DNA of 64,000 nucleotides, from NCBI RefSeq assembly GCF_018279705.1, contig NZ_CP036498.1:3799001-3863000 (forward strand). The letters are read 5' to 3'. Shown one piece after another: positions 1 to 64,000 of this stretch. The DNA is from Tardiphaga alba (GTDB lineage Bacteria > Pseudomonadota > Alphaproteobacteria > Rhizobiales > Xanthobacteraceae). Under the pieces are notes generated by a model. The model was not told where the DNA came from, did no database searches, and saw only the letters and a list, made by a program, of their open reading frames with translations. The translations under genes and the position numbers were made by a program. The number at the start of each line of letters is the position of its first letter. Within the stretch, counting starts at the first letter, position 1.

Positions 1-226
1 TCCAGCGGCGCTGACGCAAGGACATGCGCCTCCGGATGTCGGCAATTCAAGATCGACGGGATCGATCATATCAGAGGTATAGGGAAACCATCACCCTTAA
101 GACAGAAAAATCATGCCGAGAGGCTGTTTCCTGCGACCGGCGCATGCGGCCACTGGCCACGGACAAGCAGCGGCACCGTTGCTGAAGGCAACCCGATCCG
201 ATCGGAACATGAACTGCTGGGAAAAA

Positions 227-302
227 TGGCAGGGGCGGTAGGGCTCGAACCTACGACAACCGGTTTTGGAGACCGGTACTCTACCAACTGAGCTACACCC
301 CT
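227..302 (-). tRNA. tRNA-Trp (CCA anticodon)
   Basis: On the minus strand the 7-bp acceptor stem starts AGGGGTG and pairs with CGCCCCT. The D-arm, the anticodon loop CTCCAAA (anticodon CCA) and the T-loop GTTCGAGCC are all present, and CCA is encoded at the 3' end. It lies downstream of tuf on the same strand, an order common in alphaproteobacteria, where secE-nusG usually follow. Those genes would lie beyond position 1; bases 1-226 show no convincing gene. Confidence 0.97.
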
Positions 303-404
303 ACAGAACCGCGCCATGGCGCCGGTTCGGGCCGTTTGAAGCACAAGCGGCCCCTGATTTGCAAGAGCCGAACTGCACACGGGAACGAAAACATCCCCGG
401 AATC

Positions 405-438
405 AAAACGGCGGGCAAGGGAACTCCCCTGCCCGCCG
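405..438 (-). terminator. Rho-independent terminator downstream of tuf
   Basis: A 13-bp GC-rich stem with one A-C mismatch (409-421 with 426-438) and a 4-nt loop is followed on the minus strand by TTTT (408-405). It directly follows the vestigial tuf end at 450-482, which suggests it was the original tuf terminator. Confidence 0.75.
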
Positions 439-449
439 TCTTTAGTCGA

Positions 450-482
450 TTACTCGATGATCGAAGCGACGACGCCTGCACC
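450..482 (-). pseudogene. Vestigial second 3' end of tuf
   Basis: Read on the minus strand this encodes [10 protein letters not shown] followed by TAA, the same C-terminal ten residues as the intact tuf at 553, but with different synonymous codons and TAA instead of TGA. Traces of homology (CGCACT-type sequence) continue upstream to about 504, where the frame is broken. It looks like the tail of an older or second tuf allele left after recombination between duplicate tuf genes. A deliberate small ORF is unlikely because no start is present. Confidence 0.7.
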
Positions 483-485
483 GGA

Positions 486-511
486 CACAAGTGCGGTTTA
501 CCGCACTTGTG
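486..511. repeat. Perfect 11-bp palindrome between the two tuf ends
   Basis: CACAAGTGCGG, loop TTTA, then CCGCACTTGTG. No T-run follows on either strand, so it is not an obvious terminator. Each arm contains the 9-mer AAGTGCGGT (489-497 and, inverted, 500-508), which is also the Pasteurellaceae DNA uptake core. In this host that match is probably coincidental. Confidence 0.7.
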
Positions 512-552
512 CAAAAGATGAGGCGGTTGGCGTTATCGGGGTTTTGCGCCGA

Positions 553-1743
<1,191 letters not shown>

Positions 1744-1920
1744 TGATCCACCTGTTTTGCCGACGCCCATGCGTGGCACACCAAACCGGCGGCTGGTTAC
1801 TAAGGAAAACGCCCCTATTCAAGCCCGAACTTATGGGCCAAGCTCCTCAGACATGCCGGCTAAGCCCCTTATTTAGTCTGGCAAAAGACAAGATCAATCG
1901 GGAGCCCCCAAGGAGCGCCT

Positions 1921-3156
1921 ATGAACGCCCAGACTGCCGCCAAAACCGCGACTCAGCCGCAGACCCTCCCTCGGACCCCCGCCCTTCCCGAGGCCCGACC
2001 GGAATCGCTGGGATTGTCATCAAACCGTCTTCAAAAGATCTCCGACGCCTTCAAGCGGGAGATTGACAAGGGCACAACCCCGGGTGTGACCACCCTGATC
2101 GCCCGCCGCGGCCAGATCGGCTATTTCGAGGCTTTTGGCCGCCAGGCGCCGGACGCCGCAGCCCCGATGGCCCGGGACAGCCTGTTCCGCATCTTCTCCA
2201 TGACCAAGCCCATCGTCTCGCTGGGGATCATGCAGCTGGTCGAGGACGGGCATATCCTGCTGATGGATCCGCTCGCCAAATACATCCCGGAATTCGCCGA
2301 CACCAAAGTGGGCATCGAGCGCAACGGCCAGCTGGAGCTGGCCCTGCCGCTCCGCCCCATCACGATCCAGGACCTGCTCCGCCATACTTCGGGCATCTCC
2401 TATGAGATCACCGGCAACGGCATGGTGCAGCGGATGTACCAGAAATCGAATCTGCGCAGCCGCGACCTCACCAATGAGGAACATGCCAGGATCGTCGCGA
2501 AACTGCCGCTGATCTGCCAGCCTGGCGCCGAGTGGAATTACAGCCGCTCCACCGACATTCTCGGCCGCGTCATCGAGGTCGTGTCAGGCAAGTCGCTGGG
2601 TGCCTATCTCACCGAGAATATCCTGGCGCCGCTGCAGATGACCGAGACCGGTTTTCACACCGCGGCAGAGAACAAGAGCCGCATTGCGCATCCCTTCCCC
2701 GCCGATCCCTGGACCGGCGACAAGGTGGCGCTGTTCGATCCGCTGGAGATCCCGAAGATGGAATCCGGTGGCGGCGGTCTCGTCTCCACGACGATGGATT
2801 ATGCGCGCTTCTGCCAGATGCTTCTCAATGGTGGTAAGCTCGACGGCGCCCGCGTGATCGGCAGCCGCACCCTGCATTTCATGGCGTCGAACCATCTCAC
2901 GCCAAACGTGAAGCTGGAGACGCATCTCGTCCCGCCCGGCCACGGTTTTGGCCTCGGCTTCGCCGTGCGCACCGATGACGGGCTGGCGCCCTATGCGGGC
3001 TCGACCGGCCAGTTCTTCTGGAGCGGCGTCGCCGGCACCTTCTTCTGGATCGATCCGAAGGAAGAGCTGTTCACGGTGTTCATGTCGCAGGGGCCCGGCC
3101 AGCGGGAGTATTTCCGCACGCTGATCCGGAGCCTGGTTTACGCGGCGGTGGAGTGA
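1921..3156 (+). CDS. Serine hydrolase, class C beta-lactamase/esterase family
   Basis: This 411-residue protein belongs to the penicillin-binding-protein-like serine hydrolases, a family of esterases, peptidases and class C beta-lactamases. The nucleophile motif SMTK is at residues 93-96 and the YS motif at 207-208 (NYSRS). A glycine-rich HGFGLGF segment near residue 340 occupies the place of the third motif. There is no signal peptide, which argues for a cytoplasmic esterase rather than an antibiotic-degrading enzyme. AAGGAG lies eight bases before ATG. The substrate cannot be told from sequence. A related but broken gene lies at 16754-17880. Confidence 0.85.
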   Translation: MNAQTAAKTATQPQTLPRTPALPEARPESLGLSSNRLQKISDAFKREIDKGTTPGVTTLIARRGQIGYFEAFGRQAPDAAAPMARDSLFRIFSMTKPIVSLGIMQLVEDGHILLMDPLAKYIPEFADTKVGIERNGQLELALPLRPITIQDLLRHTSGISYEITGNGMVQRMYQKSNLRSRDLTNEEHARIVAKLPLICQPGAEWNYSRSTDILGRVIEVVSGKSLGAYLTENILAPLQMTETGFHTAAENKSRIAHPFPADPWTGDKVALFDPLEIPKMESGGGGLVSTTMDYARFCQMLLNGGKLDGARVIGSRTLHFMASNHLTPNVKLETHLVPPGHGFGLGFAVRTDDGLAPYAGSTGQFFWSGVAGTFFWIDPKEELFTVFMSQGPGQREYFRTLIRSLVYAAVE

Positions 3157-3163
3157 CTGACTT

Positions 3164-3252
3164 GTAGCCTGCATGGAGCGCAGCGTAATGCAGGGACCGG
3201 CGATATGTTGAAACGCCGGTCCCCGGATTGCGCTGCGCTCCATCCGGGCTAC
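3164..3252. repeat. 89-bp palindromic intergenic repeat (copy 1)
   Basis: The element starts GTAGCCTGCATGGAGCG and ends with the inverse ending CCGGGCTAC, so the whole unit can fold into one long hairpin. The copies at 4072-4160 and 10219-10307 have exactly the same length, and a decayed relative lies at 44310-44386. All lie between genes. Confidence 0.85.
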
Positions 3253-3268
3253 GGCTGCGGCGCTTGCC

Positions 3269-4036
3269 TCAACTGATCGTCGCACCACCATCGATCACCA
3301 CCGTCTGCCCGGTCATGAAATTCCCGGCGGCCGAGCCCATGAACACCGCAGCGCCCGCGATCTCGTCCGGAATGCCGATGCGCAGCAGCGGCGAGCGCGC
3401 GGTGGATTTCTTCAGCGTGTCCGGATCATCCCACAGCGCTTTCGCAAAATCGGTCTTGATCAGGCCCGGCGCGATGCAGTTCACGCGGATATTGTGCGGG
3501 CCATATTCGCAAGCGAGATTTCGCGCGAGCTGCATGTCTGCAGCTTTTGAAACGCAGTAAGCGCCGATGGTCGTCGAGCCCTTTAATCCGCCGATCGACG
3601 ACACGATGATCACCGAACCATCCTTGCGTTCGATCATCTCCGGCACCACCATCGAGATCAGCCAGTTATTGGCGACGATGTTATTGCTGAGGATCTTGTT
3701 GAACTGATCGTCAGAGATGCCGGCGAGCGGCCCGTAATACGGATTCGACGCAGCATTGCAGACCAGCACGTCGATCTTTCCGAATGCCTTGCGGCTTTCA
3801 TCGACGAGGTTCTGCAGGTTCTCCTTGCTGGAGATGTTGGCGGCGATGGCCACGGCCGTGCCCTTGCCGAATTTCTCGTTCACGTCCCTGGCGACCTCGT
3901 CGCAGACATCCTGCTTGCGCGAGGAGATCACGACCTTCGCCCCATGCTCCGCCATCCGCTCGGCAATGGCGCGGCCGATGCCCCGCGTCGAACCGGTGAT
4001 GACGGCAACTTTGCCTTTCATGTCGAACAAGGTCAT
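3269..4036 (-). CDS. SDR family oxidoreductase
   Basis: A classical short-chain dehydrogenase/reductase of 255 residues. The NAD(P)-binding motif TGSTRGIG is at residues 14-21, followed by CNAAS, the serine of VSSIGG, and the catalytic YCVSK. The C-terminal end VIDGGATIS is typical of the FabG-like branch. The start at MTLFD (4036) has GGGAG upstream. The substrate is unknown. Acyl-CoA and kinase genes further along suggest, but do not prove, a role in hydroxy-acyl metabolism. Confidence 0.88.
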   Translation of the reverse strand: MTLFDMKGKVAVITGSTRGIGRAIAERMAEHGAKVVISSRKQDVCDEVARDVNEKFGKGTAVAIAANISSKENLQNLVDESRKAFGKIDVLVCNAASNPYYGPLAGISDDQFNKILSNNIVANNWLISMVVPEMIERKDGSVIIVSSIGGLKGSTTIGAYCVSKAADMQLARNLACEYGPHNIRVNCIAPGLIKTDFAKALWDDPDTLKKSTARSPLLRIGIPDEIAGAAVFMGSAAGNFMTGQTVVIDGGATIS

Positions 4037-4071
4037 GTGCGAGTCTCCCTGATGATTGTTATGATTGTCGT

Positions 4072-4160
4072 GTAGCCCGGATGAAGCGAAGCGCAATCCG
4101 GGGATGTCGAGCCTGCTGAAACACCGTCCCCCGGGTTACGCTGCGCTTCACCCGGGCTAC
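4072..4160. repeat. 89-bp palindromic intergenic repeat (copy 2)
   Basis: It begins GTAGCCCGGATGAAGCG and ends CACCCGGGCTAC. It is the same length and fold as the copies at 3164 and 10219, and lies between two minus-strand genes. Confidence 0.88.
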
Positions 4161-4163
4161 GAT

Positions 4164-4892
4164 CTAGGCCAACTTCACTTCCGGCCCCGCCGGCTGATGC
4201 ATCGCTGCATGTGCAGCATCCGCAATCCATGGCTGCTGATTCACCATCGGAATGCGCCAGCCCGAATGGCCGTCGCTGCCGAGATGATCGAGCCGCGTGA
4301 TCGAGCAGTTATCGATGGTGAAAGCGAGGCCGCGATCCGGCTGATCATTGAGCGCCAACCCAATCGCCGACTTGATGGTGCCGCCATGGGCGACCACCAC
4401 CACATCCCTGCCCGCATATTCGCGGTTGATGCGATCGATGCCGCGCCGGGTGCGGTTGTAGAGATCCATAAAACTTTCGCCGTTCGGCGAGCGCTCGTCG
4501 ATCGGCGCGAACCAGTAGCTTCCGACGCCGATGGGGCGGCTGGCGAAAAACGCCGCGCGGTTCATGCCCTGCCAATCGCCGAGATGCTGCTCGTTGAAAT
4601 CTGCCTCATGAGGCATCGCATCGGGCTTCGGAAAACCGGCGGCCCAGATCGCATCGGCGGTCTGATGCGTGCGCTTCAGCTTGCTGGCGAACCACACCGC
4701 ATTGCGTGGAAGAATTTTGCTCACGGCATTGAACACGACGCGATCGCTGCAATCGCAATCCATGTCCTTCTGGCCATAGATGTTGCCACCATCGCCATTC
4801 ACCGGTGCGTGCCGCACCCACCACCACCTTGTCGCGGTCACCCCTTGCGGAACACTGTGCTGCGCCACGAACGGTTTTTCGGTGTTGGACAT
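4164..4892 (-). CDS. Histidine phosphatase family protein
   Basis: A 242-residue member of the phosphoglycerate-mutase-like histidine phosphatases. The usual RHG nucleophile motif reads VRHAPVNG, with Arg-His followed by Ala. KLKRTHQTA supplies the second arginine, E of EQHLGDWQG the acid, and VVVAHGG the second histidine. The family dephosphorylates small metabolites or proteins. The ATG at 4892 is preferred over GTG at 4901 because AAGGG lies eight bases before it. The gene is divergent from the SDR at 5051, sharing a 158-bp promoter region. Confidence 0.85.
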   Translation of the reverse strand: MSNTEKPFVAQHSVPQGVTATRWWWVRHAPVNGDGGNIYGQKDMDCDCSDRVVFNAVSKILPRNAVWFASKLKRTHQTADAIWAAGFPKPDAMPHEADFNEQHLGDWQGMNRAAFFASRPIGVGSYWFAPIDERSPNGESFMDLYNRTRRGIDRINREYAGRDVVVVAHGGTIKSAIGLALNDQPDRGLAFTIDNCSITRLDHLGSDGHSGWRIPMVNQQPWIADAAHAAMHQPAGPEVKLA

Positions 4893-5050
4893 CGGACCCA
4901 CCCTTCAATATCGTTTCGTTTGTCGTACGTCAGCGCGCGCGATGCCTCAAGCATCTTCGCGTCAACGAAAACGTTGCGCACGATGATGAATTCCATGTGG
5001 CGGCAGTCCGCTCAAGAAATAGACAACGAACAACAACTCGGGAGAAAGCC

Positions 5051-5836
5051 ATGGGCCGCCTTGCAGGCAAATCCGTCGTCATCACCGGTGCAGGCAGCGG
5101 CATCGGCCGCGCCGCAGCGCAGCTGTTCGCCAGCGAAGGCGCCAGCCTGATCATCGTCGATCGCAGCGACAGCATTCATGACACCGCCAAGCTCGTCAGC
5201 GATGCCGGCGGCACCGTGCAGGCCGTCAGCGCCGATGCCGGCTCCGAAAACGACGTAAAAGCCTTCATCGACAAGGCTGTCTCCACCTATGGCAAGCTCG
5301 ATGCGATCTGGGCCAATGCCGGCGTCTCCGGCGGCCTCGTGCCGCTGCTCGAACAGACCGTCGAACAATGGCAGGAAATCCTGCGCATCAACCTGATCGG
5401 ACCATTCCTGGCCATCAAGCATGCGATGCCGCATATGGTGCAGCAGGGCCATGGCTCCATCGTGCTCACCGCCTCGGTCGCGGGCCTGAAGTCCGGCGCA
5501 TCCGGCCATCCTTATGCGTCCAGCAAAGCCGGCGTCATCAGCCTGGTGCAGACCACTGCCTATTCCCTCTCCGGCACCGGCGTGCGCATCAATGCGGTGT
5601 GCCCCGGCCTGATCGAAACCGGCATGACCAAGCCGATCTTCGACAACGCCAAGGAGCGCGGCACGCAGGGCAAGATCGGCCAGCTCAATCCGCTCAAGCG
5701 CGCCGGCCAGCCGCATGAGCTGGCGGCGATGGGCCTGTTCCTCGCCAGCGACGAAGCGTCCTATGTGAACGGCCAGGCGATCCCCGTGGATGGCGGCCTC
5801 ACCGCGTCGATGCCCTATGCGGGCAAGCCGATCTAG
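5051..5836 (+). CDS. SDR family oxidoreductase
   Basis: This classical SDR of 261 residues has TGAGSGIG at 12-19, the WANAGVSGG segment, catalytic serine in TASVAG and YASSK, then a C-terminal PVDGG. GGAG lies before ATG. Its stop codon overlaps that of the converging MFS gene in a shared CTAG (5833-5836), so the two genes end without any spacer. The substrate is unknown. Confidence 0.88.
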   Translation: MGRLAGKSVVITGAGSGIGRAAAQLFASEGASLIIVDRSDSIHDTAKLVSDAGGTVQAVSADAGSENDVKAFIDKAVSTYGKLDAIWANAGVSGGLVPLLEQTVEQWQEILRINLIGPFLAIKHAMPHMVQQGHGSIVLTASVAGLKSGASGHPYASSKAGVISLVQTTAYSLSGTGVRINAVCPGLIETGMTKPIFDNAKERGTQGKIGQLNPLKRAGQPHELAAMGLFLASDEASYVNGQAIPVDGGLTASMPYAGKPI

Positions 5837-7065
5837 GCGTCGCCCGGCCTGCGATGGCCCACCAATACGGCCATCGCCGCGACAGACTGCACCGCGACGC
5901 CGATCAAGATCGGCGTCGCATAGCCGCCGGTCAGATCGCGCAACAGGCCCATCGCCACCGGCCCGAATGAATTGACGATGCCGGCGATCCCCATGACCAG
6001 ACCCAGTGCCACGCCGAAATCACGCGGCACAAACTCGCGCTGGGTGATCAGCACCGGCAGCGTGACCAGATTTCCGATCGAGAAACCGAACACGGCGCAG
6101 GCGACCAACAGCGCATCGAGGTTGGTCGATGATGCGATCACCGACAGCGCCACCGCCTGACTGACGATGGACACCGCAGCAGCCCAGCGTGGCCGAATGC
6201 GATCGGCGATGAAACTGAGCGCGATACGACCGGTCAATGCCATCGCGGTGGTCACCGACACCGCGCCACCCGCCGATTGAAAACCAATCAGCGGCGTCAT
6301 GATCGAGACCTGATGCACGATGAAGCCGACCTGTACCACCAGCGCCATGGACATCGGCGCGGTGATCGACCAGAAGCCCTCATCGCGCAGCAGCGTTGCG
6401 CGCGTGATCGTCGCAGATGCCGAAACGTCATCTGTCGCAGCATTTTCGCTCGCGGGTGGAAAGCGGATCACGGCGACGACGATCGGCGCCAGCACGATGG
6501 CCGCCACGACGGCCGCCATGACGAGCGCCTGACGAAACCCAAAGGCTTCGATCAGCAGCACCAGCCCCGGCGTGAGCAGGATCCCGCTGACCGAAGCGCC
6601 GGTGAATGTCAGACTGATCGCCAGCCCGCGCTTGCGATCGAACCACGCGCCGACGATAGCCGCGGCACTGATGGTGCCCAGCCCCACCCATGCCAGTGGA
6701 AAGACGATGAACCCGACATAGAGCTGGAGGATGGAATCCGCCGTGGCCAACAATGCCAGACTGACGGCAAGTGCAGCGATGCCTGTCAGCACCAGCGCGC
6801 GCGGCCCGATCCAGCGCAGCAATTCACTGACGAACATGGACAGGATGTTGCCCAGCACCAGGCAGAGCGTGCTGCCCGCACCGATCACGCTGACCGGCCA
6901 GCCATTCAGCCGATGAAGCTGGGCGATATAGATGCCCTGCCCGTACAGACCGAAGCCGAAGATCGTGATCTGCAGCAGAAACACGACGGCGACAATGCGC
7001 CATCCCTCATAGCGCAACGATCGCTCATCGACCGCTGCCGCGTCCCCCACATCATGCGCCTGCAT
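5833..7065 (-). CDS. MFS transporter
   Basis: A 410-residue integral membrane protein with about twelve hydrophobic segments, an FDRKRG loop after the fifth or sixth helix, and a polar mid-protein loop near residue 200. It fits the monocarboxylate/oxalate-type MFS branch. ATG at 7065 follows a GGGGCGGGC stretch; a GTG 21 bases upstream is also possible. The substrate is not evident. It converges on the SDR at 5051 with overlapping stops. Confidence 0.85.
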   Translation of the reverse strand: MQAHDVGDAAAVDERSLRYEGWRIVAVVFLLQITIFGFGLYGQGIYIAQLHRLNGWPVSVIGAGSTLCLVLGNILSMFVSELLRWIGPRALVLTGIAALAVSLALLATADSILQLYVGFIVFPLAWVGLGTISAAAIVGAWFDRKRGLAISLTFTGASVSGILLTPGLVLLIEAFGFRQALVMAAVVAAIVLAPIVVAVIRFPPASENAATDDVSASATITRATLLRDEGFWSITAPMSMALVVQVGFIVHQVSIMTPLIGFQSAGGAVSVTTAMALTGRIALSFIADRIRPRWAAAVSIVSQAVALSVIASSTNLDALLVACAVFGFSIGNLVTLPVLITQREFVPRDFGVALGLVMGIAGIVNSFGPVAMGLLRDLTGGYATPILIGVAVQSVAAMAVLVGHRRPGDA

Positions 7066-7154
7066 GCCCGCCCCAGCGTTCAGCACGCACGCAGAACTAC
7101 TTTTGGTGGTGCAGAAAAGCCAGCCCCGCAGCGGTCAAGAATTAACGCAGATCG

Positions 7155-8066
7155 TTACACCCCGTCTGGCGGCGATGTGGGCGTGTTGGTCACCAGCAGG
7201 CGATTGCGCACGCGCTCGCGGTGGAATGTGTAGATGCCCGACAGCACGATGATCGTCGCGCCGACGATCATCGCTGCATCGGGCACGTCGCCGAAGATGA
7301 AATAGCCCAGCAGCATGGCATAGAGCATCTGCGAATAGCGCATCGGCGCCACCGAGGAGACATCGCCGACGCGCAGCGCAAGGATGCCGCACTGGAAGCC
7401 GATCAGCGTCATCACCGCCGCCAGCGCCAGCAACATCAGCAGTTGCGGCGATGGCACGCTCCAATCGCCATGCACCGCCGTGAAGAACGCACCGGCCAGG
7501 GCCACGGCGATGGTGGTGAGGAATGTCACGAACAGCGTCGGGATGCCGGCCGGGATTTGCTTGGTGACGAGATCGCGCATCGCATAGAAGCCGACCGAGA
7601 GCAGCGCCACCAGGGTGAACTGGCTGAAACCATCGGCGCCCGGCCTCACGATGATCAGCACGCCGATGAAACCCGCGGCAATCGCCAGCCAGCGACGCCA
7701 GCCCACGGGCTCGCCAAGCAGCAGCACGGCGCCGCAGGTAATGATCAGCGGCATCGACTGCACGATCGCCGTGACATTGGCGAGCGGCAGCGAACTGACC
7801 GCCACCAGAAACAGCGCGGAGCCGCCGATCTCGCCGCCGATGCGCAGCGACACCGGCCATGCCAGCAGCACACGCAGCGACCGCAGCGCGCCCTGATGCA
7901 CCACCAGCGCGCCGATCAGCACGCTGGCGAACAGTCCGCGCAGCATCATCACCTGGCTGAAATGGAGATGGGCCGTCAGGAATTTGGCGAGGGCATCATT
8001 GATGCTGAAACTGGCCATGGAAACCGCCATCAGCAGGATTCCACGCAGATTGGGAGAGAGAGGCAA
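7155..8066 (-). CDS. EamA/DMT family transporter, paralogue 1
   Basis: Ten predicted hydrophobic helices in two EamA repeats make this a drug/metabolite-transporter superfamily carrier, usually a metabolite exporter. It is the first of three tandem paralogues on one strand (with 8210-9127 and 9271-10188), which share the N-terminal LSPNLRG-type start, PLANVTAI, GEPVGWRRWLAI and FIFGDVPD. No ATG fits the conserved N-terminus. The TTG at 8066 aligns with the starts of the other two (303 residues), and another TTG at 8153 would add 29 residues. Confidence 0.82.
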   Translation of the reverse strand: MPLSPNLRGILLMAVSMASFSINDALAKFLTAHLHFSQVMMLRGLFASVLIGALVVHQGALRSLRVLLAWPVSLRIGGEIGGSALFLVAVSSLPLANVTAIVQSMPLIITCGAVLLLGEPVGWRRWLAIAAGFIGVLIIVRPGADGFSQFTLVALLSVGFYAMRDLVTKQIPAGIPTLFVTFLTTIAVALAGAFFTAVHGDWSVPSPQLLMLLALAAVMTLIGFQCGILALRVGDVSSVAPMRYSQMLYAMLLGYFIFGDVPDAAMIVGATIIVLSGIYTFHRERVRNRLLVTNTPTSPPDGV

Positions 8067-8209
8067 AACGTCGTCCGGAACATATCGAAATGCCGCAGCG
8101 GAAAATCGCTGCAGCGCAGCATGCTCTGTGCGCGACGCCGCTTGTGAGGTCAAGACAAAGCCATGCGCATGCCCCGCTTACATTCTGGGCATAGGTAACG
8201 CGGCACGTG

Positions 8210-9127
8210 TCAGACGCCTTCGGTCGGCGGCGCAGATGCTTTGGCTGCCACCAGCAATTCACGATTGCGGACGCGCTCGCGGTGAAAGGCATAGAGGCCG
8301 GAGCCCACGATCACCGATGCGCCGATGATCATCCAGCGATCCGGAACATCGCCGAAGATGAGATAGCCGAGTCCCATGGCCCATAGCAGTTGCGTGTAGC
8401 GGAACGGCGCCACGGCCGAGATCTCCCCTGCCCGCAACGCAATGATGATGCACTGATAGCCGATCAGCACCAGGACGGCGGCAAGCAACAGGAAGCCCAT
8501 GCTGCTGTTCGACATCGGCGTCCAGCCGCCGAGCGGCACGATCAGGCAGCCACCGACAATGGTGACGACGAAGGTCGTCAGCAGGGTCACGAAGACCGAG
8601 GGAATGTCCTTCGGAATGCGGCTGGTGGCGAGATCGCGGATGACGCAGAAGCACACCGAGATCATCGCCAGCACCGAGAACTGATTGAAATTGTCGGCGC
8701 CCGGCCGCACCACGATCAGCACGCCAATGAAGCCGGCAACAATGGCCAGCCAGCGCCGCCATCCCACCGGCTCGCCGAAGATCAATGCCGCGCCCAGCGT
8801 GATGGCCAGCGACAGCGACTGGAAGATCGCCGATGTATTGGCCAGCGGCATATGGGTGATCGAGGCGAGGAATGTCGCCGTGCCGCCGATTTCGCCGAGC
8901 ACGCGCAGCGCCACCGGCAACCTGAACAGCACGCTGACCGGCCGCAGCGCCTGTTGATACCAGGCCAGCGCAAACACCAGCACGATGGAGATCGCGCCGC
9001 GCACCAGCATGACCTGACCGAAATTCATCTCCGCGGTGAGATATTTCGTAAGGGCGTCGTTCATGCTGAAACCCGCCATGGCCACGGCCATCATCAGGCT
9101 TCCGCGCATATTGGGAGAGAGAGGCAA
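8210..9127 (-). CDS. EamA/DMT family transporter, paralogue 2
   Basis: A 305-residue, ten-helix EamA carrier and the second of the tandem trio. The key segments match its neighbours: HMPLANTSAI, GEPVGWRRWLAI and LIFGDVPD. The only start in line with the conserved N-terminus is TTG at 9127. The CCCGGCGG-type sequence before it is shared with paralogue 3, so the trio was duplicated together with its upstream sequence. Confidence 0.85.
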   Translation of the reverse strand: MPLSPNMRGSLMMAVAMAGFSMNDALTKYLTAEMNFGQVMLVRGAISIVLVFALAWYQQALRPVSVLFRLPVALRVLGEIGGTATFLASITHMPLANTSAIFQSLSLAITLGAALIFGEPVGWRRWLAIVAGFIGVLIVVRPGADNFNQFSVLAMISVCFCVIRDLATSRIPKDIPSVFVTLLTTFVVTIVGGCLIVPLGGWTPMSNSSMGFLLLAAVLVLIGYQCIIIALRAGEISAVAPFRYTQLLWAMGLGYLIFGDVPDRWMIIGASVIVGSGLYAFHRERVRNRELLVAAKASAPPTEGV

Positions 9128-9270
9128 GGTTTCCGCCGGGATGTTTCTTGGAGCGCCGCTGGATGGCGGCCGGTATCAGCGCGAGAGGATCACTTTCATC
9201 TGCACCAAAAGCACGACTCGAACCAGACCGCGTGCGCGCCGGTGACCTGCGCAGATCTGCATGGCGCGCA

Positions 9271-10188
9271 CTACGGCCCGTCGGTCGGTGTGCTGCCCGT
9301 CTTCGCGGCCAGTAGCATTTCGCGGTTGCGAACATGCTCGCGATGGAAGGTGTAGAGACCGGACGCCACGATAATCGATGCGCCCAAAATCATCGCACTA
9401 TCGGGCACATCACCGAAAATGAAATAGCCGAGCAGCATGGCCCACAGCAGCTGCGTGTAGCGAAACGGCGCCACGGCGGAAATGTCGCCAACGCGGAGCG
9501 CCATGATCACGCATTGATAGCCGATCAGCACGAGCACGGCGGCGACCACCAGTAGCGCAAGCGCCGGAACGGATGGCGTCGACCAGCCGCCGAGCGGCAT
9601 CATCAGCAGGCCGCCGACCGCGGTCATGGAAATTGTCGTCAACAACGTTACGAACAGTGCCGGGACTTCTGCGGGAATCTGCTTGGTGGCGAGATCGCGC
9701 AACGCATAGAACGCCACCGAACAGAGCGCCAGCAATGTGAACTGATTAAATCCGGCCGCGCCGGGCTTGACGATAATCAGCACGCCAATGAAGCCCGCAG
9801 CAATCGCCAGCCAGCGCCGCCAGCCCACCCGTTCGCCGAATAGCAGGACCGCGCCGAGCGTGATCGCCAGCGGCTGCGACAGGATGATGGCCGACACGTT
9901 GGCCAGCGGCAGATGCGTGATCGCCTGCAGAAAGAAGATCGTGCCGACGACCTCGCCGATGATGCGCAGCGCCACCGGCCGCACCAACAGCACACGCAAT
10001 GGCCGCAGCGCGCCGCGCTGGGCGGCCAATGCTGTGATCAACGTCCCCGCGACGATGCCGCGGATCAGCACCAGCTGCCCGAAATTCATCTGCGGCAGCA
10101 GGAATTTCGAGATCGCATCGGTGGCGCAGAACGTCGCCATGGCACCAGCCATGAACAAACTTCCGGTGAGATTGGGAGACAGCGCCAA
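9271..10188 (-). CDS. EamA/DMT family transporter, paralogue 3
   Basis: The third EamA carrier has 305 residues, exactly the length of paralogue 2 when started at the equivalent TTG (10188). The frame stays open upstream, but that part runs through an 89-bp palindromic repeat and is not protein-like. Conserved blocks are HLPLANVSAI, GERVGWRRWLAI and FIFGDVPD. Three side-by-side copies suggest tandem duplication with divergence of exported substrate. Confidence 0.84.
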   Translation of the reverse strand: MALSPNLTGSLFMAGAMATFCATDAISKFLLPQMNFGQLVLIRGIVAGTLITALAAQRGALRPLRVLLVRPVALRIIGEVVGTIFFLQAITHLPLANVSAIILSQPLAITLGAVLLFGERVGWRRWLAIAAGFIGVLIIVKPGAAGFNQFTLLALCSVAFYALRDLATKQIPAEVPALFVTLLTTISMTAVGGLLMMPLGGWSTPSVPALALLVVAAVLVLIGYQCVIMALRVGDISAVAPFRYTQLLWAMLLGYFIFGDVPDSAMILGASIIVASGLYTFHREHVRNREMLLAAKTGSTPTDGP

Positions 10189-10218
10189 GATGACCGCCGG
10201 GACAAGATGCGTCAATGC

Positions 10219-10307
10219 GTAGCCCGGATGGAGCGAAGCGCAATCCGGGGAAAGGCACATCAAAAGATCGCCGGTCCCCGGGTTACGCTTCGCTCCACCC
10301 GGGCTAC
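10219..10307. repeat. 89-bp palindromic intergenic repeat (copy 3)
   Basis: It begins GTAGCCCGGATGGAGCG and ends CACCCGGGCTAC, with the same length and symmetry as the copies at 3164 and 4072. Confidence 0.88.
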
Positions 10308-10316
10308 AATTTCGCG

Positions 10317-11378
10317 CTATTTCGCGCCGGCGAGCTGCGCGTATTTCCACGACGCCTGCGCCAGCGGCACGGTGCGCTTGGCGGATTCCATCGCCTTGGC
10401 CGACGACGCGGTGCCGTCGCGGACACGGCCCGCGATGCCCTGCAGAATGCCCGTAAGCCGGAACAGGTTGTAGCAATAGTACCAGTTCAGGTCCGGTACG
10501 TCCTTGCGACCGGCATAGTCGCAATAGATTTTTGCGGCTTCATCCATGGTCGGAATGTCGAGCGCCTTGTAATCGAGGTTTTCAAGGCCCGGCATGATCC
10601 ACTGCATCAAAAGATAGGTGAAGTCGGCCATGGGATCGCCGAGGGTCGACAGCTCCCAGTCGAGCACAGCCTGCACCTTCGGCTGCGTCGCATTGAACAC
10701 CATATTGTCGATGCGGTAGTCGCCATGCACCACTGACACCCGCTCCTGCTCCGGCACGGAGGTCGGCAGCCATTCGATCAGCCGCTCCATTTCCGGAATG
10801 AGCTGCGTCTCGGAGGCGCGATACTGCTTGGTCCAGCGATCGACCTGCCGCGCAAAATAATTGCCGGGACGGCCGAAGTCGCCGAGCCCGATCTTTTCGG
10901 GATCGTAGCTGTGCAATTGCGCCAGCGTTTCGATCTTCGAGGTGAAGATCGCGCGGCGCTCGCTCTTGTCGACATTCGGCAGCGCGGGATCCCAGAAGAT
11001 GCGGCCGTCTTCCATCGACATGACGTAGAAGGCCGAGCCGATCACATCGTCATCGGTGCAAAGCGCATAGGCCTTGGCGACAGGGAAACCCTGCTTGCCC
11101 AGTGCGGCAATCACCTTGTATTCGCGATCCACCGCATGCGCTGAGGGCAGCAGCTTGCCGAACGGCTTGCGCCGCATCACATAGGAGCGCTTCGGCGTGT
11201 TCAGCCGATAGGTCGGGTTGGACTGGCCGCCCTTGAATTGCAGCACGGTGAGCGGGCCCTCATAGCCCTCCACATTCTCGCGCATCCAGGCTTCGAGACG
11301 AATCTCATCGAAGCGATGCCGGTCTTCGACCGGCCGCGTGCCGTTATACTCGTCGTCGCGCTTCACACCATCGGTCAC
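10317..11378 (-). CDS. Phosphotransferase (APH/ACAD11-type kinase)
   Basis: A 353-residue kinase of the aminoglycoside-phosphotransferase fold, in the acyl-CoA-associated branch. KGGQSNPTYRL forms the nucleotide loop, VHGDYRIDN the catalytic loop, and DWELSTLGDP the metal-binding segment. In ACAD11 and in the bacterial Lva pathway such kinases phosphorylate 4-hydroxyacyl-CoAs so that a partner acyl-CoA dehydrogenase can remove the phosphate. The next upstream gene is exactly such a dehydrogenase (82-bp gap, same strand). GTG at 11378 follows GAGGAAGC. The 4-hydroxy acid role is inferred from context. Confidence 0.87.
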   Translation of the reverse strand: MTDGVKRDDEYNGTRPVEDRHRFDEIRLEAWMRENVEGYEGPLTVLQFKGGQSNPTYRLNTPKRSYVMRRKPFGKLLPSAHAVDREYKVIAALGKQGFPVAKAYALCTDDDVIGSAFYVMSMEDGRIFWDPALPNVDKSERRAIFTSKIETLAQLHSYDPEKIGLGDFGRPGNYFARQVDRWTKQYRASETQLIPEMERLIEWLPTSVPEQERVSVVHGDYRIDNMVFNATQPKVQAVLDWELSTLGDPMADFTYLLMQWIMPGLENLDYKALDIPTMDEAAKIYCDYAGRKDVPDLNWYYCYNLFRLTGILQGIAGRVRDGTASSAKAMESAKRTVPLAQASWKYAQLAGAK

Positions 11379-11460
11379 GTTGCTTCCTCGTTTCTTCTTA
11401 TCCAGGCTGGCGACGCAAGACGCTTGAAAGCGTGTCGCGTCGCGCCCGGAACACCGTTTC

Positions 11461-12696
<1,236 letters not shown>

Positions 12697-12896
12697 GGGG
12701 CGTTCCTCTTTGTTCTTCAAAATCTTTGGCAGCACTGTTGTCCCGTCGATGCACCTCCGCAAGCGAAAAATACGAGCGGATTGTCGCTCGCAACTCGCAG
12801 CGGCCGCGCGTCGCGGGGGCGACGGCGTGACGCGGAGATGACGACAATGCAGCGACATCGCGCTGCAGATTGACATTCCGCCCACTCAAACGATAG

Positions 12897-12916
12897 TTTC
12901 ATACACGTGTTTGAAA
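12897..12916. promoter_or_regulatory. Palindromic operator, probable TetR site
   Basis: The 20-bp near-perfect palindrome TTTCATACACGTGTTTGAAA has nine of ten paired positions. It lies in the 256-bp divergent region between the acyl-CoA dehydrogenase and the TetR-like gene. Its position and symmetry fit autoregulation and repression of the dehydrogenase-kinase pair. Confidence 0.65.
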
Positions 12917-12952
12917 AGCAATCACCCTGCTCCGCGCCATCTGCATGAGGCC

Positions 12953-13651
12953 ATGTCTCGCCAGAGCGGATTGCACGGGAAGGAATTTGCCTGGGATCGA
13001 CGCATGGCCGCAGACCGCACGCGCACTGCCATCATCACCGCCGCCGAACGGCTTTACGCCGAGCGCGGCTTTGCGGATGTGACGATGCGCGACATCGTCG
13101 CTGCCGCCGACGTCAATCTCGCCGCGGTGAACTATCACTTCGGCTCGAAGGACGAGTTGATCGCCGAACTGTTCGTGACGCGCAGCATCGCCACCAATCG
13201 CGAACGCCTGCGCGAATTGAAGGCGGCGGAAGAAGCCGGCAATGGCCGCGCCACCGCGCAGGAGATTTTCGCCGCTCTGGTCGGCCCGACGCTGCGCGGC
13301 TGTCTCGGCGAGGCGAAACAGCGCTCCGATGCGGCGCGCTTCATGATCCGCGCCTCGATCGAGAGCGTGCCGCCGATCCGCAAGATCAAGAATCGCGAGG
13401 TCGATCACCTCAAGCGCTTCGCCGCTGCCCTGCGCCGCACGTTGCCCGATCACGATCCCGCGGACATCTTCTGGGCGCTGCATTTCGCCCTCGCCATGGC
13501 CCACCAGACCATCCGCGACACCGAACGCCTCACGCGCATGTCGGACGGGCTATGCGATCTCGATAACGTACAGGCGATCATCGACCGCGTGGTGAGCGTC
13601 GCGCTGATGGCCCTGACGGGGAAGCCGGCACGGGCGAAGGCGCGGGCGTAG
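12953..13651 (+). CDS. TetR family transcriptional regulator
   Basis: A 232-residue protein with the N-terminal helix-turn-helix typical of TetR: ERGFADVTMRDIVAAADVN followed by NYHFGSKDEL. The C-terminal domain resembles the CerR/PsrA-type ligand-binding half. ATG at 12953 is chosen because the longer frame from TTG 12911 would overlap the operator; ATG at 13004 is also possible. It is probably the local repressor of the divergent acyl-CoA dehydrogenase, with an acyl-CoA as a plausible effector (inference). Confidence 0.88.
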   Translation: MSRQSGLHGKEFAWDRRMAADRTRTAIITAAERLYAERGFADVTMRDIVAAADVNLAAVNYHFGSKDELIAELFVTRSIATNRERLRELKAAEEAGNGRATAQEIFAALVGPTLRGCLGEAKQRSDAARFMIRASIESVPPIRKIKNREVDHLKRFAAALRRTLPDHDPADIFWALHFALAMAHQTIRDTERLTRMSDGLCDLDNVQAIIDRVVSVALMALTGKPARAKARA

Positions 13652-13660
13652 GCACGCTCC

Positions 13661-13770
13661 ACCTGTCATTACCCGCGAAAGCGGGTAATCTAGTAAACAC
13701 CGGTTTATGTGCGGCACATGTCCGTCAGTGTCTACTGGATTGCCCGGTCAAGCCGGGCAACGACAGATGT
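13661..13770. repeat. Palindromic intergenic repeat
   Basis: Two short inverted units lie here: TTACCCGCGAAAGCGGGTAA and, further on, TTGCCCGGTCAAGCCGGGCAA. They belong to the mosaic of small GC-rich hairpins seen throughout the window. A related element is at 16648-16733. Confidence 0.6.
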
Positions 13771-13820
13771 TCCACACCTTCCCTCTTACAACCACGCGAT
13801 TCGCAGCGTATGCCGCCCTC

Positions 13821-14510
13821 ATGAGCGCACAGGACGCCATCGACTTCGTATCGGACAATATCGCTGAAGTCGGCGAGCTGATGCGCTCGCTGTCCGGTCG
13901 TTATGAAGCCATCTTCGGCAACTTTCGTTCGGCTTGCGGCGTCGTCTGCGACCGCGCCGCGGACCTCTCCGAAGCCGCGCGCGACATCGCCGATCTGGCC
14001 ACCGCGGCCAGCGCCAGCGTCTATGCGCATATCCCGAACCAGCCCGCCCTCGCCTGCAGCAGCGGCTGCGCGGCCTGCTGCCATCTCTATGTTCAGGTGC
14101 CACCCGGCATCGCAGGGATGATGGCAGATCACATCGCCACTCACTTCTCGCCATCCGAGCGGGAAACCTTGCACGGCCGGCTGGAGCTTGCCGCCGCCGC
14201 TGCCCGCGATGCCGCCGAACTGACGAAACTTCGCCACCGCTGCCCCCTGCTCGGCGACGACAATCGCTGCACGGTCTATGACGTCCGCCCGCTGACCTGC
14301 CGCGCCTTTACCTCACGCTCGGTGGCGCGCTGCAACGACCTCGTTTTCGGCGACATCGCGGACGGCTCAGGCGTCGAGCAGAACGCAGCCCATTATCGCA
14401 TCCACATGGAAGCCACCTTTGCGCTCGAACAGGCAGCGCGAGACCGCGGATTGCCGGCGGAGCAGAAGGGACTAGCCGAGGCGCTGCTGGCGGAGATGGG
14501 CTCGCGCTAG
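13821..14510 (+). CDS. YkgJ-like cysteine-cluster protein
   Basis: A 229-residue protein of the YkgJ family (putative zinc- or iron-chelating domain). The N-terminal half is helical, then come CSSGCAACCH and a second cysteine set in CPLLGDDNRC and LTCRAF. Together they form a CxxxCxxCC...C...C metal site. The biochemical role of the family is not settled. ATG at 13821 starts MSAQDA; the open frame upstream passes through a repeat and is rejected. Confidence 0.8.
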   Translation: MSAQDAIDFVSDNIAEVGELMRSLSGRYEAIFGNFRSACGVVCDRAADLSEAARDIADLATAASASVYAHIPNQPALACSSGCAACCHLYVQVPPGIAGMMADHIATHFSPSERETLHGRLELAAAAARDAAELTKLRHRCPLLGDDNRCTVYDVRPLTCRAFTSRSVARCNDLVFGDIADGSGVEQNAAHYRIHMEATFALEQAARDRGLPAEQKGLAEALLAEMGSR

Positions 14511-14518
14511 AACGTCCC

Positions 14519-15103
14519 TCAAAACGTCGGCGGCGTACACGCGCTGATGACGTCACATGCCTTCGTCCCGACACAGCGAAACCGGTGCGGCCGTCGGCTC
14601 TCGAAGTAATAGGCATCGCCGGGATCGAGGATACGGCGCTCGTCATCGACGATGACTTCCAGCCGGCCCGCAATCACGATGCCGCCCTCCTCGCCGTCAT
14701 GCACCAGCGGCACGCGGCCGGTGTCGCTGCCGGGCTCGTAACGCTCCTTCAAAATCTGCAGGCTGCGCCCAAATAGATTGTCGCCGATCTGCCGATAGGA
14801 AATCGGCCCCTTGCCGATCTCGGTCAGTTCATCCGCCCGATAGAACGCCTTGCGCGGCCGGTCCGGCTCGATGGCGAAGAACTCCGCGAGCCCCATCGGG
14901 ATGCCGTCCAGGATGCGCTTCAGCGCGCCGACCGACGGGTTCATCTGGTTGGACTCGATCAGCGAGATGGTCGAGTTGGTGACGCCGGCGCGCTTGGCCA
15001 GTTCACGCTGGGACAGCTTGTGGCGCCCGCGCACGAAGCGCAGCCGTTCGCCGAGATCGATACTCACGCCATATTCCTGTTGCGGACGTTGCGGATCGAA
15101 CAA
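14519..15103 (-). CDS. XRE family regulator with C-terminal cupin domain
   Basis: A 194-residue protein of the PuuR-like type. The helix-turn-helix spans about residues 16-70 (KLSQRELAKRAGVTNSTISL) and a cupin sensor domain about 110-190, including LDPGDAYYF and PHRFRC. Such regulators usually control neighbouring amine or amino-acid catabolic genes. It is divergent from the omega-aminotransferase at 15227 with 123 bp between them, so it probably regulates that gene. Confidence 0.88.
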   Translation of the reverse strand: MFDPQRPQQEYGVSIDLGERLRFVRGRHKLSQRELAKRAGVTNSTISLIESNQMNPSVGALKRILDGIPMGLAEFFAIEPDRPRKAFYRADELTEIGKGPISYRQIGDNLFGRSLQILKERYEPGSDTGRVPLVHDGEEGGIVIAGRLEVIVDDERRILDPGDAYYFESRRPHRFRCVGTKACDVISACTPPTF

Positions 15104-15226
15104 ATATGGCTTGGCGTATCCAGCAAAATCAAGAGGTTGAGCAGCTCAAGAAAAGGACTTGTTGCAATGTTACGAACATGATCCAGATGCGAAAATCAGC
15201 CGGGTTACACCCCAAGGGAGCGCGCC

Positions 15227-16558
15227 GTGACCGTCCATCAGATTCCGAACAGCCTGCAACTCGATACTTTCTGGATGCCATTCACGGCCAATCGCCAGTT
15301 CAAGGCGGCGCCGCGCATGTTCTCGTCGGCCAAGGGCATGTATTACACCACCGAAGACGGCCGCCAGGTGATCGATGGCTCCGCCGGTCTTTGGTGCACC
15401 AATGCCGGCCACGGCCGCCGCGAGATCTCCAGCGCCGTGGAGAAGCAGCTCTCCACCCTCGATTTCGCGCCCGCCTTCCAGATGGGCCATCCGCTGGCTT
15501 TCGAATTCGCCAATCGTCTCGCCGAGATCGCCCCTGAAGGCCTCGACCGCATCTTCTTCACCAATTCCGGTTCGGAGTCTGGCGACACCGCGCTGAAGAT
15601 CGCCATCGCCTATCAGCGCGCCATCGGCCAGGCCACGCGCACGCGCCTGATCGGCCGCGAGCGCGGCTATCATGGCGTCGGCTTCGGCGGCACTTCGGTG
15701 GGCGGCATGGTCAACAACCGCCGCGCCTTCGTTTCGGCGCAGCTGCCGGGCATCGACCACATCCGCCACACCCACGATCTCGCGCGTAACGCGTTCTCGA
15801 AGGACCTGCCGGAATACGGCGCGGAATTCGCCGATGACGTCGAGCGTCTGGTCGCGCTGCACGGCGCCGACACCATCGCCGCCGTCATCGTCGAGCCCGT
15901 CCCCGGTTCGACGGGCGTGTTGCCGCCGCCGAAGGGCTATCTCGAGCGGCTGCGCGAGCTCTGCACCAAGCACGGCATCCTGTTGATTTTCGACGAAGTC
16001 ATCACCGGCTTCGGCCGCCTCGGCGCGCCCTTCGCATCGCAGTTCTTCGGCGTCACGCCGGATATCATGACCACCGCCAAGGGCATCACCAACGGCACCG
16101 TGCCGTGCGGCGCCGTGTTCGCCAGCCGCAAGGTCTATGATGGCCTGATGACCGGCCCGGAAGGCCAGATCGAGCTGTTCCACGGCTATACCTATTCGGC
16201 CCATCCGGTCGCCTGCGCCGCCGGCATCGCCACGCTCGACATCTACAAGAACGAAGGCCTGCTCACCCGCGCCGCCAAGATGGCGGACTACTGGCGCGAC
16301 AGCTTGCATGCGCTGAAGGGCCTGCCCAATGTCATCGACATCCGCAATTGCGGCCTGATGGGCGCCGTCGAACTCGCGCCCCGCAAGGATGCGCCGGGCG
16401 CGCGCGGCTATGAAGTGATGGTGGATTGCTTCAACACCGGCCTCTATCTGCGCCAGAGCGGCGACGCCTTCGCGATGTCGCCTCCGCTCACCGTCGAGAA
16501 GAACCATATCGACGACATGATGGAAATCCTCAGCGCCGCCATCAAGCGCGTCGCGTAA
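15227..16558 (+). CDS. Class III aminotransferase (beta-alanine/omega-amino acid:pyruvate type)
   Basis: A 443-residue PLP enzyme. DEVITGFGRLG carries the pyridine-contacting Asp, Lys285 in TTAKGITNG is the Schiff-base lysine, and FTNSGSESGDTALK is the phosphate-binding loop. The N-terminus LDTFWMPFTANRQFK is characteristic of beta-alanine:pyruvate transaminases. It would transfer an omega-amino group to pyruvate. GTG at 15227 follows AGGGAGCGCC. A strong terminator follows at 16581. Control by the divergent XRE-cupin protein is likely. Confidence 0.93.
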   Translation: MTVHQIPNSLQLDTFWMPFTANRQFKAAPRMFSSAKGMYYTTEDGRQVIDGSAGLWCTNAGHGRREISSAVEKQLSTLDFAPAFQMGHPLAFEFANRLAEIAPEGLDRIFFTNSGSESGDTALKIAIAYQRAIGQATRTRLIGRERGYHGVGFGGTSVGGMVNNRRAFVSAQLPGIDHIRHTHDLARNAFSKDLPEYGAEFADDVERLVALHGADTIAAVIVEPVPGSTGVLPPPKGYLERLRELCTKHGILLIFDEVITGFGRLGAPFASQFFGVTPDIMTTAKGITNGTVPCGAVFASRKVYDGLMTGPEGQIELFHGYTYSAHPVACAAGIATLDIYKNEGLLTRAAKMADYWRDSLHALKGLPNVIDIRNCGLMGAVELAPRKDAPGARGYEVMVDCFNTGLYLRQSGDAFAMSPPLTVEKNHIDDMMEILSAAIKRVA

Positions 16559-16580
16559 GCGACAGCAGAACGCACCAAGC

Positions 16581-16616
16581 AAAACCCCGACGGAGCGAAA
16601 GCGCCGTCGGGGTTTT
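16581..16616 (+). terminator. Rho-independent terminator after the aminotransferase
   Basis: AAAACCCCGACGG and CCGTCGGGGTTTT form a perfect 13-bp stem around AGCGAAAGCG, followed by CGTTTTAA. It begins 22 bases after the stop codon. Confidence 0.92.
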
Positions 16617-16647
16617 CGTTTTAAGAACCGATTCTGCCGTTCTATAC

Positions 16648-16733
16648 ACCGTCATGCCCGGCGAATGCCGGGTACCCACGTCTTTGCAACGGATGAAGAC
16701 GTGGATGGCCGGGACAAGCCCGGCCATGACGGT
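16648..16733. repeat. Palindromic intergenic repeat
   Basis: It starts ACCGTCATGCCCGGC and ends GCCCGGCCATGACGGT, an inverted repeat of about 86 bp. This is a common type of dispersed element in this lineage. Confidence 0.75.
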
Positions 16734-16753
16734 GCTTCAATTGACGATGGTCC

Positions 16754-17880
16754 CTAGCCCCGCGCCGCGATCAGCTGCCGGATGAATTCCGGCGCCTTTG
16801 CGCTCGGCAGCCAGCGCGTCACGGCGATCATGTCCGCCTCACGATCGATCCAGATCATGTTGCCGCCGGCGCCCAGCGCATAGACAGCGGTCTCCGGCGC
16901 GGCCTTGTTGGCATGCGGGCCGCGGTTCAGCCACCACAGGAAACCGTAATTCGGCTGGTTCGCCGACTGCGCCCACATGGCATCGATCCAGCCCTGCGAC
17001 AGCAGCCGCTTGCCATTCCAATCGCCGCCGCGCGCCATCAACAGGCCGAAGCGCGCATGGTCGTCGGCGCCGATGAACATGCCACCGCCCCAATGCCCGC
17101 CGCCTGGCACCGACTGCATCCGCTGGCCGTCGATCTCGACCCATGAATTGTCGTAACCGGCCCAGCTCCAGTTTTTCGACGCGCCGATCGGATCCATGAT
17201 GCGTTCACGCACCACATCCGGCAGTGGCCGCTTGAACAGGTTGAGCAGCGAGAACGACAGCAGGTTCACGCGCACATCGTTATATTCGTAGAATGTGCCC
17301 GGCGCCTGCAGCTCGCGCAGCTCGCCCTTGCGGCTGTTGTCGGCATTCGGCGCGACCAGACGGTTGTGGTCGATCTGATCCGGCTTGCCGAACATCTCGC
17401 CGCGCCATTCGCTGGTCTGCTCCAGCAGGTGCCGCCAGGTGACCTTGCCGTTATGCGCATCGGCAAACAGCGGCCCTGGCACGCGCTGGCCCACGGGCTC
17501 GTCGATATCGCCGATCAACCCGTCATCCACCGCGAGACCCGTGAGGACTGCGAGATAGCTCTTGGCAATGGAGAAGGTCATATCCGCGCGCGCGATGTCG
17601 CCCCACGACGCCAGCAGGTGGCCGCCTTGCAGCACCATGCCCGCGGGCCACCGCGCTCCTTCACCGGCCCCAGCACCGCGCTCCATGGCCCGGTTTCATT
17701 CCAGTCCACGTTCGGCGCATAGCGGCCGTCATCGTAATAGAAGCCGCGCGGCCACGGCGTCTCGTTGTCCTGCGCAAAACCCACGGCTGCCGCCAGCTTG
17801 TCCGGCGCATAGCCGGCCTGTTGTGGATCGATCTTGTCCCAGGCGTTTCCGCTGGCCGGGAAATAAGGTTGGTCAGTCAT
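16754..17880 (-). pseudogene. Serine hydrolase, frameshifted near 17645
   Basis: This is a beta-lactamase-fold serine hydrolase split over two frames. The first piece (17880 to about 17645) starts MTDQPYF and runs to LGPVKERGG. The second continues PAGMVLQGGH, holds the nucleophile motif SIAKS, and runs to the stop at 16754. Adding one C to the CCC run (plus-strand GGG at 17645-17647) joins them into a 375-residue protein with no other defect, so a sequencing indel is more likely than decay. A YDNS segment fits the second catalytic motif. It converges on the aminotransferase. Confidence 0.82.
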
Positions 17881-18027
17881 GGAGAATTCAAGCTCACTCT
17901 GGACAACACGCCACGTTTATTGACCGGATAGGCAGCGGCGGCAACCTATCAACACGTGAGCTGTTGCAGAGAACACGGCGGGAGCGGAAGACGGGACCTA
18001 CAAGGTCCCGCCCTCTCCGGCAGTTGC

Positions 18028-18951
18028 CTAGACTTCCAGCTTATCGCCGCCCTTCAGGTCGAGCATCGCACGCGCCTCATCCGGCGTTGCGATTTCGAGG
18101 CCGAGACCTTCGACGATCTTGCGCGCCAGCGTGACCTGCTCGGCATTGGACGACGCCATCCGTCCCGGCGCGGCCCATAGCGAATCCTCCAGGCCGACCC
18201 GGATATTGCCGCCCATGGCTGCAGCCATCGCCGCGATCGGCAGCTGATTGCGGCCGGCGCCAAGCACCGACCACACATATTTGTCGCCGAACAGGCGATC
18301 CGCCGTGCGCTTCATGTGCAGCACGTCTTCGGGATGCGCACCGGTGCCGCCCTGCAGGCCGAACACGGTCTGGATGAACAGTGGCGGCTTCACCAGGCCC
18401 TGATCGAGGAAGTAAGCGAGGTTGTAGAGATGCGCGGTGTCGTAGCATTCGAATTCGAAGCGCGTGCCGGTCTCGGCCAGCGTCTTCAGTACATATTCGA
18501 TGTCCTGGAACGTGTTGCGAAACACGATATCCTTGTTCTGCAGATGCTTCAGCTCCCAGTCATGCTCGAACGTCTTGAAGCGGTTCAGCATGCCGAAAAA
18601 GCCGAAATTCATCGAGCCCATGTTGAGCGATGCCACTTCCGGCTTGTACACGGCCGCGGGCCGCACGCGTTCATCCACCGTCATCGTCGGCGCGCCGCCG
18701 GTGGTGAGGTTGATCACCGCATTGGAGCGCTGCTTGATGATCTTCAGGAATGGCGCGAAGGCCTCGGGGCTCTGGTCGGGCTGCCCGGTCTTCGGATTGC
18801 GCGCATGGAGATGCACGATGGCGGCGCCGGCTTCCGCCGCATCGACGGCCGCATCGGCGATTTCCTGCGGCGTCACCGGCAGCGCCTTGGACATCGAGGG
18901 CGTGTGGATCGCCCCCGTTACGGCACAGGTGATAATGACTTTGCGGCTCAT
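18028..18951 (-). CDS. BKACE family beta-keto acid cleavage enzyme (DUF849)
   Basis: A 307-residue TIM-barrel enzyme of the BKACE family, which cleaves a beta-keto acid with acetyl-CoA to give acetoacetate and a CoA ester. ITCAVTGAIHTP opens the barrel. The zinc ligands are expected in HLHAR (two His) and in the FECYD region Glu, and GGTGAHPEDVLHM and VGLEDSLW are typical. A 3-hydroxy-acid dehydrogenase immediately upstream (36-bp gap) would supply the keto acid. This resembles the carnitine cluster logic, although the true substrate is unknown. Confidence 0.9.
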   Translation of the reverse strand: MSRKVIITCAVTGAIHTPSMSKALPVTPQEIADAAVDAAEAGAAIVHLHARNPKTGQPDQSPEAFAPFLKIIKQRSNAVINLTTGGAPTMTVDERVRPAAVYKPEVASLNMGSMNFGFFGMLNRFKTFEHDWELKHLQNKDIVFRNTFQDIEYVLKTLAETGTRFEFECYDTAHLYNLAYFLDQGLVKPPLFIQTVFGLQGGTGAHPEDVLHMKRTADRLFGDKYVWSVLGAGRNQLPIAAMAAAMGGNIRVGLEDSLWAAPGRMASSNAEQVTLARKIVEGLGLEIATPDEARAMLDLKGGDKLEV

Positions 18952-18987
18952 GTCAGTCTCCGTCTTGCTGTTGAGAGATCATGCGGT

Positions 18988-19932
18988 TCAGGATGTGCGT
19001 TGCGCAGCCTTGTGGGCTGCCAATGCTGCCAGGCGTTCGTTGCGCTGCTGTGTCAGCGCAGCAATCCGCTCCGGTGACGGCTGATGCGGCCATGCCGCGA
19101 TCACCCGATCGACATTCGGGCTCTGATAGACCTCGGGGCCGGCCGCGGCCGCAGCGAGTTCCTTGTAGAAGCCGGTATAGCGCGCGCAGTAGTCCGGAAT
19201 GCCACCGGGCGCATTGAGCTCGATGGTTTCCAGCGGGCCGAGAAACGACCAGCGCAAGCCCAGGCCATCCTTGACGGTGTGATCGAGATCCTCGGCCGAC
19301 ACATAACCCTCGCCCACGAGCCGGAACGCCTCGGCCAGCAAGGCGCCCTGCAGCCGGTTGAGGATGAAACCATTGATCTCGCGATTGACCGTGACCGGCA
19401 CCTGCCCGATCTCGCGATAGATGGCGCGGGCGCGATCGATGGTCTGCTGCGACGTCCACGGTGCACCGCAGAGTTCGACCAGCGGCACCAGATGCGGTGG
19501 ATTGACGGGATGACCGACCAGGCATCGCGCACGCCCCGGCAGCATTTCCGTGAAACGCGAGGCGACGATGGCCGATGTGGATGAGGCCAGCAGCGCATCG
19601 GCGGGCGCGAGCCGATCCAGTTCCGCGAAAATCGCGATCTTCTGATCGACATTTTCGGGACCGTTCTCCTGCACGAAGGCGACATCCTTCACAGCATCTG
19701 CCAGATCGGCCGCGATCGATATCCGTGCAGCCGCGCCATCGGGATCACTGGCAAGACCGTGACGCGCCAGCGCATGCAACTCATCACGAATGAGTTTTGG
19801 CGCTGCCTCCAGCGTCGGGCGATGCGGATCGGTCAATCGCACGGTCCATCCGGCACGCGCAAAGATGGCAGCCCATGCGCGCCCGATCAGTCCAACGCCC
19901 ACGATCCCGACATGTCGATCTTTCATTGTCAT
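18988..19932 (-). CDS. 3-hydroxyacyl-CoA dehydrogenase-fold enzyme, lambda-crystallin-like
   Basis: A 314-residue NAD-dependent 3-hydroxy acid dehydrogenase. The Rossmann motif GIVGVGLIG is N-terminal, the conserved AHPVNPP block reads GHPVNPPHLVPLVEL, and EINGFILNRLQ and GLGLRWSFLGPLETI are typical of lambda-crystallin (L-gulonate 3-dehydrogenase) and related carnitine dehydrogenases. It probably makes the beta-keto acid for the BKACE enzyme downstream. ATG at 19932 lies eight bases after the transporter stop, so it is translated in the same operon. Confidence 0.88.
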   Translation of the reverse strand: MTMKDRHVGIVGVGLIGRAWAAIFARAGWTVRLTDPHRPTLEAAPKLIRDELHALARHGLASDPDGAAARISIAADLADAVKDVAFVQENGPENVDQKIAIFAELDRLAPADALLASSTSAIVASRFTEMLPGRARCLVGHPVNPPHLVPLVELCGAPWTSQQTIDRARAIYREIGQVPVTVNREINGFILNRLQGALLAEAFRLVGEGYVSAEDLDHTVKDGLGLRWSFLGPLETIELNAPGGIPDYCARYTGFYKELAAAAAGPEVYQSPNVDRVIAAWPHQPSPERIAALTQQRNERLAALAAHKAAQRTS

Positions 19933-19940
19933 CGTTGTTC

Positions 19941-22460
19941 TCACAGCCACAGCACCTTGCGGCGCAAATCGAGATCGTCGCGCAGGGCCTTGGACGGCCC
20001 CTGATGAATCACCTTGCCGCGCTCCAGCGCAACCGTCGAATCCGACAAAGCCAAGGCCAGATCCAGATTGTGATCGACAATGACAATGGCGATGTCCTTG
20101 CGGAGGCGGTCGAATGTTTCGAACAGCTGTTCCACCACCGCAGGCGCCAGTCCTTCGAACGGTTCGTCCAGCAGCAACACCCGCACGTCACCCGACAATG
20201 CGCGCGCCACGGCCACCATTTGCTGCTCGCCGCCCGACAGATAGTCGGCAGGACTGTCCAGGCGTTCGCGAATGCGCGGGAAGTAATCGTAGATCCGTTC
20301 CCGCGTCCAATGCACGCCGTTGCCGGTCTGACGTTTGAGCCCACCGAGTTCGAGGTTCTGTTCGACCGTCATGCCCGCGAACAGCGCCCGCCCCTGCGGC
20401 ACATAGCCGATGCCGAGCCGCCCGGCTTCTGCGGACGACAGACCGACCAACTCATTGCCGGCCAGCTGGATGGAGCCGTTGGATGCCGGAGAAATGCCGA
20501 TCAACGTTTTCAGCAGCGTCGATTTTCCGGCGCCATTGCGGCCCAGCAGCGCGACGATCTCGTTTTCATGCAGCGTGAAATTCACGTCGTTGAGAATGTG
20601 GCTCTTGCCGTAAAACGTATCGACATTCTTCACCGTCAGCAGCGGCTGCGCACCGGCAGCCGTTTCGCGCGGCTTGGCCGCCACCGCCGTGGCGCCCGAA
20701 CCGATATAGACCTCCTGCACGCGCGCGCTGGACCGCGCCTCTTCCACGGTGCCGTCCAGCAGCACCCGCCCCTCATTCATCACGGTCACATGGTCGGCCA
20801 GCTGGAATACACGATCGATGTCGTGTTCGACGAGCAGCACCGGCAGGTCCGCGGAGATGCGCTTGATGATGGCGCCGATCCGCTCGCGCTCGGCCGCAGC
20901 TAGGCCGGCCAGCGGTTCGTCGAGCAGCAGCACGCGCGGCGCGGTCGCCAGCGCAACGCCCATGTCGAGCAGACGCTGGCCGCCATATGACAGCATGCCG
21001 GCCTCGGCCGTCTCGATTCCCGCGAGACCGAGATAGCGGATCACCGCATCGGTCTCCGTGTTGATCGGCGCGATCGACAGCGCATTGGTGAGCGGATCGA
21101 AACGCCGGGGATGCCGCGCCTGCACGGCCAGCCGGATATTCTCGCCGACGCTGAGCGCCGGAAACAGATTTGTGATCTGGAACGAGCGCCCGATGCCGGC
21201 GGTCGCGATATCCTCCGGCGTGTGTCCGGCGATCGGCGCGCCCATCAGCGTCACCGTGCCCTGGTCCGGCTTGTACATGCCCGACAGCAGATTGAACGCT
21301 GTGGTTTTTCCTGCGCCGTTCGGGCCGATCAGCGCATGCAGCGTGCGATCGGCGATGGCGATATCGACGCCCTGCACGGCCTTGATGCCACCAAAACTCT
21401 TCACGATGTGGCTGGCCGCCAGCACCGGTCCATCGACCGTCGATGTCGGCCGCAGGAATTCCGGCAATGGCAGCACCTCGATGCGCCGCGCCGACATCGC
21501 AGCATCTTCTTCCACCTTCTTGCGGAACGGCGCGATCAACCGTTCGCCGATGCCAACGAGCCCCGTCGGTGAGAAAATGATGAAGCCGACAAAGACGAGA
21601 CCGAACCAGAACAGCCAGTTCTCGGAATAGATGCCAAGGAATTCGCGGAACAGGATGAAGAACAGGGCGCCGAGCGCAGGCCCGAGAAAGCTGCGCATGC
21701 CGCCGATCACGACCATTGCCAGCAACTCGCCGGAGAACGCCACCGAGATCGGATCGGCCGATGTCATGCGGTTCTTGTAGAGCAGCAACACGCCGGCAAG
21801 GCCGGTGATCGTGGCCGAGAGCACGAAAGCCGTCAGCTTGTAGCGGTTGGTGGGATAGCCGAGGAAGCGCGCCCGCTGCTCGTTCTCGCGGATCGCCACC
21901 AGCACGGAGCCGACGGTGGAATTGTGGAAACGCCAGAGCAGGATCATCACCAGAAATGCGATCAGTGCGACGAACCAGTAGTAGTTCGTTGCTGCATCGA
22001 GGTCGAAGCCGAGCAAAGGCGGCCGCTTGATTCCGCCGAGGCCATTCTCGCCGCCGGTCACATCGGTCCAGCGGAACGACACGCTATAGAGCATGGCCGC
22101 CAGCGCCAGTGTGAGCAGCGAGAAATACACGCCGCGACGGCGCAGGATCAGGAAGCCGAACGCCGCCGCCACCAGGGCGACGATGACCAGCGCCAGCAGC
22201 GTCGGCCCGACGAAGGAATTGGGCATCCAGTTGAGCTGGATCAGCGCCGCCGCATAGGCCGCGAGGCCGAACCAAGCGCCATGGCCGAACGAGACCAGCC
22301 CGGTATGCCCGACCAGAATATTCAGCGCCATGCAGGCCAGTGCAAAGACGACGATTTCCGTCGCCGAGGTCATGGTGAGGCCGAGCGCCAGCAGGATCGG
22401 CGGCAGGATCAGCAGCGAGACGCCGGCGATCAGCAAGGGAACAGGGAGACGTTTCAACAT
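19941..22460 (-). CDS. Fused branched-chain amino acid ABC transporter LivM-LivG-LivF
   Basis: One uninterrupted 839-residue frame holds three transporter subunits. Residues 1 to about 325 are a LivM-type permease. About 345-590 is a LivG ATPase (GPNGAGKTTAFN, signature LSYGGQ, LLLDEPLAGL). About 605-839 is a LivF ATPase (GRNGAGKSTLL, signature YLSGGEQQ, LLLDEPFEGL). M-G fusions are known, but all three in one chain is unusual. It lies ten bases after livH and before the dehydrogenase, so the substrate is probably the pathway's amino-acid-like or hydroxy-acid precursor. Confidence 0.92.
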   Translation of the reverse strand: MLKRLPVPLLIAGVSLLILPPILLALGLTMTSATEIVVFALACMALNILVGHTGLVSFGHGAWFGLAAYAAALIQLNWMPNSFVGPTLLALVIVALVAAAFGFLILRRRGVYFSLLTLALAAMLYSVSFRWTDVTGGENGLGGIKRPPLLGFDLDAATNYYWFVALIAFLVMILLWRFHNSTVGSVLVAIRENEQRARFLGYPTNRYKLTAFVLSATITGLAGVLLLYKNRMTSADPISVAFSGELLAMVVIGGMRSFLGPALGALFFILFREFLGIYSENWLFWFGLVFVGFIIFSPTGLVGIGERLIAPFRKKVEEDAAMSARRIEVLPLPEFLRPTSTVDGPVLAASHIVKSFGGIKAVQGVDIAIADRTLHALIGPNGAGKTTAFNLLSGMYKPDQGTVTLMGAPIAGHTPEDIATAGIGRSFQITNLFPALSVGENIRLAVQARHPRRFDPLTNALSIAPINTETDAVIRYLGLAGIETAEAGMLSYGGQRLLDMGVALATAPRVLLLDEPLAGLAAAERERIGAIIKRISADLPVLLVEHDIDRVFQLADHVTVMNEGRVLLDGTVEEARSSARVQEVYIGSGATAVAAKPRETAAGAQPLLTVKNVDTFYGKSHILNDVNFTLHENEIVALLGRNGAGKSTLLKTLIGISPASNGSIQLAGNELVGLSSAEAGRLGIGYVPQGRALFAGMTVEQNLELGGLKRQTGNGVHWTRERIYDYFPRIRERLDSPADYLSGGEQQMVAVARALSGDVRVLLLDEPFEGLAPAVVEQLFETFDRLRKDIAIVIVDHNLDLALALSDSTVALERGKVIHQGPSKALRDDLDLRRKVLWL

Positions 22461-22470
22461 AAGCCTCGCC

Positions 22471-23349
22471 TCACTCGAACCGCGTGATGCGTTCGCCGAA
22501 CAGACCGCGAGGCCTGAACAGCAGCACCAGAAGCATCAGCAGATAGATCGCCGCCGTGGACGCGGCCGAATAGCCGATGCCGACCATGACACCCTTGACG
22601 AGCCCGACGAGCAGCGCCGCGATCACCACGCCCCAGAACGAGCCGAGGCCGCCGATCACCACCACGACGAAAGCCGGCGTGATGATCTCTTGCCCCATCG
22701 CCGGATGGATCGAATAGATCGGCGCCAGCAACACGCCGGCGAGGCCCGCAAGCCCGATACCAAGGGCGGCGACCACCGCCATGTAAGGCTGCAGCGAGAT
22801 GCCGAGCGCACCCACCATGTCGGGATTCTGCACGCCCGCCCGCACCACGCGGCCGAACGACGTCTTCTGCAGCAACACCCATAGCCCGACCACGCAGGCC
22901 ACGGCGATGCCGAGCAGCACCACGCGGTAGAACGAATAGATGAAGCTCCCGATCGCGACCTGCCCGCGCAAGGCCGGCGGAATCGAATAGGATAATGGCG
23001 GCGCACCGAAGATCATGCGCAAAGCCTGCTCCGCCACCATCGCAAGGCCGAATGTCAGCAGCAGCGACAGGATCGGGTCGGAGCGATAGAACCGCCGGAA
23101 CAGCGTCCGCTCGATCAATACGCCGAACAGCGCAACCGCCGCAGGCGCGACCACGAACGCGCCCCCGAATCCCAGATAGGGCGAGATCACGAGCGTCAGA
23201 TACGCGCCGATCGCATAGAAAGCGCCATGCGCAAGATTCACGATCCCGCCCAGCGAGAAGATCAGCGACAGGCCGAGCGCGATGAGAAGATAATAGACGC
23301 CGTCGAGCAGCCCGTTGAGGATCTGCTGGGTGAGCAACATGGCAGACAT
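22471..23349 (-). CDS. livH: Branched-chain amino acid ABC transporter permease LivH
   Basis: A 292-residue inner-membrane permease with about eight helices. The LivH signature segment GIVNLAHGAFYAIGAYL lies near residue 35 and the EAA-like region near VRAGVQNPDMVGALG. ATG at 23349 follows GGAG by eight bases; a second ATG lies at 23340. It stands between the binding protein and the LivMGF fusion. Confidence 0.93.
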   Translation of the reverse strand: MSAMLLTQQILNGLLDGVYYLLIALGLSLIFSLGGIVNLAHGAFYAIGAYLTLVISPYLGFGGAFVVAPAAVALFGVLIERTLFRRFYRSDPILSLLLTFGLAMVAEQALRMIFGAPPLSYSIPPALRGQVAIGSFIYSFYRVVLLGIAVACVVGLWVLLQKTSFGRVVRAGVQNPDMVGALGISLQPYMAVVAALGIGLAGLAGVLLAPIYSIHPAMGQEIITPAFVVVVIGGLGSFWGVVIAALLVGLVKGVMVGIGYSAASTAAIYLLMLLVLLFRPRGLFGERITRFE

Positions 23350-23468
23350 GGAATGAGCTCCGTGGCCGTGCGCTCACGCGCATCAGACAGAGGCCGGAAG
23401 GACAGGACGAACAACGTCACGAGCACGACACCGGCGTGCCGCCCGAAGGCGACACGCCGACGCGATCG

Positions 23469-24725
23469 CTAGCTCGGGAATTTGCAGGTGTTCTCTTCCG
23501 CCGTGGAGGCAATCACCTCGAGCGGTTCATCCGGTCCGGGGACGGCCGGGCTCGAGGAGAAGATGTCCCACTGGTTCTTGATCTTGTCGGCCGGCAACGC
23601 CGTCACCGCATACATCTCGTGCATCAGCTGGTGATCCGACGCACGGAAGTAGCCGGGCCGCGTCTTCAGCAGGTCGAACTTCGCGCCCTTTTCGAAATGC
23701 TCGATGATCTTGGGCGACTCCGCCGACTTCAGTTCATTGATGCTCTGCGCCACGATCTTGGTGGCGATGTAATCGCCCCAGGCCTGGTTTTCCGGCGGCT
23801 TCTTGTACTTGTTGGTGAAGGCCGTGACGAAGGCCTTGCTACCGGGCGTGTCGAGCAGATGATGCCAGACCACAGGCCAGGTGCCGACGAAATTGCCCTT
23901 GCCTGCAGCCCAGGCCAGCGCCGTGTCGAAGCCGAACCCGCCGACCGGGAATGTCAGTCCGAACTCCGCATACTGCTTCAGGAAGTTGGTGATCTGGTTG
24001 CCGGCCAGATTGATCACCACGAGATCGGGCTTGGCCTCGCGGATCTTGAGCAGATAGGCGGAGAAGTCGGTGGCGTCGGTCGGCACCAGATCGTCGCCGG
24101 CGAAGTTGCCGCCATTGGCCTGCATGAAGCGCTTCGACACGCTGAGCAGGTCATGGCCGAAGGCATAGTCAGCCGTGAGCGAGTACCACTTCTTGCCCTT
24201 GACGAGGCCGTCGCGCAGGAACGAGCGGCCGACCGTCTTCACATACATCGAGTTCTGCGACTCCACATGGAACATGTAGCGCTGGCAATCCTTGCCGCGC
24301 AGCGCGTCCGAATTGCCGCCAGTGTTGATGAACAGCGTCTTGTTGCGGGTGGCGACCTGCGCGATGGTCAGGCACGACGCCGACGAAATCTCGCCGATGA
24401 TACAAGCGACCTTGTCGCGCTCGATCATGCGCTCCGCCTTGGTCGAGGCCGTCTGCGGATTGATCGAGTCTTCCTTGAGCAGTTCGACCTTGCGCCCCAT
24501 CACGCCGCCGGCGGCGTTGATCTCTTCCACCGCGAGATCGATGGCCATCACGCCATATTCACCGAGCGGGCCGAGGAAGCCGGTGCGCGGCGTGAGATGG
24601 CCGATGCGAATGACGTCTGAGCTCTGGGCGCTCAGGATCGACGGTGCCGACAGGCCGGAAACAAGCGCGAGACCGCCCGCCGTCTTGAGCAGACTGCGGC
24701 GCGTGAATTGATTGGTGTTCGACAT
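23469..24725 (-). CDS. Periplasmic substrate-binding protein of Liv-type ABC transporter
   Basis: A 418-residue type I periplasmic binding protein (LivJ/K-like). The N-terminus TRRSLLKTAGGLALVSG is a Tat signal, so it is probably exported folded. The mature chain opens IRIGHLTPRTGFLGPLGEYG. ATG at 24725 has GGGAG nine bases upstream; the long open frame above it is not protein-like. First gene of the transporter-pathway operon, divergent from a GntR regulator. Confidence 0.92.
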   Translation of the reverse strand: MSNTNQFTRRSLLKTAGGLALVSGLSAPSILSAQSSDVIRIGHLTPRTGFLGPLGEYGVMAIDLAVEEINAAGGVMGRKVELLKEDSINPQTASTKAERMIERDKVACIIGEISSASCLTIAQVATRNKTLFINTGGNSDALRGKDCQRYMFHVESQNSMYVKTVGRSFLRDGLVKGKKWYSLTADYAFGHDLLSVSKRFMQANGGNFAGDDLVPTDATDFSAYLLKIREAKPDLVVINLAGNQITNFLKQYAEFGLTFPVGGFGFDTALAWAAGKGNFVGTWPVVWHHLLDTPGSKAFVTAFTNKYKKPPENQAWGDYIATKIVAQSINELKSAESPKIIEHFEKGAKFDLLKTRPGYFRASDHQLMHEMYAVTALPADKIKNQWDIFSSSPAVPGPDEPLEVIASTAEENTCKFPS

Positions 24726-24823
24726 CAGATTCATCTCCCTGATACGGCCGCGCAGCGCGGCTGTTTCCCCTCCGGCAGGCGGTGCCCTCTTCTGACGAGA
24801 TGGCTTTGTGCGCTTGCCGTGAT

Positions 24824-24835
24824 CTGTGATCACAG
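24824..24835. promoter_or_regulatory. Palindromic site, probable GntR operator
   Basis: CTGTGATCACAG is a perfect 12-bp palindrome in the 182-bp divergent region between the substrate-binding gene and the GntR-type gene. FCD-type GntR regulators typically bind short palindromes like this. The assignment rests on position and symmetry. Confidence 0.55.
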
Positions 24836-24907
24836 TTAGAGTTGCAAAAGAAACGGAATTTGTCGAGTCCCTCGCCCGCACTTTCGCGACGTTACCCGGA
24901 GACCACG

Positions 24908-25606
24908 TTGAAACGACCGACTGCGCTGAAGCTCGTGGAGCCGCTCGACCGCCAGACGCTGGGCGATCGCGCATATGCGCAACTGGCGGATCTGCTGATC
25001 TCGGGACGGCTCGCGCCCGGCGACAAACTGTCGCTTCGCACCGCGGCCGAAGTGCTCGGCGTGTCCATCATGCCGGTGCGTGAAGCGGTGTCGCGCCTCG
25101 TCGCCGACAAGGCGCTCGAAGTCGCGGCGAACCGCGCCGTGCGCGTCCCCGTGATGTCGGCCACGCAGTTTCGCGACCTCACCAAGGTGCGCATCGCCAT
25201 CGAAGGCCATGCTGCAGCGGAAGCCGCGCGCATGCGTGGCGACGACAATCTCGTTGCCATCGGCACCGCCGAAGCGGCGATGCGCGCAGAAAGCCTGCTG
25301 AAATTTCCCGACCTGCCGCGCGCCGTCGAGCTCAACAAGACGTTTCACTTCGCCGTCTATGACGCCGCGCAGTCGCCCATTCTGGTGGAAATCATTCGCG
25401 CGCTCTGGCTCAAGGCCGGCCCCGTCATCAATCTCGATCTGCGCGGCAATCCTGATCGTCTCGCCAAAGGCGAAGCCGTCCGCTTTCACGCCGATGTCCG
25501 CAAGGCGATCGAGCAAGGGGACGCCGAAGCCGCCAGAGCCGGAATCGCAGCCGACATTAGCGGCGCCGCCAATTTCATCCTGTCACGCGGCGGCCTGACG
25601 ATCTGA
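24908..25606 (+). CDS. GntR family regulator, FCD subfamily
   Basis: A 232-residue regulator. The winged helix (LGDRAYAQLADLLISGRL, then LSLRTAAEVLGVS) is followed by an all-helical FCD effector domain from about residue 80. TTG at 24908 is preferred because GGAG lies seven bases before it and no ATG fits. It faces the Liv operon and precedes an SDR by 25 bp, so it probably controls both in response to the transported acid. Confidence 0.88.
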   Translation: MKRPTALKLVEPLDRQTLGDRAYAQLADLLISGRLAPGDKLSLRTAAEVLGVSIMPVREAVSRLVADKALEVAANRAVRVPVMSATQFRDLTKVRIAIEGHAAAEAARMRGDDNLVAIGTAEAAMRAESLLKFPDLPRAVELNKTFHFAVYDAAQSPILVEIIRALWLKAGPVINLDLRGNPDRLAKGEAVRFHADVRKAIEQGDAEAARAGIAADISGAANFILSRGGLTI

Positions 25607-25631
25607 CCTTCACCGAACGACCGGAGACATC

Positions 25632-26408
25632 ATGGATCTCACCATCAAGGGTTTGCGCGTCATCGTCACCGCCGGCGCCAATGGCATCGGCCTCGCCATC
25701 GCCCGCGCCTTTGCGAATGAAGGCGCCCGCGTTCATATCTGCGATGTGGATCGCACAGCACTCGACGCGTTGTCCTCCAGCGATCCGCAGATCACGCAGT
25801 CGCATTGCGACGTGTCGGATCGTGCGTCCGTCCAACGCCTGTTCGACGACGCCACCGCAGCACTCGGCGGCCTCGATGTCCTCGTCAACAATGCCGGCAT
25901 TGCAGGTCCGACCGCCAAGGTCGAGGAGATGCATCCGGATGACTGGGATCGCTGCCTGAACATCTGCCTGACCGGGCAGTTCAACTGCACCCGCCTCGCC
26001 GTGCCGCTGCTGCGCCAGAGCAGCAATGGCTCCATCGTCAATCTGTCATCGGCAGCGGGGCGCGTCGGCTTTGCGATGCGCTCGCCTTATGCCGCGGCGA
26101 AATGGGGCGTCATCGGCTTCACGAAGTCGCTGTCCATCGAACTCGGCCCCGACAATATCCGCGTCAACGCGATCCTGCCCGGCCTCGTCGCCGGCGATCG
26201 CCAGCGCCGCGTGCTGGAAGCCAAGGCGCAGCAGCGCGGCATTTCCTTTGCCGAGATGGAGAAGACGGCGTTCTCCTACACCTCGATCAAGGACTACGTC
26301 ACGCCGGAGCAGATCGCGGACCAGATCCTGTTTCTCGCCAGTCCGCGCGGACGCACCATCTCCGGCCAGGCGATCTCGATCTGCGGCGACACCCAGATGC
26401 TGGGCTGA
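25632..26408 (+). CDS. SDR family oxidoreductase
   Basis: A 258-residue classical SDR. The cofactor motif reads TAGANGIG, with Ala in place of the usual Gly, and then come NNAGIAGPT, SSAAG and YAAAKWG. Such proteins often oxidise sugar acids or hydroxy acids. It is co-transcribed with the GntR gene (25-bp gap) and probably acts in the same pathway as the operon opposite. Confidence 0.88.
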   Translation: MDLTIKGLRVIVTAGANGIGLAIARAFANEGARVHICDVDRTALDALSSSDPQITQSHCDVSDRASVQRLFDDATAALGGLDVLVNNAGIAGPTAKVEEMHPDDWDRCLNICLTGQFNCTRLAVPLLRQSSNGSIVNLSSAAGRVGFAMRSPYAAAKWGVIGFTKSLSIELGPDNIRVNAILPGLVAGDRQRRVLEAKAQQRGISFAEMEKTAFSYTSIKDYVTPEQIADQILFLASPRGRTISGQAISICGDTQMLG

Positions 26409-26424
26409 CCGCAGATACGACGGA

Positions 26425-27003
26425 TCATTGCTTCCGCCCGTCCTTCGCGGCGGGCTGGGAGAGTGCCGCGAGCCGATCGAGCGCCGCTGGCAATCCGTTG
26501 AGCGAGACCGCGAACGGAACGGCCTTGCCGTCTTCATTTGCCGCCGCCGTCACCTTCAGCGCCTTCGCACTCCGCAGGCGAGTGATGGCGGCCTTGTCGA
26601 AGGTGAGCGGAACCACACATCCCACAGGCAGGCAGGTCGAGAACGCGATTGGCTGCGACACCGGCAGGTCGTCGATCTGCAGCACCGCTCCGCTGGCGAG
26701 CCGCAGCCCGAATGGCAGCACGAATGCACCGCTCACCGCACCATTCGCACCCGTAGCCAGTTCGACGGCGAGCACGAGCTGCTTGCTCTCGCGGTGACGC
26801 TGCTGCTGCTGCACGTTGCAGGCGCGCCCAGCTTCCGTTGCCGCGCATTGCAGCGTCCAGCCTTCGAACGTCTCCTGCAGCGACGACGAGCCGCCGGGAA
26901 GTGCCATTGCTTTCGTCGCGTCGCTTGACTGGGCGCCAGCCATGGCCGGCGCCGCGAGGATCGCGGCCGCGACTGCGGCCGCCGTGATCATATGCTTCGT
27001 CAT
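26425..27003 (-). CDS. Invasion-associated locus B (IalB) family protein
   Basis: A 192-residue secreted protein with an N-terminal signal peptide ending near AMAGAQ. It has the IalB fold markers FEGWTLQC, the paired cysteines in CLPVGCVVPL, and a C-terminal hydrophobic ALKVTAAA strand. Family members are periplasmic or outer-membrane-associated. Its ATG overlaps the stop of the autotransporter by one base (TGATG), so the two are translationally coupled, an uncommon pairing. Confidence 0.87.
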   Translation of the reverse strand: MTKHMITAAAVAAAILAAPAMAGAQSSDATKAMALPGGSSSLQETFEGWTLQCAATEAGRACNVQQQQRHRESKQLVLAVELATGANGAVSGAFVLPFGLRLASGAVLQIDDLPVSQPIAFSTCLPVGCVVPLTFDKAAITRLRSAKALKVTAAANEDGKAVPFAVSLNGLPAALDRLAALSQPAAKDGRKQ

Positions 27004-30000
27004 CAGAACTGTACCCTCAGGCGTGCATTGACGCCATTCTCGCTGCCGCGCGCGCCATACTGGCCGTTATAGGAAATGCCCAGCGTGCCGGACGGAAGCA
27101 TGCGGAAATCCAGGCCGGCTTCGATGACGGCCACGTTCTGGTCGATCGGCAAGCCCGACACCGTGAAGGAGCTGCTGTTCGCGAAGGCCACCGTGGACAC
27201 CGGAACGATGTCACCGAAGGCATGTCGCCAGCCGATTCCACCACGCGCCGTGGTCTGGAAACCTGCGAGTTCAAACATCGTCGAGGCGCGCGAACCCAGC
27301 GTGGTGTAGGTGGTGCTGGCGTTCTGTTCCTGCACGGTCAGTGCCGCGATGCTGCCGGTTTCCTGGAACGCATCGGTGTTCAGGCGGACATGCGAGGCAT
27401 TGACATAGGGCTCGAGCGCAATCGCGGACGACACGTCGATCCTGTAACCGAGTTCGCCGAAGGCCTGGAACGAGCCGGCCTTGTAGTGTCCATCGGCACG
27501 CTGGCCGAGGAACGTGATGCTGCGCTGGCTGCGGTTGTCATACCACGTGTAGGACATGCCCGACCGCAGGGCCAGCGAACCGATCGACGTGCCTGCATAA
27601 CCACCGACATGGTAGCTGTCGCTCGTTCCGCGCGAATTGCTGGTGTTGAACTTCGAGTGGCTGTAGCCGCCGAACAGGCCGAGCCGCCAGTTGTTCAGCA
27701 CCAGGGTATCGACACCTGCCAGAAGGCCGCCGGTCTCGGTGTCCACGCGGGCGGCATTGCCGTCCGAATTCACCTTGCCCCACGATCCGAATGCGCTGCC
27801 CCACACGGCGAAGCTCTCTCGCTCGCGCTGCGCAGGCTGCGGCGCGATCTTGTTGAACTGACCGGCATAGGCATAGGCGTCACGCTCGGGAGCGTAGGAC
27901 ATCACCGCCATGTTCGGTGCCGCAACACTGTCGAAGGCGCCGCGGATACGATCGTTGACCGCGCTACGGACCGCCTGGCTGTCATTGACCATCGCAGCCT
28001 GACTCGATGCGATCGGAGCACCCGACAGCTGGTTATAGGCTTCACGCGCCGCCTCATAGGTCGGCACATTGGCCACGGCCCACCACAACGCACTGCCCTG
28101 CGACAGCGAGTCCAGTGCGCGTGCGGTGGCGATCTGGTTGCCCGTATTGGCCACCGGCGTGAACACGCTCGGATTGGTCGGGTTGGTCGGGTTCGCCTTC
28201 AGCGCAGCGGTGAGATACGCATTGTTCGCATCAGACGTCGATGTGTAGTTCAGGAACGCGGAGTCCTGCACATCGGTGAACTTTCCGGTCAACGCGCCCG
28301 TCGAGGTAAGGATCGTGTAGCGATGACCCGAGCCGGAATAGTCCGTCCCGTAGTCGCCCTGCCCACCAAGTGCCGACACAAGCACTTTGGCACCATCGGC
28401 AATCGTAGTGGTGCCGCCGACAAGCGTCAGGTCCGAGGTCTTGTTGCCGGCGATATTCACCGCATAGGTGGAGTTTGCACCGAAGACCAGATCACCGGCG
28501 ACATTGAGCGTTCCGATCGCACCGACCAGGCCCGGCGCCAGAGTGCCCGACGAGATGGTGGTGGCCTTCCCGGCCGTGCCGATGGTGCCGATGCCACCAA
28601 GGATGCCGGTGCCGGACACATCGAAGACGCCGCCGAGCTTGCCGGCGGTATCGACCAGCAGCGTGCCGCCGCTGACATTGGTGGTGCCATCGAAGGCGGA
28701 GCTATCCGCCGTCAGGCGCGTGGTTCCAGCGAGATGACGAATGGTGGCGCTGCCGTCGCTGCTGGTGAGAACCGGCGCGAAAGCATAATTCGTGTCGGTG
28801 TGATTGAACACCAGCGTGCCGGTGCCGCTGCCGAAATTCACCTTGTCGCTGTTCAGCGTACCGGCAGCAACAGCAGCCTCGCCTGCGGCCGCGCCGATAT
28901 TCAAGGTGCCGGTGCCACCCTGCTGAGCCGCGATGGCAGTCCCGTTCTCGATCGCAGTCGTCGTCACCGTCGCACCATTCGCGATGGTGAGCGTACCTGT
29001 GCCGCCGTAGTAACCGAGGCGCAGGAAACGGCCTGTCAGTGACGAGTTCTGGCCGGTCACCACGATATTGCCCGTCGCGCCACTGGAATAGCCCGCGCCA
29101 ACGATCTGCGTTGTCGTAGCGGTCGCGCCATTCTGAATGGTCACCGTGCCGTTGCTGCCCGCGCCGTTGCCGGCGAGGATGTTGCCGGTGGCGTTCAGTG
29201 CTGCGGTCGCGCCGCTCACCGTGAGGCCGGCTGTGCCCGCGCCGCCCACCACGACAGTGCTCGACTGCAGCGTGCCGTTGCCGGTGATGGCGAGATTGGC
29301 CTGATCGCCGGCATTCTCCGCGAGATACAGGTTATTGCCGAGCGTCGTGCCGGCCTCGCGGATGACCGCATTGCCGCTGTTGATCGCGACCGTGACGGCC
29401 GTGCCGTTGATCGGCGCGACATAGGTGGGCGGAGGCGAGTAAGGTGTCCAATTCGCGGATTCCGACCAGTCATTGTCGTTCGTGCCGCCCGCCCATTCAT
29501 ACTTCGTGGGGGTCGGCGCCGGATCGCCTTTGAGCGCCACCGTCAAATAGACATTGTTGGCATCCGACGATGTTGTGTAGTTGAGGAATGCGGAGTTCTG
29601 CACGGCGCTGAACTGGCCGGTCACCGCGCCAAGCGCGGTCAGGATGGTGTAGCGATAGCCCGCTCCCGCATAGTTGACACCATAGTCGCCCTGGCCACCC
29701 AATGCAGTCGCCCGCACGCGCGCGCCATCCGCGATCGTCACCGAACCGCCGACCAGCGTCAGATCGGAGGTCTCGTTGCCGGCGAACTTGACCGCATAGA
29801 TCGAGTTGGCGCCGAAGGCGAGATCGCCTGCCACATTCAGCGTGCCGATCGTATTGCCGAGACCGGGCGACAGCGTGCCCGCGGTCAGGTTGATGCTGGT
29901 GCCGGCCGTACCGAGCGCACCGATACCACCGAGAACCCCGCCGGTGACATTGAAGGCGCCGCCAAGCTTGCCATTGGTGTCTACCAACAGCGATCCGCCA

Positions 30001-32393
30001 CTGACATCGACATTGCCGTTAAACGCGGAGCCGTCGGCGGTGATCCGCGTCACGCCGGCGATCTGCTTGATGGTGCGGTCGCCCTCCATGGTCGGCTGCA
30101 CCTGAATCTGCGGAGCGAACGCGTAATCGGTACCGGTGTGGTTGAAGACCAGGGTGCCGTTGCCAGAGCCGAAGAAGAAGGTCGGCGCATTCAGGATGCC
30201 CGCGCCCGCAGCCGACTGCCCCTCGGCCGCACCGATATTGAGTGTACCGGTAGCGGTCGTGCTCGATGCGACGACAACGCCGTTCTGACCTGATGTGGTC
30301 GCAGTCAGCGTGCCGCCATCGGTAAGGGTCAATGTACCGGTGCCGGTGCTGGACCCGATGCGGACTGCGTTTCGCGCCGTCAGCGACGAACCGCTGCCGG
30401 TCACCAAGGCATTCGCCTGCGCGCCGGGGGCGGCGCTGACCGATATCAGCTGTCCATCGGCCTGCGCGCCGTTCTCGACGGTCAGCGTGCCGTTGGCCAC
30501 GATGAGGTTGGAATCGGCCGACAGCGATGCGGCGCTGCCACTCACCTTGACGGCAGCCGTCCCCGTGCCGCCGATGGTGACCAAGCCGGCCGACGTCACC
30601 GGTGTTGTCACGCTCTTCACCGCCAGTTTGCCGGTTCCGGATATGGTGAGCGTCGTATGGTCTCCCGCATCGACGCCGAGACGAAGCGCGCCGTTGTGAG
30701 TCGCCTCACCGCTGGCGATAGCGACATTGACGGCCTCGCCGGCACCAGTGGTGACGGGAGCGCTGCCCTGATCCCAGTTTGCTGCCGTGTCCCATGTACC
30801 GGTCGTACCGGTCCACTGGCGATCCGGCGCCGGCGTGCCGCGCAGCGCCACGGTGAGATAGGCGTGGTTCGCGTCAGAAGTCGAGGTGTAGGTCAGGAAC
30901 GCCGAGTTCTGCACCGTGAACGTGCCGCTCAGGGTGCCGGTGGACGTGATGATCGAGAACTGCTGCGGCGTGGCATAGTTGACGCTGTAGTCGCCCTGAC
31001 CGCCAAGCGCCGTCACCTCGAGCTTCGCGCCGGACGCGATGGTCACATTGCCACTAACGTTCGTGGCATCATGGTTCTTGTTGCCATCAATCTTCACTGC
31101 GTAGATCGAATTGGCGTCGAATGCGAGATCGCCGCGGACGGTGAGCGTTCCCGTCGTGCCGGTCAGACCCGGCGCCAGCGTGCCGCCGGCGCCGATGATC
31201 GTCTGCGTCGCTGCGTTATGACGGGTAGAGACATCGATCGTCTCCTCCCAGGCCGGTGTACCGATGGTGCCGATACCACCCAGAACGCCTGATCCGGAGA
31301 CATTGAAGTTGCCGCCGAGCGCAGATCCGCTTGTCGCAAGCAGCAACTTTCCACCGGTGACGTTGGTCGTGCCGCTGAAGCCGAGGCTGGTGCCAGTGAC
31401 ATGCGTCACACCGGCCATCTGATTGATCTCACCGTTCCCTTTGAGCGCCGTGTAATAGTCGTTCCCCGAAGACGACGTGATCTGATAGAAGCCGCCCCCT
31501 GTCAGCACCGGCGACAGCACGAATGGCGAGGCTTCGGTCGCGGTGTGGTTGAGCACCAGCTTGCTGTCATAGGCGGTGCCGAACGTGATCCCGCTCGCGG
31601 CGGACAGAATACCCGCCCCCGCTGCAGCTTGCCCCGCCGCTGCACCGATGTTCAGCGTGCCACTGCCGTCGCCGGAGCCTGGCATGAACCCGAGACCGAA
31701 CTCGCCACTGACGCTGAGGGCACCGCCGTTTGATAGCGTCAGGGTGGCGATGTTTGAATCGTCGCCCCTGAGCCCAAATCGTCCCGTCAAGGCCAGCAAC
31801 GAGCCGCTTCCGGTCACGAGGCTGCTGCCGAGGTTGATCGCATGAGCGTTGGTGCTGATCGTCTGTGCGGTCAGCGTGCCCCCGTTTTCGATCGTCAGAC
31901 CACCATTGATATTGATCCTGCCGTAGTGTGAATCGGGTTCACCGAGTACGATTTTGGAATTGGCACCCGACACGGTGACGGCGCTGGTCGCACCGACGGA
32001 CAAGCTAGCCAGCAGGTTCAACGTGCCGCCATTGTTGACGGTCAGCGTCGCGGTGTTCGTCGTATTGCCCACGCTGAGGCCCGATCCGATCGTGCCGCCT
32101 GCACTTCCGACGACGGCATTCCCGCTGGAAATCAGCGCGCCGTTATAGCTGAAACCGGTCGGTGGCGCACCCGGCGCCCAGTTCTGCGCATTGAAGAGCG
32201 AACCATCTCCTGCCGTGTTGTTCCAGACATAGGACGGCGCCTGCGCGTGGGCCTGGCTCATCCCGCAGATCGTGACGGCTGCGCCGGCCATCAGCACATG
32301 GCGCAGATGCGCGAGACGGGACTCGCGAACAAGCGGTCCGCAAAATGTCGTCGCCGACGGCGTATACGAGGTCGCACGATCAAAGTGCTGCAT
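27003..32393 (-). CDS. Autotransporter with passenger beta-strand repeats
   Basis: A 1796-residue type V secreted protein. A signal region at about residues 28-51 ends SQAHAQ. The passenger to about residue 1500 is built of glycine- and threonine-rich autotransporter repeats (NGGTL, GTLNIGAAAGQ). A domain of about 280 residues ends in RLRVQF, the terminal Phe signature of an outer-membrane barrel. Three long modules each end in a similar stretch (ALGGQGDY, then SAFLNYT and SDANN), so the passenger arose by internal duplication. GGGGA precedes ATG. It follows the TonB receptor by 82 bp on the same strand, which suggests iron-linked expression. Confidence 0.93.
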   Translation of the reverse strand: MQHFDRATSYTPSATTFCGPLVRESRLAHLRHVLMAGAAVTICGMSQAHAQAPSYVWNNTAGDGSLFNAQNWAPGAPPTGFSYNGALISSGNAVVGSAGGTIGSGLSVGNTTNTATLTVNNGGTLNLLASLSVGATSAVTVSGANSKIVLGEPDSHYGRININGGLTIENGGTLTAQTISTNAHAINLGSSLVTGSGSLLALTGRFGLRGDDSNIATLTLSNGGALSVSGEFGLGFMPGSGDGSGTLNIGAAAGQAAAGAGILSAASGITFGTAYDSKLVLNHTATEASPFVLSPVLTGGGFYQITSSSGNDYYTALKGNGEINQMAGVTHVTGTSLGFSGTTNVTGGKLLLATSGSALGGNFNVSGSGVLGGIGTIGTPAWEETIDVSTRHNAATQTIIGAGGTLAPGLTGTTGTLTVRGDLAFDANSIYAVKIDGNKNHDATNVSGNVTIASGAKLEVTALGGQGDYSVNYATPQQFSIITSTGTLSGTFTVQNSAFLTYTSTSDANHAYLTVALRGTPAPDRQWTGTTGTWDTAANWDQGSAPVTTGAGEAVNVAIASGEATHNGALRLGVDAGDHTTLTISGTGKLAVKSVTTPVTSAGLVTIGGTGTAAVKVSGSAASLSADSNLIVANGTLTVENGAQADGQLISVSAAPGAQANALVTGSGSSLTARNAVRIGSSTGTGTLTLTDGGTLTATTSGQNGVVVASSTTATGTLNIGAAEGQSAAGAGILNAPTFFFGSGNGTLVFNHTGTDYAFAPQIQVQPTMEGDRTIKQIAGVTRITADGSAFNGNVDVSGGSLLVDTNGKLGGAFNVTGGVLGGIGALGTAGTSINLTAGTLSPGLGNTIGTLNVAGDLAFGANSIYAVKFAGNETSDLTLVGGSVTIADGARVRATALGGQGDYGVNYAGAGYRYTILTALGAVTGQFSAVQNSAFLNYTTSSDANNVYLTVALKGDPAPTPTKYEWAGGTNDNDWSESANWTPYSPPPTYVAPINGTAVTVAINSGNAVIREAGTTLGNNLYLAENAGDQANLAITGNGTLQSSTVVVGGAGTAGLTVSGATAALNATGNILAGNGAGSNGTVTIQNGATATTTQIVGAGYSSGATGNIVVTGQNSSLTGRFLRLGYYGGTGTLTIANGATVTTTAIENGTAIAAQQGGTGTLNIGAAAGEAAVAAGTLNSDKVNFGSGTGTLVFNHTDTNYAFAPVLTSSDGSATIRHLAGTTRLTADSSAFDGTTNVSGGTLLVDTAGKLGGVFDVSGTGILGGIGTIGTAGKATTISSGTLAPGLVGAIGTLNVAGDLVFGANSTYAVNIAGNKTSDLTLVGGTTTIADGAKVLVSALGGQGDYGTDYSGSGHRYTILTSTGALTGKFTDVQDSAFLNYTSTSDANNAYLTAALKANPTNPTNPSVFTPVANTGNQIATARALDSLSQGSALWWAVANVPTYEAAREAYNQLSGAPIASSQAAMVNDSQAVRSAVNDRIRGAFDSVAAPNMAVMSYAPERDAYAYAGQFNKIAPQPAQRERESFAVWGSAFGSWGKVNSDGNAARVDTETGGLLAGVDTLVLNNWRLGLFGGYSHSKFNTSNSRGTSDSYHVGGYAGTSIGSLALRSGMSYTWYDNRSQRSITFLGQRADGHYKAGSFQAFGELGYRIDVSSAIALEPYVNASHVRLNTDAFQETGSIAALTVQEQNASTTYTTLGSRASTMFELAGFQTTARGGIGWRHAFGDIVPVSTVAFANSSSFTVSGLPIDQNVAVIEAGLDFRMLPSGTLGISYNGQYGARGSENGVNARLRVQF

Positions 32394-32475
32394 GATGTAT
32401 TCCCCTGGTCATTAAATCTGGCGGGAGCGATCCCGACGTTGAGCTGTTCGCGAAACGGGTCTGTGATTGTTGCGG

Positions 32476-35400
32476 TCAGAATCTGTAGTTGAGGCCGACC
32501 TTCACCGAATGCAGGTCGAGCGAGCTCGATGCGCGGCGCCCGTTAGCGACGCTGTAGCCGGGATGGTTTGTGTATCTGTAGATCGGGCCGCCTTGCGGAT
32601 TGACGCCGATGACCTCGCGCGTTTGATACGGCGCGACGCGGTTCGTGGGGGCACTGTCGAAGTCGTAATCCGTGTTGCCGAAGCGGCTATAGGTGTATTC
32701 GGACTTCAGCGACCAATGGTCGTTGATGGCGTATTCACCGCCGCCGCCGAAGGTGGCACCGATACGCGTTGCCGCGGAGTAATCGACCCAACCCACGCGG
32801 TAATCGAGATCCGCGAAGCGCAGGAAACTATCCTGATCGCGCGACACCATCTCGCGCATGATCGCGGCACCCGCTGTGCCATACAGCATCAGCCCGTTGG
32901 TGAAGGCATATCCAAGCCGACCGCGCACGGATGCCGTCCAGTCGATCTTGTGATAGGTGCGCGACTGCACCACGCCATTGGCCTGGAACGTCTGATTGAT
33001 ATCGGGGATCATGTGATCCTGACGCCCTTCAGCCCAGGACTTGCCGACATCCGCTTCGACGCCGAGCACGAAACGGTTCTCGAACTGCCAGTTGTAACCG
33101 GCCTGCACGCCGGCCTGTCCGCCGGAGAAACCGAGATTGGCGGATTCCGCCGCGGCATTCGCTTCGTTGATCGCGACGTGGCTGGCCGAGGTTTCGCCGC
33201 GCGGATCGAGAACGCTGGTGGCGCCTTCGGTATGCGCCTTGCCGAAACCGAGATAGGCGCCCGCATAGGGGCCGCTCCAGTCCGTCGGAGACCTTGCGGC
33301 ATTCGTGGCGGTGCGCAGCGTCGGCGACCAGCGCGGGATCGGCTGGTTGCCACCGAATTTTCCGGTCAGGCTGGCATAGAAAGTGCGGCCCGGCCCTGGC
33401 TGCGGCAGCAGGCCCAGCGGATCGACATAGAACTGATCGGTGAGATTCTCGACACGCAGCGCCGCGGTGTAGTTGTCGTCGATCTTGTATTCGGCGAACA
33501 CATCCACCAGCGTGTAGGGATTCCAGCGGATCTGCGAGATGAACGCCGAATAGCCCTGCGAGGTGATGTCGCCATGCGCGGCCGAACGCGGGCCGACGTA
33601 ATAGGCGCGGCCGCCGAGCGTCAGCCGGTCGTCGAACAGCTTCTGCGACAATTTGAGATCGACCGTGTATTTCGGCGGCACATGGTTGGTGGCGTAGTCG
33701 CCATAGAGCGACATGTTCCCGCAGGTCTCTTCGGTGACGCAATACTCCACCCGCGTGTAGTAATTGGCGCCGAGATCGGCGGTGAAACCGTTGTTTTCGT
33801 AGCGAGCGGACAGTTCATAGCCGTTGAAACGCGCGCCGAAGATGTTGTGGATGCGCAGCGCTGTGCCCTGCTTCACCTCCTGGGTGGCGCGCGAGATGTA
33901 ATCCTTCACCTGCCAGTCGAACCAGCCGAACTTCAGCCGCGCGATGTCGGTCTGCGCCAGAAGGCCCTCACGATTGATGTTGATGCCGGCATCCCAGCTA
34001 TTGAGGCGCTCTGGCTTCAGGCCCTTCTCGACAATGGTGAAGGTGCCGATGGTTTCCATCAGGCTCGGCAGGCGCAGCGCGCTGGAATAGTTGGTGTAGA
34101 ACTGAAGGTTCTTGACAGGCTCGATCACGATGCCGGCCGATGGGCTATAGCCGCCTGCGCCGCGCGGCGGGCCGCTTTCGATCGGCGTCGCCGTGGAGTC
34201 GTTGCCATAGATCCGCTGCGTGGCGCCGTCCGCCGAAAAGCTCGCATAACGCAAGCCGCCATTGAGCGTCAGCCATTGCACCGGCTTGTAGGACGCCTTG
34301 GTGAAGGCCCCCCACTCGTCGCGCGTGCCGGCCGACGGCATGACGATGTTGTAGTATTCGGCATAGCGCCCGAGACCGACCTGCTGGCCGAGATAGGACA
34401 CGCCGTAAGTGAGATCGAGGCTGCCATAGCGATCGAGCGAGAATTTCGATGTATTGGCGAGATCCGTCCCCACATGAATGTCTTGGTGCCGGTGCGGTAA
34501 TTCTCCGCCAGGCCGATTTCCGACGGCCATGGTTGCAAGGCGATATTCTGCGAGTTCGGCGTCGAGACCAGCCGGCCGTCATTGAACAGCTGGAAATAGG
34601 TCATCCAGGCCGTGGCCTTGAGATCGACGAGATCATTGTCGTCCGGATTCCAGCGATAGCGCAGGCTGGTGCTGTCGATCTTGGTGCCGGTGGTCGCGCC
34701 ATATTTGGTTTGCGACATGTTGGCCATGGCGCCGAACACGGGCAGCCAGTAGCCGCCCTCGCCGCGGTAATTGTTGTAGGTGATGTTGAGGCTCTGGCCG
34801 TCGTCGGAGCGCACGCTCGCTTTGGCCAGGATCGTTTCGGTGCGCAGCTGGGTGTTCAGCACCTCCTCGCCGGGCCGGTAGTTGGTGAAACCGTTATTGA
34901 CGTAGACGCCCTGGGCATTCAGCACGGGATCGGCGACCACGCCCTCGCCGCCATTCTTGCCGGCGAAATAGTTGCCCTGATTGCGATAGGCGTAGCCGAC
35001 CAGGAAATCCCAATTGTCCTGCTTCACCGCGCCGGCGAAGCTACCCGAGCCACTCGTCGGCGACAGAAAACCGGGACGGTCCAGCCCCGTCGACGACACG
35101 GCAGGAAACGACGCGCTGGCGGTGTTCGGCCAGTCGTAGCCGCCCTTCGCTTCGGGAGTCGGCGTCGCGGTGTTGGTGCCGAAGCCGCCCTTGACCTGAA
35201 TGCCCCAGCTGTCGCCGGGTTTGACGATGTCATTAGCACCGATGGTGCGCATGTTGACCGAGCCCGCCGCACCGCGCGACGCAACATCGAGGCCCTTGTT
35301 GATGTCGATCCCGGCAATGAAATCCGGATCGATATAGGTGCGGTTCGATTGGCCCTGATAGCCGTGATAGACGGTGACGGCGTTCTCCGCGTCATCCACC

Positions 35401-36014
35401 GACACCTTCACGCGCCCCTGCCCCTGCAGGCCGCGAATATTCACGTCGATGCCGCCCGCGCTGTTGCGCGAGTCTCCCGACATCACGCCGGGCGTGCCGC
35501 GAAAAATATCCGACGGACTCGATCCCCTGTAGCGCTCGATATCGGTGCCGGTGATGTGGCTCGTTGCGGCCGGCGTCTCATAGGGCGTGCTGGCCGATGT
35601 CTCGCTGCGCTTGCCCGAGACTTCGATCGTATCGAGCACGATGGAGCCATCCACCGGCGCCTGATTGAAGCTCGTCGCCATCGGATCGACCAGCGCCGCG
35701 CTGGACGGCCCGGTGATGCGCACATCGATGCCGGCCCCTGCGAGCATGGACATCAGCGCCTGGCGCGGCTCCATCACACCGGATACGGCACGTGTCGTGG
35801 TCGCGCGGCCGATCTGCGAGGAGTAACCGACCTGCCATCCGGAGGCGCGGCTGAATGCATCGATCGCCGGCGCCAGCGGCTGCGCTGGAATGAAGAAGTT
35901 GACCTTGCGATCGTCCTGCGCTTGCGCAAACGCGGGCGGAGCCGACTGGATCACACTTGTTGCGGCCGCGACAGCCAACAACACTCTCACGGTTACGCCC
36001 GTCTTCGCCCGCAC
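32476..36014 (-). pseudogene. TonB-dependent receptor fused to an Omp25-like barrel, frameshifted near 34469
   Basis: The reading is split. From GTG 36014 the first frame has a signal peptide, an STN signalling domain (VNFFIPAQPLAPAIDAFSR), a plug (RGSSPSDIFRGTPGVMSGD, NIRGLQGQGRV, a HasR-like heme/hemoglobin receptor style) and the first barrel strands, ending at TKTFMWG. The second continues TDLANTSKF to the barrel end at about 33352 (YASLTGKFGG). One extra G in the GGGG run (34468-34471) joins them into about 1180 residues. After the normal receptor end the frame runs on into an Omp25/RopB-type barrel of about 270 residues (WSGPYAGAYLGFG to LNYRF), a fusion I have not met. The FecI/FecR and STN parts imply cell-surface signalling. 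Confidence 0.88.
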
Positions 36015-36187
36015 CAGCAATTCCCCCAAAGCAACAGAGAGAAGACCTGCGAACCGCACTGCGCAGCACACGGGCCTTCAAAGGGGAGACGCGGAGCTCA
36101 TCTCGCCGTCACAAAAAAATTGACGGAGATCAGACAGATTCCAAACTGGATGATTGTGATGCGATGAAAAAACTGACGATGCGCGCG

Positions 36188-37192
36188 TCAGCGAAGGATG
36201 ATGAAGCCGCCGGGAAGGCTTGTCACCGTCGCGCCGACGGTCTCTGCGAGCGTGCGGATCGCATCTTCGGCATTGCCGACACGATAATTGCCGCTCACCG
36301 CATTATTCGTAAAACGATCCGTGGCAAGGATGACCCTGCCGCCATAGTAGCGGCGCAGTTCGTTCAGCGCCTTGCCGAAGGGCTGCTCGCGAAAAATGAT
36401 GCGGCCGTCCAGCCAGGCGAAGGACACGCTGGTATCGACGGCCGAGATCGCCGAGATCCGGCTGTCGCTGGCGGTGACCATCTCGCCCGGCTTGAGCACG
36501 ACGCGATCGCCACGATCCGCCTGTCGGCGAACATCGACGACGCCGCGCTCCAGCATCACGGTATCCTGCCTGTCGCCGATCTGGACATCGAACGCCGTGC
36601 CCTTCACCTCGACCTCGCTGACAGGTCCCGCCACGATGAAGGGCTGTCCCGCCATCTTGCGCACGTCGAAATAAGCTTCGCCGGCGAGCAACCTGACGAT
36701 CCGCTTGCCGTCGCTGAAATCGAGCGCGACGGCCGACGACGTGTTGAGCACCATGTCGGAGCCGTCAGGCAACTGGACGCGACGCAATTCGCCGGCCAGC
36801 GTGAGATGGTCCGATTGCAGGCGCAGCAGCAGTGACGGCTCAGGCAAGAGCGCAACCGCCAGCAAGGCGGCCACAGCGGCGACGCCGATCATCCACCGCC
36901 GAGCTGTCGGCTTTCGACGCAGGCGCACCACCGACGTGCGGCGATCGAGGCTCTGGCGATCCTGCACCGTCGCCGATCGCAAAGCGGGCGCGGCCTGAAC
37001 GCGCTGCAGGCGGGAGAACGCAGCCTGACGGGCGGGATCGCCGGCTAGCCATCGCTGGAAGTCTGCCTGCAGAGCCGGGTCGTCGCCCTCCTCCTGCAGA
37101 CGCAGAAACCAGTCGAGCGCCTCATCCGTCGCCGGATCCGGATGGTGGTAGCCACCGTCCGGCGTCAGCCCTCTGTTATCGTCCTTTGCCAC
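36188..37192 (-). CDS. FecR family anti-sigma/sensor protein
   Basis: A 334-residue inner-membrane protein. The cytoplasmic N-terminal FecR domain (DEALDWFLRLQEEGDD, FQRWLAGDPARQAAF) is followed by one membrane segment near residues 100-117 (MIGVAAVAALLAVALL). The periplasmic FecR domain (GELRRVQLPDGS, GEAYFDV, VEVKGTAFDVQ) ends in an STN-like tail (LNELRRYYGGRV). It relays receptor occupancy to the FecI-type sigma factor. GTG at 37192 is the best start. It lies between the sigma factor and the receptor, with an Irr-box-like site before it. Confidence 0.92.
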   Translation of the reverse strand: MAKDDNRGLTPDGGYHHPDPATDEALDWFLRLQEEGDDPALQADFQRWLAGDPARQAAFSRLQRVQAAPALRSATVQDRQSLDRRTSVVRLRRKPTARRWMIGVAAVAALLAVALLPEPSLLLRLQSDHLTLAGELRRVQLPDGSDMVLNTSSAVALDFSDGKRIVRLLAGEAYFDVRKMAGQPFIVAGPVSEVEVKGTAFDVQIGDRQDTVMLERGVVDVRRQADRGDRVVLKPGEMVTASDSRISAISAVDTSVSFAWLDGRIIFREQPFGKALNELRRYYGGRVILATDRFTNNAVSGNYRVGNAEDAIRTLAETVGATVTSLPGGFIILR

Positions 37193-37304
37193 TCACGCCA
37201 TCATGGATTGCAGGTGAAGGATGCTCATATGAATAGAGACGTTTCAAAAGCCCGGACGTCACAGCAAAAAACGCAGCGCCAATGGCGATTCGCTGATCGC
37301 AGGC

Positions 37305-37323
37305 ATTTAGAACGATTCGGAAA
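37305..37323. promoter_or_regulatory. Irr (ICE) box-like palindrome upstream of fecR
   Basis: TTTAGAACGATTCGGAAAG matches the TAGAA-N3-TTC core of the rhizobial iron control element bound by Irr; the right half site is imperfect. It lies about 115 bases before fecR, so fecR-receptor-autotransporter could be iron-regulated independently of fecI. Confidence 0.55.
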
Positions 37324-37356
37324 GTCACACACGCGGTCACGGGCCGCAAGAGGCGC

Positions 37357-37878
37357 CTATTTTTGCTCGAGGCGCCTCAGCACGTCATGGCAATGGCCCA
37401 TGACGAGCTTCACATCGTTGAAGATCGTATTCCGCGAGACGCCCAGATGATCGGCGATCTGCGCATAGGACCAGCCTTCGAGCTGCGACAAGGCCCAGGC
37501 CTTTCGTGCCCGTTCGGGAAGCTGCTCAAGCGCCTGCTGGAAGCATCGGATCGACTCACGCTCAATGATCACCGCTTCCGTGGTCGGAACATCGGCGGCG
37601 ACCTTCGCCATGTCCCCGTCATCGGCATCGAAGTCTTCGTAGCGCGCCCGCATCTTGCGGCGGCGCTGATAGTCCAGCGCGAGATTGCGCGCGGTCTGGT
37701 GCAGGAAGGCTTCGATATGCTCGATCGGCCCGACTTCGATCGCCTTGCGCGTTCGCAGATAGGTCTCCTGCGCGACATCTTCCGCGATCTGGCGGTCGCG
37801 GACGATGCGAAAGGCAATTCCCATCAGCGACTGACGGCGCGACATGAACACATCGTTCAACAACACGGACATCGACAT
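37357..37878 (-). CDS. ECF sigma factor, FecI-like
   Basis: A 173-residue ECF sigma factor. Region 2 includes GIAFRIVRDRQIAEDVAQET and FLHQTARNLALDYQRRR; region 4 includes LPERARKAWALSQLEGWSY and HLGVSRNTIFNDV. Gene order with fecR and a receptor bearing an STN domain is that of an iron-starvation signalling system, so it probably directs transcription of the receptor operon. ATG at 37878 or 37872 may be used. An inverted repeat GTGAA-N7-TTCAC lies upstream at 37944-37960. Confidence 0.92.
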   Translation of the reverse strand: MSMSVLLNDVFMSRRQSLMGIAFRIVRDRQIAEDVAQETYLRTRKAIEVGPIEHIEAFLHQTARNLALDYQRRRKMRARYEDFDADDGDMAKVAADVPTTEAVIIERESIRCFQQALEQLPERARKAWALSQLEGWSYAQIADHLGVSRNTIFNDVKLVMGHCHDVLRRLEQK

Positions 37879-37943
37879 GACACTACGCAACTAACTCAAC
37901 GCGAACGCTAACAAGCACTCGCGACAATACGGGCACGAACGTA

Positions 37944-37960
37944 GTGAAGTCTTAATTCAC
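37944..37960. promoter_or_regulatory. Inverted repeat upstream of the FecI-like gene
   Basis: GTGAAGTCTTAATTCAC has perfect 5-bp arms and lies about 65 bases before the sigma factor start. It may be an operator. It does not match the Irr core well, and no regulator can be named. Confidence 0.4.
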
Positions 37961-38092
37961 CCAAAAAAGCACACAATTAGATATGCTCCAGATGAAGCAA
38001 CGCGCCGAACATCAAAATGCGGGAGATGAATCGCAATTGCGCGCAACATGATCGCGATGCATGAAGACTAGGGCATCGCCTGATCGTCGCGA

Positions 38093-38932
38093 TCAGCTGC
38101 CGAACCTGACTGGCACGGACAGCAGGATACTGCCACCGCTGCCGACATTCGCGGGTGGTGCCGGCACCGGGCTCGCACGCCGCGCGATGGCGACGGCCTC
38201 CTGGTCGAGGCCCGCATCGCCCGACGATCCCGCGAGCCGCGCCGACAGCACGCGGCCGCTGCGATCGATCGTGAACGCCACCACCGCCGTCCCGCGCGCA
38301 CCGCCATTCGTCGCGCGCTTGTGGCGATTGAGATGCGCCATGATCATGCTGCGCCAGGTTGACGGCGACACCGACGACGAGGTCCCCGCCATCGCCGCCG
38401 CATTGATCGCGGCGCGCTGAACATCCGCGGCCTGCGGCGCCGATGTGTTCGGCGCGTTCTGCGTGCTGCGTTTCTGCGGCGGCTTGCTTGGCTTCTTCGG
38501 CTTCTCGGGCTTGCGCTTCTCGTACTTCGGCTTTTTCGCTTCCGTCGGCCTCGCCTGTTCGAGCACGGCCGTCGCCTGCGCGTTGTCCGGCAATGGCGCG
38601 ACGTCGTTCTTCACCTCCTGCTCGGCCTCCGCTTCCGCGGGGTCCAGCGGCTTTTCCTGCTCCGATGGCGTCGAGGCCTGCGACATCACCATCTGCGGAC
38701 CCACCGCCACATTTTCCTGCGGCACATCAGGTGCCGCAGGCACCGGCGCGAGTTCGATCATGATCGCCGCCGGCAGATCGGCAGGAGGCACCGCCGGGCT
38801 CGGCCAGTGCAGCGCCGCATAGACGACGCTGCCTTGCAGAGTGAGGACGCAGATCCCGGCCAGCGACCAGCGCAGCAGCGTGCGATGCACGGCCTCCTTG
38901 TCGGAGTGATGAACCGGACGCGTCGAGCTCAT
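38093..38932 (-). CDS. tonB: Energy transducer TonB
   Basis: A 279-residue protein with one N-terminal membrane anchor (about residues 22-42), a long proline-, lysine- and glutamate-rich periplasmic spacer (KKPKYEKRKPEKPKKPSKPP) and a C-terminal TonB domain from about residue 190 (WRSMIMAHLNRHKR, GTAVVAFTIDRSGRVLSARL). It couples proton-motive force from ExbBD to outer-membrane receptors. It lies six bases after exbD and ends the heme-linked operon. Confidence 0.95.
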   Translation of the reverse strand: MSSTRPVHHSDKEAVHRTLLRWSLAGICVLTLQGSVVYAALHWPSPAVPPADLPAAIMIELAPVPAAPDVPQENVAVGPQMVMSQASTPSEQEKPLDPAEAEAEQEVKNDVAPLPDNAQATAVLEQARPTEAKKPKYEKRKPEKPKKPSKPPQKRSTQNAPNTSAPQAADVQRAAINAAAMAGTSSSVSPSTWRSMIMAHLNRHKRATNGGARGTAVVAFTIDRSGRVLSARLAGSSGDAGLDQEAVAIARRASPVPAPPANVGSGGSILLSVPVRFGS

Positions 38933-38938
38933 GATGCG

Positions 38939-39400
38939 TTACTGCGCGTTCTGCAGCGGCATGGCGCCACCGGTCGTCGCCGGCGCTTCGAGACCGACCA
39001 GCGCGATCTTCAGATAGCCGGTGTTGCGCAGCAGGTTCATCACCTCCATCAGGTCGCCGTAATCCACCGTCTTGTCCGCGCGCAGGAAGATGCGCTCGTC
39101 GGTGTTGCCCCCGGTCTTGCCGTCGAGCGTGGATTTGAGCATGTCGCGCGGCACCGGATCGTTGCCGAGCGCCAGCGTCAGATCGCCTTTGACCGTGAGA
39201 AACACCGGCTCGTTCGGGCGCGGCTGCACCTGCGCATTCGACGCCGGCAGATCCACCGCGACATCCACCGTCGACAGCGGCGCCGCCACCATGAAGATGA
39301 TCAGCAGCACCAGCATCACGTCGATGAACGGCGTGACATTGATCTCGTGGTTCTCGGGGAGATCGTCGCTCTCGGTGCTCGCTTTCAGGCTTCCCGCCAT
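38939..39400 (-). CDS. exbD: Biopolymer transporter ExbD
   Basis: A 153-residue protein with the hallmark INVTPFIDVMLVLLIIFMV, whose Asp in FIDV carries protons, and a periplasmic domain with FLRADKTVDYGDLMEVM. ATG at 39400 gives the family's usual length; the longer open frame is a shadow of exbB. It lies four bases after exbB. Confidence 0.95.
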   Translation of the reverse strand: MAGSLKASTESDDLPENHEINVTPFIDVMLVLLIIFMVAAPLSTVDVAVDLPASNAQVQPRPNEPVFLTVKGDLTLALGNDPVPRDMLKSTLDGKTGGNTDERIFLRADKTVDYGDLMEVMNLLRNTGYLKIALVGLEAPATTGGAMPLQNAQ

Positions 39401-39404
39401 GATG

Positions 39405-40394
39405 CTATTCCGCCGCGCGCGACAGCGCGACCGGAACGCGCCGGAAGTCGAGTTCGCGGCTGACCAGCCGCTCGACGCCAGCGGAGGCATCGGCGAGCAG
39501 CTGCCGATAGCCGGCGATCGAGCGCGCGAACACGTTGTAGATGATGACCGCGGGAATGGCGGCGACGAGACCGATCGCGGTGGCCAGCAGCGCTTCGGCG
39601 ATGCCGGGCGCGACCACGGCGAGATTGGTGGTCTGCGACTCGCTGATGCCGATAAAGGCATTCATGATGCCCCACACGGTGCCGAACAGCCCGACGAAAG
39701 GCGCGGTTGCACCGACCGTGGCGAGCATGCCGGTGCCGATGGTCATGCGCCGGCCCGCCGCCGCCTCGATCCGCGACAGCCGCGACGTCACGCGCTCGTT
39801 CACGCCATTGCCGTCCGTATGCGCGATGATGCCGGACGACACCCGCACCTCGTCGGCGGCTTCCAGCACCATGACCGCCGCGGTGTCGCGCGCATCACCG
39901 ACCGTCGCCGCCGCATCGGCAAGGTCCTCCGCCGCGAGGATGCCCGCGATGCCGCGCCGCAGCCGCCGACGCGCCAGCGTCAGTTCGACGGATTTCGCCA
40001 GCCAGATGATCCAGGTCCCCAGCGAGGCCGCGGCAAGGCCGACCATTACCGCCTTCACGACGATGTCGGCAGCCATGAACATGCCCCAGGGCGACAGATT
40101 GTGCGGCAGCTTGTTCGCGGCAGCAGGCGCTGCCGGTGCGGGAGCTGTCTGCATCGGTGGCGTCGGCGCAGGCGTTGTCTGCACCGGAGTGGGTGCTGCC
40201 TCTGCAGTGCCAACAGCAGGTGTCTCGCTCGCGGCCGGCGCCGGCGCGACGGCCGGCGGCGCGGGCTGCTCGGATGGTGCAGGCGTTTGCGCATGTCCGG
40301 GGGACAGGCAGAACATCGACATCAACACGACCGCCAGAAAGCGTCGCAGGGCCCTGTGGCCAACGGTCTGCACCGGCGGATCAACCGACATCAT
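39405..40394 (-). CDS. exbB: TonB-system energizer ExbB
   Basis: A 329-residue ExbB with a signal-peptide start ([18 protein letters not shown]) and an Ala/Pro/Thr-rich periplasmic extension to about residue 105. MotA/TolQ/ExbB helices follow: [39 protein letters not shown] and [25 protein letters not shown] precedes ATG at 40394. It is part of the heme oxygenase-exbB-exbD-tonB operon. Confidence 0.95.
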
Positions 40395-40408
40395 GAGTCT
40401 TCTTCTTG

Positions 40409-40591
40409 TTAGGAGTGGTCCTGGATCTGGTCGGACGGCATCGCCCATGACCCATGCGCAGGCTTCACGCTTCGCTGTGCGCGACACCGGTCGAAACGGG
40501 CCGGTGTCGGCAGCAGGCAAATCAGGAAGCCGAAGATCGCCGCGACGCAGAAGACGGCATTCGCGAGAAAGCTGAGAGCCGTCGGCGTCAT
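40409..40591 (-). CDS. Small single-span membrane protein in the heme/TonB operon
   Basis: A 60-residue protein starting [16 protein letters not shown], with one hydrophobic helix at about residues 7-28 and a basic then polar tail. The Shine-Dalgarno TAAGGAG sits six bases before ATG and is one of the strongest in the window, so it is probably translated. It lies ten bases after the heme oxygenase gene and 14 before exbB. I do not recognise a family. A role tied to ExbB or heme handling is inference from position. Confidence 0.7.
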
Positions 40592-40601
40592 GGCAGTCTC
40601 C

Positions 40602-41234
40602 TTATGCCGCGCGGATCGGCGCGTTGTCGTCCGTGCGCGGCAGCAGTGCCTCGACCAGTTCGCGCACGCGGATAAAGGCCGCGCGGCCGCCGGCAATGAC
40701 GTTCTGCTCTTCGGCGGCATCGAGGCTCAACGAGTCCAGTGCAGCCGTAAACGTCTTCCACTGCTTGCCCCGCCCCTCCGGCGCCGCCGCGAGATGACGC
40801 GCGCCGCATGTTTCGGTGAAGCCGAGCTTGGCGGCATCCTTGAGCAGGAACGCAGCGCCGAGATTGGACCCCTCGGCGGCATAGAGCCAGCCGAGCGCCG
40901 TCGGAAGGTCCGCGTTCGCATCGAATTCCGGTGCAGCGCTTGCGGCTGGAATAGCGATGCCGAGATCGGCCAGATCCTGCGCGACCAGGCCGAGGCGACG
41001 GCGGCCCGGCAGATCGGGCAGCAAGCGATCCAGCGCGGGATTGTCATAGAGCGCGTCGATGTCGCGATGGAATTGATACTGCACCTGCAGGAACGCACCA
41101 TAGCGCTCGCGATCGGCAAACGGCGCACCCGCCATGATCCGCTCGTCCAGCGCCTCATGGGCGTCATGGGTGGCGGCGCGCAACTGTCCGGCACGGCCGG
41201 GCGCGGCAGCGGAAGAATGATCGGGTGTGCTCAT
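40602..41234 (-). CDS. Biliverdin-forming heme oxygenase
   Basis: A 210-residue heme oxygenase of the bacterial BphO-like type. LRAATHDAHEALD carries the proximal heme histidine, and YAAEGSNLGAAFLLKDAAKLGF is the glycine-containing distal region. It opens heme to biliverdin, iron and CO in the cytoplasm. As first gene of an operon with exbB-exbD-tonB and beside a HasR-like receptor, its role is iron release from imported heme rather than chromophore making, since no phytochrome gene is nearby. Confidence 0.9.
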   Translation of the reverse strand: MSTPDHSSAAAPGRAGQLRAATHDAHEALDERIMAGAPFADRERYGAFLQVQYQFHRDIDALYDNPALDRLLPDLPGRRRLGLVAQDLADLGIAIPAASAAPEFDANADLPTALGWLYAAEGSNLGAAFLLKDAAKLGFTETCGARHLAAAPEGRGKQWKTFTAALDSLSLDAAEEQNVIAGGRAAFIRVRELVEALLPRTDDNAPIRAA

Positions 41235-41342
41235 ATCCTATGCTTTCTTGGCTGGACGCGTCCGCGATCGCACATCGCGACCGGGCGCGCTGGGCTGGTC
41301 TCTAAAGATAAGACGAACGAGGGAGCGCGATTTCCCAATCAG

Positions 41343-41360
41343 TCTGGAACGATTCTACGT
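41343..41360. promoter_or_regulatory. Irr (ICE) box-like site upstream of the heme oxygenase operon
   Basis: TCTGGAACGATTCTACG has the same GAACGATTC centre as the site at 37305, with a good right half (TTCTA) and a weaker left half. It lies about 110 bases before the heme oxygenase start, fitting iron-responsive control. Confidence 0.5.
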
Positions 41361-41389
41361 TCGTGCCGCTGATGCCTTGCGCCACAGCA

Positions 41390-41425
41390 AAACGCCCGCA
41401 TCTGCGCAAACAGATGCGGGCGTTT
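41390..41425 (-). terminator. Terminator-like hairpin between the heme oxygenase promoter and the amidohydrolase
   Basis: AAACGCCCGCATCTG and CAGATGCGGGCGTTT form a perfect 15-bp stem with a 6-nt loop, and T-rich flanks occur on both sides. It lies 20 bases before the amidohydrolase stop on the plus map, in the gap between the two minus-strand operons. It may stop readthrough in either direction; the assignment to one strand is uncertain. Confidence 0.6.
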
Positions 41426-41444
41426 GCTCGAAAGCTGATCTGAA

Positions 41445-42334
41445 TCAGGCGGGCGGAAAGCCGTAGAGCCGCTGCGCGTTGTCCGCGAGGATGCGATTGC
41501 GCAGCGCTGCATCGGGAATCCATTCGCCGAACAAATCGAGCAGTTCGCCCACATTCGGCATGTGATCCCAGTTGGCCACATGCGGCCAGTCCGAGCCCCA
41601 CAGGCAACGATCCCGTCCCGCCGCAGCCAGGGCCTGTGCCAGCGCCGTCGTCTCGCGATAAGGCGGCGCACTCAGCCGATAGGCGCCGGACAGCTTGACC
41701 CAGGCGCCATCCGACACCAGCCGCAGCAGCTCCTGGAAGCCCGGCGACGCGACCCCCTCCGCAGCCGGAAAGTGCCCCATGTGATCGACGACCACAGGCA
41801 CGCGCAACTTCCTGATCCGCGGCGCCAAATCAGGAAGGTTGCGCGCATCGAGCAGGAACTGCAGGTGCCAGCCCATCTCGGCGCAAAGGTCGCCATATTT
41901 TTCCAGCAGATCGATGCTGACGCCGCCACCATAGAGCACATTGATGCGAAGGCCGGTGACCCCGCCTCTTTCAACTCCGCGTAATAGCCGTCGCTCTTGC
42001 CGAGATCGACCACCGCCACGCCGCGCAGGCGTGTCGGGTTCGCCCGCAGCGTTTCCAGCATCAGCCGGTTGTCGGTGCCATGCACGCTGACCTGGATCAG
42101 CACGCCGTAAGTCATGCCGGTGCCGTCGAGCATCGCCAGATATTTTTCGGCCGGCGCCGCTGGCGCCGTGTAGCTGCGCTGTGGCACCAGCGGAAAATCC
42201 GGCGGCACGCCGATCACATGCGCATGCGTGTCCACCGCGCCCTTCGGCACCTTGAACGCGGCGGGGCCACGGGGATTTGCCGCCGGACCCGGACAGTCCG
42301 GCGGAGTCGTCGTTGCAGTCACATGGTCAGTCAT
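41445..42334 (-). pseudogene. Amidohydrolase 2 family protein, frameshifted near 41962
   Basis: A TIM-barrel metal hydrolase related to 2-pyrone-4,6-dicarboxylate lactonase. The first frame starts MTDHVTATTT, has the metal motif DTHAHV, and runs to YYAELKEAG. The second continues VTGLRINVLYGGGVSID and ends with CLWGSDWPHV and NAQRLYGFPPA. Adding one G to the GGGG run (plus-strand 41960-41963) joins them into 296 residues, the usual family length. Its ATG overlaps the MFS stop by eight bases (ATGACTGA), so the transporter probably imports its aromatic or lactone substrate. Confidence 0.87.
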
Positions 42335-43616
42335 TGGCTTGCAATTCCTTGCCGCGCGTTTCCGGCAGCAGCAGCGCGCCGATCAGCAACAGGCTATAGG
42401 CGATCACCGCAAAGATCGCGATCGCTTTCGACAGTGGCATGGCGGATGAGAGATAGCCGACCAGCGCTGGAAACAGCGCACCGATGCCGCGCCCGAAATT
42501 ATAGGCAAAGCCCTGGCCGGAGCCACGCAGCCGTGTCGGAAACAGTTCGGTGAGGAACGCGCCGATGCCGGAGAAATAGGCGGAAGCGCAGATGCCGAGC
42601 GGGAAGCCGAGGAACAGCATCCACTGGTTCGAGATCGGCAGCTGCGTATAGGCGACCACCAGCAGCGAGGCGAGCACGGCGAACAGCATGAACAGCTTGC
42701 GGCGGCCGATGCGGTCGGCGAGATAGGCGCCCCAGACATAGCCGATGAAGCTGCCGACGATGAGCAGCGCGAGATAGCCGGTGGAGCCGACCACGGTGAG
42801 CCCGCGCTCGGTGCGCAGGAAGGTCGGCAGCCAGGTGGTGATGGCATAGTAGCCGCCCTGCGCGCCCGTGCAGAGCAGCGAGGTGAACAGCGTGATGCGC
42901 AGCACGTCCGGCGAGAAGATCTCGAACATGCTCGGACGATCCTGCTTCTTCGCATCCGCCCGGCGCACGGCCGAGGAAATCTCCGGCTCCTCCACATAGC
43001 GGCGCAGGAAGAACAGCAGCAGCGCCGGCAAGGCCCCGAGCGCGAACATCCAGCGCCACGCCTGTTCCGGCGGAATGTAGGAATAGCAGATCGCCTGCAG
43101 CAGCACCGCAGCGCCCCAGCCGACGGCCCAGCCCGACTGCACCGTGCCCACCGCCCGGCCGCGATATTTGGCGCGGATGGTCTCGCCGATCAGCACCGCG
43201 CCGGCCGCCCATTCGCCGCCGAAGCCGAGACCGAGAAAGGCGCGCAACACCATCAGCTGTTCGAAATTCTGCGCGAAGGCACAGAGCAGCGTGAAGAACG
43301 AGAACCAAAGGATGGTGATCTGCAGCGTCCGCACACGGCCGATGCGGTCCGACAGATAGCCCGCCAGCCAGCCGCCGAGCGCCGAGACGATCAGCGTGAC
43401 GGTGACCGCGAGACCGGCCGTGCCGCGCTCCACCTGCCACATGGCGATGATCGTGCCGATCACCAGCGGATAGATCATGAAATCCATGGCATCGAGGGCC
43501 CAGCCGAGGAAGCAGGCCCAGAAGGTCCGCCGCTCGCGCGGATTCATGTCCCGGAAGAAGCCGGTCAGCGAAGTATCATCCGTCTCCGGCGCAGACGCCG
43601 TCTGTGTGGTCGACAT
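42327..43616 (-). CDS. MFS transporter, aromatic acid/metabolite:H+ symporter type
   Basis: A 429-residue carrier with twelve helices. The MFS loop motif GYLSDRIGRVRTLQ lies between helices 2 and 3, GLGFGGEWAAGAVLIGE in helix 5 and YLADRIGRRKLF in the second half. This pattern fits the sugar-acid/aromatic-acid symporters. AGGGGACC precedes ATG at 43616. It is translationally coupled to the amidohydrolase, so both likely serve one catabolic substrate. Confidence 0.9.
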   Translation of the reverse strand: MSTTQTASAPETDDTSLTGFFRDMNPRERRTFWACFLGWALDAMDFMIYPLVIGTIIAMWQVERGTAGLAVTVTLIVSALGGWLAGYLSDRIGRVRTLQITILWFSFFTLLCAFAQNFEQLMVLRAFLGLGFGGEWAAGAVLIGETIRAKYRGRAVGTVQSGWAVGWGAAVLLQAICYSYIPPEQAWRWMFALGALPALLLFFLRRYVEEPEISSAVRRADAKKQDRPSMFEIFSPDVLRITLFTSLLCTGAQGGYYAITTWLPTFLRTERGLTVVGSTGYLALLIVGSFIGYVWGAYLADRIGRRKLFMLFAVLASLLVVAYTQLPISNQWMLFLGFPLGICASAYFSGIGAFLTELFPTRLRGSGQGFAYNFGRGIGALFPALVGYLSSAMPLSKAIAIFAVIAYSLLLIGALLLPETRGKELQAND

Positions 43617-43982
43617 GGTCCCCTCCCCCAAAAGCATTCGCTTGGCGCGATGCCGATCATGTCTGCGGAGCTTGGTGCTGCGCAGCGATGCGTTGTTTGG
43701 GTCGGGATCGTGCGCCATTTCGCCGCGATGGCGCAATCGAGTTCTGCGACTGGCACCAATGATGATTTCGCGTGATCGCGACGCATGAAGCACGTGCGTC
43801 AAGTGAAGTTCGTGACCGCGCAGAATGCGCTCAATGTGGCGGCCGTTCAGCGCCCTACCCGCCAGGCGAACGCCCTGCTGCGCCGCACACACCGGTCCGG
43901 TATCGTCCGCCGATGTCGCGGAAATCCCGCACGCAAACTTTTTTTTGCGCCGCGGGCTGAACTTTTCCCCGGCTGGAACGTC

Positions 43983-44052
43983 TACAATATGTGGGTGGTC
44001 CCCCAAGCGCCCACATCCCCAGACTGGAAGCCCCGTTCCCCGACGGGGCTTT
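43983..44052 (+). ncRNA. Candidate small RNA with two hairpins and a terminator
   Basis: The 514-bp gap at 43617-44130 holds no ORF I can support. Within it a TACAAT box (43983-43988) is followed by a stem ATGTGGG/CCCACAT whose loop holds CCCCC. A terminator-like stem AAGCCCCGT/ACGGGGCTT with T-rich sequence after it ends at about 44052. C-rich loops and this length resemble alphaproteobacterial trans-acting sRNAs that pair with Shine-Dalgarno sequences. The assignment is inference from structure only. An A/T-rich hairpin CGCAAA/TTTGCG lies just upstream at about 43932-43950. Confidence 0.45.
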
Positions 44053-44130
44053 CGTTCGTTTGGGCTACCCGATGCCGCCGCACAACGGACATGTTTGCCC
44101 GGACGACTGATCGCAACATCAGGAGCCCGC

Positions 44131-44283
44131 ATGCATCAGGAACCGATCACCCCGCCGACACCACCCACCCCCAACATGCACGACACCGCCGCCGCCTGGG
44201 GTCCACGGCCATCGCTGCGATGGCTGGTGTTCACGGTGGTGGTGGTTGCGGTTGTTATTGTGGTGGTGCGCTGGATGAAGTGA
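44131..44283 (+). CDS. Small membrane protein, 50 residues
   Basis: AGGAG lies five bases before ATG. The protein has a Pro/Thr-rich N-terminus (ITPPTPPTPN) and one C-terminal hydrophobic helix of valines (WLVFTVVVVAVVIVVV), ending RWMK. No family is recognised. The strong ribosome site and clean helix support translation. It follows the candidate sRNA terminator, so it is probably transcribed on its own. Confidence 0.6.
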   Translation: MHQEPITPPTPPTPNMHDTAAAWGPRPSLRWLVFTVVVVAVVIVVVRWMK

Positions 44284-44309
44284 TGGCCGGCGCGTTTGCA
44301 ATACCGACG

Positions 44310-44386
44310 CAGCCCGGATGAGCGCAGCGACATCCGGGACTTGGACGAAGTGCTGCCCCGCATATCGCAAACGCTCATCGGGCTAC
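44310..44386. repeat. Decayed member of the 89-bp palindromic repeat family
   Basis: It begins AGCCCGGATGAGCGCAGCG and ends CGGGCTAC, as in the copies at 3164, 4072 and 10219, but it is shorter (77 bp) and its middle differs. Confidence 0.7.
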
Positions 44387-44405
44387 ACTTCTGGACAAAA
44401 TAAAA

Positions 44406-44425
44406 GCCGCCTTTCGGCGGCCTGT
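44406..44425 (-). terminator. Rho-independent terminator
   Basis: GCCGCC-TTTC-GGCGGC forms the stem. On the minus strand it is followed by TTTTATTTT and lies 25 bases downstream of the small gene at 44451. Confidence 0.8.
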
Positions 44426-44450
44426 TCATGCGTAGGAGTGAGCCCGTATT

Positions 44451-44630
44451 TCAAGCGCGCTTGCGCTGCTCGTGATGCACGGGCGCAGAACTATTTACGG
44501 CGGTGTCACGCTCAGTCTTCAGTTCAGCCAAACGCGCGATGAGCTTTGGGTTCGCGGGCACGCCGAGTTTCGGCTTCGCCACCCGTTGCGCCGCCTGCTT
44601 GCTGACTTTCATGATCTGGTCGCGTGTCAT
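44451..44630 (-). CDS. Hypothetical protein, 59 residues
   Basis: A short, lysine- and arginine-rich soluble protein starting MTRDQIMKVSKQAAQRV and ending EQRKRA. AGGAG lies six bases before ATG (44630) and a terminator follows the stop, so this is a complete small transcription unit. No family is recognised. It is probably helical and possibly nucleic-acid binding because of its charge, though that is weak inference. Confidence 0.6.
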   Translation of the reverse strand: MTRDQIMKVSKQAAQRVAKPKLGVPANPKLIARLAELKTERDTAVNSSAPVHHEQRKRA

Positions 44631-44674
44631 GACCAACTCCTATCCCGATTAAATATAGCATGTTTCAGGAGAAA

Positions 44675-45164
44675 TTAAACCAGCTTCGTAAAAAGCCAGT
44701 AGTCCTTCTCCGAGCCCGGATCTCGGAATTGGTCAGTTATCCGATACCCGCATGCACAGACCGCTCTACCTATAAATTCATATTTCTGGAGGGCCTTTGT
44801 TCAAGACCGGCGTAAAAGGTCTCCATCGTGATCAAGTCCGGCATAGTAGTCCCGACGAGGCGGCCAATAGCGCGATTGATTTGTATCCTAACAAAGGCCC
44901 GCCATTCCTTTGGGAATACTTATCGACTGACTCCTTCGAGTAGTCGGGCGCCGTCACTTTCCAATCGCTGACCAAACTCTGCTCCCTGATGCCAAATCTC
45001 AAGTCGTGAGCTTTCGGTTCATCCACGGGCACCAGCATCACCGACATCACGATAGCGGTGTCGGCTTCCAGATCGAAGCTCAGCGCGAACTCCACAATCT
45101 CCACGCCGAGATTGTCCGTGAAAGGCGGATCATGATCGGTTGCAATGTCGATCTGGTATGCCAT
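44675..45164 (-). pseudogene. Hypothetical protein, broken by two single-base losses
   Basis: From ATG 45164 the first frame reads MAYQIDIATDHDPPF to VDKYS. A second frame continues KEWRAFVRIQINRAIG to FYAGLEQR, and a third ends ALQKYEFIGRAVCACGY to WLFTKLV with TAA at 44677-44675. Adding one C/G at about 44912-44914 and one at about 44794-44795 restores a single 163-residue protein. Each piece is protein-like, so these are more likely sequencing indels than decay. No family is recognised. The base composition is lower in GC than the surroundings, which suggests transfer. Confidence 0.68.
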
Positions 45165-45335
45165 GCACCGGACATAGCCAATTTCGCCCAAAAAGAGAAA
45201 TATTTACCCAAACAACTACAGAGGCATGTTGCGGCAGGTGCCTTGTTTCCTTTTCACTTGAGAACGCGGCTTTCATCGCGCGCGAATCCATGCGGAGCAT
45301 CCGCAATATCTACTCAATGGTGTTCAGGAGCGGGC

Positions 45336-45379
45336 TGGAGCGGGTAGAGGGAATCGAACCCTCGTATTCAGCTTGGAAG
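45336..45379. repeat. attachment-site-like copy of the tRNA-Gly 3' half
   Basis: These 44 bases are identical to 47697-47740, which run from the encoded CCA through the T-arm to the anticodon loop of the intact tRNA-Gly. Beyond 45379 the sequence no longer resembles a tRNA. A partial tRNA facing a complete one across 2.3 kb is the classic mark of a tyrosine-recombinase element. The stretch 45165-45335 holds nothing else I can name. Confidence 0.85.
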
Positions 45380-45510
45380 TCGCTTAGATCCAAGTTCTCT
45401 ATAAACGCAGATAAGGCATGATAGCGCACTAAACATCACGATTACAACACGTTATCGGCCTTATCCTCCGCACGGAAAATCCCGCCAAATCCCCCAACTA
45501 CACGGACTTC

Positions 45511-45532
45511 TGCGCCCGACCTGCGCCCGAAA
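45511..45532. repeat. 22-bp direct repeat, left copy (possible integrase arm sites)
   Basis: The 22-mer contains two tandem TGCGCCCGA units and recurs exactly at 47573-47594. Each copy lies 100-130 bases inside the 44-bp tRNA-derived repeat. Its position fits arm-type recombinase binding sites. No integrase gene is present to confirm this. Confidence 0.6.
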
Positions 45533-45608
45533 ATCCGGTCAAATTTCCGAAACGGCGTCCATTTTCCGACAGCGAAGTCAAGCGATCGTCGAGCGAGCAG
45601 GCAAAAGA

Positions 45609-45641
45609 AAAGCGGCGCATGGATTGCTCCACACGCCGCTT
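45609..45641 (-). terminator. Rho-independent terminator
   Basis: AAGCGGCG pairs with CGCCGCTT across a 16-nt loop. On the minus strand TTTTCTTTT follows. It lies 21 bases downstream of the small gene at 45663. Confidence 0.75.
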
Positions 45642-45662
45642 AATATTCGAACTCTGCCAGCT

Positions 45663-45842
45663 TCACTTCAGACCGAGCTTGGCCTCCAGCTTCGCCAAAT
45701 CCCGCACCGCCTCTTCCCTCAAATCCTCGGTCTCGGCGTCCTTCACCCGCGCCCGGAAGATCATCAGCAGCTTCTGTGGCAGAGGGATTTTCCGGGCCTC
45801 TTCCTCGGCGGCCCGGACGGGTTTGACGAATAGGATTTTCAT
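45663..45842 (-). CDS. Small helical protein, 59 residues, in the tRNA-Gly element
   Basis: A reading from ATG 45842 to TGA 45665 gives a charged, helix-prone protein starting MKILFVKPVRAAEEEARK and ending AKLEAKLGLK, with a heptad-like KLLMIFRARVKDAETEDL middle. A terminator follows. It is too short for many gene finders. No family is recognised. No good ribosome site is seen, so confidence is moderate. Confidence 0.55.
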   Translation of the reverse strand: MKILFVKPVRAAEEEARKIPLPQKLLMIFRARVKDAETEDLREEAVRDLAKLEAKLGLK

Positions 45843-45940
45843 GCTGCCAGTTTGGCATCACGACGCTGCCGATCCGCGCACATTTGAGTTGCACCACCGC
45901 GGGAATCAACCGATCGTAGACAGTGATTGGGGAGCAACTC

Positions 45941-46510
45941 ATGGACGGCTATCAGTTCACAGCGGCACTTGTCGGGAGCCTTGCATGGCCGGCAGTTGTG
46001 GTCGTTTTGCTCTACCTTCTCCGAAAACAAATCACAGGTCTCGCAGAGCGTCTAAAGGAATTATCCCTTCCTGGAGGAATGAAAGCGACTTTTGAAAAAG
46101 AGCTTCAGGTCGGCCGCGAGATTGTAGAACAAATTCCCGTTGCCCCTGCCCCGCAGTTAGCCCCGCCTGCGCCAGAGGAAGATAACAAACTTCACCGACT
46201 GGCCATTGAAGCCCCAGACGGAGCAATCGTACTGGCATACATTGAACTTGAAAAAACGTTGCGAGACGTAGCAATAAAGCTTGGAATGGGATCGAAGGTC
46301 ACCAATCAACGCTCTGTAATGGAAGAGTTGGTGAAGCGGAATCTGATTTCGCGAGATGCGTCCCGCCTCTTCGACTCATTGAGGCGAGCACGTAACAGCG
46401 CAGCGCACTCTGTTAGCGACCAACAGGTGACCACTCAGGAAGCCTTGGAGTACATTCGTCAGGTAGACTTGTTCGTGCAATTATTGAATTTGGCACAAAC
46501 GCAGCTTTAA
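45941..46510 (+). CDS. Membrane-anchored protein with HEPN-type RNxxxH motif
   Basis: A 189-residue protein. One N-terminal membrane helix lies at about residues 10-30 (GSLAWPAVVVVLLYLL). A charged amphipathic segment and a Pro/Ala linker (VAPAPQLAPPAPEE) follow, then a helical domain from about 75 that holds R151-N152-SAA-H156 in LRRARNSAAHSV. RNxxxH is the catalytic signature of HEPN ribonucleases and also occurs in DUF4145-like proteins. GGGGAG precedes ATG at 45941. It converges on a second RNxxxH protein, both inside the tRNA-Gly element. A defence or RNA-cleavage role is inferred. Confidence 0.78.
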   Translation: MDGYQFTAALVGSLAWPAVVVVLLYLLRKQITGLAERLKELSLPGGMKATFEKELQVGREIVEQIPVAPAPQLAPPAPEEDNKLHRLAIEAPDGAIVLAYIELEKTLRDVAIKLGMGSKVTNQRSVMEELVKRNLISRDASRLFDSLRRARNSAAHSVSDQQVTTQEALEYIRQVDLFVQLLNLAQTQL

Positions 46511-46594
46511 GCAGCCACGAATAAATCAGATTGCTTCGGCGGAGCAGGTTTGACCTGCGCAGCGCGAATACTGTCACTGGCCGTTGCGTGTTTG

Positions 46595-47413
46595 CTACGC
46601 TTTCTCGTCCTTTGGGCCGTTTGGCAATTTTCCCATCAACTCAGACCCAAACAGAAACGCAGAAAAAGCGATTTCATTAAAGTCCGTCGCAGTTATCTTA
46701 AGCCTCTCATTGAGCTTGAATGAGCGCTCCCTCAATGCAATTCGCATGAGCAGCGTAACTTCATCGCTTCCGTCTTCAGCGTTCACAGGGATACCCGTCT
46801 CTATGTCAACTTCCTCGCCACCACGCTCATAGAAAATGCGCACGTAGGGGAACATCAGACGCATAGTTCCTGACCCGTCCACGTCTCGCGCGCCCACTAT
46901 CCCGCCCCGATGTTCAAGGCAGTTTCTAGCATTCTGAAGTGATCGGTATGCATCTGAAAAGTTAAGTGGCTCGGTGAGGCTCTCGTTCACATATTTCAGG
47001 AGGTCAGGGAATTTCAAATCCGACGCACGCTTCTTGAACGGTGCAATAAACTCAGCGAGTGTCGATCCGGATTTTACGCGGTGCGGTTTCCAAGCAATCT
47101 CCAGCAAGAGATAAGCTCGCTCCAGCGACTCCCGAACACCTCGGAGGAGGTCTTGGAATGCTCTGGCTAGTATCCAGCTTTCGTGACGAAGCCGCCGCTC
47201 CGTTGCATCAATATTGATGCCAGCAATCTTGTGCCTGATCGACGTGGAGGTGGTTGCCGGTGACGGCGGCTTCGACAGATCCGCCACAGCTAACGCACCG
47301 AAATACAGATCGACTACTTCCTGACATTGAATTGCAGCAGCATGCGCAGGCACAGCAACGGACTCTCTACGGAGTTCAAGTGCCACGCGCGGCGTCTCTT
47401 CGACTGTCGTCAT
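46595..47413 (-). CDS. Second protein with HEPN-type RNxxxH motif
   Basis: A 272-residue soluble, mostly helical protein. A conserved-looking core SLQNARNCLEHRGG holds R163-N164-CLE-H168, again the RNxxxH pattern. A beta-rich C-terminal third follows (YVRIFYERGGEEVDIETG). There is no signal or membrane segment. ATG at 47413 has only a weak ribosome site. It is convergent with the membrane-anchored RNxxxH protein (85-bp gap) in the tRNA-Gly element. No named family is recognised; a toxin or abortive-infection nuclease is possible. Confidence 0.75.
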   Translation of the reverse strand: MTTVEETPRVALELRRESVAVPAHAAAIQCQEVVDLYFGALAVADLSKPPSPATTSTSIRHKIAGINIDATERRLRHESWILARAFQDLLRGVRESLERAYLLLEIAWKPHRVKSGSTLAEFIAPFKKRASDLKFPDLLKYVNESLTEPLNFSDAYRSLQNARNCLEHRGGIVGARDVDGSGTMRLMFPYVRIFYERGGEEVDIETGIPVNAEDGSDEVTLLMRIALRERSFKLNERLKITATDFNEIAFSAFLFGSELMGKLPNGPKDEKA

Positions 47414-47572
47414 AGATCACAACTTCTCTCGCAGATTCACGCCAATCCGGTCCACTACTTGAAAGAGAGTGCTGCGAACATTCGTCGCGGAGCTGTGTAT
47501 TCAGCTTAGAAATCTAGCGTCTTAAAGCGCGATCCCGAAAATGGAATCAGGATCAAATACTTACGTGAAAAG

Positions 47573-47594
47573 TGCGCCCGACCTGCGCCCGAAA
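47573..47594. repeat. 22-bp direct repeat, right copy (possible integrase arm sites)
   Basis: It is identical to 45511-45532 and in the same orientation, with two TGCGCCCGA units. It lies 102 bases before the tRNA-Gly 3' end. Confidence 0.6.
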
Positions 47595-47696
47595 TGCCCT
47601 AAAACGCTGTGCACAGGGCCAAAACGTCTGCTTGACCGACCCGGCCACCCGTCTATAAGCCTTTGAATTGTCGGGATTTATGGGGGTCGGGACACG

Positions 47697-47770
47697 TGGA
47701 GCGGGTAGAGGGAATCGAACCCTCGTATTCAGCTTGGAAGGCTGCTGCTCTACCATTGAGCTATACCCGC
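47697..47770 (-). tRNA. tRNA-Gly (TCC anticodon)
   Basis: On the minus strand the acceptor GCGGGTA pairs with TACCCGC, the anticodon loop is CTTCCAA (anticodon TCC), the T-loop is GTTCGATTC, and CCA is encoded. Its 3' 44 bases recur at 45336-45379, marking it as an integration target that the element left intact. Confidence 0.97.
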
Positions 47771-47837
47771 ATGCCGCGTCAGGTAACACGTTGCGCCGGG
47801 GGCTCAACCTCCCTGGATCAGGCAATCCCCAGACGGG

Positions 47838-47946
47838 CGCCTACAGTTTGTGGAGACACCCCACCCGTCTCAAAGCTCGCTGGACGCTCGCTTCTCACCA
47901 CCCTCCCCGCTGCGGGCGGCTACGCCGCGCTTGTGGAAGGGAGAAG
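47838..47946. repeat. Dispersed intergenic repeat (CACCCCACCCGTCT type, copy 1)
   Basis: ACACCCCACCCGTCTCAAAG, then AGCTCGCTGGACGCTCGCTT and CCACCCTCCCC. The same order of blocks recurs at about 48637-48716. Confidence 0.65.
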
Positions 47947-47999
47947 ACCGCGCGAAATTGTTCCTATTTTGTTCTTGACTTAATTCCCTCATTGACTAT

Positions 48000-48540
48000 G
48001 TTCCCTCTCGTCCCGCCTCACTGAGAGGGGTGGTTCGCGATCGTCACGATCTGCGAGGTGGGATGCGGTGACGTTCTCGGGCGTCAGGCGCGACGGGAGG
48101 GCGACAGGGCGGCTGCCACAAGCGCCGTGAGTCATCTTTCCAAGGCGCTGGCGACGATGCCTCGGAGCGCCGGCCAAGTCGTGCCGTCCCGTGCCTAGAG
48201 GCACGCAAGGTCGAGGGTTTTCAGGTCAACCGGCTTGAAAAACAAACTCAACCCTAGGGTGACCAATCAGCACCCGGGAGAGTACGAAGCAACCGGAAGC
48301 ACCATCGCGCACGGAACGCAGGGCACTTGCCTTGTGTCTCCGGACTCCTGGGCGCACTTCCCATGCGGAGTACCGCATCGAAGCGCTTGGGCCATGGGTG
48401 CATCGGGCACCCGGCGTTCCGTGCGCCCTCTTTTCAGAAGAGGGTGAAGGGAATGCGCAAAACTCGGGCGCGCAAGCGCCGCGAGAACGGGATCGCGTGA
48501 GTTCGGGAAATGGCGGGGCTGTTTGACAGTTGAATATGGA
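48000..48540. repeat. Long structured intergenic repeat module
   Basis: The 953-bp stretch 47771-48723 holds no gene I can support. Its middle looks like a long repeat module I associate with Bradyrhizobium-type genomes (recollection, not checked). A perfect 13-bp inverted pair (48307-48319 with 48414-48426, GCGCACGGAACGC and its complement) encloses smaller perfect hairpins such as ATGCGG-AGTA-CCGCAT (48363 region) and GGGTGC-ATCGG-GCACCC. CCTCTT/AAGAGG follows. The whole could fold as a multi-branched RNA or reflect a mobile repeat. Confidence 0.5.
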
Positions 48541-48559
48541 AACGACGCGCCGCGGCGCG

Positions 48560-48716
48560 TGGACTCCCTCCCCTTGCGGGGAGGGTCCCGCCATAGGCGG
48601 GGGTGGGGTGCCCCACGTGACGTAGAGCCTGTGGAAGCACCCCACCCGTCTTGAAGCTCGCTGAACGCTCGCTTCAATCCACCCTCCCCTGTCGCTTCGC
48701 TCCGGGGAGGGAAAAG
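48560..48716. repeat. Dispersed intergenic repeat (CACCCCACCCGTCT type, copy 2)
   Basis: CTCCCTCCCCTTGCGGGGAG, then GGGGTGGGGTGCCCC, ACCCCACCCGTCTTGAAGC and CCACCCTCCCC blocks occur in the order seen at 47838. It lies just downstream of metQ. Confidence 0.6.
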
Positions 48717-48723
48717 AAAGATC

Positions 48724-49506
48724 TTACCAGGTGGCAAGCACCGAGCCCTTGAACTTCTCTTCGATAAAGGCCTTCACCTCGGGCGACTGATAGCTCTCCA
48801 CCAGCGTCTTCACCCAGGGCTTGTCCTTGTCGGCGGTGCGCACCACGATGATGTTGGCATAAGGCCCCTTCGGATCCTCGCGCAGGATCGCATCCTTCAC
48901 GGGATCGAGACCGGCCTGCGAGGCGTAGTTGGTGTTGATCCCTGCGACATCCACGTCAGGCAGCGTGCGCGGCAACTGCGCGGCATCGACCTCGACGATC
49001 TTCAGCTTCTCCGGATTGTCGGTGATGTCGAGCAGCGTCGGCTTGAAGCCCACGCCGTCCTTCAGCTTGATGATGCCCTTGTCGCGCAGCAGGATCAGCA
49101 CGCGGCCGCCATTGGTCGGATCGTTCGGGATCGCCAGCGAGGCGCCGGACTTCACCTCGTCCCAGGTCTTCACCTTCTTCGAATAGATGCCCATCGGGAA
49201 ATTGATGGTGGTGCCCACCGAGACCAGCTTGAACTTGCGATCGGCCACCTGGTTGTCGAGGTAAGGCTGATGCTGGAACGAATTGGCCTGCAGGTCACCG
49301 GCATCCAGCGCCGCATTCGGCACCACATAGTCGGAGAATTCGACGATCTGGATGTCGAGGCCCTTCTTGGCGGCAACGGCTTTTGCAGCTTCCAGCACCT
49401 GCGCATGCGGGCCCGGCGTGACGCCGATCTTGATGGTCTCAGCCGAGGCGGCAGAGGTGAAGGCCGCAAGGGCGACGGCGGAGAGAAGGAGACGACGGAG
49501 TGACAT
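48724..49506 (-). CDS. metQ: Methionine ABC transporter substrate-binding protein MetQ
   Basis: A 260-residue NlpA/MetQ-type periplasmic protein. The signal peptide ends AASA without a lipobox cysteine, so it is probably soluble rather than lipid-anchored. The chain opens IKIGVTPGPHAQVLEAAK, and SFQHQPYLDNQ and VAGINTNYA are typical. ATG at 49506 has GGAAA upstream; ATG at 49518 lacks a ribosome site. It is last in the metN-metI-metQ operon. Confidence 0.93.
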   Translation of the reverse strand: MSLRRLLLSAVALAAFTSAASAETIKIGVTPGPHAQVLEAAKAVAAKKGLDIQIVEFSDYVVPNAALDAGDLQANSFQHQPYLDNQVADRKFKLVSVGTTINFPMGIYSKKVKTWDEVKSGASLAIPNDPTNGGRVLILLRDKGIIKLKDGVGFKPTLLDITDNPEKLKIVEVDAAQLPRTLPDVDVAGINTNYASQAGLDPVKDAILREDPKGPYANIIVVRTADKDKPWVKTLVESYQSPEVKAFIEEKFKGSVLATW

Positions 49507-49571
49507 GGTGTTTTCCATTGTGAAGAAACGAATGAGCCAGCGCGCGGACGCGCCTGCACGGATCTAAGGTG

Positions 49572-50237
49572 TCAGGATTTTCGCGTGCGCTTGTCGAGGC
49601 GGCGCGAGATGAAATCGCCAAGGCTCTGCACGCCCTGCACGAGGCAGATCAGCACGGCGACCACCGTCGCCATCACTTCCGGCATGAAGCGCTGATAGCC
49701 ATAGCGGATGCCGAGATCGCCAAGCCCGCCGCCGCCGACAGCGCCGACCATGGCGGAATAACCAATGAGGCTGACGGTGGCGAGCGTCAGCGCCAGCGTC
49801 ACCGCCGGCATGGCTTCGGGCAACAGCACCTTCCACACGATTTGCAGCGGCGAGGCGCCGAAGGCACGCGCGGCTTCAACGAGACCCTGATCCACTTCGC
49901 GGATCGCGCCTTCGATGACGCGGGCAATGAACGGCGTCGCCGCGATGGTCAGCGGCACCACGGCGGCGCTGGTGCCGATGGAGGTGCCAGCGATCAGGCG
50001 CGTCAGCGGCACGATGGCGACGACGAGAATGATGAAGGGCGTCGAGCGCGTGGCATTGACCACGAGGCCGAGCAGACGATTGACGTTTGGCGCCGGGAAC
50101 AACTCACCTGCCCGGCTGGTGGCGAGGAAGATGCCGAGCGGCAATCCAGCCAGCGTGCCGAAGATGCCGGCCAGCGCCACCATCACCAGCGTGTCCAGCG
50201 TGGACGACGCGATCATGTTGATGAGTTCAGGCGACAT
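49572..50237 (-). CDS. metI: Methionine ABC transporter permease MetI
   Basis: A 221-residue inner-membrane permease with five helices. The EAA loop near [20 protein letters not shown] contacts MetN. Its ATG overlaps the metN stop by eleven bases, so translation is coupled. metQ follows after 65 bp. Confidence 0.95.
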
Positions 50238-51348
50238 AGCCGAGATGCTCCACGGTGTTGCGGGTCGATGTGAGATCGGCGATCAGCTTCGCCTGCAGCT
50301 CCGGCTCGGCGGTAACGGAAGCGATCAGCGTACCGAACGGATGATCGGCGACATATTCGATCTGGCCATGCATGATGTTGAAATCCACGCCATAAGCGCG
50401 CGTGAGGCGCGACAGCACGGGCTCATCGGCATCGGCGCCGGTGAAGGCGATGCGGATGACGGCCTGGCGGCCGGGCGCATAATCGGCCAGCAATTTTGAT
50501 TGCAGCCATTCCGGCACATTGCCGCCGGTCACTTCGCCGACAAAACGCTTGGTTGTCGCATGCTGCGGCTTGGAGAAGATCTCGTAGGTCGTCCCCTGCT
50601 CGATGATACGGCCGCCTTCCATCACGGCGACGCGATCGGCGAGCTTCTTCACCACGCTCATTTCATGGGTAATGAAGAGAATGGTGAGATTGAGCTCCGC
50701 ATTGATCTGCTTGAGCAGCGCGATGATCGAAGCTGTGGTCTCGGGATCGAGCGCCGAGGTCGCCTCGTCCGACAGCAGCACCTTTGGCTTCGTCGCCAGC
50801 GCGCGCGCAATGCCGACGCGCTGCTTCTGGCCACCGGAGAGTTCGGCCGGATAACGGTCGCGTTTGTCGGCGAGGCCGACCATGTCCAGCAGCGGCGTCA
50901 CGATGCCGGGGATGTCCTTGCGCGGCGTGCCGGCAATTTCCAGCGGCAGCGCGATATTGTCGAAGGCGGTGCGCGACGACAGAAGATTGAAGTGCTGGAA
51001 GATCATGCCGATGGAGCGGCGCGCCTGGCGCAGCGCACGCTCGTCGAGCGCGCCGATATCGAGGCCATCGACGGTGACCTTGCCCTTGCTCGGCTGTTCC
51101 AGCCCGTTGATCAGGCGAATGAGCGTGGACTTGCCGGCGCCACTCTTGCCGATCACGCCGACAATGGCGCCTTCGGGCACGGTGAGATCGATATCATCGA
51201 CCGCCTTCACCTCGGCGGAGTCTTTCCGCGGCGGAAAGATCTTGCTGACGCCATCGAAGGAGATGATGGCACGCCCGCCTTGATCGAGATCTGGCTGATC
51301 TGCAATTGGCACGGGCGCTCCGACCGGTTTGGACAAGGGAGCGTTCAT
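50227..51348 (-). CDS. metN: Methionine ABC transporter ATP-binding protein MetN
   Basis: A 373-residue ATPase. Walker [10 protein letters not shown], signature [16 protein letters not shown] and Walker [14 protein letters not shown] are present, and the C-terminal ACT-like methionine-sensing domain (about 290-373) allows inhibition by internal methionine. ATG at 51348 starts MNAPLSK. It is first in metNIQ. The 209-bp upstream region shows a GAATATTC palindrome (51461 region) but no riboswitch I can recognise. Confidence 0.95.
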
Positions 51349-51508
51349 TGGATGAGTTTTCTGCGCAGATGTGAAGCACGGGGCCGGCCTGCGTTTTGCG
51401 GGCGCCGTTTGGCGGCAAACTACTGATTTCTCGCCACATTTCAACCGCACCGCACAAAAATGGAATATTCAGCGCGTGCAGAGGCTTGGCGGAGCAAAAC
51501 CATACCGG

Positions 51509-51543
51509 GAGACGTCGCCACACAGCGAAAATCGTCTCCCGGC
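51509..51543 (-). terminator. Terminator-like hairpin after the SsuA gene
   Basis: CCGGGAGACG and CGTCTCCCGG pair over a 15-nt loop, followed on the minus strand by TATGGTTTTG. It lies 14 bases beyond the stop of the gene at 51558 and before the metN promoter. Confidence 0.65.
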
Positions 51544-51557
51544 GGAACTGGCAGAGA

Positions 51558-52517
51558 TCAGGAGCCCGGCGTCCAGGTCCAGACGATATCGCGGACATTG
51601 ATCGCCTTCGGGATCAGCCCGAGCTTGTGAAAGCGATCCGCCGTCTCCTGCTGGGTCGCGATGACCTTGTCGCTGATCGGCACGACCGTGTAGTTCGAGC
51701 GCTCGACAGCGCGCGTGGTCGCAGCCTTATCGACGCCGGTTGCCTCCTGCAGCTTCGACGCGACCTCCGGCCGATTGGCCTCGGCCCACTTGCCCTCATC
51801 TGCAAAAGTCTTGTTCAGCAGCGCAACGATATCGCCATGCGCGTTCGTAAATTCCTTGTTGGCGAGGAAGAAGGAATTCGACTCCTGCACATCCTTCGCG
51901 AAAGCGATCACCCGCGCCTTGCCGTTTTCGGCGAGCGACAGATAGGGATCCCAGATCGACCATGCATCGATATTGCCGCTCGCAAACGCCGCCGCCGCAT
52001 CGGCGGGATTGAGATAGACCGGCGTGATATCCGACCATGCGAGCTTGGCCTTCTCCAGCGTGGCGACGAGCGTGTTGTGCGCACTCGAACCTTTGCCGAA
52101 TCCGATCTTCTTGCCCTTGAGATCGGCGAGCGTCTTGATCGGTGAATTCTCGGGAACGACAATGCCCTGATTGTAACCGATCGACGGAACGGCCGCGACA
52201 TAGAGCAGATTGGCGCGCGCGACCTGTGCAAAGATCGGCGGCGTATCGCCGGCATAGCCGAAGTCCACATTGCCGGTATTGATCGCTTCGAGGATCGGCG
52301 GGCCGAACTGGAATTCAACCCATTTGATGGTGATGCCTTTTTCCTTGAAGATTTTTTCCAGCGTACCGCGCTGCTTCACCGCAGGAAAGATACCGGCCTT
52401 CTGGAAGCCGATGCGGATTTCCTTCGGCTGCTCCGCCGCCGGCGCCTTGCTGGTGAATTGCGACAACAACAGCGTTGCCGCCATGACTGCCAGGACAGCG
52501 CGTCTCGACTTCGACAT
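51558..52517 (-). CDS. ssuA: Aliphatic sulfonate ABC transporter substrate-binding protein
   Basis: A 319-residue SsuA-type periplasmic protein. The signal peptide is AVLAVMAATLLLSQFTSKAP with AA at the cleavage site. The mature chain reads IRIGFQKAGIFPAVKQRG. It has NTGNVDFGYAGDTPP, KKIGFGKGSSAHNTLV and AWSIWDPY, all typical of sulfonate/taurine binders. ATG at 52517 is in line with the signal peptide. Permease and ATPase genes are not nearby. Confidence 0.92.
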   Translation of the reverse strand: MSKSRRAVLAVMAATLLLSQFTSKAPAAEQPKEIRIGFQKAGIFPAVKQRGTLEKIFKEKGITIKWVEFQFGPPILEAINTGNVDFGYAGDTPPIFAQVARANLLYVAAVPSIGYNQGIVVPENSPIKTLADLKGKKIGFGKGSSAHNTLVATLEKAKLAWSDITPVYLNPADAAAAFASGNIDAWSIWDPYLSLAENGKARVIAFAKDVQESNSFFLANKEFTNAHGDIVALLNKTFADEGKWAEANRPEVASKLQEATGVDKAATTRAVERSNYTVVPISDKVIATQQETADRFHKLGLIPKAINVRDIVWTWTPGS

Positions 52518-52860
52518 GAGGTTTCTTGCTCCGTATGCGTCCGCGCCCGATGCACCGACGTGATGACGAAACGCTAGGCGAGATCGCGAAGATTGTGCTT
52601 TCAAAGGTGAACGGCGATCGGCAAGATTTACGATCTGCGCTGCCGCATCCGGAGCAGCTTTTATCTCGGAGGCGCAGAAAATTATTTCGTCGCAAACCGC
52701 GACTGCGCAGTGTTCGGAGAAGGTTCGGCTCTGCACTGCACGTCTCGCAGAACACCTGTATCGCACCGCCGATAACTACAGTTTCCCATTTCATTGACTG
52801 GAACCGGCTGCTCTCCCACCTTTGCGCATCGTCATTTGATACTTGCAAAGCGGCATCACC
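52518..52860. promoter_or_regulatory. 343-bp divergent region between two ssuA-type genes
   Basis: No gene or terminator is seen here. It must hold both promoters. TTATTTC-like and AACTACAGTTTCC stretches near 52670 and 52770 could bind a CysB-type activator, but I see no convincing match. Confidence 0.4.
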
Positions 52861-53853
52861 ATGCTCCCGATCCTTCTCTCGCATTTCCTCAATCGCTATG
52901 TTCGCCGCCGCACCCGCGCGCTGCAGATGGCGGCACTCGCGACCATGCTGTCTACCTCCTTCGCCTGCGCGCAGACGCCGGACACCGTGCGCATCGGCTA
53001 TCAGAAGTCCTCGACACTGATCGCGGTGTTGAAAACGAACGGCGAACTGGAGAAGGCACTGGCGCCGCTCGGCGTCAAAATCTCGTGGCATGAATTCACC
53101 AGCGGCTTGCCGCTGCTCGAAGCCATCAATACCGGCAATGTGGATTTCGGCGCCGATGTCGCCGACACCGTGCCGCTCTTCGCGCAGGCTGCCGGCGCCA
53201 AGCTTGCTTATGTCGCGGAAGAAGCCGCATCGCCCGCGGCGCAGGCAATCGTGGTGCCCGCGGAGTCGCCGCTCAAGAGCGTCGCCGATCTCAAGGACAA
53301 GAAGGTCGCGGTGACCAAGGGCGCCGGCAGCCACTTCCTCCTGCTGTCGGCGCTGAGCAAAGCCGGCCTCAGCTTCAAGGATATCACGCCGGCCTATCTG
53401 CCACCTGCCGATGGCCGCATCGCTTTCGTCGGCGGCAATGTCGATGCCTGGGTGGCGTGGGACCCGTTCCTCACCAGCGCCCAGCGCCAGAGCAACGCCC
53501 GCGTGCTTTCTGACGGCAGCAATGGTCTCGCCAGCTACAAGCGCTACTACCTCGCTTCCGCCGCTTATGCCGCAAAGCGCGGCGACGTGCTGAACGTCAT
53601 CTTCAAGAAGCTGGACGAGACCGGCAAATGGGCGAAAGCCGAGCCGAAGGAAGCCGCAAAACTGCTCTCCGGCCTCTGGGGCATCGACGCCGCCACCGTT
53701 GAGGAAGCCAACAGCCATCGCTCCTACAAGGTCGGCGCCGTCACCAAAGCCGGCCTGTCCGAACAGCAGACCATCGCCGACGCCTTCTTCGCCGAGAAAC
53801 TGATCCCGGTGAAGGTCAATGCCGCCGACGTCGCCATCTGGTCGCCGAAGTAA
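52861..53853 (+). CDS. ssuA: Aliphatic sulfonate ABC transporter substrate-binding protein, second copy
   Basis: A 330-residue paralogue of the protein at 51558, with a signal region ending SFACAQ and a mature chain VRIGYQKSSTLIAVLK. NTGNVDFGADVADTVP, KKVAVTKGAGSHFLL and AWVAWDPF match the same motifs. The two are divergent over 343 bp. Together they suggest two sulfonate specificities sharing transporter parts elsewhere. ATG at 52861 or a later in-frame ATG may be the true start. Confidence 0.92.
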   Translation: MLPILLSHFLNRYVRRRTRALQMAALATMLSTSFACAQTPDTVRIGYQKSSTLIAVLKTNGELEKALAPLGVKISWHEFTSGLPLLEAINTGNVDFGADVADTVPLFAQAAGAKLAYVAEEAASPAAQAIVVPAESPLKSVADLKDKKVAVTKGAGSHFLLLSALSKAGLSFKDITPAYLPPADGRIAFVGGNVDAWVAWDPFLTSAQRQSNARVLSDGSNGLASYKRYYLASAAYAAKRGDVLNVIFKKLDETGKWAKAEPKEAAKLLSGLWGIDAATVEEANSHRSYKVGAVTKAGLSEQQTIADAFFAEKLIPVKVNAADVAIWSPK

Positions 53854-53880
53854 CACCCTCTTTTATCGAAAGTGCATCAC

Positions 53881-54693
53881 ATGAAACTGCTCGTCTCGGC
53901 GCTCACTGCGGCCGCGCTCTCACTCACGTCTATCGTCAGCGCAGGCGCACAGGCTGCGCCCAAAACAGAACTCAAAGTCGGCTTCGTGCCCGGCCCCTAT
54001 ATCGACGGCTTCAAGGCGGGCGTGGAGCCGGAGCTGAAGAAGAAAGGCTACACGGTCAAATACTACGAATTCTCGACCGGCCTGGAGGCCAACACCGCGG
54101 TGTTCAAGAACGACATCGACGCCAATGTGATGCAGCACACGGTGTTCCTGACCTCCTACAACGAGCGCCAGAAGACCGACCTCACCGGCATCATCACCGT
54201 TCCGACACCGCCAATGGGGCTTTATTCGACGAAGCACAAGAAGGCGGAGGATGTGAAGGCCGGCGCCACGGTCGTGGTGCCTAACGACCCGGTGAACCTG
54301 CAGCGCGCGCTGTGGATCCTGCGCGATCTCGGCTGGATCGAGATCAGGGACAGCAAGCCGGTGGATGTGACCGAGCTCGATGTCATCAAGAACCCGAAAG
54401 GCATCAAGATCGTGCCGCTGGAAAACGCGCAGGCGCCACGCGCCCTCGGCGATGCCGACTTCGCCGCTGTGCAGGGCAACTTCGCCATCTATAGCGGGCT
54501 GAAGCTGACCGAAGCCTTTGCGCTGGAGAAGATGACCAAGCCGTACACCAACGTCGTAGCGGTTCGTACGGGCAATGCCGAAGCACCGTGGGCAAAGGAC
54601 ATCGTCGCCGCCTATCAGTCGGACACGTTCAAGACCGCCATCCGCAACGATAAGTTCTACGCCGGCTTCACGCTACCTGAGTACTTCAACTAA
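53881..54693 (+). CDS. MetQ/NlpA family substrate-binding protein, second copy
   Basis: A 270-residue periplasmic protein. The signal peptide ends SAGAQA, and the chain reads LKVGFVPGPYIDGFKAGV, FKNDIDANVMQHTVFL, NDPVNLQRALWIL and VQGNFAIYSGL. It is a MetQ-fold protein more distant than the one at 48724, with no permease beside it. It lies 27 bases after the second ssuA and probably shares its transcript, so a sulfur compound is a likely ligand. Confidence 0.9.
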   Translation: MKLLVSALTAAALSLTSIVSAGAQAAPKTELKVGFVPGPYIDGFKAGVEPELKKKGYTVKYYEFSTGLEANTAVFKNDIDANVMQHTVFLTSYNERQKTDLTGIITVPTPPMGLYSTKHKKAEDVKAGATVVVPNDPVNLQRALWILRDLGWIEIRDSKPVDVTELDVIKNPKGIKIVPLENAQAPRALGDADFAAVQGNFAIYSGLKLTEAFALEKMTKPYTNVVAVRTGNAEAPWAKDIVAAYQSDTFKTAIRNDKFYAGFTLPEYFN

Positions 54694-54700
54694 GCGATGA

Positions 54701-54792
54701 CCGTAGGGCGGATGAGCGTAGCGTCATCCGCCGCGGAGTTTCCATCGAGAGTTCGGCTGGCGGATGACGGCTTCGCCTCATCCGCCCTACGG
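54701..54792. repeat. Palindromic intergenic repeat (CCGTAGGGCGGATGAGCG type)
   Basis: It begins CCGTAGGGCGGATGAGCG and ends CATCCGCCCTACGG, an inverted repeat of 92 bp. It is similar in style to, but distinct from, the 89-bp family. Confidence 0.85.
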
Positions 54793-54866
54793 CCCGACCA
54801 TTTGACTCTCCGCGCCGCTCGGATACGCTTTCCGGAGGCGCGCTGAAGCGCCTTTGGCTGAGGGGC

Positions 54867-55537
54867 ATGAGAGGTCGGATCGTCGTCGCATTGCTGGCCT
54901 TGTGCGCGTTCGCCACCCCGGCGACTGCCCAGACGTCTTCAACTTCGCCCCCACAAGCTTCGAGATCGCCGCCCGTTCCCGCGGCACGCCGGATATTCCC
55001 GGCCTCAACATGATCTGGCTGCGGCCCTGGACCGAGCTGCGCCTCGCCCGCGAATGGCGCTACATCGTCGTGCATCAATCGGAAGGCGCGGTCGGCTCGG
55101 CATGGCGCAATGCCGTCGCGCAAATGGAAAAGCCGGACCGCCGCGGCGTCGCCATCTGGGTCGAGACCGATGGCACGGTCTACTGGTCGACGCCGGAATG
55201 GGCGGTGCCGAACCATCTCAACAAGGGCAACCGCAACGACAACAAGTATATCGACAATTCATCGACCTATCAGCAGATCGATAATGAAAGTTCGATCGGC
55301 GTCGAATTCGTCGGCAACTATCCCAATGTCCGCAAGCCGCCGACCGAAGCCCAGATCGCCGCATGGCGCGTGTTGGTCCGCGTCCTGCAGGCCCGCTACG
55401 ACATCCCGAACGAGCGCGTCTTCGCGCATAACTGGATCGACTACAAGGATCGGCGTTATTGCGAAGGCTGTGAACTGGCGCGGATTGCAAGGACGCAGGG
55501 GGTGGAGACCGCGCAGCAGGTGGAAAAGGGACAGTAG
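54867..55537 (+). pseudogene. Secreted N-acetylmuramoyl-L-alanine amidase-like protein, frameshifted near 54932
   Basis: From ATG 54867 the first frame encodes a clear signal peptide (RIVVALLALCAFATPATAQ). The second frame continues DVFNFAPTSFEIAARSRG and holds an amidase_2/PGRP-type domain: VVHQSEG carries the first zinc histidine, NNESSIGVEFVGN-like core and FAHNWID supplies a later histidine. One G added to CAGAC (54932) joins them into 223 residues. It would trim peptidoglycan in the periplasm. GAGGGG precedes ATG. The tidy join again favours an indel error. Confidence 0.82.
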
Positions 55538-55545
55538 GTTAGCGA

Positions 55546-55682
55546 CCAGAAGAGCCCCCTCACCCGCCGCGAAAACGCGGCGACCTCTCCCCGGTGGGGA
55601 GAGGTGAAGCGGAGCGCCGTCACCTTTACCTCTCCCCACCGGGGAGAGGTCGGATCGCCCTTGCGATCCGGGTGAGGGGAAC
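55546..55682. repeat. Inverted repeat of CTCTCCCCxxCGGGGAGAGG units
   Basis: CCTCTCCCCGGTGGGGAGAG and CCTCTCCCCACCGGGGAGAG hairpins lie between CCCCTCACCCG and CGGGTGAGGGG ends, so the whole 137 bp is also inverted. It fills the gap between the amidase and the converging gene. Confidence 0.8.
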
Positions 55683-55696
55683 GCTCCGTAGTGTTG

Positions 55697-56503
55697 TTAA
55701 GTCCCCACCCGCAAAGCCGCACCGCGCTTGCGCAAGAGCGCAATCACTGACAGCGCGGTAATGCGGCCCGTCTTCGGATTCTCCGATGGAATGTTCTCGA
55801 TCTGCATCGAGAACCGCGCGGAATCCGCATCCACCTCGACGCGATGGACATTGCGGGTCAGCGCGGGATCGGCCCAGATCTGCAACGTGGTCGCGTCCGG
55901 TCCGACACCGGCCAGTGACAACGCAACGGCGACATTGAGATTGGCCGGAAACCCCTTCGCGGCTTCACGTGCGGTCCCCTCAAAGATCTTCAGCGGCTCG
56001 GTGATGCTGTCGATGTCGATCTTGTTCTCGACAATGTAGGGCGCTCCCGCGAGCCCCTTCACTGGCTTGCGCGTCACCATCTTCACCGAGTGGATTTTAC
56101 CCTCGGCCGCGGCGGTCACCGCATCGAGGCCGATCAAGGCACCCGTCGGCACCACGATCTGGCCGCCATGGGTCTTGGCGAGTGCGACCAGATCGTCATT
56201 GAACAGTAGCGCGCCGACGCTCAGCACGATGGCGGTCTTGCCCTTGGTCACGAAGGGACGAACGATCTCCGGCAGCAAGGGCGCCGGCGCACATTCGATG
56301 ACGATATCGGCAACGGCTTCGAGGTCGGCGATCGGCAATACCGGCGGCGTCTTGCCGAGCTCGGCCAGGAAGGCCGCATGCTTGTCCGGGTTCTGCACGG
56401 AGATCGCCGCGAGCGTGAGGCCGGCAATTCCCTGATCGAGCGCCTCGACCACTTTCTGGCCGATTCCGCCCAGACCAACCACGGCGACGCGCGCCACCGA
56501 CAT
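55697..56503 (-). CDS. Aspartate dehydrogenase-like NAD(P)-binding protein
   Basis: A 268-residue protein of the L-aspartate dehydrogenase family. The Rossmann motif VAVVGLGGIG is N-terminal, followed by DIVIECAPAPLLPEIV, VPTGALIGLDAV and the C-terminal domain with FPANLNVAVALSLAGVGPD, where the catalytic His region lies (VHRVEV). Such enzymes oxidise L-aspartate to iminoaspartate, sometimes for NAD synthesis. ATG at 56503 has AGGGA upstream; ATG at 56518 is an alternative. Confidence 0.85.
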   Translation of the reverse strand: MSVARVAVVGLGGIGQKVVEALDQGIAGLTLAAISVQNPDKHAAFLAELGKTPPVLPIADLEAVADIVIECAPAPLLPEIVRPFVTKGKTAIVLSVGALLFNDDLVALAKTHGGQIVVPTGALIGLDAVTAAAEGKIHSVKMVTRKPVKGLAGAPYIVENKIDIDSITEPLKIFEGTAREAAKGFPANLNVAVALSLAGVGPDATTLQIWADPALTRNVHRVEVDADSARFSMQIENIPSENPKTGRITALSVIALLRKRGAALRVGT

Positions 56504-56677
56504 CGTTTCCCTGCTCATCTCTGCCACCCGCTTCACGCCGACGTTATTGCCGTTCACGTTTCTTTTTGTCGCAGCCGCGGCCGAATGTCCAATGCAGCCA
56601 CGCTGAGGCCTCATGCCCCCTGTCATTGCGGCGGGCCTGACGCTATCTCTCGGCCAGTCGCAGATACAGGAGTTGCA

Positions 56678-58147
56678 GTGTCCCATCGTTTCACGCGCCG
56701 TCATCTCGTCGGAGGCGCCGGCGCCCTCGCCGCTGGTCTCGCGATCTCGCCGGCCGAGGCGCAGCAGTCGGCAACTGCACAATCAAACGGCAACGCGCGC
56801 GCCTTCCCAAAAGACTTCGTCTGGGGCACGGCAACCTCGTCATATCAGATTGAGGGCGCGGTGGATGTCGATGGCCGCGGCCGCTCGATCTGGGACACCT
56901 ATACGCGCCTGCCTGACAAGATCCGCGACCGCAGCAATGGCGACCGCGCCGTCGAGCATTTCCAGCGCTACAAGGAAGACGTCGCGCTGATGAAGGAATT
57001 GGGCACCACCGCCTATCGCTTCTCCATCGCCTGGCCGCGCGTGTTTCCCGATGGCACCGGTGCGCCCAATCCCAAAGGCCTCGACTTCTACAATCGCCTG
57101 ATCGACGAACTGCTCGCCAATGGCATCACGCCCTATGCGACGCTGTATCACTGGGACATGCCGCAGGCGCTACAGGATCGTTTCGGCGGCTGGGCCTCGC
57201 GCGAGACAGCAAAGGCATTCGGCGACTATGCGGGCCATGTGGCCAAACACATCACCGATCGCGTGAAGAACGTCTTCACCATCAATGAATGCGCGACCTT
57301 CGTCGATTTCGGCTACGGCATCGCGCCGATCGAAATGGCGCCGGGCATCAAGTCGACGCAGAAGGAGTTGAACCAGATCCGCCATCACGTGGCGCTCGGC
57401 CATGGCCTCGCGGTGCAGGCAGTCCGCGCCCATGGCCACGCCGGCACGGAAGTCGGCGTGGCGGAGAATCTCGCCTCATGCATTCCGGTGATCGAGACGC
57501 CAGAGCATATCCGCGCCTCGGAGATCGCCACGCGCGAGATGAATGGCGGCTATCTCACCGTGATCATGGAAGGACGCTACACGGACGCCTTCCTTGCCTA
57601 TGCCGGCGCCAACGCGCCCGTCTTCACCGACGAAGACCTGAAGATCATCGGCTCGCCCATCGATTTCCTTGGGCTCAACATTTACATGCCGCAGCACTAT
57701 GTGGCCGCGCCCGCGGATGCCGCGGGCTTCGCGCTGGTGCCGACACCAGCCTCGTTCCCGCGCATGGACTCCGACTGGCTGCGCGTCGGGCCGGAAGCGA
57801 TGTATTGGGCGCCGCGCAATGTCGCAAAGCTCTGGAACGTGAAGAAGATCTTCATCACGGAAAATGGTGCATCAGCCGCCGACAAACCGGCGCCGGATGG
57901 CCGGATCTTCGACCTCGATCGCATCATGTATCTGCGCGCCTATCTCGGGCAGCTACAGCGCGCGACCTCCGAAGGCGTGCCCGTGCAGGGCTATTTCCAC
58001 TGGAGCCTGATGGATAATTTCGAGTGGATCGACGGCTACGAAAAACGCTTCGGGCTGTTTCACGTCGATTTCAACACGCAGAAGCGCACGCCGAAACTCA
58101 GCGCAGAGTTTTATCGGAAGCTGATCGCGGGGAATGCGCTGGTGTAG
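56678..58147 (+). CDS. GH1 family beta-glucosidase, Tat-exported
   Basis: A 489-residue glycoside hydrolase of family 1. FVWGTATSSYQIEGA is the N-terminal signature, TINEC holds the acid/base Glu (the family usually has TxNEP), and ITENGAS holds the nucleophile Glu. VQGYFHWSLMDNFEW is the C-terminal motif. The N-terminus TRRHLVGGAGALAAGLAI is a Tat signal, so it works in the periplasm, unlike most GH1 enzymes. GTG at 56678 has AGGAG five bases upstream. It is divergent from the aspartate dehydrogenase-like gene. Confidence 0.93.
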   Translation: MSHRFTRRHLVGGAGALAAGLAISPAEAQQSATAQSNGNARAFPKDFVWGTATSSYQIEGAVDVDGRGRSIWDTYTRLPDKIRDRSNGDRAVEHFQRYKEDVALMKELGTTAYRFSIAWPRVFPDGTGAPNPKGLDFYNRLIDELLANGITPYATLYHWDMPQALQDRFGGWASRETAKAFGDYAGHVAKHITDRVKNVFTINECATFVDFGYGIAPIEMAPGIKSTQKELNQIRHHVALGHGLAVQAVRAHGHAGTEVGVAENLASCIPVIETPEHIRASEIATREMNGGYLTVIMEGRYTDAFLAYAGANAPVFTDEDLKIIGSPIDFLGLNIYMPQHYVAAPADAAGFALVPTPASFPRMDSDWLRVGPEAMYWAPRNVAKLWNVKKIFITENGASAADKPAPDGRIFDLDRIMYLRAYLGQLQRATSEGVPVQGYFHWSLMDNFEWIDGYEKRFGLFHVDFNTQKRTPKLSAEFYRKLIAGNALV

Positions 58148-58150
58148 GCT

Positions 58151-58255
58151 CCGTCATTGCGAGGGGCGTAGCGACGAAGCAATCCAGTCCTTGGCTTTCT
58201 GGATTGCTTCGCCCAAACGAATTGCTTCGCAATTCGTCAGGGCTCGCAATGACGG
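58151..58255. repeat. Palindromic repeat of GGATTGCTTCG units
   Basis: CCGTCATTGCGAGGGGCGTAG at the left end and GCTCGCAATGACGG at the right end are inverted; GAAGCAATCCAG and CTGGATTGCTTCG are inverted inside. It fits the common alphaproteobacterial 'CGTCATTGCGAGG' element. Confidence 0.85.
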
Positions 58256-58262
58256 CTGAGAG

Positions 58263-59099
58263 TCACAGCAGCTTCCCATCCGCGCCGAAGAACGGATGCG
58301 GGCCGTCGAACTCGCCGATCGGCACCTGATGGGTGATGAGATGACCGCCCTCGCCGTCCGGAAACCAGACATGCAGGTGAAACGCCGGCGGCTCCACCCG
58401 GAATGATGGCGGGCGGATTTCCGCGAGATCGAGATCGACCGCATGGTTCGGCGCCGGGCAGATCGTCGCCGCGGTGCCTGCGAAAGTCGTCAGCGTGGCG
58501 CGATGCACATGGCCGGCCGCGACGATGCGCACGCGCGGATGCTTGCGAACGATAGCGGCGAGATCGGCCGCATTGTGCAGGTTCTGCACGTCCATGTGCG
58601 TGATGCCGGTGCGGAATGGGGGGTGATGCAGAAATAGCAGCGCCGGCCGCTCTTTCGACGAACCCAGCGTGGCATCAAGCCAGTCAAGTGTCGCCGTCTC
58701 CAGCGTGCCATAGGGTTTGCCCGGCACGTGGGAGTCCAGCAGGATCACATCCAGCGGCCCTACCGTGCGCGCTTGGTCGAGCGGGCCTGATGCATGGGCG
58801 TAAGCCCAATCGGGAAAAGCCGCGCGCATCATGTCGCGGGCATCGTGATTGCCGGGCACGCCGATGAACGGGATTTTGAGCGGCGCCAGCAGGCGCCACA
58901 GATGTTCGTATTCGCCCGGCGTCGGCGTATCGACGAGATCCCCAGAGATCACCACCAGATCAGGCCGCGGTTCGAGTGCATTCAGTTCGGCGACGCAGCG
59001 CTCAAGCGCTTTCGCAGTATCGACCTTGTTATAGGCGAGTTTGCCGGGCGCCTTGATGTGCAGGTCGGAAATCTGGGCAATGATGGTCGGTTTCGACAT
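58263..59099 (-). CDS. Calcineurin-like phosphodiesterase (CpdA/GpdQ type)
   Basis: A 278-residue metallophosphoesterase. Metal motifs in order are QISDLHI, VISGDLVD, GVPGNHDAR, LFLHHPPF and AAGHVHRA. Relatives cleave cyclic AMP or glycerophosphodiesters. Its start overlaps the stop of the ABC ATPase by one base, so it is the last gene of that operon. An imported phosphodiester as substrate is a reasonable inference. Confidence 0.9.
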   Translation of the reverse strand: MSKPTIIAQISDLHIKAPGKLAYNKVDTAKALERCVAELNALEPRPDLVVISGDLVDTPTPGEYEHLWRLLAPLKIPFIGVPGNHDARDMMRAAFPDWAYAHASGPLDQARTVGPLDVILLDSHVPGKPYGTLETATLDWLDATLGSSKERPALLFLHHPPFRTGITHMDVQNLHNAADLAAIVRKHPRVRIVAAGHVHRATLTTFAGTAATICPAPNHAVDLDLAEIRPPSFRVEPPAFHLHVWFPDGEGGHLITHQVPIGEFDGPHPFFGADGKLL

Positions 59100-60160
59100 C
59101 AGTCTTCTTTCGGCAACACGCGGATGGCGTCGGGAGCAATCGACAGACCGACGCGCTCCCCTGCTTGCACATTGATCCTGTTTGGCGCGTCCACCGTCAA
59201 GGACCGGTTCGCCGCACCGGTCACGATGACGCGCTGGCGGTCGCCGATGAAGCTCACGCTTTCGACGATACCGCGCAGGAAGGCGTCTCCCTCGGAAACG
59301 ATGCCGATGGTCTCGGGCCGGATCATCGCCACCGCGGCGGCGTTGTCGGGCGCATCGTTCAGCCCCAGCCAGCCGCCGGGCAATGTCAGACGCCCGCCTG
59401 CAATCGGCCCCTCGACGATGTTGGCGGCGCCGACGAACTCCGCGACAAAACGGTTCTGCGGCTCGAAATAGACCTCGCGCGGCGTGCCGATCTGGGCGAT
59501 GGCGCCCTTGCGCATCACCACGATGCGATCGCCGAGCTCCATGGCTTCGGCTTGATCATGCGTCACATAGATCGCGGTGATGCCGAGCTCACGCAGCAGC
59601 CGGTTGAGCTCGCTGCGCAGCCGGTCGCGCAACGAGGCATCGAGTGCCGTCAGCGGCTCGTCCAGCAGCAGCACCCGCGGACGCACAGCCACCGCACGCG
59701 CAAGCGCGACACGCTGGCGCTGGCCGCCGGAGAGCTGGTCGATGCGACGGTTTTCGAGTCCACCGATATTGGTGAGCGCCACCATCTCGGCGACCCGCGC
59801 CGCGCGCTCGGCCTTGCCGACGCCGCGGATCTTGAGGCCATAGCCGATGTTGTCGGCCACCGTCATGTTGGGAAACAGCGCATAGGACTGGAACACCATG
59901 CCCACATGGCGCTGCTCGATGGGCGTTGCGGTGACGTCGTTGTTGTCGAACAGGATGCGGCCGCCAGCATCGGGTGTCTCGAGCCCCGCAATGATGCGCA
60001 GCATGGTTGTCTTGCCACAGCCGGAAGGGCCGAGCAGCACCAGCGTCTCGCCGGCCACGATATCGAGCGAAGCCGGTGACAGCGCCTGCGTGCCGTCCGG
60101 AAAGGTCTTGCCGCAATTGACGACATGCACGGCGGCGCCGTGCGAAGCGATGGCGTTCAT
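59099..60160 (-). CDS. ABC transporter ATP-binding protein (PotA/FbpC type)
   Basis: A 353-residue ATPase. Walker A GPSGCGKTT, signature QLSGGQRQRVALARAV, Walker B VLLLDEPLTALD and the C-terminal TOBE domain (about 280-350) are present. The type serves spermidine, iron(III), phosphonate and related importers. ATGA overlap with the permease stop shows coupling. Confidence 0.93.
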   Translation of the reverse strand: MNAIASHGAAVHVVNCGKTFPDGTQALSPASLDIVAGETLVLLGPSGCGKTTMLRIIAGLETPDAGGRILFDNNDVTATPIEQRHVGMVFQSYALFPNMTVADNIGYGLKIRGVGKAERAARVAEMVALTNIGGLENRRIDQLSGGQRQRVALARAVAVRPRVLLLDEPLTALDASLRDRLRSELNRLLRELGITAIYVTHDQAEAMELGDRIVVMRKGAIAQIGTPREVYFEPQNRFVAEFVGAANIVEGPIAGGRLTLPGGWLGLNDAPDNAAAVAMIRPETIGIVSEGDAFLRGIVESVSFIGDRQRVIVTGAANRSLTVDAPNRINVQAGERVGLSIAPDAIRVLPKED

Positions 60161-60941
60161 TTGTTCTGGCTCTTGTCGGCAAACATCTGCATCGCCACCA
60201 GCAAGGGCACGATCATGATGAAGAAGATCAGCGTATAGGCGGAAGCGACTTCCAGCCGCATCGACGCGTAGCTGTCGGCGAGGCCAACAGGCAACGTCTT
60301 GGTGAGCGGCGTGTGCAGCATCCAGGTCAGATTGAATTCACCAAGCGACAGCGTGATCACCATCAGCGATCCAGCGAGAATGCCCGGCATCGCATTGGGC
60401 ACGATGACATTGCGAAAACGCGTCCAGGGCGAGGCGCCGAGCGAGGCGGCGCCCTCGTCCAGCGTCTTGATATCCACCGAAGCGAACACGGCCATCACCG
60501 AGCGCACCATGAAGGGCATGGTGAAGACCACATGGCCGGCAAGGATGAACAGCCACGACTGCCGGAAACTGCCGACGCCGCCATAGGTCAACAGCAGCGC
60601 CAGCGCGATGGCGAGGCCGGGGATCGCCAGCGGCAGCGTGATGATTTCCTCGATCACGCGAGAGAGGCGCCCGCCCCGCACATGCAGCGCATAGGCCGAG
60701 GGTACGCCAACGACCAGCGTCACCGCGAGCGTCGCGAAGGCGATCAGGAACGAGAGACCGATCTCGCCGGCATAAAGGCCCAGACCTGCTGGACCCATTG
60801 CAGCGTGACGCCGGACTGGATGCCGCGGAAATAATTGACAGTGACACCGGCGGAGATGGAGAGCATCACAGGCACGACAAGGAATGCCGCGACCAGCAAC
60901 GTAAAGCCGAGTTGTGCGGCAAAGATCAGGCGATCGCGCAT
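60157..60941 (-). pseudogene. ABC transporter permease 2, frameshifted near 60780
   Basis: From ATG 60941 the first frame encodes the first helix (LIFAAQLGFTLLVAAFLVV) and runs to LQWVQQVW. The second continues GLYAGEIGLSFLIAF with the remaining helices and the EAA loop LDEGAASLGASPWTRF. One more G in the run (plus-strand CCC at 60779-60781) joins them into 261 residues, the usual length. It is PotC-like. As the transporter needs it and the neighbours are intact, an indel error is likely. Confidence 0.87.
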
Positions 60942-60945
60942 GCGC

Positions 60946-61803
60946 TCACCCCGCCGCGGCGACAGTGACGCCGGTCATTGAGCGCGCCAGCGCAAGGATC
61001 GCCCAGGCGATGACGCCGAGGCCGATGGAGAGCGCTGCCGAAATTGCAAAGTTCGCGGCGAGCGTGAACTCGGTATAGATCAGCATCGGCAGCACATCGA
61101 TATTGGTGGCGAGCGTAAAGGCCGTACCGAACGCGCCCATGGCCGTCGCAAAGGCGATCGCGCCGGAAGCGACAAAGGCCGGCACCAGCGCCGGCAGCAC
61201 AACATCGCGCTGCACCTCCCACGGCGAGGCACCGAGCGAGCGCGCAGCCTCTTCGAGTCCGCGGTCGAGCTTCTGCACCGCCGCCATGATGGTGAGGATC
61301 ACGCGCGGGATCGAGAAATAGAGATAGCCGAGAAACAGGCCGAAGATGGAATAGGCGAACACGACCTTTTCGCCCGACAGCGCCAGCGTGATCGAACCGA
61401 TGACGCCCTGGCGGCCGGCCAGCAGGATGATGAGGAAGCCGATGACCACGCCGGGAAATGCCAGCGGAAAGGTCAGCATCGCGATCAGCACGGTGCGGCC
61501 GGGAAAGCGATGGCGCTGCAGGAACAGGCCGGCAATCGTCGCGATCACCAGCGTGGCGATCGTCGTCGCCGCAGCCAGCACCACCGTGTTGATCAGCGTG
61601 GCGCGATAGCGCGGCTCGGTCAGGATCGCGACATAGGCGCTGATACCGCGCTCGCCGCCTGCACCGACGGCCAGCAACTGCGCCATCGGCAGAACGAAGA
61701 AAGCCGCGGTGACGACCACCAGCGGCAACAGGCAGAGCCAGATGAAATTGCGGTGTGACATCGGAAGTGGTGGCGCCCCTTGGTCAGGGGCACCATTCTG
61801 CAT
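60946..61803 (-). CDS. ABC transporter permease 1 (PotB-like)
   Basis: A 285-residue six-helix permease. The EAA loop reads LDRGLEEAARSLGASPWEV. ATG at 61803 overlaps the stop of the binding-protein gene (TGATG), so the two are coupled. Confidence 0.93.
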   Translation of the reverse strand: MQNGAPDQGAPPLPMSHRNFIWLCLLPLVVVTAAFFVLPMAQLLAVGAGGERGISAYVAILTEPRYRATLINTVVLAAATTIATLVIATIAGLFLQRHRFPGRTVLIAMLTFPLAFPGVVIGFLIILLAGRQGVIGSITLALSGEKVVFAYSIFGLFLGYLYFSIPRVILTIMAAVQKLDRGLEEAARSLGASPWEVQRDVVLPALVPAFVASGAIAFATAMGAFGTAFTLATNIDVLPMLIYTEFTLAANFAISAALSIGLGVIAWAILALARSMTGVTVAAAG

Positions 61804-62825
61804 CAACGGACTTCGGCGAGATAGCGGTCGCTAAAACCTTTCTGCGCCAATTCCATCTTGCCCCAGTCCACGCTCTTGGCGCGGGCATATTCCGAGTCCG
61901 GCAGGAACTTGGCCTTCACCGCTTCCGGCAGGTCGATCTTGCGGGCCGGACGGAGATAGGCATTGGTCCAGATCGCCTGCCCCTTGTCGGACAGCAGGTA
62001 GTCCATGACCTTCTTGGCTTTGTCCTTATGCGGTGCGTTCTTCACGAGGCCGACCACATACGGAAACACGACAGTGCCTTCGCAGGGAATGACGAATTCG
62101 AAATTGCCCTTTTCCGAGTACTTCGCGCGATAGGCGTTGAAGTCGTAGTCGAACAGGATCGGCATTTCGCCGGAGACGACTCGGGCATAGGACGTCTGCT
62201 TCGGCACCATGGCGTCGTTCTTCTTCAGATCCTTGAAGAAGGCGATGGCCGGGCCGAAGTCCTGGTCCGAACCGCCGAGCGCGAGATTGGCAGCAACGGC
62301 GCCGACATAGCCGACGGCAGCCGAGGTGGGATCGAGATAGCCGACCATGCCCTTGTAGTCGGGCTTGGTCAGGTCCTTCCAGCATTTCGGCACCGGCTTG
62401 CCGCCGAGCGCATCCTTGTTGACGAAGAAGCCGAGCGTGCCGGAATGGATCGTGGTCCAGTAGCCGTCTGCATCCTTCAGGCCGGCATCGACCTGATCGA
62501 AACCTGCGGGCTTGTAGGGCTCGAGCGCATCCTGCGCCTTGGCCTTCATGCCGAAGGTGACGCCGAAATAGCCGATATCGCCGACCGGATTGGCCTTCTC
62601 CGCCAGGATCTGCGCCAGCGCCTGGCCGGAATTCTTGTTGTCATGCGGCATGTCGATGGCGAGGTCGGCTTTGACAGCCTTGATCATCGAGGCCCAATCG
62701 GCCCATTCCGGCGGGCAGTTGTAGCAGATCACGTCGGCAGCGCGGGCTGGCTGCGCAATGGCGGTGAGCGCCAGGGCGGAGATGGCGAACAGCAAGCGGG
62801 AGGGTTTCACGGCGATCGGCTCCAT
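61803..62825 (-). CDS. ABC transporter substrate-binding protein (iron/phosphonate/polyamine class)
   Basis: A 340-residue type II periplasmic binding protein. The signal peptide ends QPARAAD and the mature chain starts VICYNCPPEWADWASM. LDPTSAAVGY, QTSYARVVSGEMPI and DYLLSDKGQAIWTNAYLRP follow the Fbp/AEP/PotD pattern. It is the first gene of a five-gene unit that ends with a phosphodiesterase, so an organophosphate such as a glycerophosphodiester or aminophosphonate is a plausible ligand (inference). Confidence 0.92.
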   Translation of the reverse strand: MEPIAVKPSRLLFAISALALTAIAQPARAADVICYNCPPEWADWASMIKAVKADLAIDMPHDNKNSGQALAQILAEKANPVGDIGYFGVTFGMKAKAQDALEPYKPAGFDQVDAGLKDADGYWTTIHSGTLGFFVNKDALGGKPVPKCWKDLTKPDYKGMVGYLDPTSAAVGYVGAVAANLALGGSDQDFGPAIAFFKDLKKNDAMVPKQTSYARVVSGEMPILFDYDFNAYRAKYSEKGNFEFVIPCEGTVVFPYVVGLVKNAPHKDKAKKVMDYLLSDKGQAIWTNAYLRPARKIDLPEAVKAKFLPDSEYARAKSVDWGKMELAQKGFSDRYLAEVR

Positions 62826-63036
62826 CCAGGCGCGGCTTACGGCCGGCGCGTCGAGATTTGAGGGGAAATGCGTGCCGCCCCACTATAGGCCGCCCGTGAA
62901 ACTTTTGCGACAAAGCCAACCCGCAGCGCTTTTATACTCCGCTTGGCGGCATTTACGGAAATACCGGCAGCCCTCGCCTATCGACAATCTCGTGCTTTGA
63001 GTGATGATGGCGCCTGCACTTTGACTGGAATCGAGC

Positions 63037-63462
63037 GTGAACAACACACCAGAACGCGATCGAGGGCTGCTCGGCCTGGTCGAACGCCTGATCAAGAGGC
63101 CGGAATCGGGGGCAGCCGCAAAAGCCGCTCAGTCAACCGATGACGGTGCGCGCGAGGGGCTCGATCCCGTCGTCCCAGAGGACAAAGCCCCGGTATCGCT
63201 TGAGCCGGAACTGGCGATCGAGAGCACGCGTATCCTGAGCCGCGCCGAACTCGCGGATACGATGCTACGCGGGCTAAAGGCTGTTGATGGATGCCCGCGC
63301 GACGGATTGGAAATCACGATCTATGGCGCACGACCGTGGAACGCGCTGCTGCGCATTACTCCTGCGGCAGGTTCGATCGACGCTGCCGCATGGCGGGCGC
63401 GAGTACAAAACATGGTGCTGCTGTTTCGCGACCAATACCAGATCGCGGAAGACGGCAACTAG
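63037..63462 (+). CDS. Hypothetical protein, 141 residues
   Basis: GTG at 63037 starts MNNTPERDRGLLGLV, followed by a charged, probably disordered stretch to about residue 60 (Pro/Ala/Glu) and then a small globular end (AELADTMLRGLKAVDGCP, ITIYGARPWNALLRIT). No family is recognised. Its stop shares CTAG with that of the converging gene at 63459. It is probably a host gene because codon use matches the neighbours. Confidence 0.65.
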   Translation: MNNTPERDRGLLGLVERLIKRPESGAAAKAAQSTDDGAREGLDPVVPEDKAPVSLEPELAIESTRILSRAELADTMLRGLKAVDGCPRDGLEITIYGARPWNALLRITPAAGSIDAAAWRARVQNMVLLFRDQYQIAEDGN

Positions 63463-63782
63463 CTGCTAATTCGCACCAGAACGACTTCGAACGGAATATT
63501 AGGCCGCTGCTTGACCGTTCCTCGGCAGGAGGCAGTTCGCGCCTTTGACGTCCCGACAACCTGGATGTCGAGTTCATCAATTCCAAAAATACTCGGCGGC
63601 CCGTCGGCGTGTCGCGAGGTCTGGATGTCGGCCGTGAAAGCATCTCCTTCCTGGATGTAGGATCCACGATAGGAAATGCTGGCGTCGCTTCCCGTCAGCC
63701 TGCCGCCGTCAAGGGTGATGACACCCATCCCTTCTCGCTCGGGAATGCGAAACCATGCGGAATACTGACCATCGGGAAGCAT
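63459..63782 (-). CDS. GrlR-like protein
   Basis: A 107-residue protein resembling GrlR, a small beta-barrel protein first known as a negative regulator of type III secretion but widespread in rhizobia. LPDGQYSAWFRIPEREGMG, SYRGSYIQEGDAFTADI and TSRHADGPPSI are the typical order of strands. ATG at 63782 gives the family's usual length. No secretion genes are nearby, so its partner is unknown. Confidence 0.75.
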   Translation of the reverse strand: MLPDGQYSAWFRIPEREGMGVITLDGGRLTGSDASISYRGSYIQEGDAFTADIQTSRHADGPPSIFGIDELDIQVVGTSKARTASCRGTVKQRPNIPFEVVLVRISS

Positions 63783-63874
63783 AGCGAACCTGAACTGCAA
63801 GTTGCGATGCGCGCAACTACCACCCAATACATCTGTGATCTCTTAACGGACCACTTGCATTTGTCGCGATCTGC

Positions 63875-63899
63875 AAAAAAGCCGGCTTGCGCCGGCTTT
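63875..63899 (-). terminator. Rho-independent terminator
   Basis: AAAGCCGGC-TTGC-GCCGGCTTT forms the stem. On the minus strand TTTTTT follows. It lies a few bases after the TAA of the gene cut by the window end. Confidence 0.9.
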
Positions 63900-63903
63900 G
63901 AGC

Positions 63904-64000
63904 TTACTTCCCACCGCCGATATTGCCGCCCTGGATATGTCCAAGGGAATTCGAGCCATAGGCAGAGTTGCCGTGATTGCCGCTCATCGCCGCATTGCCT
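63904..64000 (-). CDS. Gly/Asn-rich protein, C-terminal part (runs off the window)
   Basis: Only the last 31 codons are inside the window, ending IQGGNIGGGK then TAA (63906-63904). The sequence is rich in Gly, Asn and Ser (GNHGNSAYGSNS). A terminator follows directly. The full protein cannot be named from this end. Confidence 0.55.
   Translation of the reverse strand, partial: GNAAMSGNHGNSAYGSNSLGHIQGGNIGGGK

Follow-up and report, generated by a model that had tools for sequence, protein, structure and literature searches.

The 2,361-bp insert at a tRNA-Gly(TCC) gene described here is probably a non-autonomous site-specific integrative cassette, akin to a CIME (cis-mobilizable element) or a satellite, which is moved in trans by a foreign integrase and carries probable defence RNases; both the mobility and the defence role are what we infer from the evidence below. 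It lies in the window (the whole 64,000-nt stretch of DNA that was analysed, G000:C1:3799001-3863000) of a single-contig 5.86-Mb genome, G000. As read from the sequence, it has a duplicated tRNA 3' half, matching arms just inside it, no integrase gene, and relatives of the same geometry that carry other cargo.

A repeat search of the window found the same 44 nt, without a single mismatch, as a direct repeat at 45336-45379 and 47697-47740, with a spacing of 2361. Because a tRNA-Gly (tcc) maps to 47697-47770 on the minus strand, the repeat is the 3' half of this tRNA. A search for the 22-nt core of this repeat gave two hits in the window and none in any of 100 shuffles (three or fewer mismatches), and no third att copy was seen across the window when up to three mismatches were allowed. 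A second, degenerate att-like 18-mer sits at 47497. In a scan of RNA families over the region, tRNA alone attained the gathering score. The small tRNA-Gly element of the original prediction is thus confirmed, as are its contents, two RNxxxH proteins that face each other and an ORF of 59 aa: from copy to copy, the insert has p59 on the minus strand, protein A on the plus strand and protein B on the minus strand, with A and B convergent and 84 nt apart. The features are as follows.

45336..45379, minus strand: attL, a copy of the tRNA-Gly(TCC) 3' half and the left boundary, 44/44 identical to 47697-47740
45511..45532, plus strand: left arm doublet TGCGCCCGAccTGCGCCCGAAA, which may be an arm-type site for an integrase; it lies 175 nt from the att start and has an exact copy at 47573
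45610..45641, minus strand: terminator-like hairpin of 14 pairs between the p59 stop and the left arm (consensus scan)
45663..45842, minus strand: p59, 59 aa, reading toward the left arm
45941..46510, plus strand: protein A, 189 aa, with a predicted N-terminal TM helix bearing a WP signature and a putative C-terminal DUF4145-like HEPN domain (profiles, alignments)
46595..47413, minus strand: protein B, 272 aa, with a predicted HEPN fold and a beta insertion; R163-N-x3-H168; matches no sequence family
47573..47594, plus strand: right arm doublet, same as the left, 124 nt from the tRNA 3' end
47697..47770, minus strand: intact tRNA-Gly(TCC), of which 47697-47740 are the shared 44 nt, attR (tRNA call and repeat)

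The cassette is the tRNA-adjoining portion of a longer stretch of extra DNA. A block similar to the window's 16.75-17.96 kb sits 0.8-5.0 kb from tRNA-Gly in 4 of 12 same-genus loci, so that most of the window from 18.0 to 47.7 kb is extra DNA here. The left flank of the cassette had no counterpart in the genus, and therefore no true empty site was seen. The hairpin at 45610..45641 is suggestive only, because the consensus scan gave three terminator-like hairpins in the region, close to the shuffle mean of 2.6.

The key to the nature of the element is an identical 22-nt repeat just within both ends, at 45511-45532 and 47573-47594, which is itself a doubled 9-mer, TGCGCCCGA. The original prediction did not mention it. 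If the cassette is circularised computationally, the two doublets lie 299 nt apart in the same orientation. A search of 296 family genomes (the family also holds Bradyrhizobium) for the exact arm 20-mer gave three occurrences, two of them inside the G000 cassette, and 11 stretches of IMG/VR contain it as well. Two copies of the 20-mer, 274-284 nt apart, are present in four IMG/VR stretches (L127, L128, L132 and L133), and a tRNA 3'-end-like core was read by eye between the paired arms of each. Downstream of the arm in L127, L130, L135 and L136 are integrase-like ORFs, similar to the PF00589-positive host locus L073. An arm on either side of a tRNA-like core, followed by an integrase-like ORF, is how an attP with arm-type sites is built. 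The 39 nt surrounding the left doublet of the cassette are 92% identical to the corresponding attP position of phage contig L127. The doubled arms of the cassette are therefore like those of the attP of these uncultivated phages, but after the arm the phage has an integrase gene, whereas the cassette has p59 in the opposite orientation. This structure of the ends points to insertion by a phage-type tyrosine integrase.

An arm consensus was scanned against eight genomes, picked for having these loci, and 13 of its 15 matches fell at a tRNA-Gly(TCC) gene, with 0 for the reversed control. The other two matches had neither a tRNA nor an integrase match within 3 kb. Among 62 viral stretches that contain the 23-nt tRNA-Gly core, not one has two GCGCCCGA nearby, so that no phage was seen combining the tRNA-Gly core with these arms, and this weakens a simple phage-helper story.

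Sister cassettes were found at tRNA-Gly(TCC) in other genomes. The inserts of G000, G066, G416 and G377 are complete, each having both att copies and an arm doublet at either end; the last two came from 80 Bradyrhizobium hot-spot loci. The sample of loci was not random: they were fetched out of 146 Bradyrhizobium-genus genomes, 71 of them from genomes with at least four tRNA-Gly matches and 9 from genomes with three. A further att-like match was seen within the 7-14 kb read at 23 of the 80 loci, a few of these matches being weak (78-86% or 29 nt). The sister elements are listed with their att-to-tRNA lengths where complete (2361 nt in G000).

G066, 2,962 nt: att copy, arm doublet TGCGCCCGATGAGCGCCCTA, p59, PAPS-reductase-domain protein, P-loop protein, 195-aa protein, the same doublet, tRNA
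G416, 1,143 nt: one 201-aa protein, with DUF7684 below the cut-off; no p59
G377, 2,531 nt: SLFN-AlbA and HNH proteins; a third arm mid-insert; no p59
G253: two arm doublets, p59, a methyltransferase-like protein and a HEPN/RES-N domain protein (above the cut-off); no flanking att copy in the usual place
G413: p59 and a DUF4238 protein; left end lacking
G434: a TIR-like protein (below the cut-off) between two att copies; no arm doublet

In the complete inserts the left arm begins 164-175 nt from the att start and the right arm lies 108-124 nt before the tRNA end, the latter distance being 114 and 133 nt in the one-ended G107 and G413. The arms match within each element and differ between elements, with 20-22 nt identical in G000 and G066. 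The left att copy of G066 equals the G000 tRNA, and the tRNA at its right end (AGGGGAATCGAACCCCT...) differs and has another T-arm: the tRNA 3' half came in with the element. An imported half of this kind is what site-specific integration leaves behind. In G107, too, the T-arm is replaced in this way, next to one arm doublet.

The cargo of the sister elements often seems to be of defence type; the PAPS-reductase-domain protein of G066, for example, has SspD (3.9e-23) and BrxP (1.2e-19) as its best PADLOC matches. The TIR identity of the G434 protein was not accepted, its match being under the cut-off. The HEPN-like look of the G066 195-aa protein and of a 162-aa protein in L234, seen by eye only and without profile backing, was likewise set aside. 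The insert that G432 (L235) carries at its tRNA-Gly(TCC) gene shows an exact 25-nt arm pair of another sequence (AGTTGCCACCAAAGTTGCCACCAAA), and no ORF of integrase size was seen in 1.2 kb. As this arm pair differs, the integrase-less inserts at tRNA-Gly(TCC) may use more than one type of integrase.

A loose search for the integrase catalytic motif gave no match in the four complete inserts. Their longest stop-to-stop frames are 273 (G000), 351 (G066), 202 (G416) and 369 aa (G377), and their long ORFs are otherwise assigned or not integrase-like. The absence of an integrase is claimed solely for these four complete, arm-bearing inserts. One of the fetched loci, L219, has an integrase-like ORF of 419 aa. 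A helper was also sought in G000 itself: the exact arm 20-mer occurs nowhere in that genome outside the cassette, and none of its nine above-cut-off integrases has an arm doublet within about 1.5 kb. Since the cassettes encode no integrase and G000 has none with such arms, the integrase would have been either supplied in trans or later lost.

The main rival, and the simplest alternative, takes the second course: an autonomous prophage or island would have lost its integrase and most of its genes, leaving the ends and two passengers (a strict CIME, now immobile). The phage-like ends, the lack of a matching integrase in the host, the degenerate 18-mer at 47497 and the existence of one-ended relatives (G107, G413) all agree with such decay. 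We nevertheless find it rather unlikely, because four complete inserts have both att copies, both arms and intact ORFs, with integrase or phage genes in none of them, because the arms are matched element by element, and because p59 recurs at the same place with 45-50% identity. Repeated, independent loss of the integrase only, with the arms kept, is possible, though less simple than mobilisation in trans. Supply in trans is favoured because the complete inserts keep both arms, matched per element, and intact cargo, with no integrase remains. Counted against a trans-mobilised cassette were the missing att copy of G253, the missing left end of G413, the missing arms of G434, the lack of p59 in G416 and G377, the third arm of G377 and the fact that no helper was found.

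Mobilisation in trans might proceed as follows. A phage-type tyrosine integrase that recognises the arms would be supplied by an infecting phage or another element. It would insert the circularised cassette into the tRNA gene, at the anticodon-side end of the 44 nt, and would also be able to cut it out. The small protein p59, sitting where phages have the integrase gene, may assist, for example in the role of a directionality factor or of a recruiting factor. The cargo would protect the cell and thereby pay for its place.

Homologues of p59 with 45-50% identity were found in G066, G253 and G413. At E<=0.01, p59 was detected in 4 of 296 family genomes (convincingly in G000, G066 and G253, weakly in G051); it was also seen in 4 of 265 Bradyrhizobium-genus genomes (G253 and G413, weakly G434 and G264) and in 3 of 170 genomes of the order (G000 and two weak ones). 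The weak matches in G051 (0.005) and G264 (0.009; L211, with no tRNA or att) were set aside, together with matches in G617 and G652 that lie within long frames and weak candidate frames in L115 and L260. In G066, G413, G253 and G434, p59 stands next to tRNA-Gly(TCC), and at least three genomes besides G000 have it adjoining the left arm; G413 itself lacks the left end. The G066 copy had no match in phage and plasmid records, and no p59 was confirmed in IMG/VR.

Protein A starts at the ATG at 45941; most aligned homologues do not start at the upstream GTG, 45923. The hydrophobic TM helix at its N-terminus was assigned by reading the sequence, and within it W16-P17 is conserved in more than 90% of alignment rows, with WP kept in 14 of 15 aligned A loci, which supports the proposal that the protein is membrane-anchored. 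Its C-terminal part scored 21.6 bits for DUF4145 in Pfam against a cut-off of 23.1, and it has a weak Pfam match to RiboL-PSP HEPN; DUF4145 was matched at E<=0.01 by 21 of 25 aligned homologues. PADLOC gave weak CARF_HEPN matches only (6e-4), and PHROG 18019 (unknown function) aligns with residues 9-181 at E 2.1e-6. The motif RNSAAH occupies residues 151-156 (R151-N-x3-H156). Of 25 alignment rows, 21 have the R, N and H, three distant rows being without the motif and one ending differently, and 12 of 15 further, more distant copies from the fetched loci keep RNxxxH (it is absent from three). The sub-threshold DUF4145/HEPN matches, together with the published architecture of a TM helix with 'WP' and a HEPN domain, support the predicted HEPN type of protein A. 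A search for solved relatives by sequence gave four weak matches, which were irrelevant. Protein A was not found among phage records, and its one match among plasmids was a Sphingobium plasmid (28%).

Membrane HEPN proteins with a TM helix and the WP signature were described by Anantharaman and colleagues in 2013 (PMC3710099, section 15). Protein A shares with the TM-WP DUF4145 HEPN proteins of that section the TM helix, W16-P17 and RNxxxH, and probably the C-terminal DUF4145-like domain, and no essential difference from them was seen, its DUF4145 score being slightly below the cut-off. Judged from its sequence, protein A is of an already described type, and membrane-tethered HEPN proteins are not new as a kind.

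For protein B the evidence is structural. No family match was found in Pfam, NCBIfam, PHROGs or PADLOC, no solved relative by sequence, and no match among phage or plasmid records; in IMG/VR neither A nor B has a confirmed relative. The confident structure model of protein B (pLDDT 90.8) shows a HEPN helical-bundle fold with a beta insertion, strands 183-233, ahead of the last helix. Its 13 best structural matches were all HEPN-type, in a comparison that covered listed families only. The modelled fold supports the HEPN type proposed for protein B, and the model has no predicted TM stretch, in keeping with a soluble protein. Its motif RNCLEH (residues 163-168) has R, N and H in 32 of 32 alignment rows; in both proteins the motif is thus more than a chance occurrence. 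With protein B the HEPN superfamily gains a sequence family for which the four databases gave no match here. It is twice as long as the HepT-type HEPN toxins (MntA-HepT, SO_3166), has the beta insertion and is about 10% identical to them. Unlike the HEPN-MNT pairs, the element has no gene for an MNT nucleotidyltransferase antitoxin; p59 matches no family. G337 also carries protein B, and in locus L036 protein B adjoins tRNA-Gly(CCC), with no second att copy or arms.

A and B had been proposed to form a two-gene system, either a toxin pair or a toxin with its partner. They are convergent and adjacent in the window and both are HEPN-type, but the other genomes of the family speak against it. Among 391 family genomes A occurs in 22 and B in 10, and both occur in three: G000, G158 (A matched weakly, at E 6.5e-4) and G325 (on separate contigs). 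The two are adjacent in the G000 window only, so that outside it they were never found side by side (0 other of the 391 genomes). A neighbourhood comparison of 20 B loci and 15 A loci with a match revealed no common partner gene, the exceptions being near-identical Mesorhizobium loci and chance clusters of three to four loci. The search for exact repeats flanking other A and B loci gave nothing convincing. A relation between A and B by profile was rejected: the comparison gave a probability of 1.5%, with the motif alone aligned. The two genes do not form a conserved pair, a two-gene system is very improbable, and each looks like a stand-alone gene.

From the defence-type cargo of the sisters and the HEPN folds, we infer that RNA cleavage in defence is the likeliest, putative function of A and B, although neither matches the anti-phage system models of PADLOC above threshold. 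Protein A would be an inner-membrane HEPN RNase whose TM helix senses a signal from the membrane or of entry, and protein B a soluble HEPN RNase whose beta insertion serves for sensing or for the substrate. The two would work independently of each other, cleaving RNA and stopping growth or the invader. It is also conceivable, if unlikely, that neither has a role in defence and that the cassette carries them incidentally; A would then be a membrane RNase of chromosomal type for stress signalling, and B an RNA-processing HEPN of a housekeeping-like kind. Stimulus-dependent RNA degradation has been proposed for TM-HEPN proteins (PMC3710099, section 15), and relatives of A are found in many unrelated contexts. 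Such roles fit poorly, however, with the patchy spread of the two genes (22 and 10 of 391 genomes) and with their place on a putatively mobile cassette whose sisters carry defence-type genes.

More broadly, and tentatively, these inserts may possibly represent a distinct minimal class of mobile element. Its members would be defence cassettes of about 1-3 kb that lack an integrase, share one slot, tRNA-Gly TCC, have phage-integrase arm sites at both ends and swap cargo freely; they would enter and leave via integrases that come from invading phages or from other elements, and some would have a dedicated helper of 59 aa at the position of the integrase gene. If the cassettes do move in trans, defence genes can spread on DNA too small and bare for integrase-based detection tools, and the cassette family would be a natural experiment on the minimal needs of mobile elements. 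The arm doublet is a precise handle for searching.

The cassette has likenesses to several known systems. It resembles the phage satellites (PICIs, P4) in its small tRNA-type integration, defence-like cargo and phage-like att organisation; those satellites, as the relevant passages of PMC10111431 present them, have their own integrase and usually a regulator and replication genes, whereas the cassette has no integrase, regulator or replication genes. In the tRNA islands of S. meliloti, according to the portion of PMC11476347 that treats them, every site-specifically integrated element had an integrase gene, and the smallest phage-related sequence was 3.24 kb. tRNA genes are rhizobial hot spots in both cases, but only the S. 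meliloti islands have the integrase. Among the sections of open-access papers covered, no description of such integrase-less cassettes was found, and one may be in print elsewhere. CIMEs, in the passages of PMC5704250 devoted to them, keep attL and attR at a tRNA 3' end and have no integration or transfer genes, and are described there as decay products of ICEs and IMEs. The G000 cassette is like them in retaining attL and attR (the 44-nt exact repeat) at a tRNA 3' end and in having no integrase or transfer gene, with no frame above 273 aa between the att copies. The cassettes are unlike the CIMEs of those passages in being tiny inserts with phage-like arm doublets and swappable cargo, several of them with p59, and these differences suggest a lineage of their own.

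To the left of the cassette, the integrase-less insert at tRNA-Gly(TCC), lies a stretch of about 27 kb (18000-45300) that is missing next to tRNA-Gly in four loci of the same genus. No third att copy was found to account for this stretch, which contains the following genes:

18000-45300, branched-chain ABC transporter, autotransporter and TonB/FecR-like genes (ORF list, by reading)
18000-45300, MFS transporter (Pfam)

Inside the right end of the cassette, an 18-nt sequence (47497-47514) is an 89% copy of the att/anticodon-side sequence, and is perhaps the trace of an earlier tandem insertion. Beyond the cassette, an interspersed repeat family (47850-48720) lies between tRNA-Gly and the next gene, with copies at 85-88% elsewhere in the same genome (C1:3568274 and C1:4245506, C1 being the window's contig) and numerous shorter pieces in genomes of the genus.

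In Bradyrhizobium sp. 149, a relative of B, the cassette's 272-aa HEPN-fold protein, lies directly after tRNA-Gly(CCC) (locus L036, 7703-8750), where no second att copy was recognisable.

Further inserts at tRNA-Gly(TCC) were seen in loci L235 (genome G432), L254 and L260. The L235 insert has an exact 25-nt pair of putative integrase arm-type sites, AGTTGCCACCAAAGTTGCCACCAAA, and in the L254 and L260 inserts an 11-mer of the TTGTCNGAATG type is common to both ends. At the same tRNA gene, L266 (genome G392) and L260 (genome G544) hold two inserts of 0.7 kb, and the sole sizeable gene of each encodes a similar 137-aa protein. The L266 copy had no match in a Pfam search; the protein has a hydrophobic stretch at its N-terminal end.
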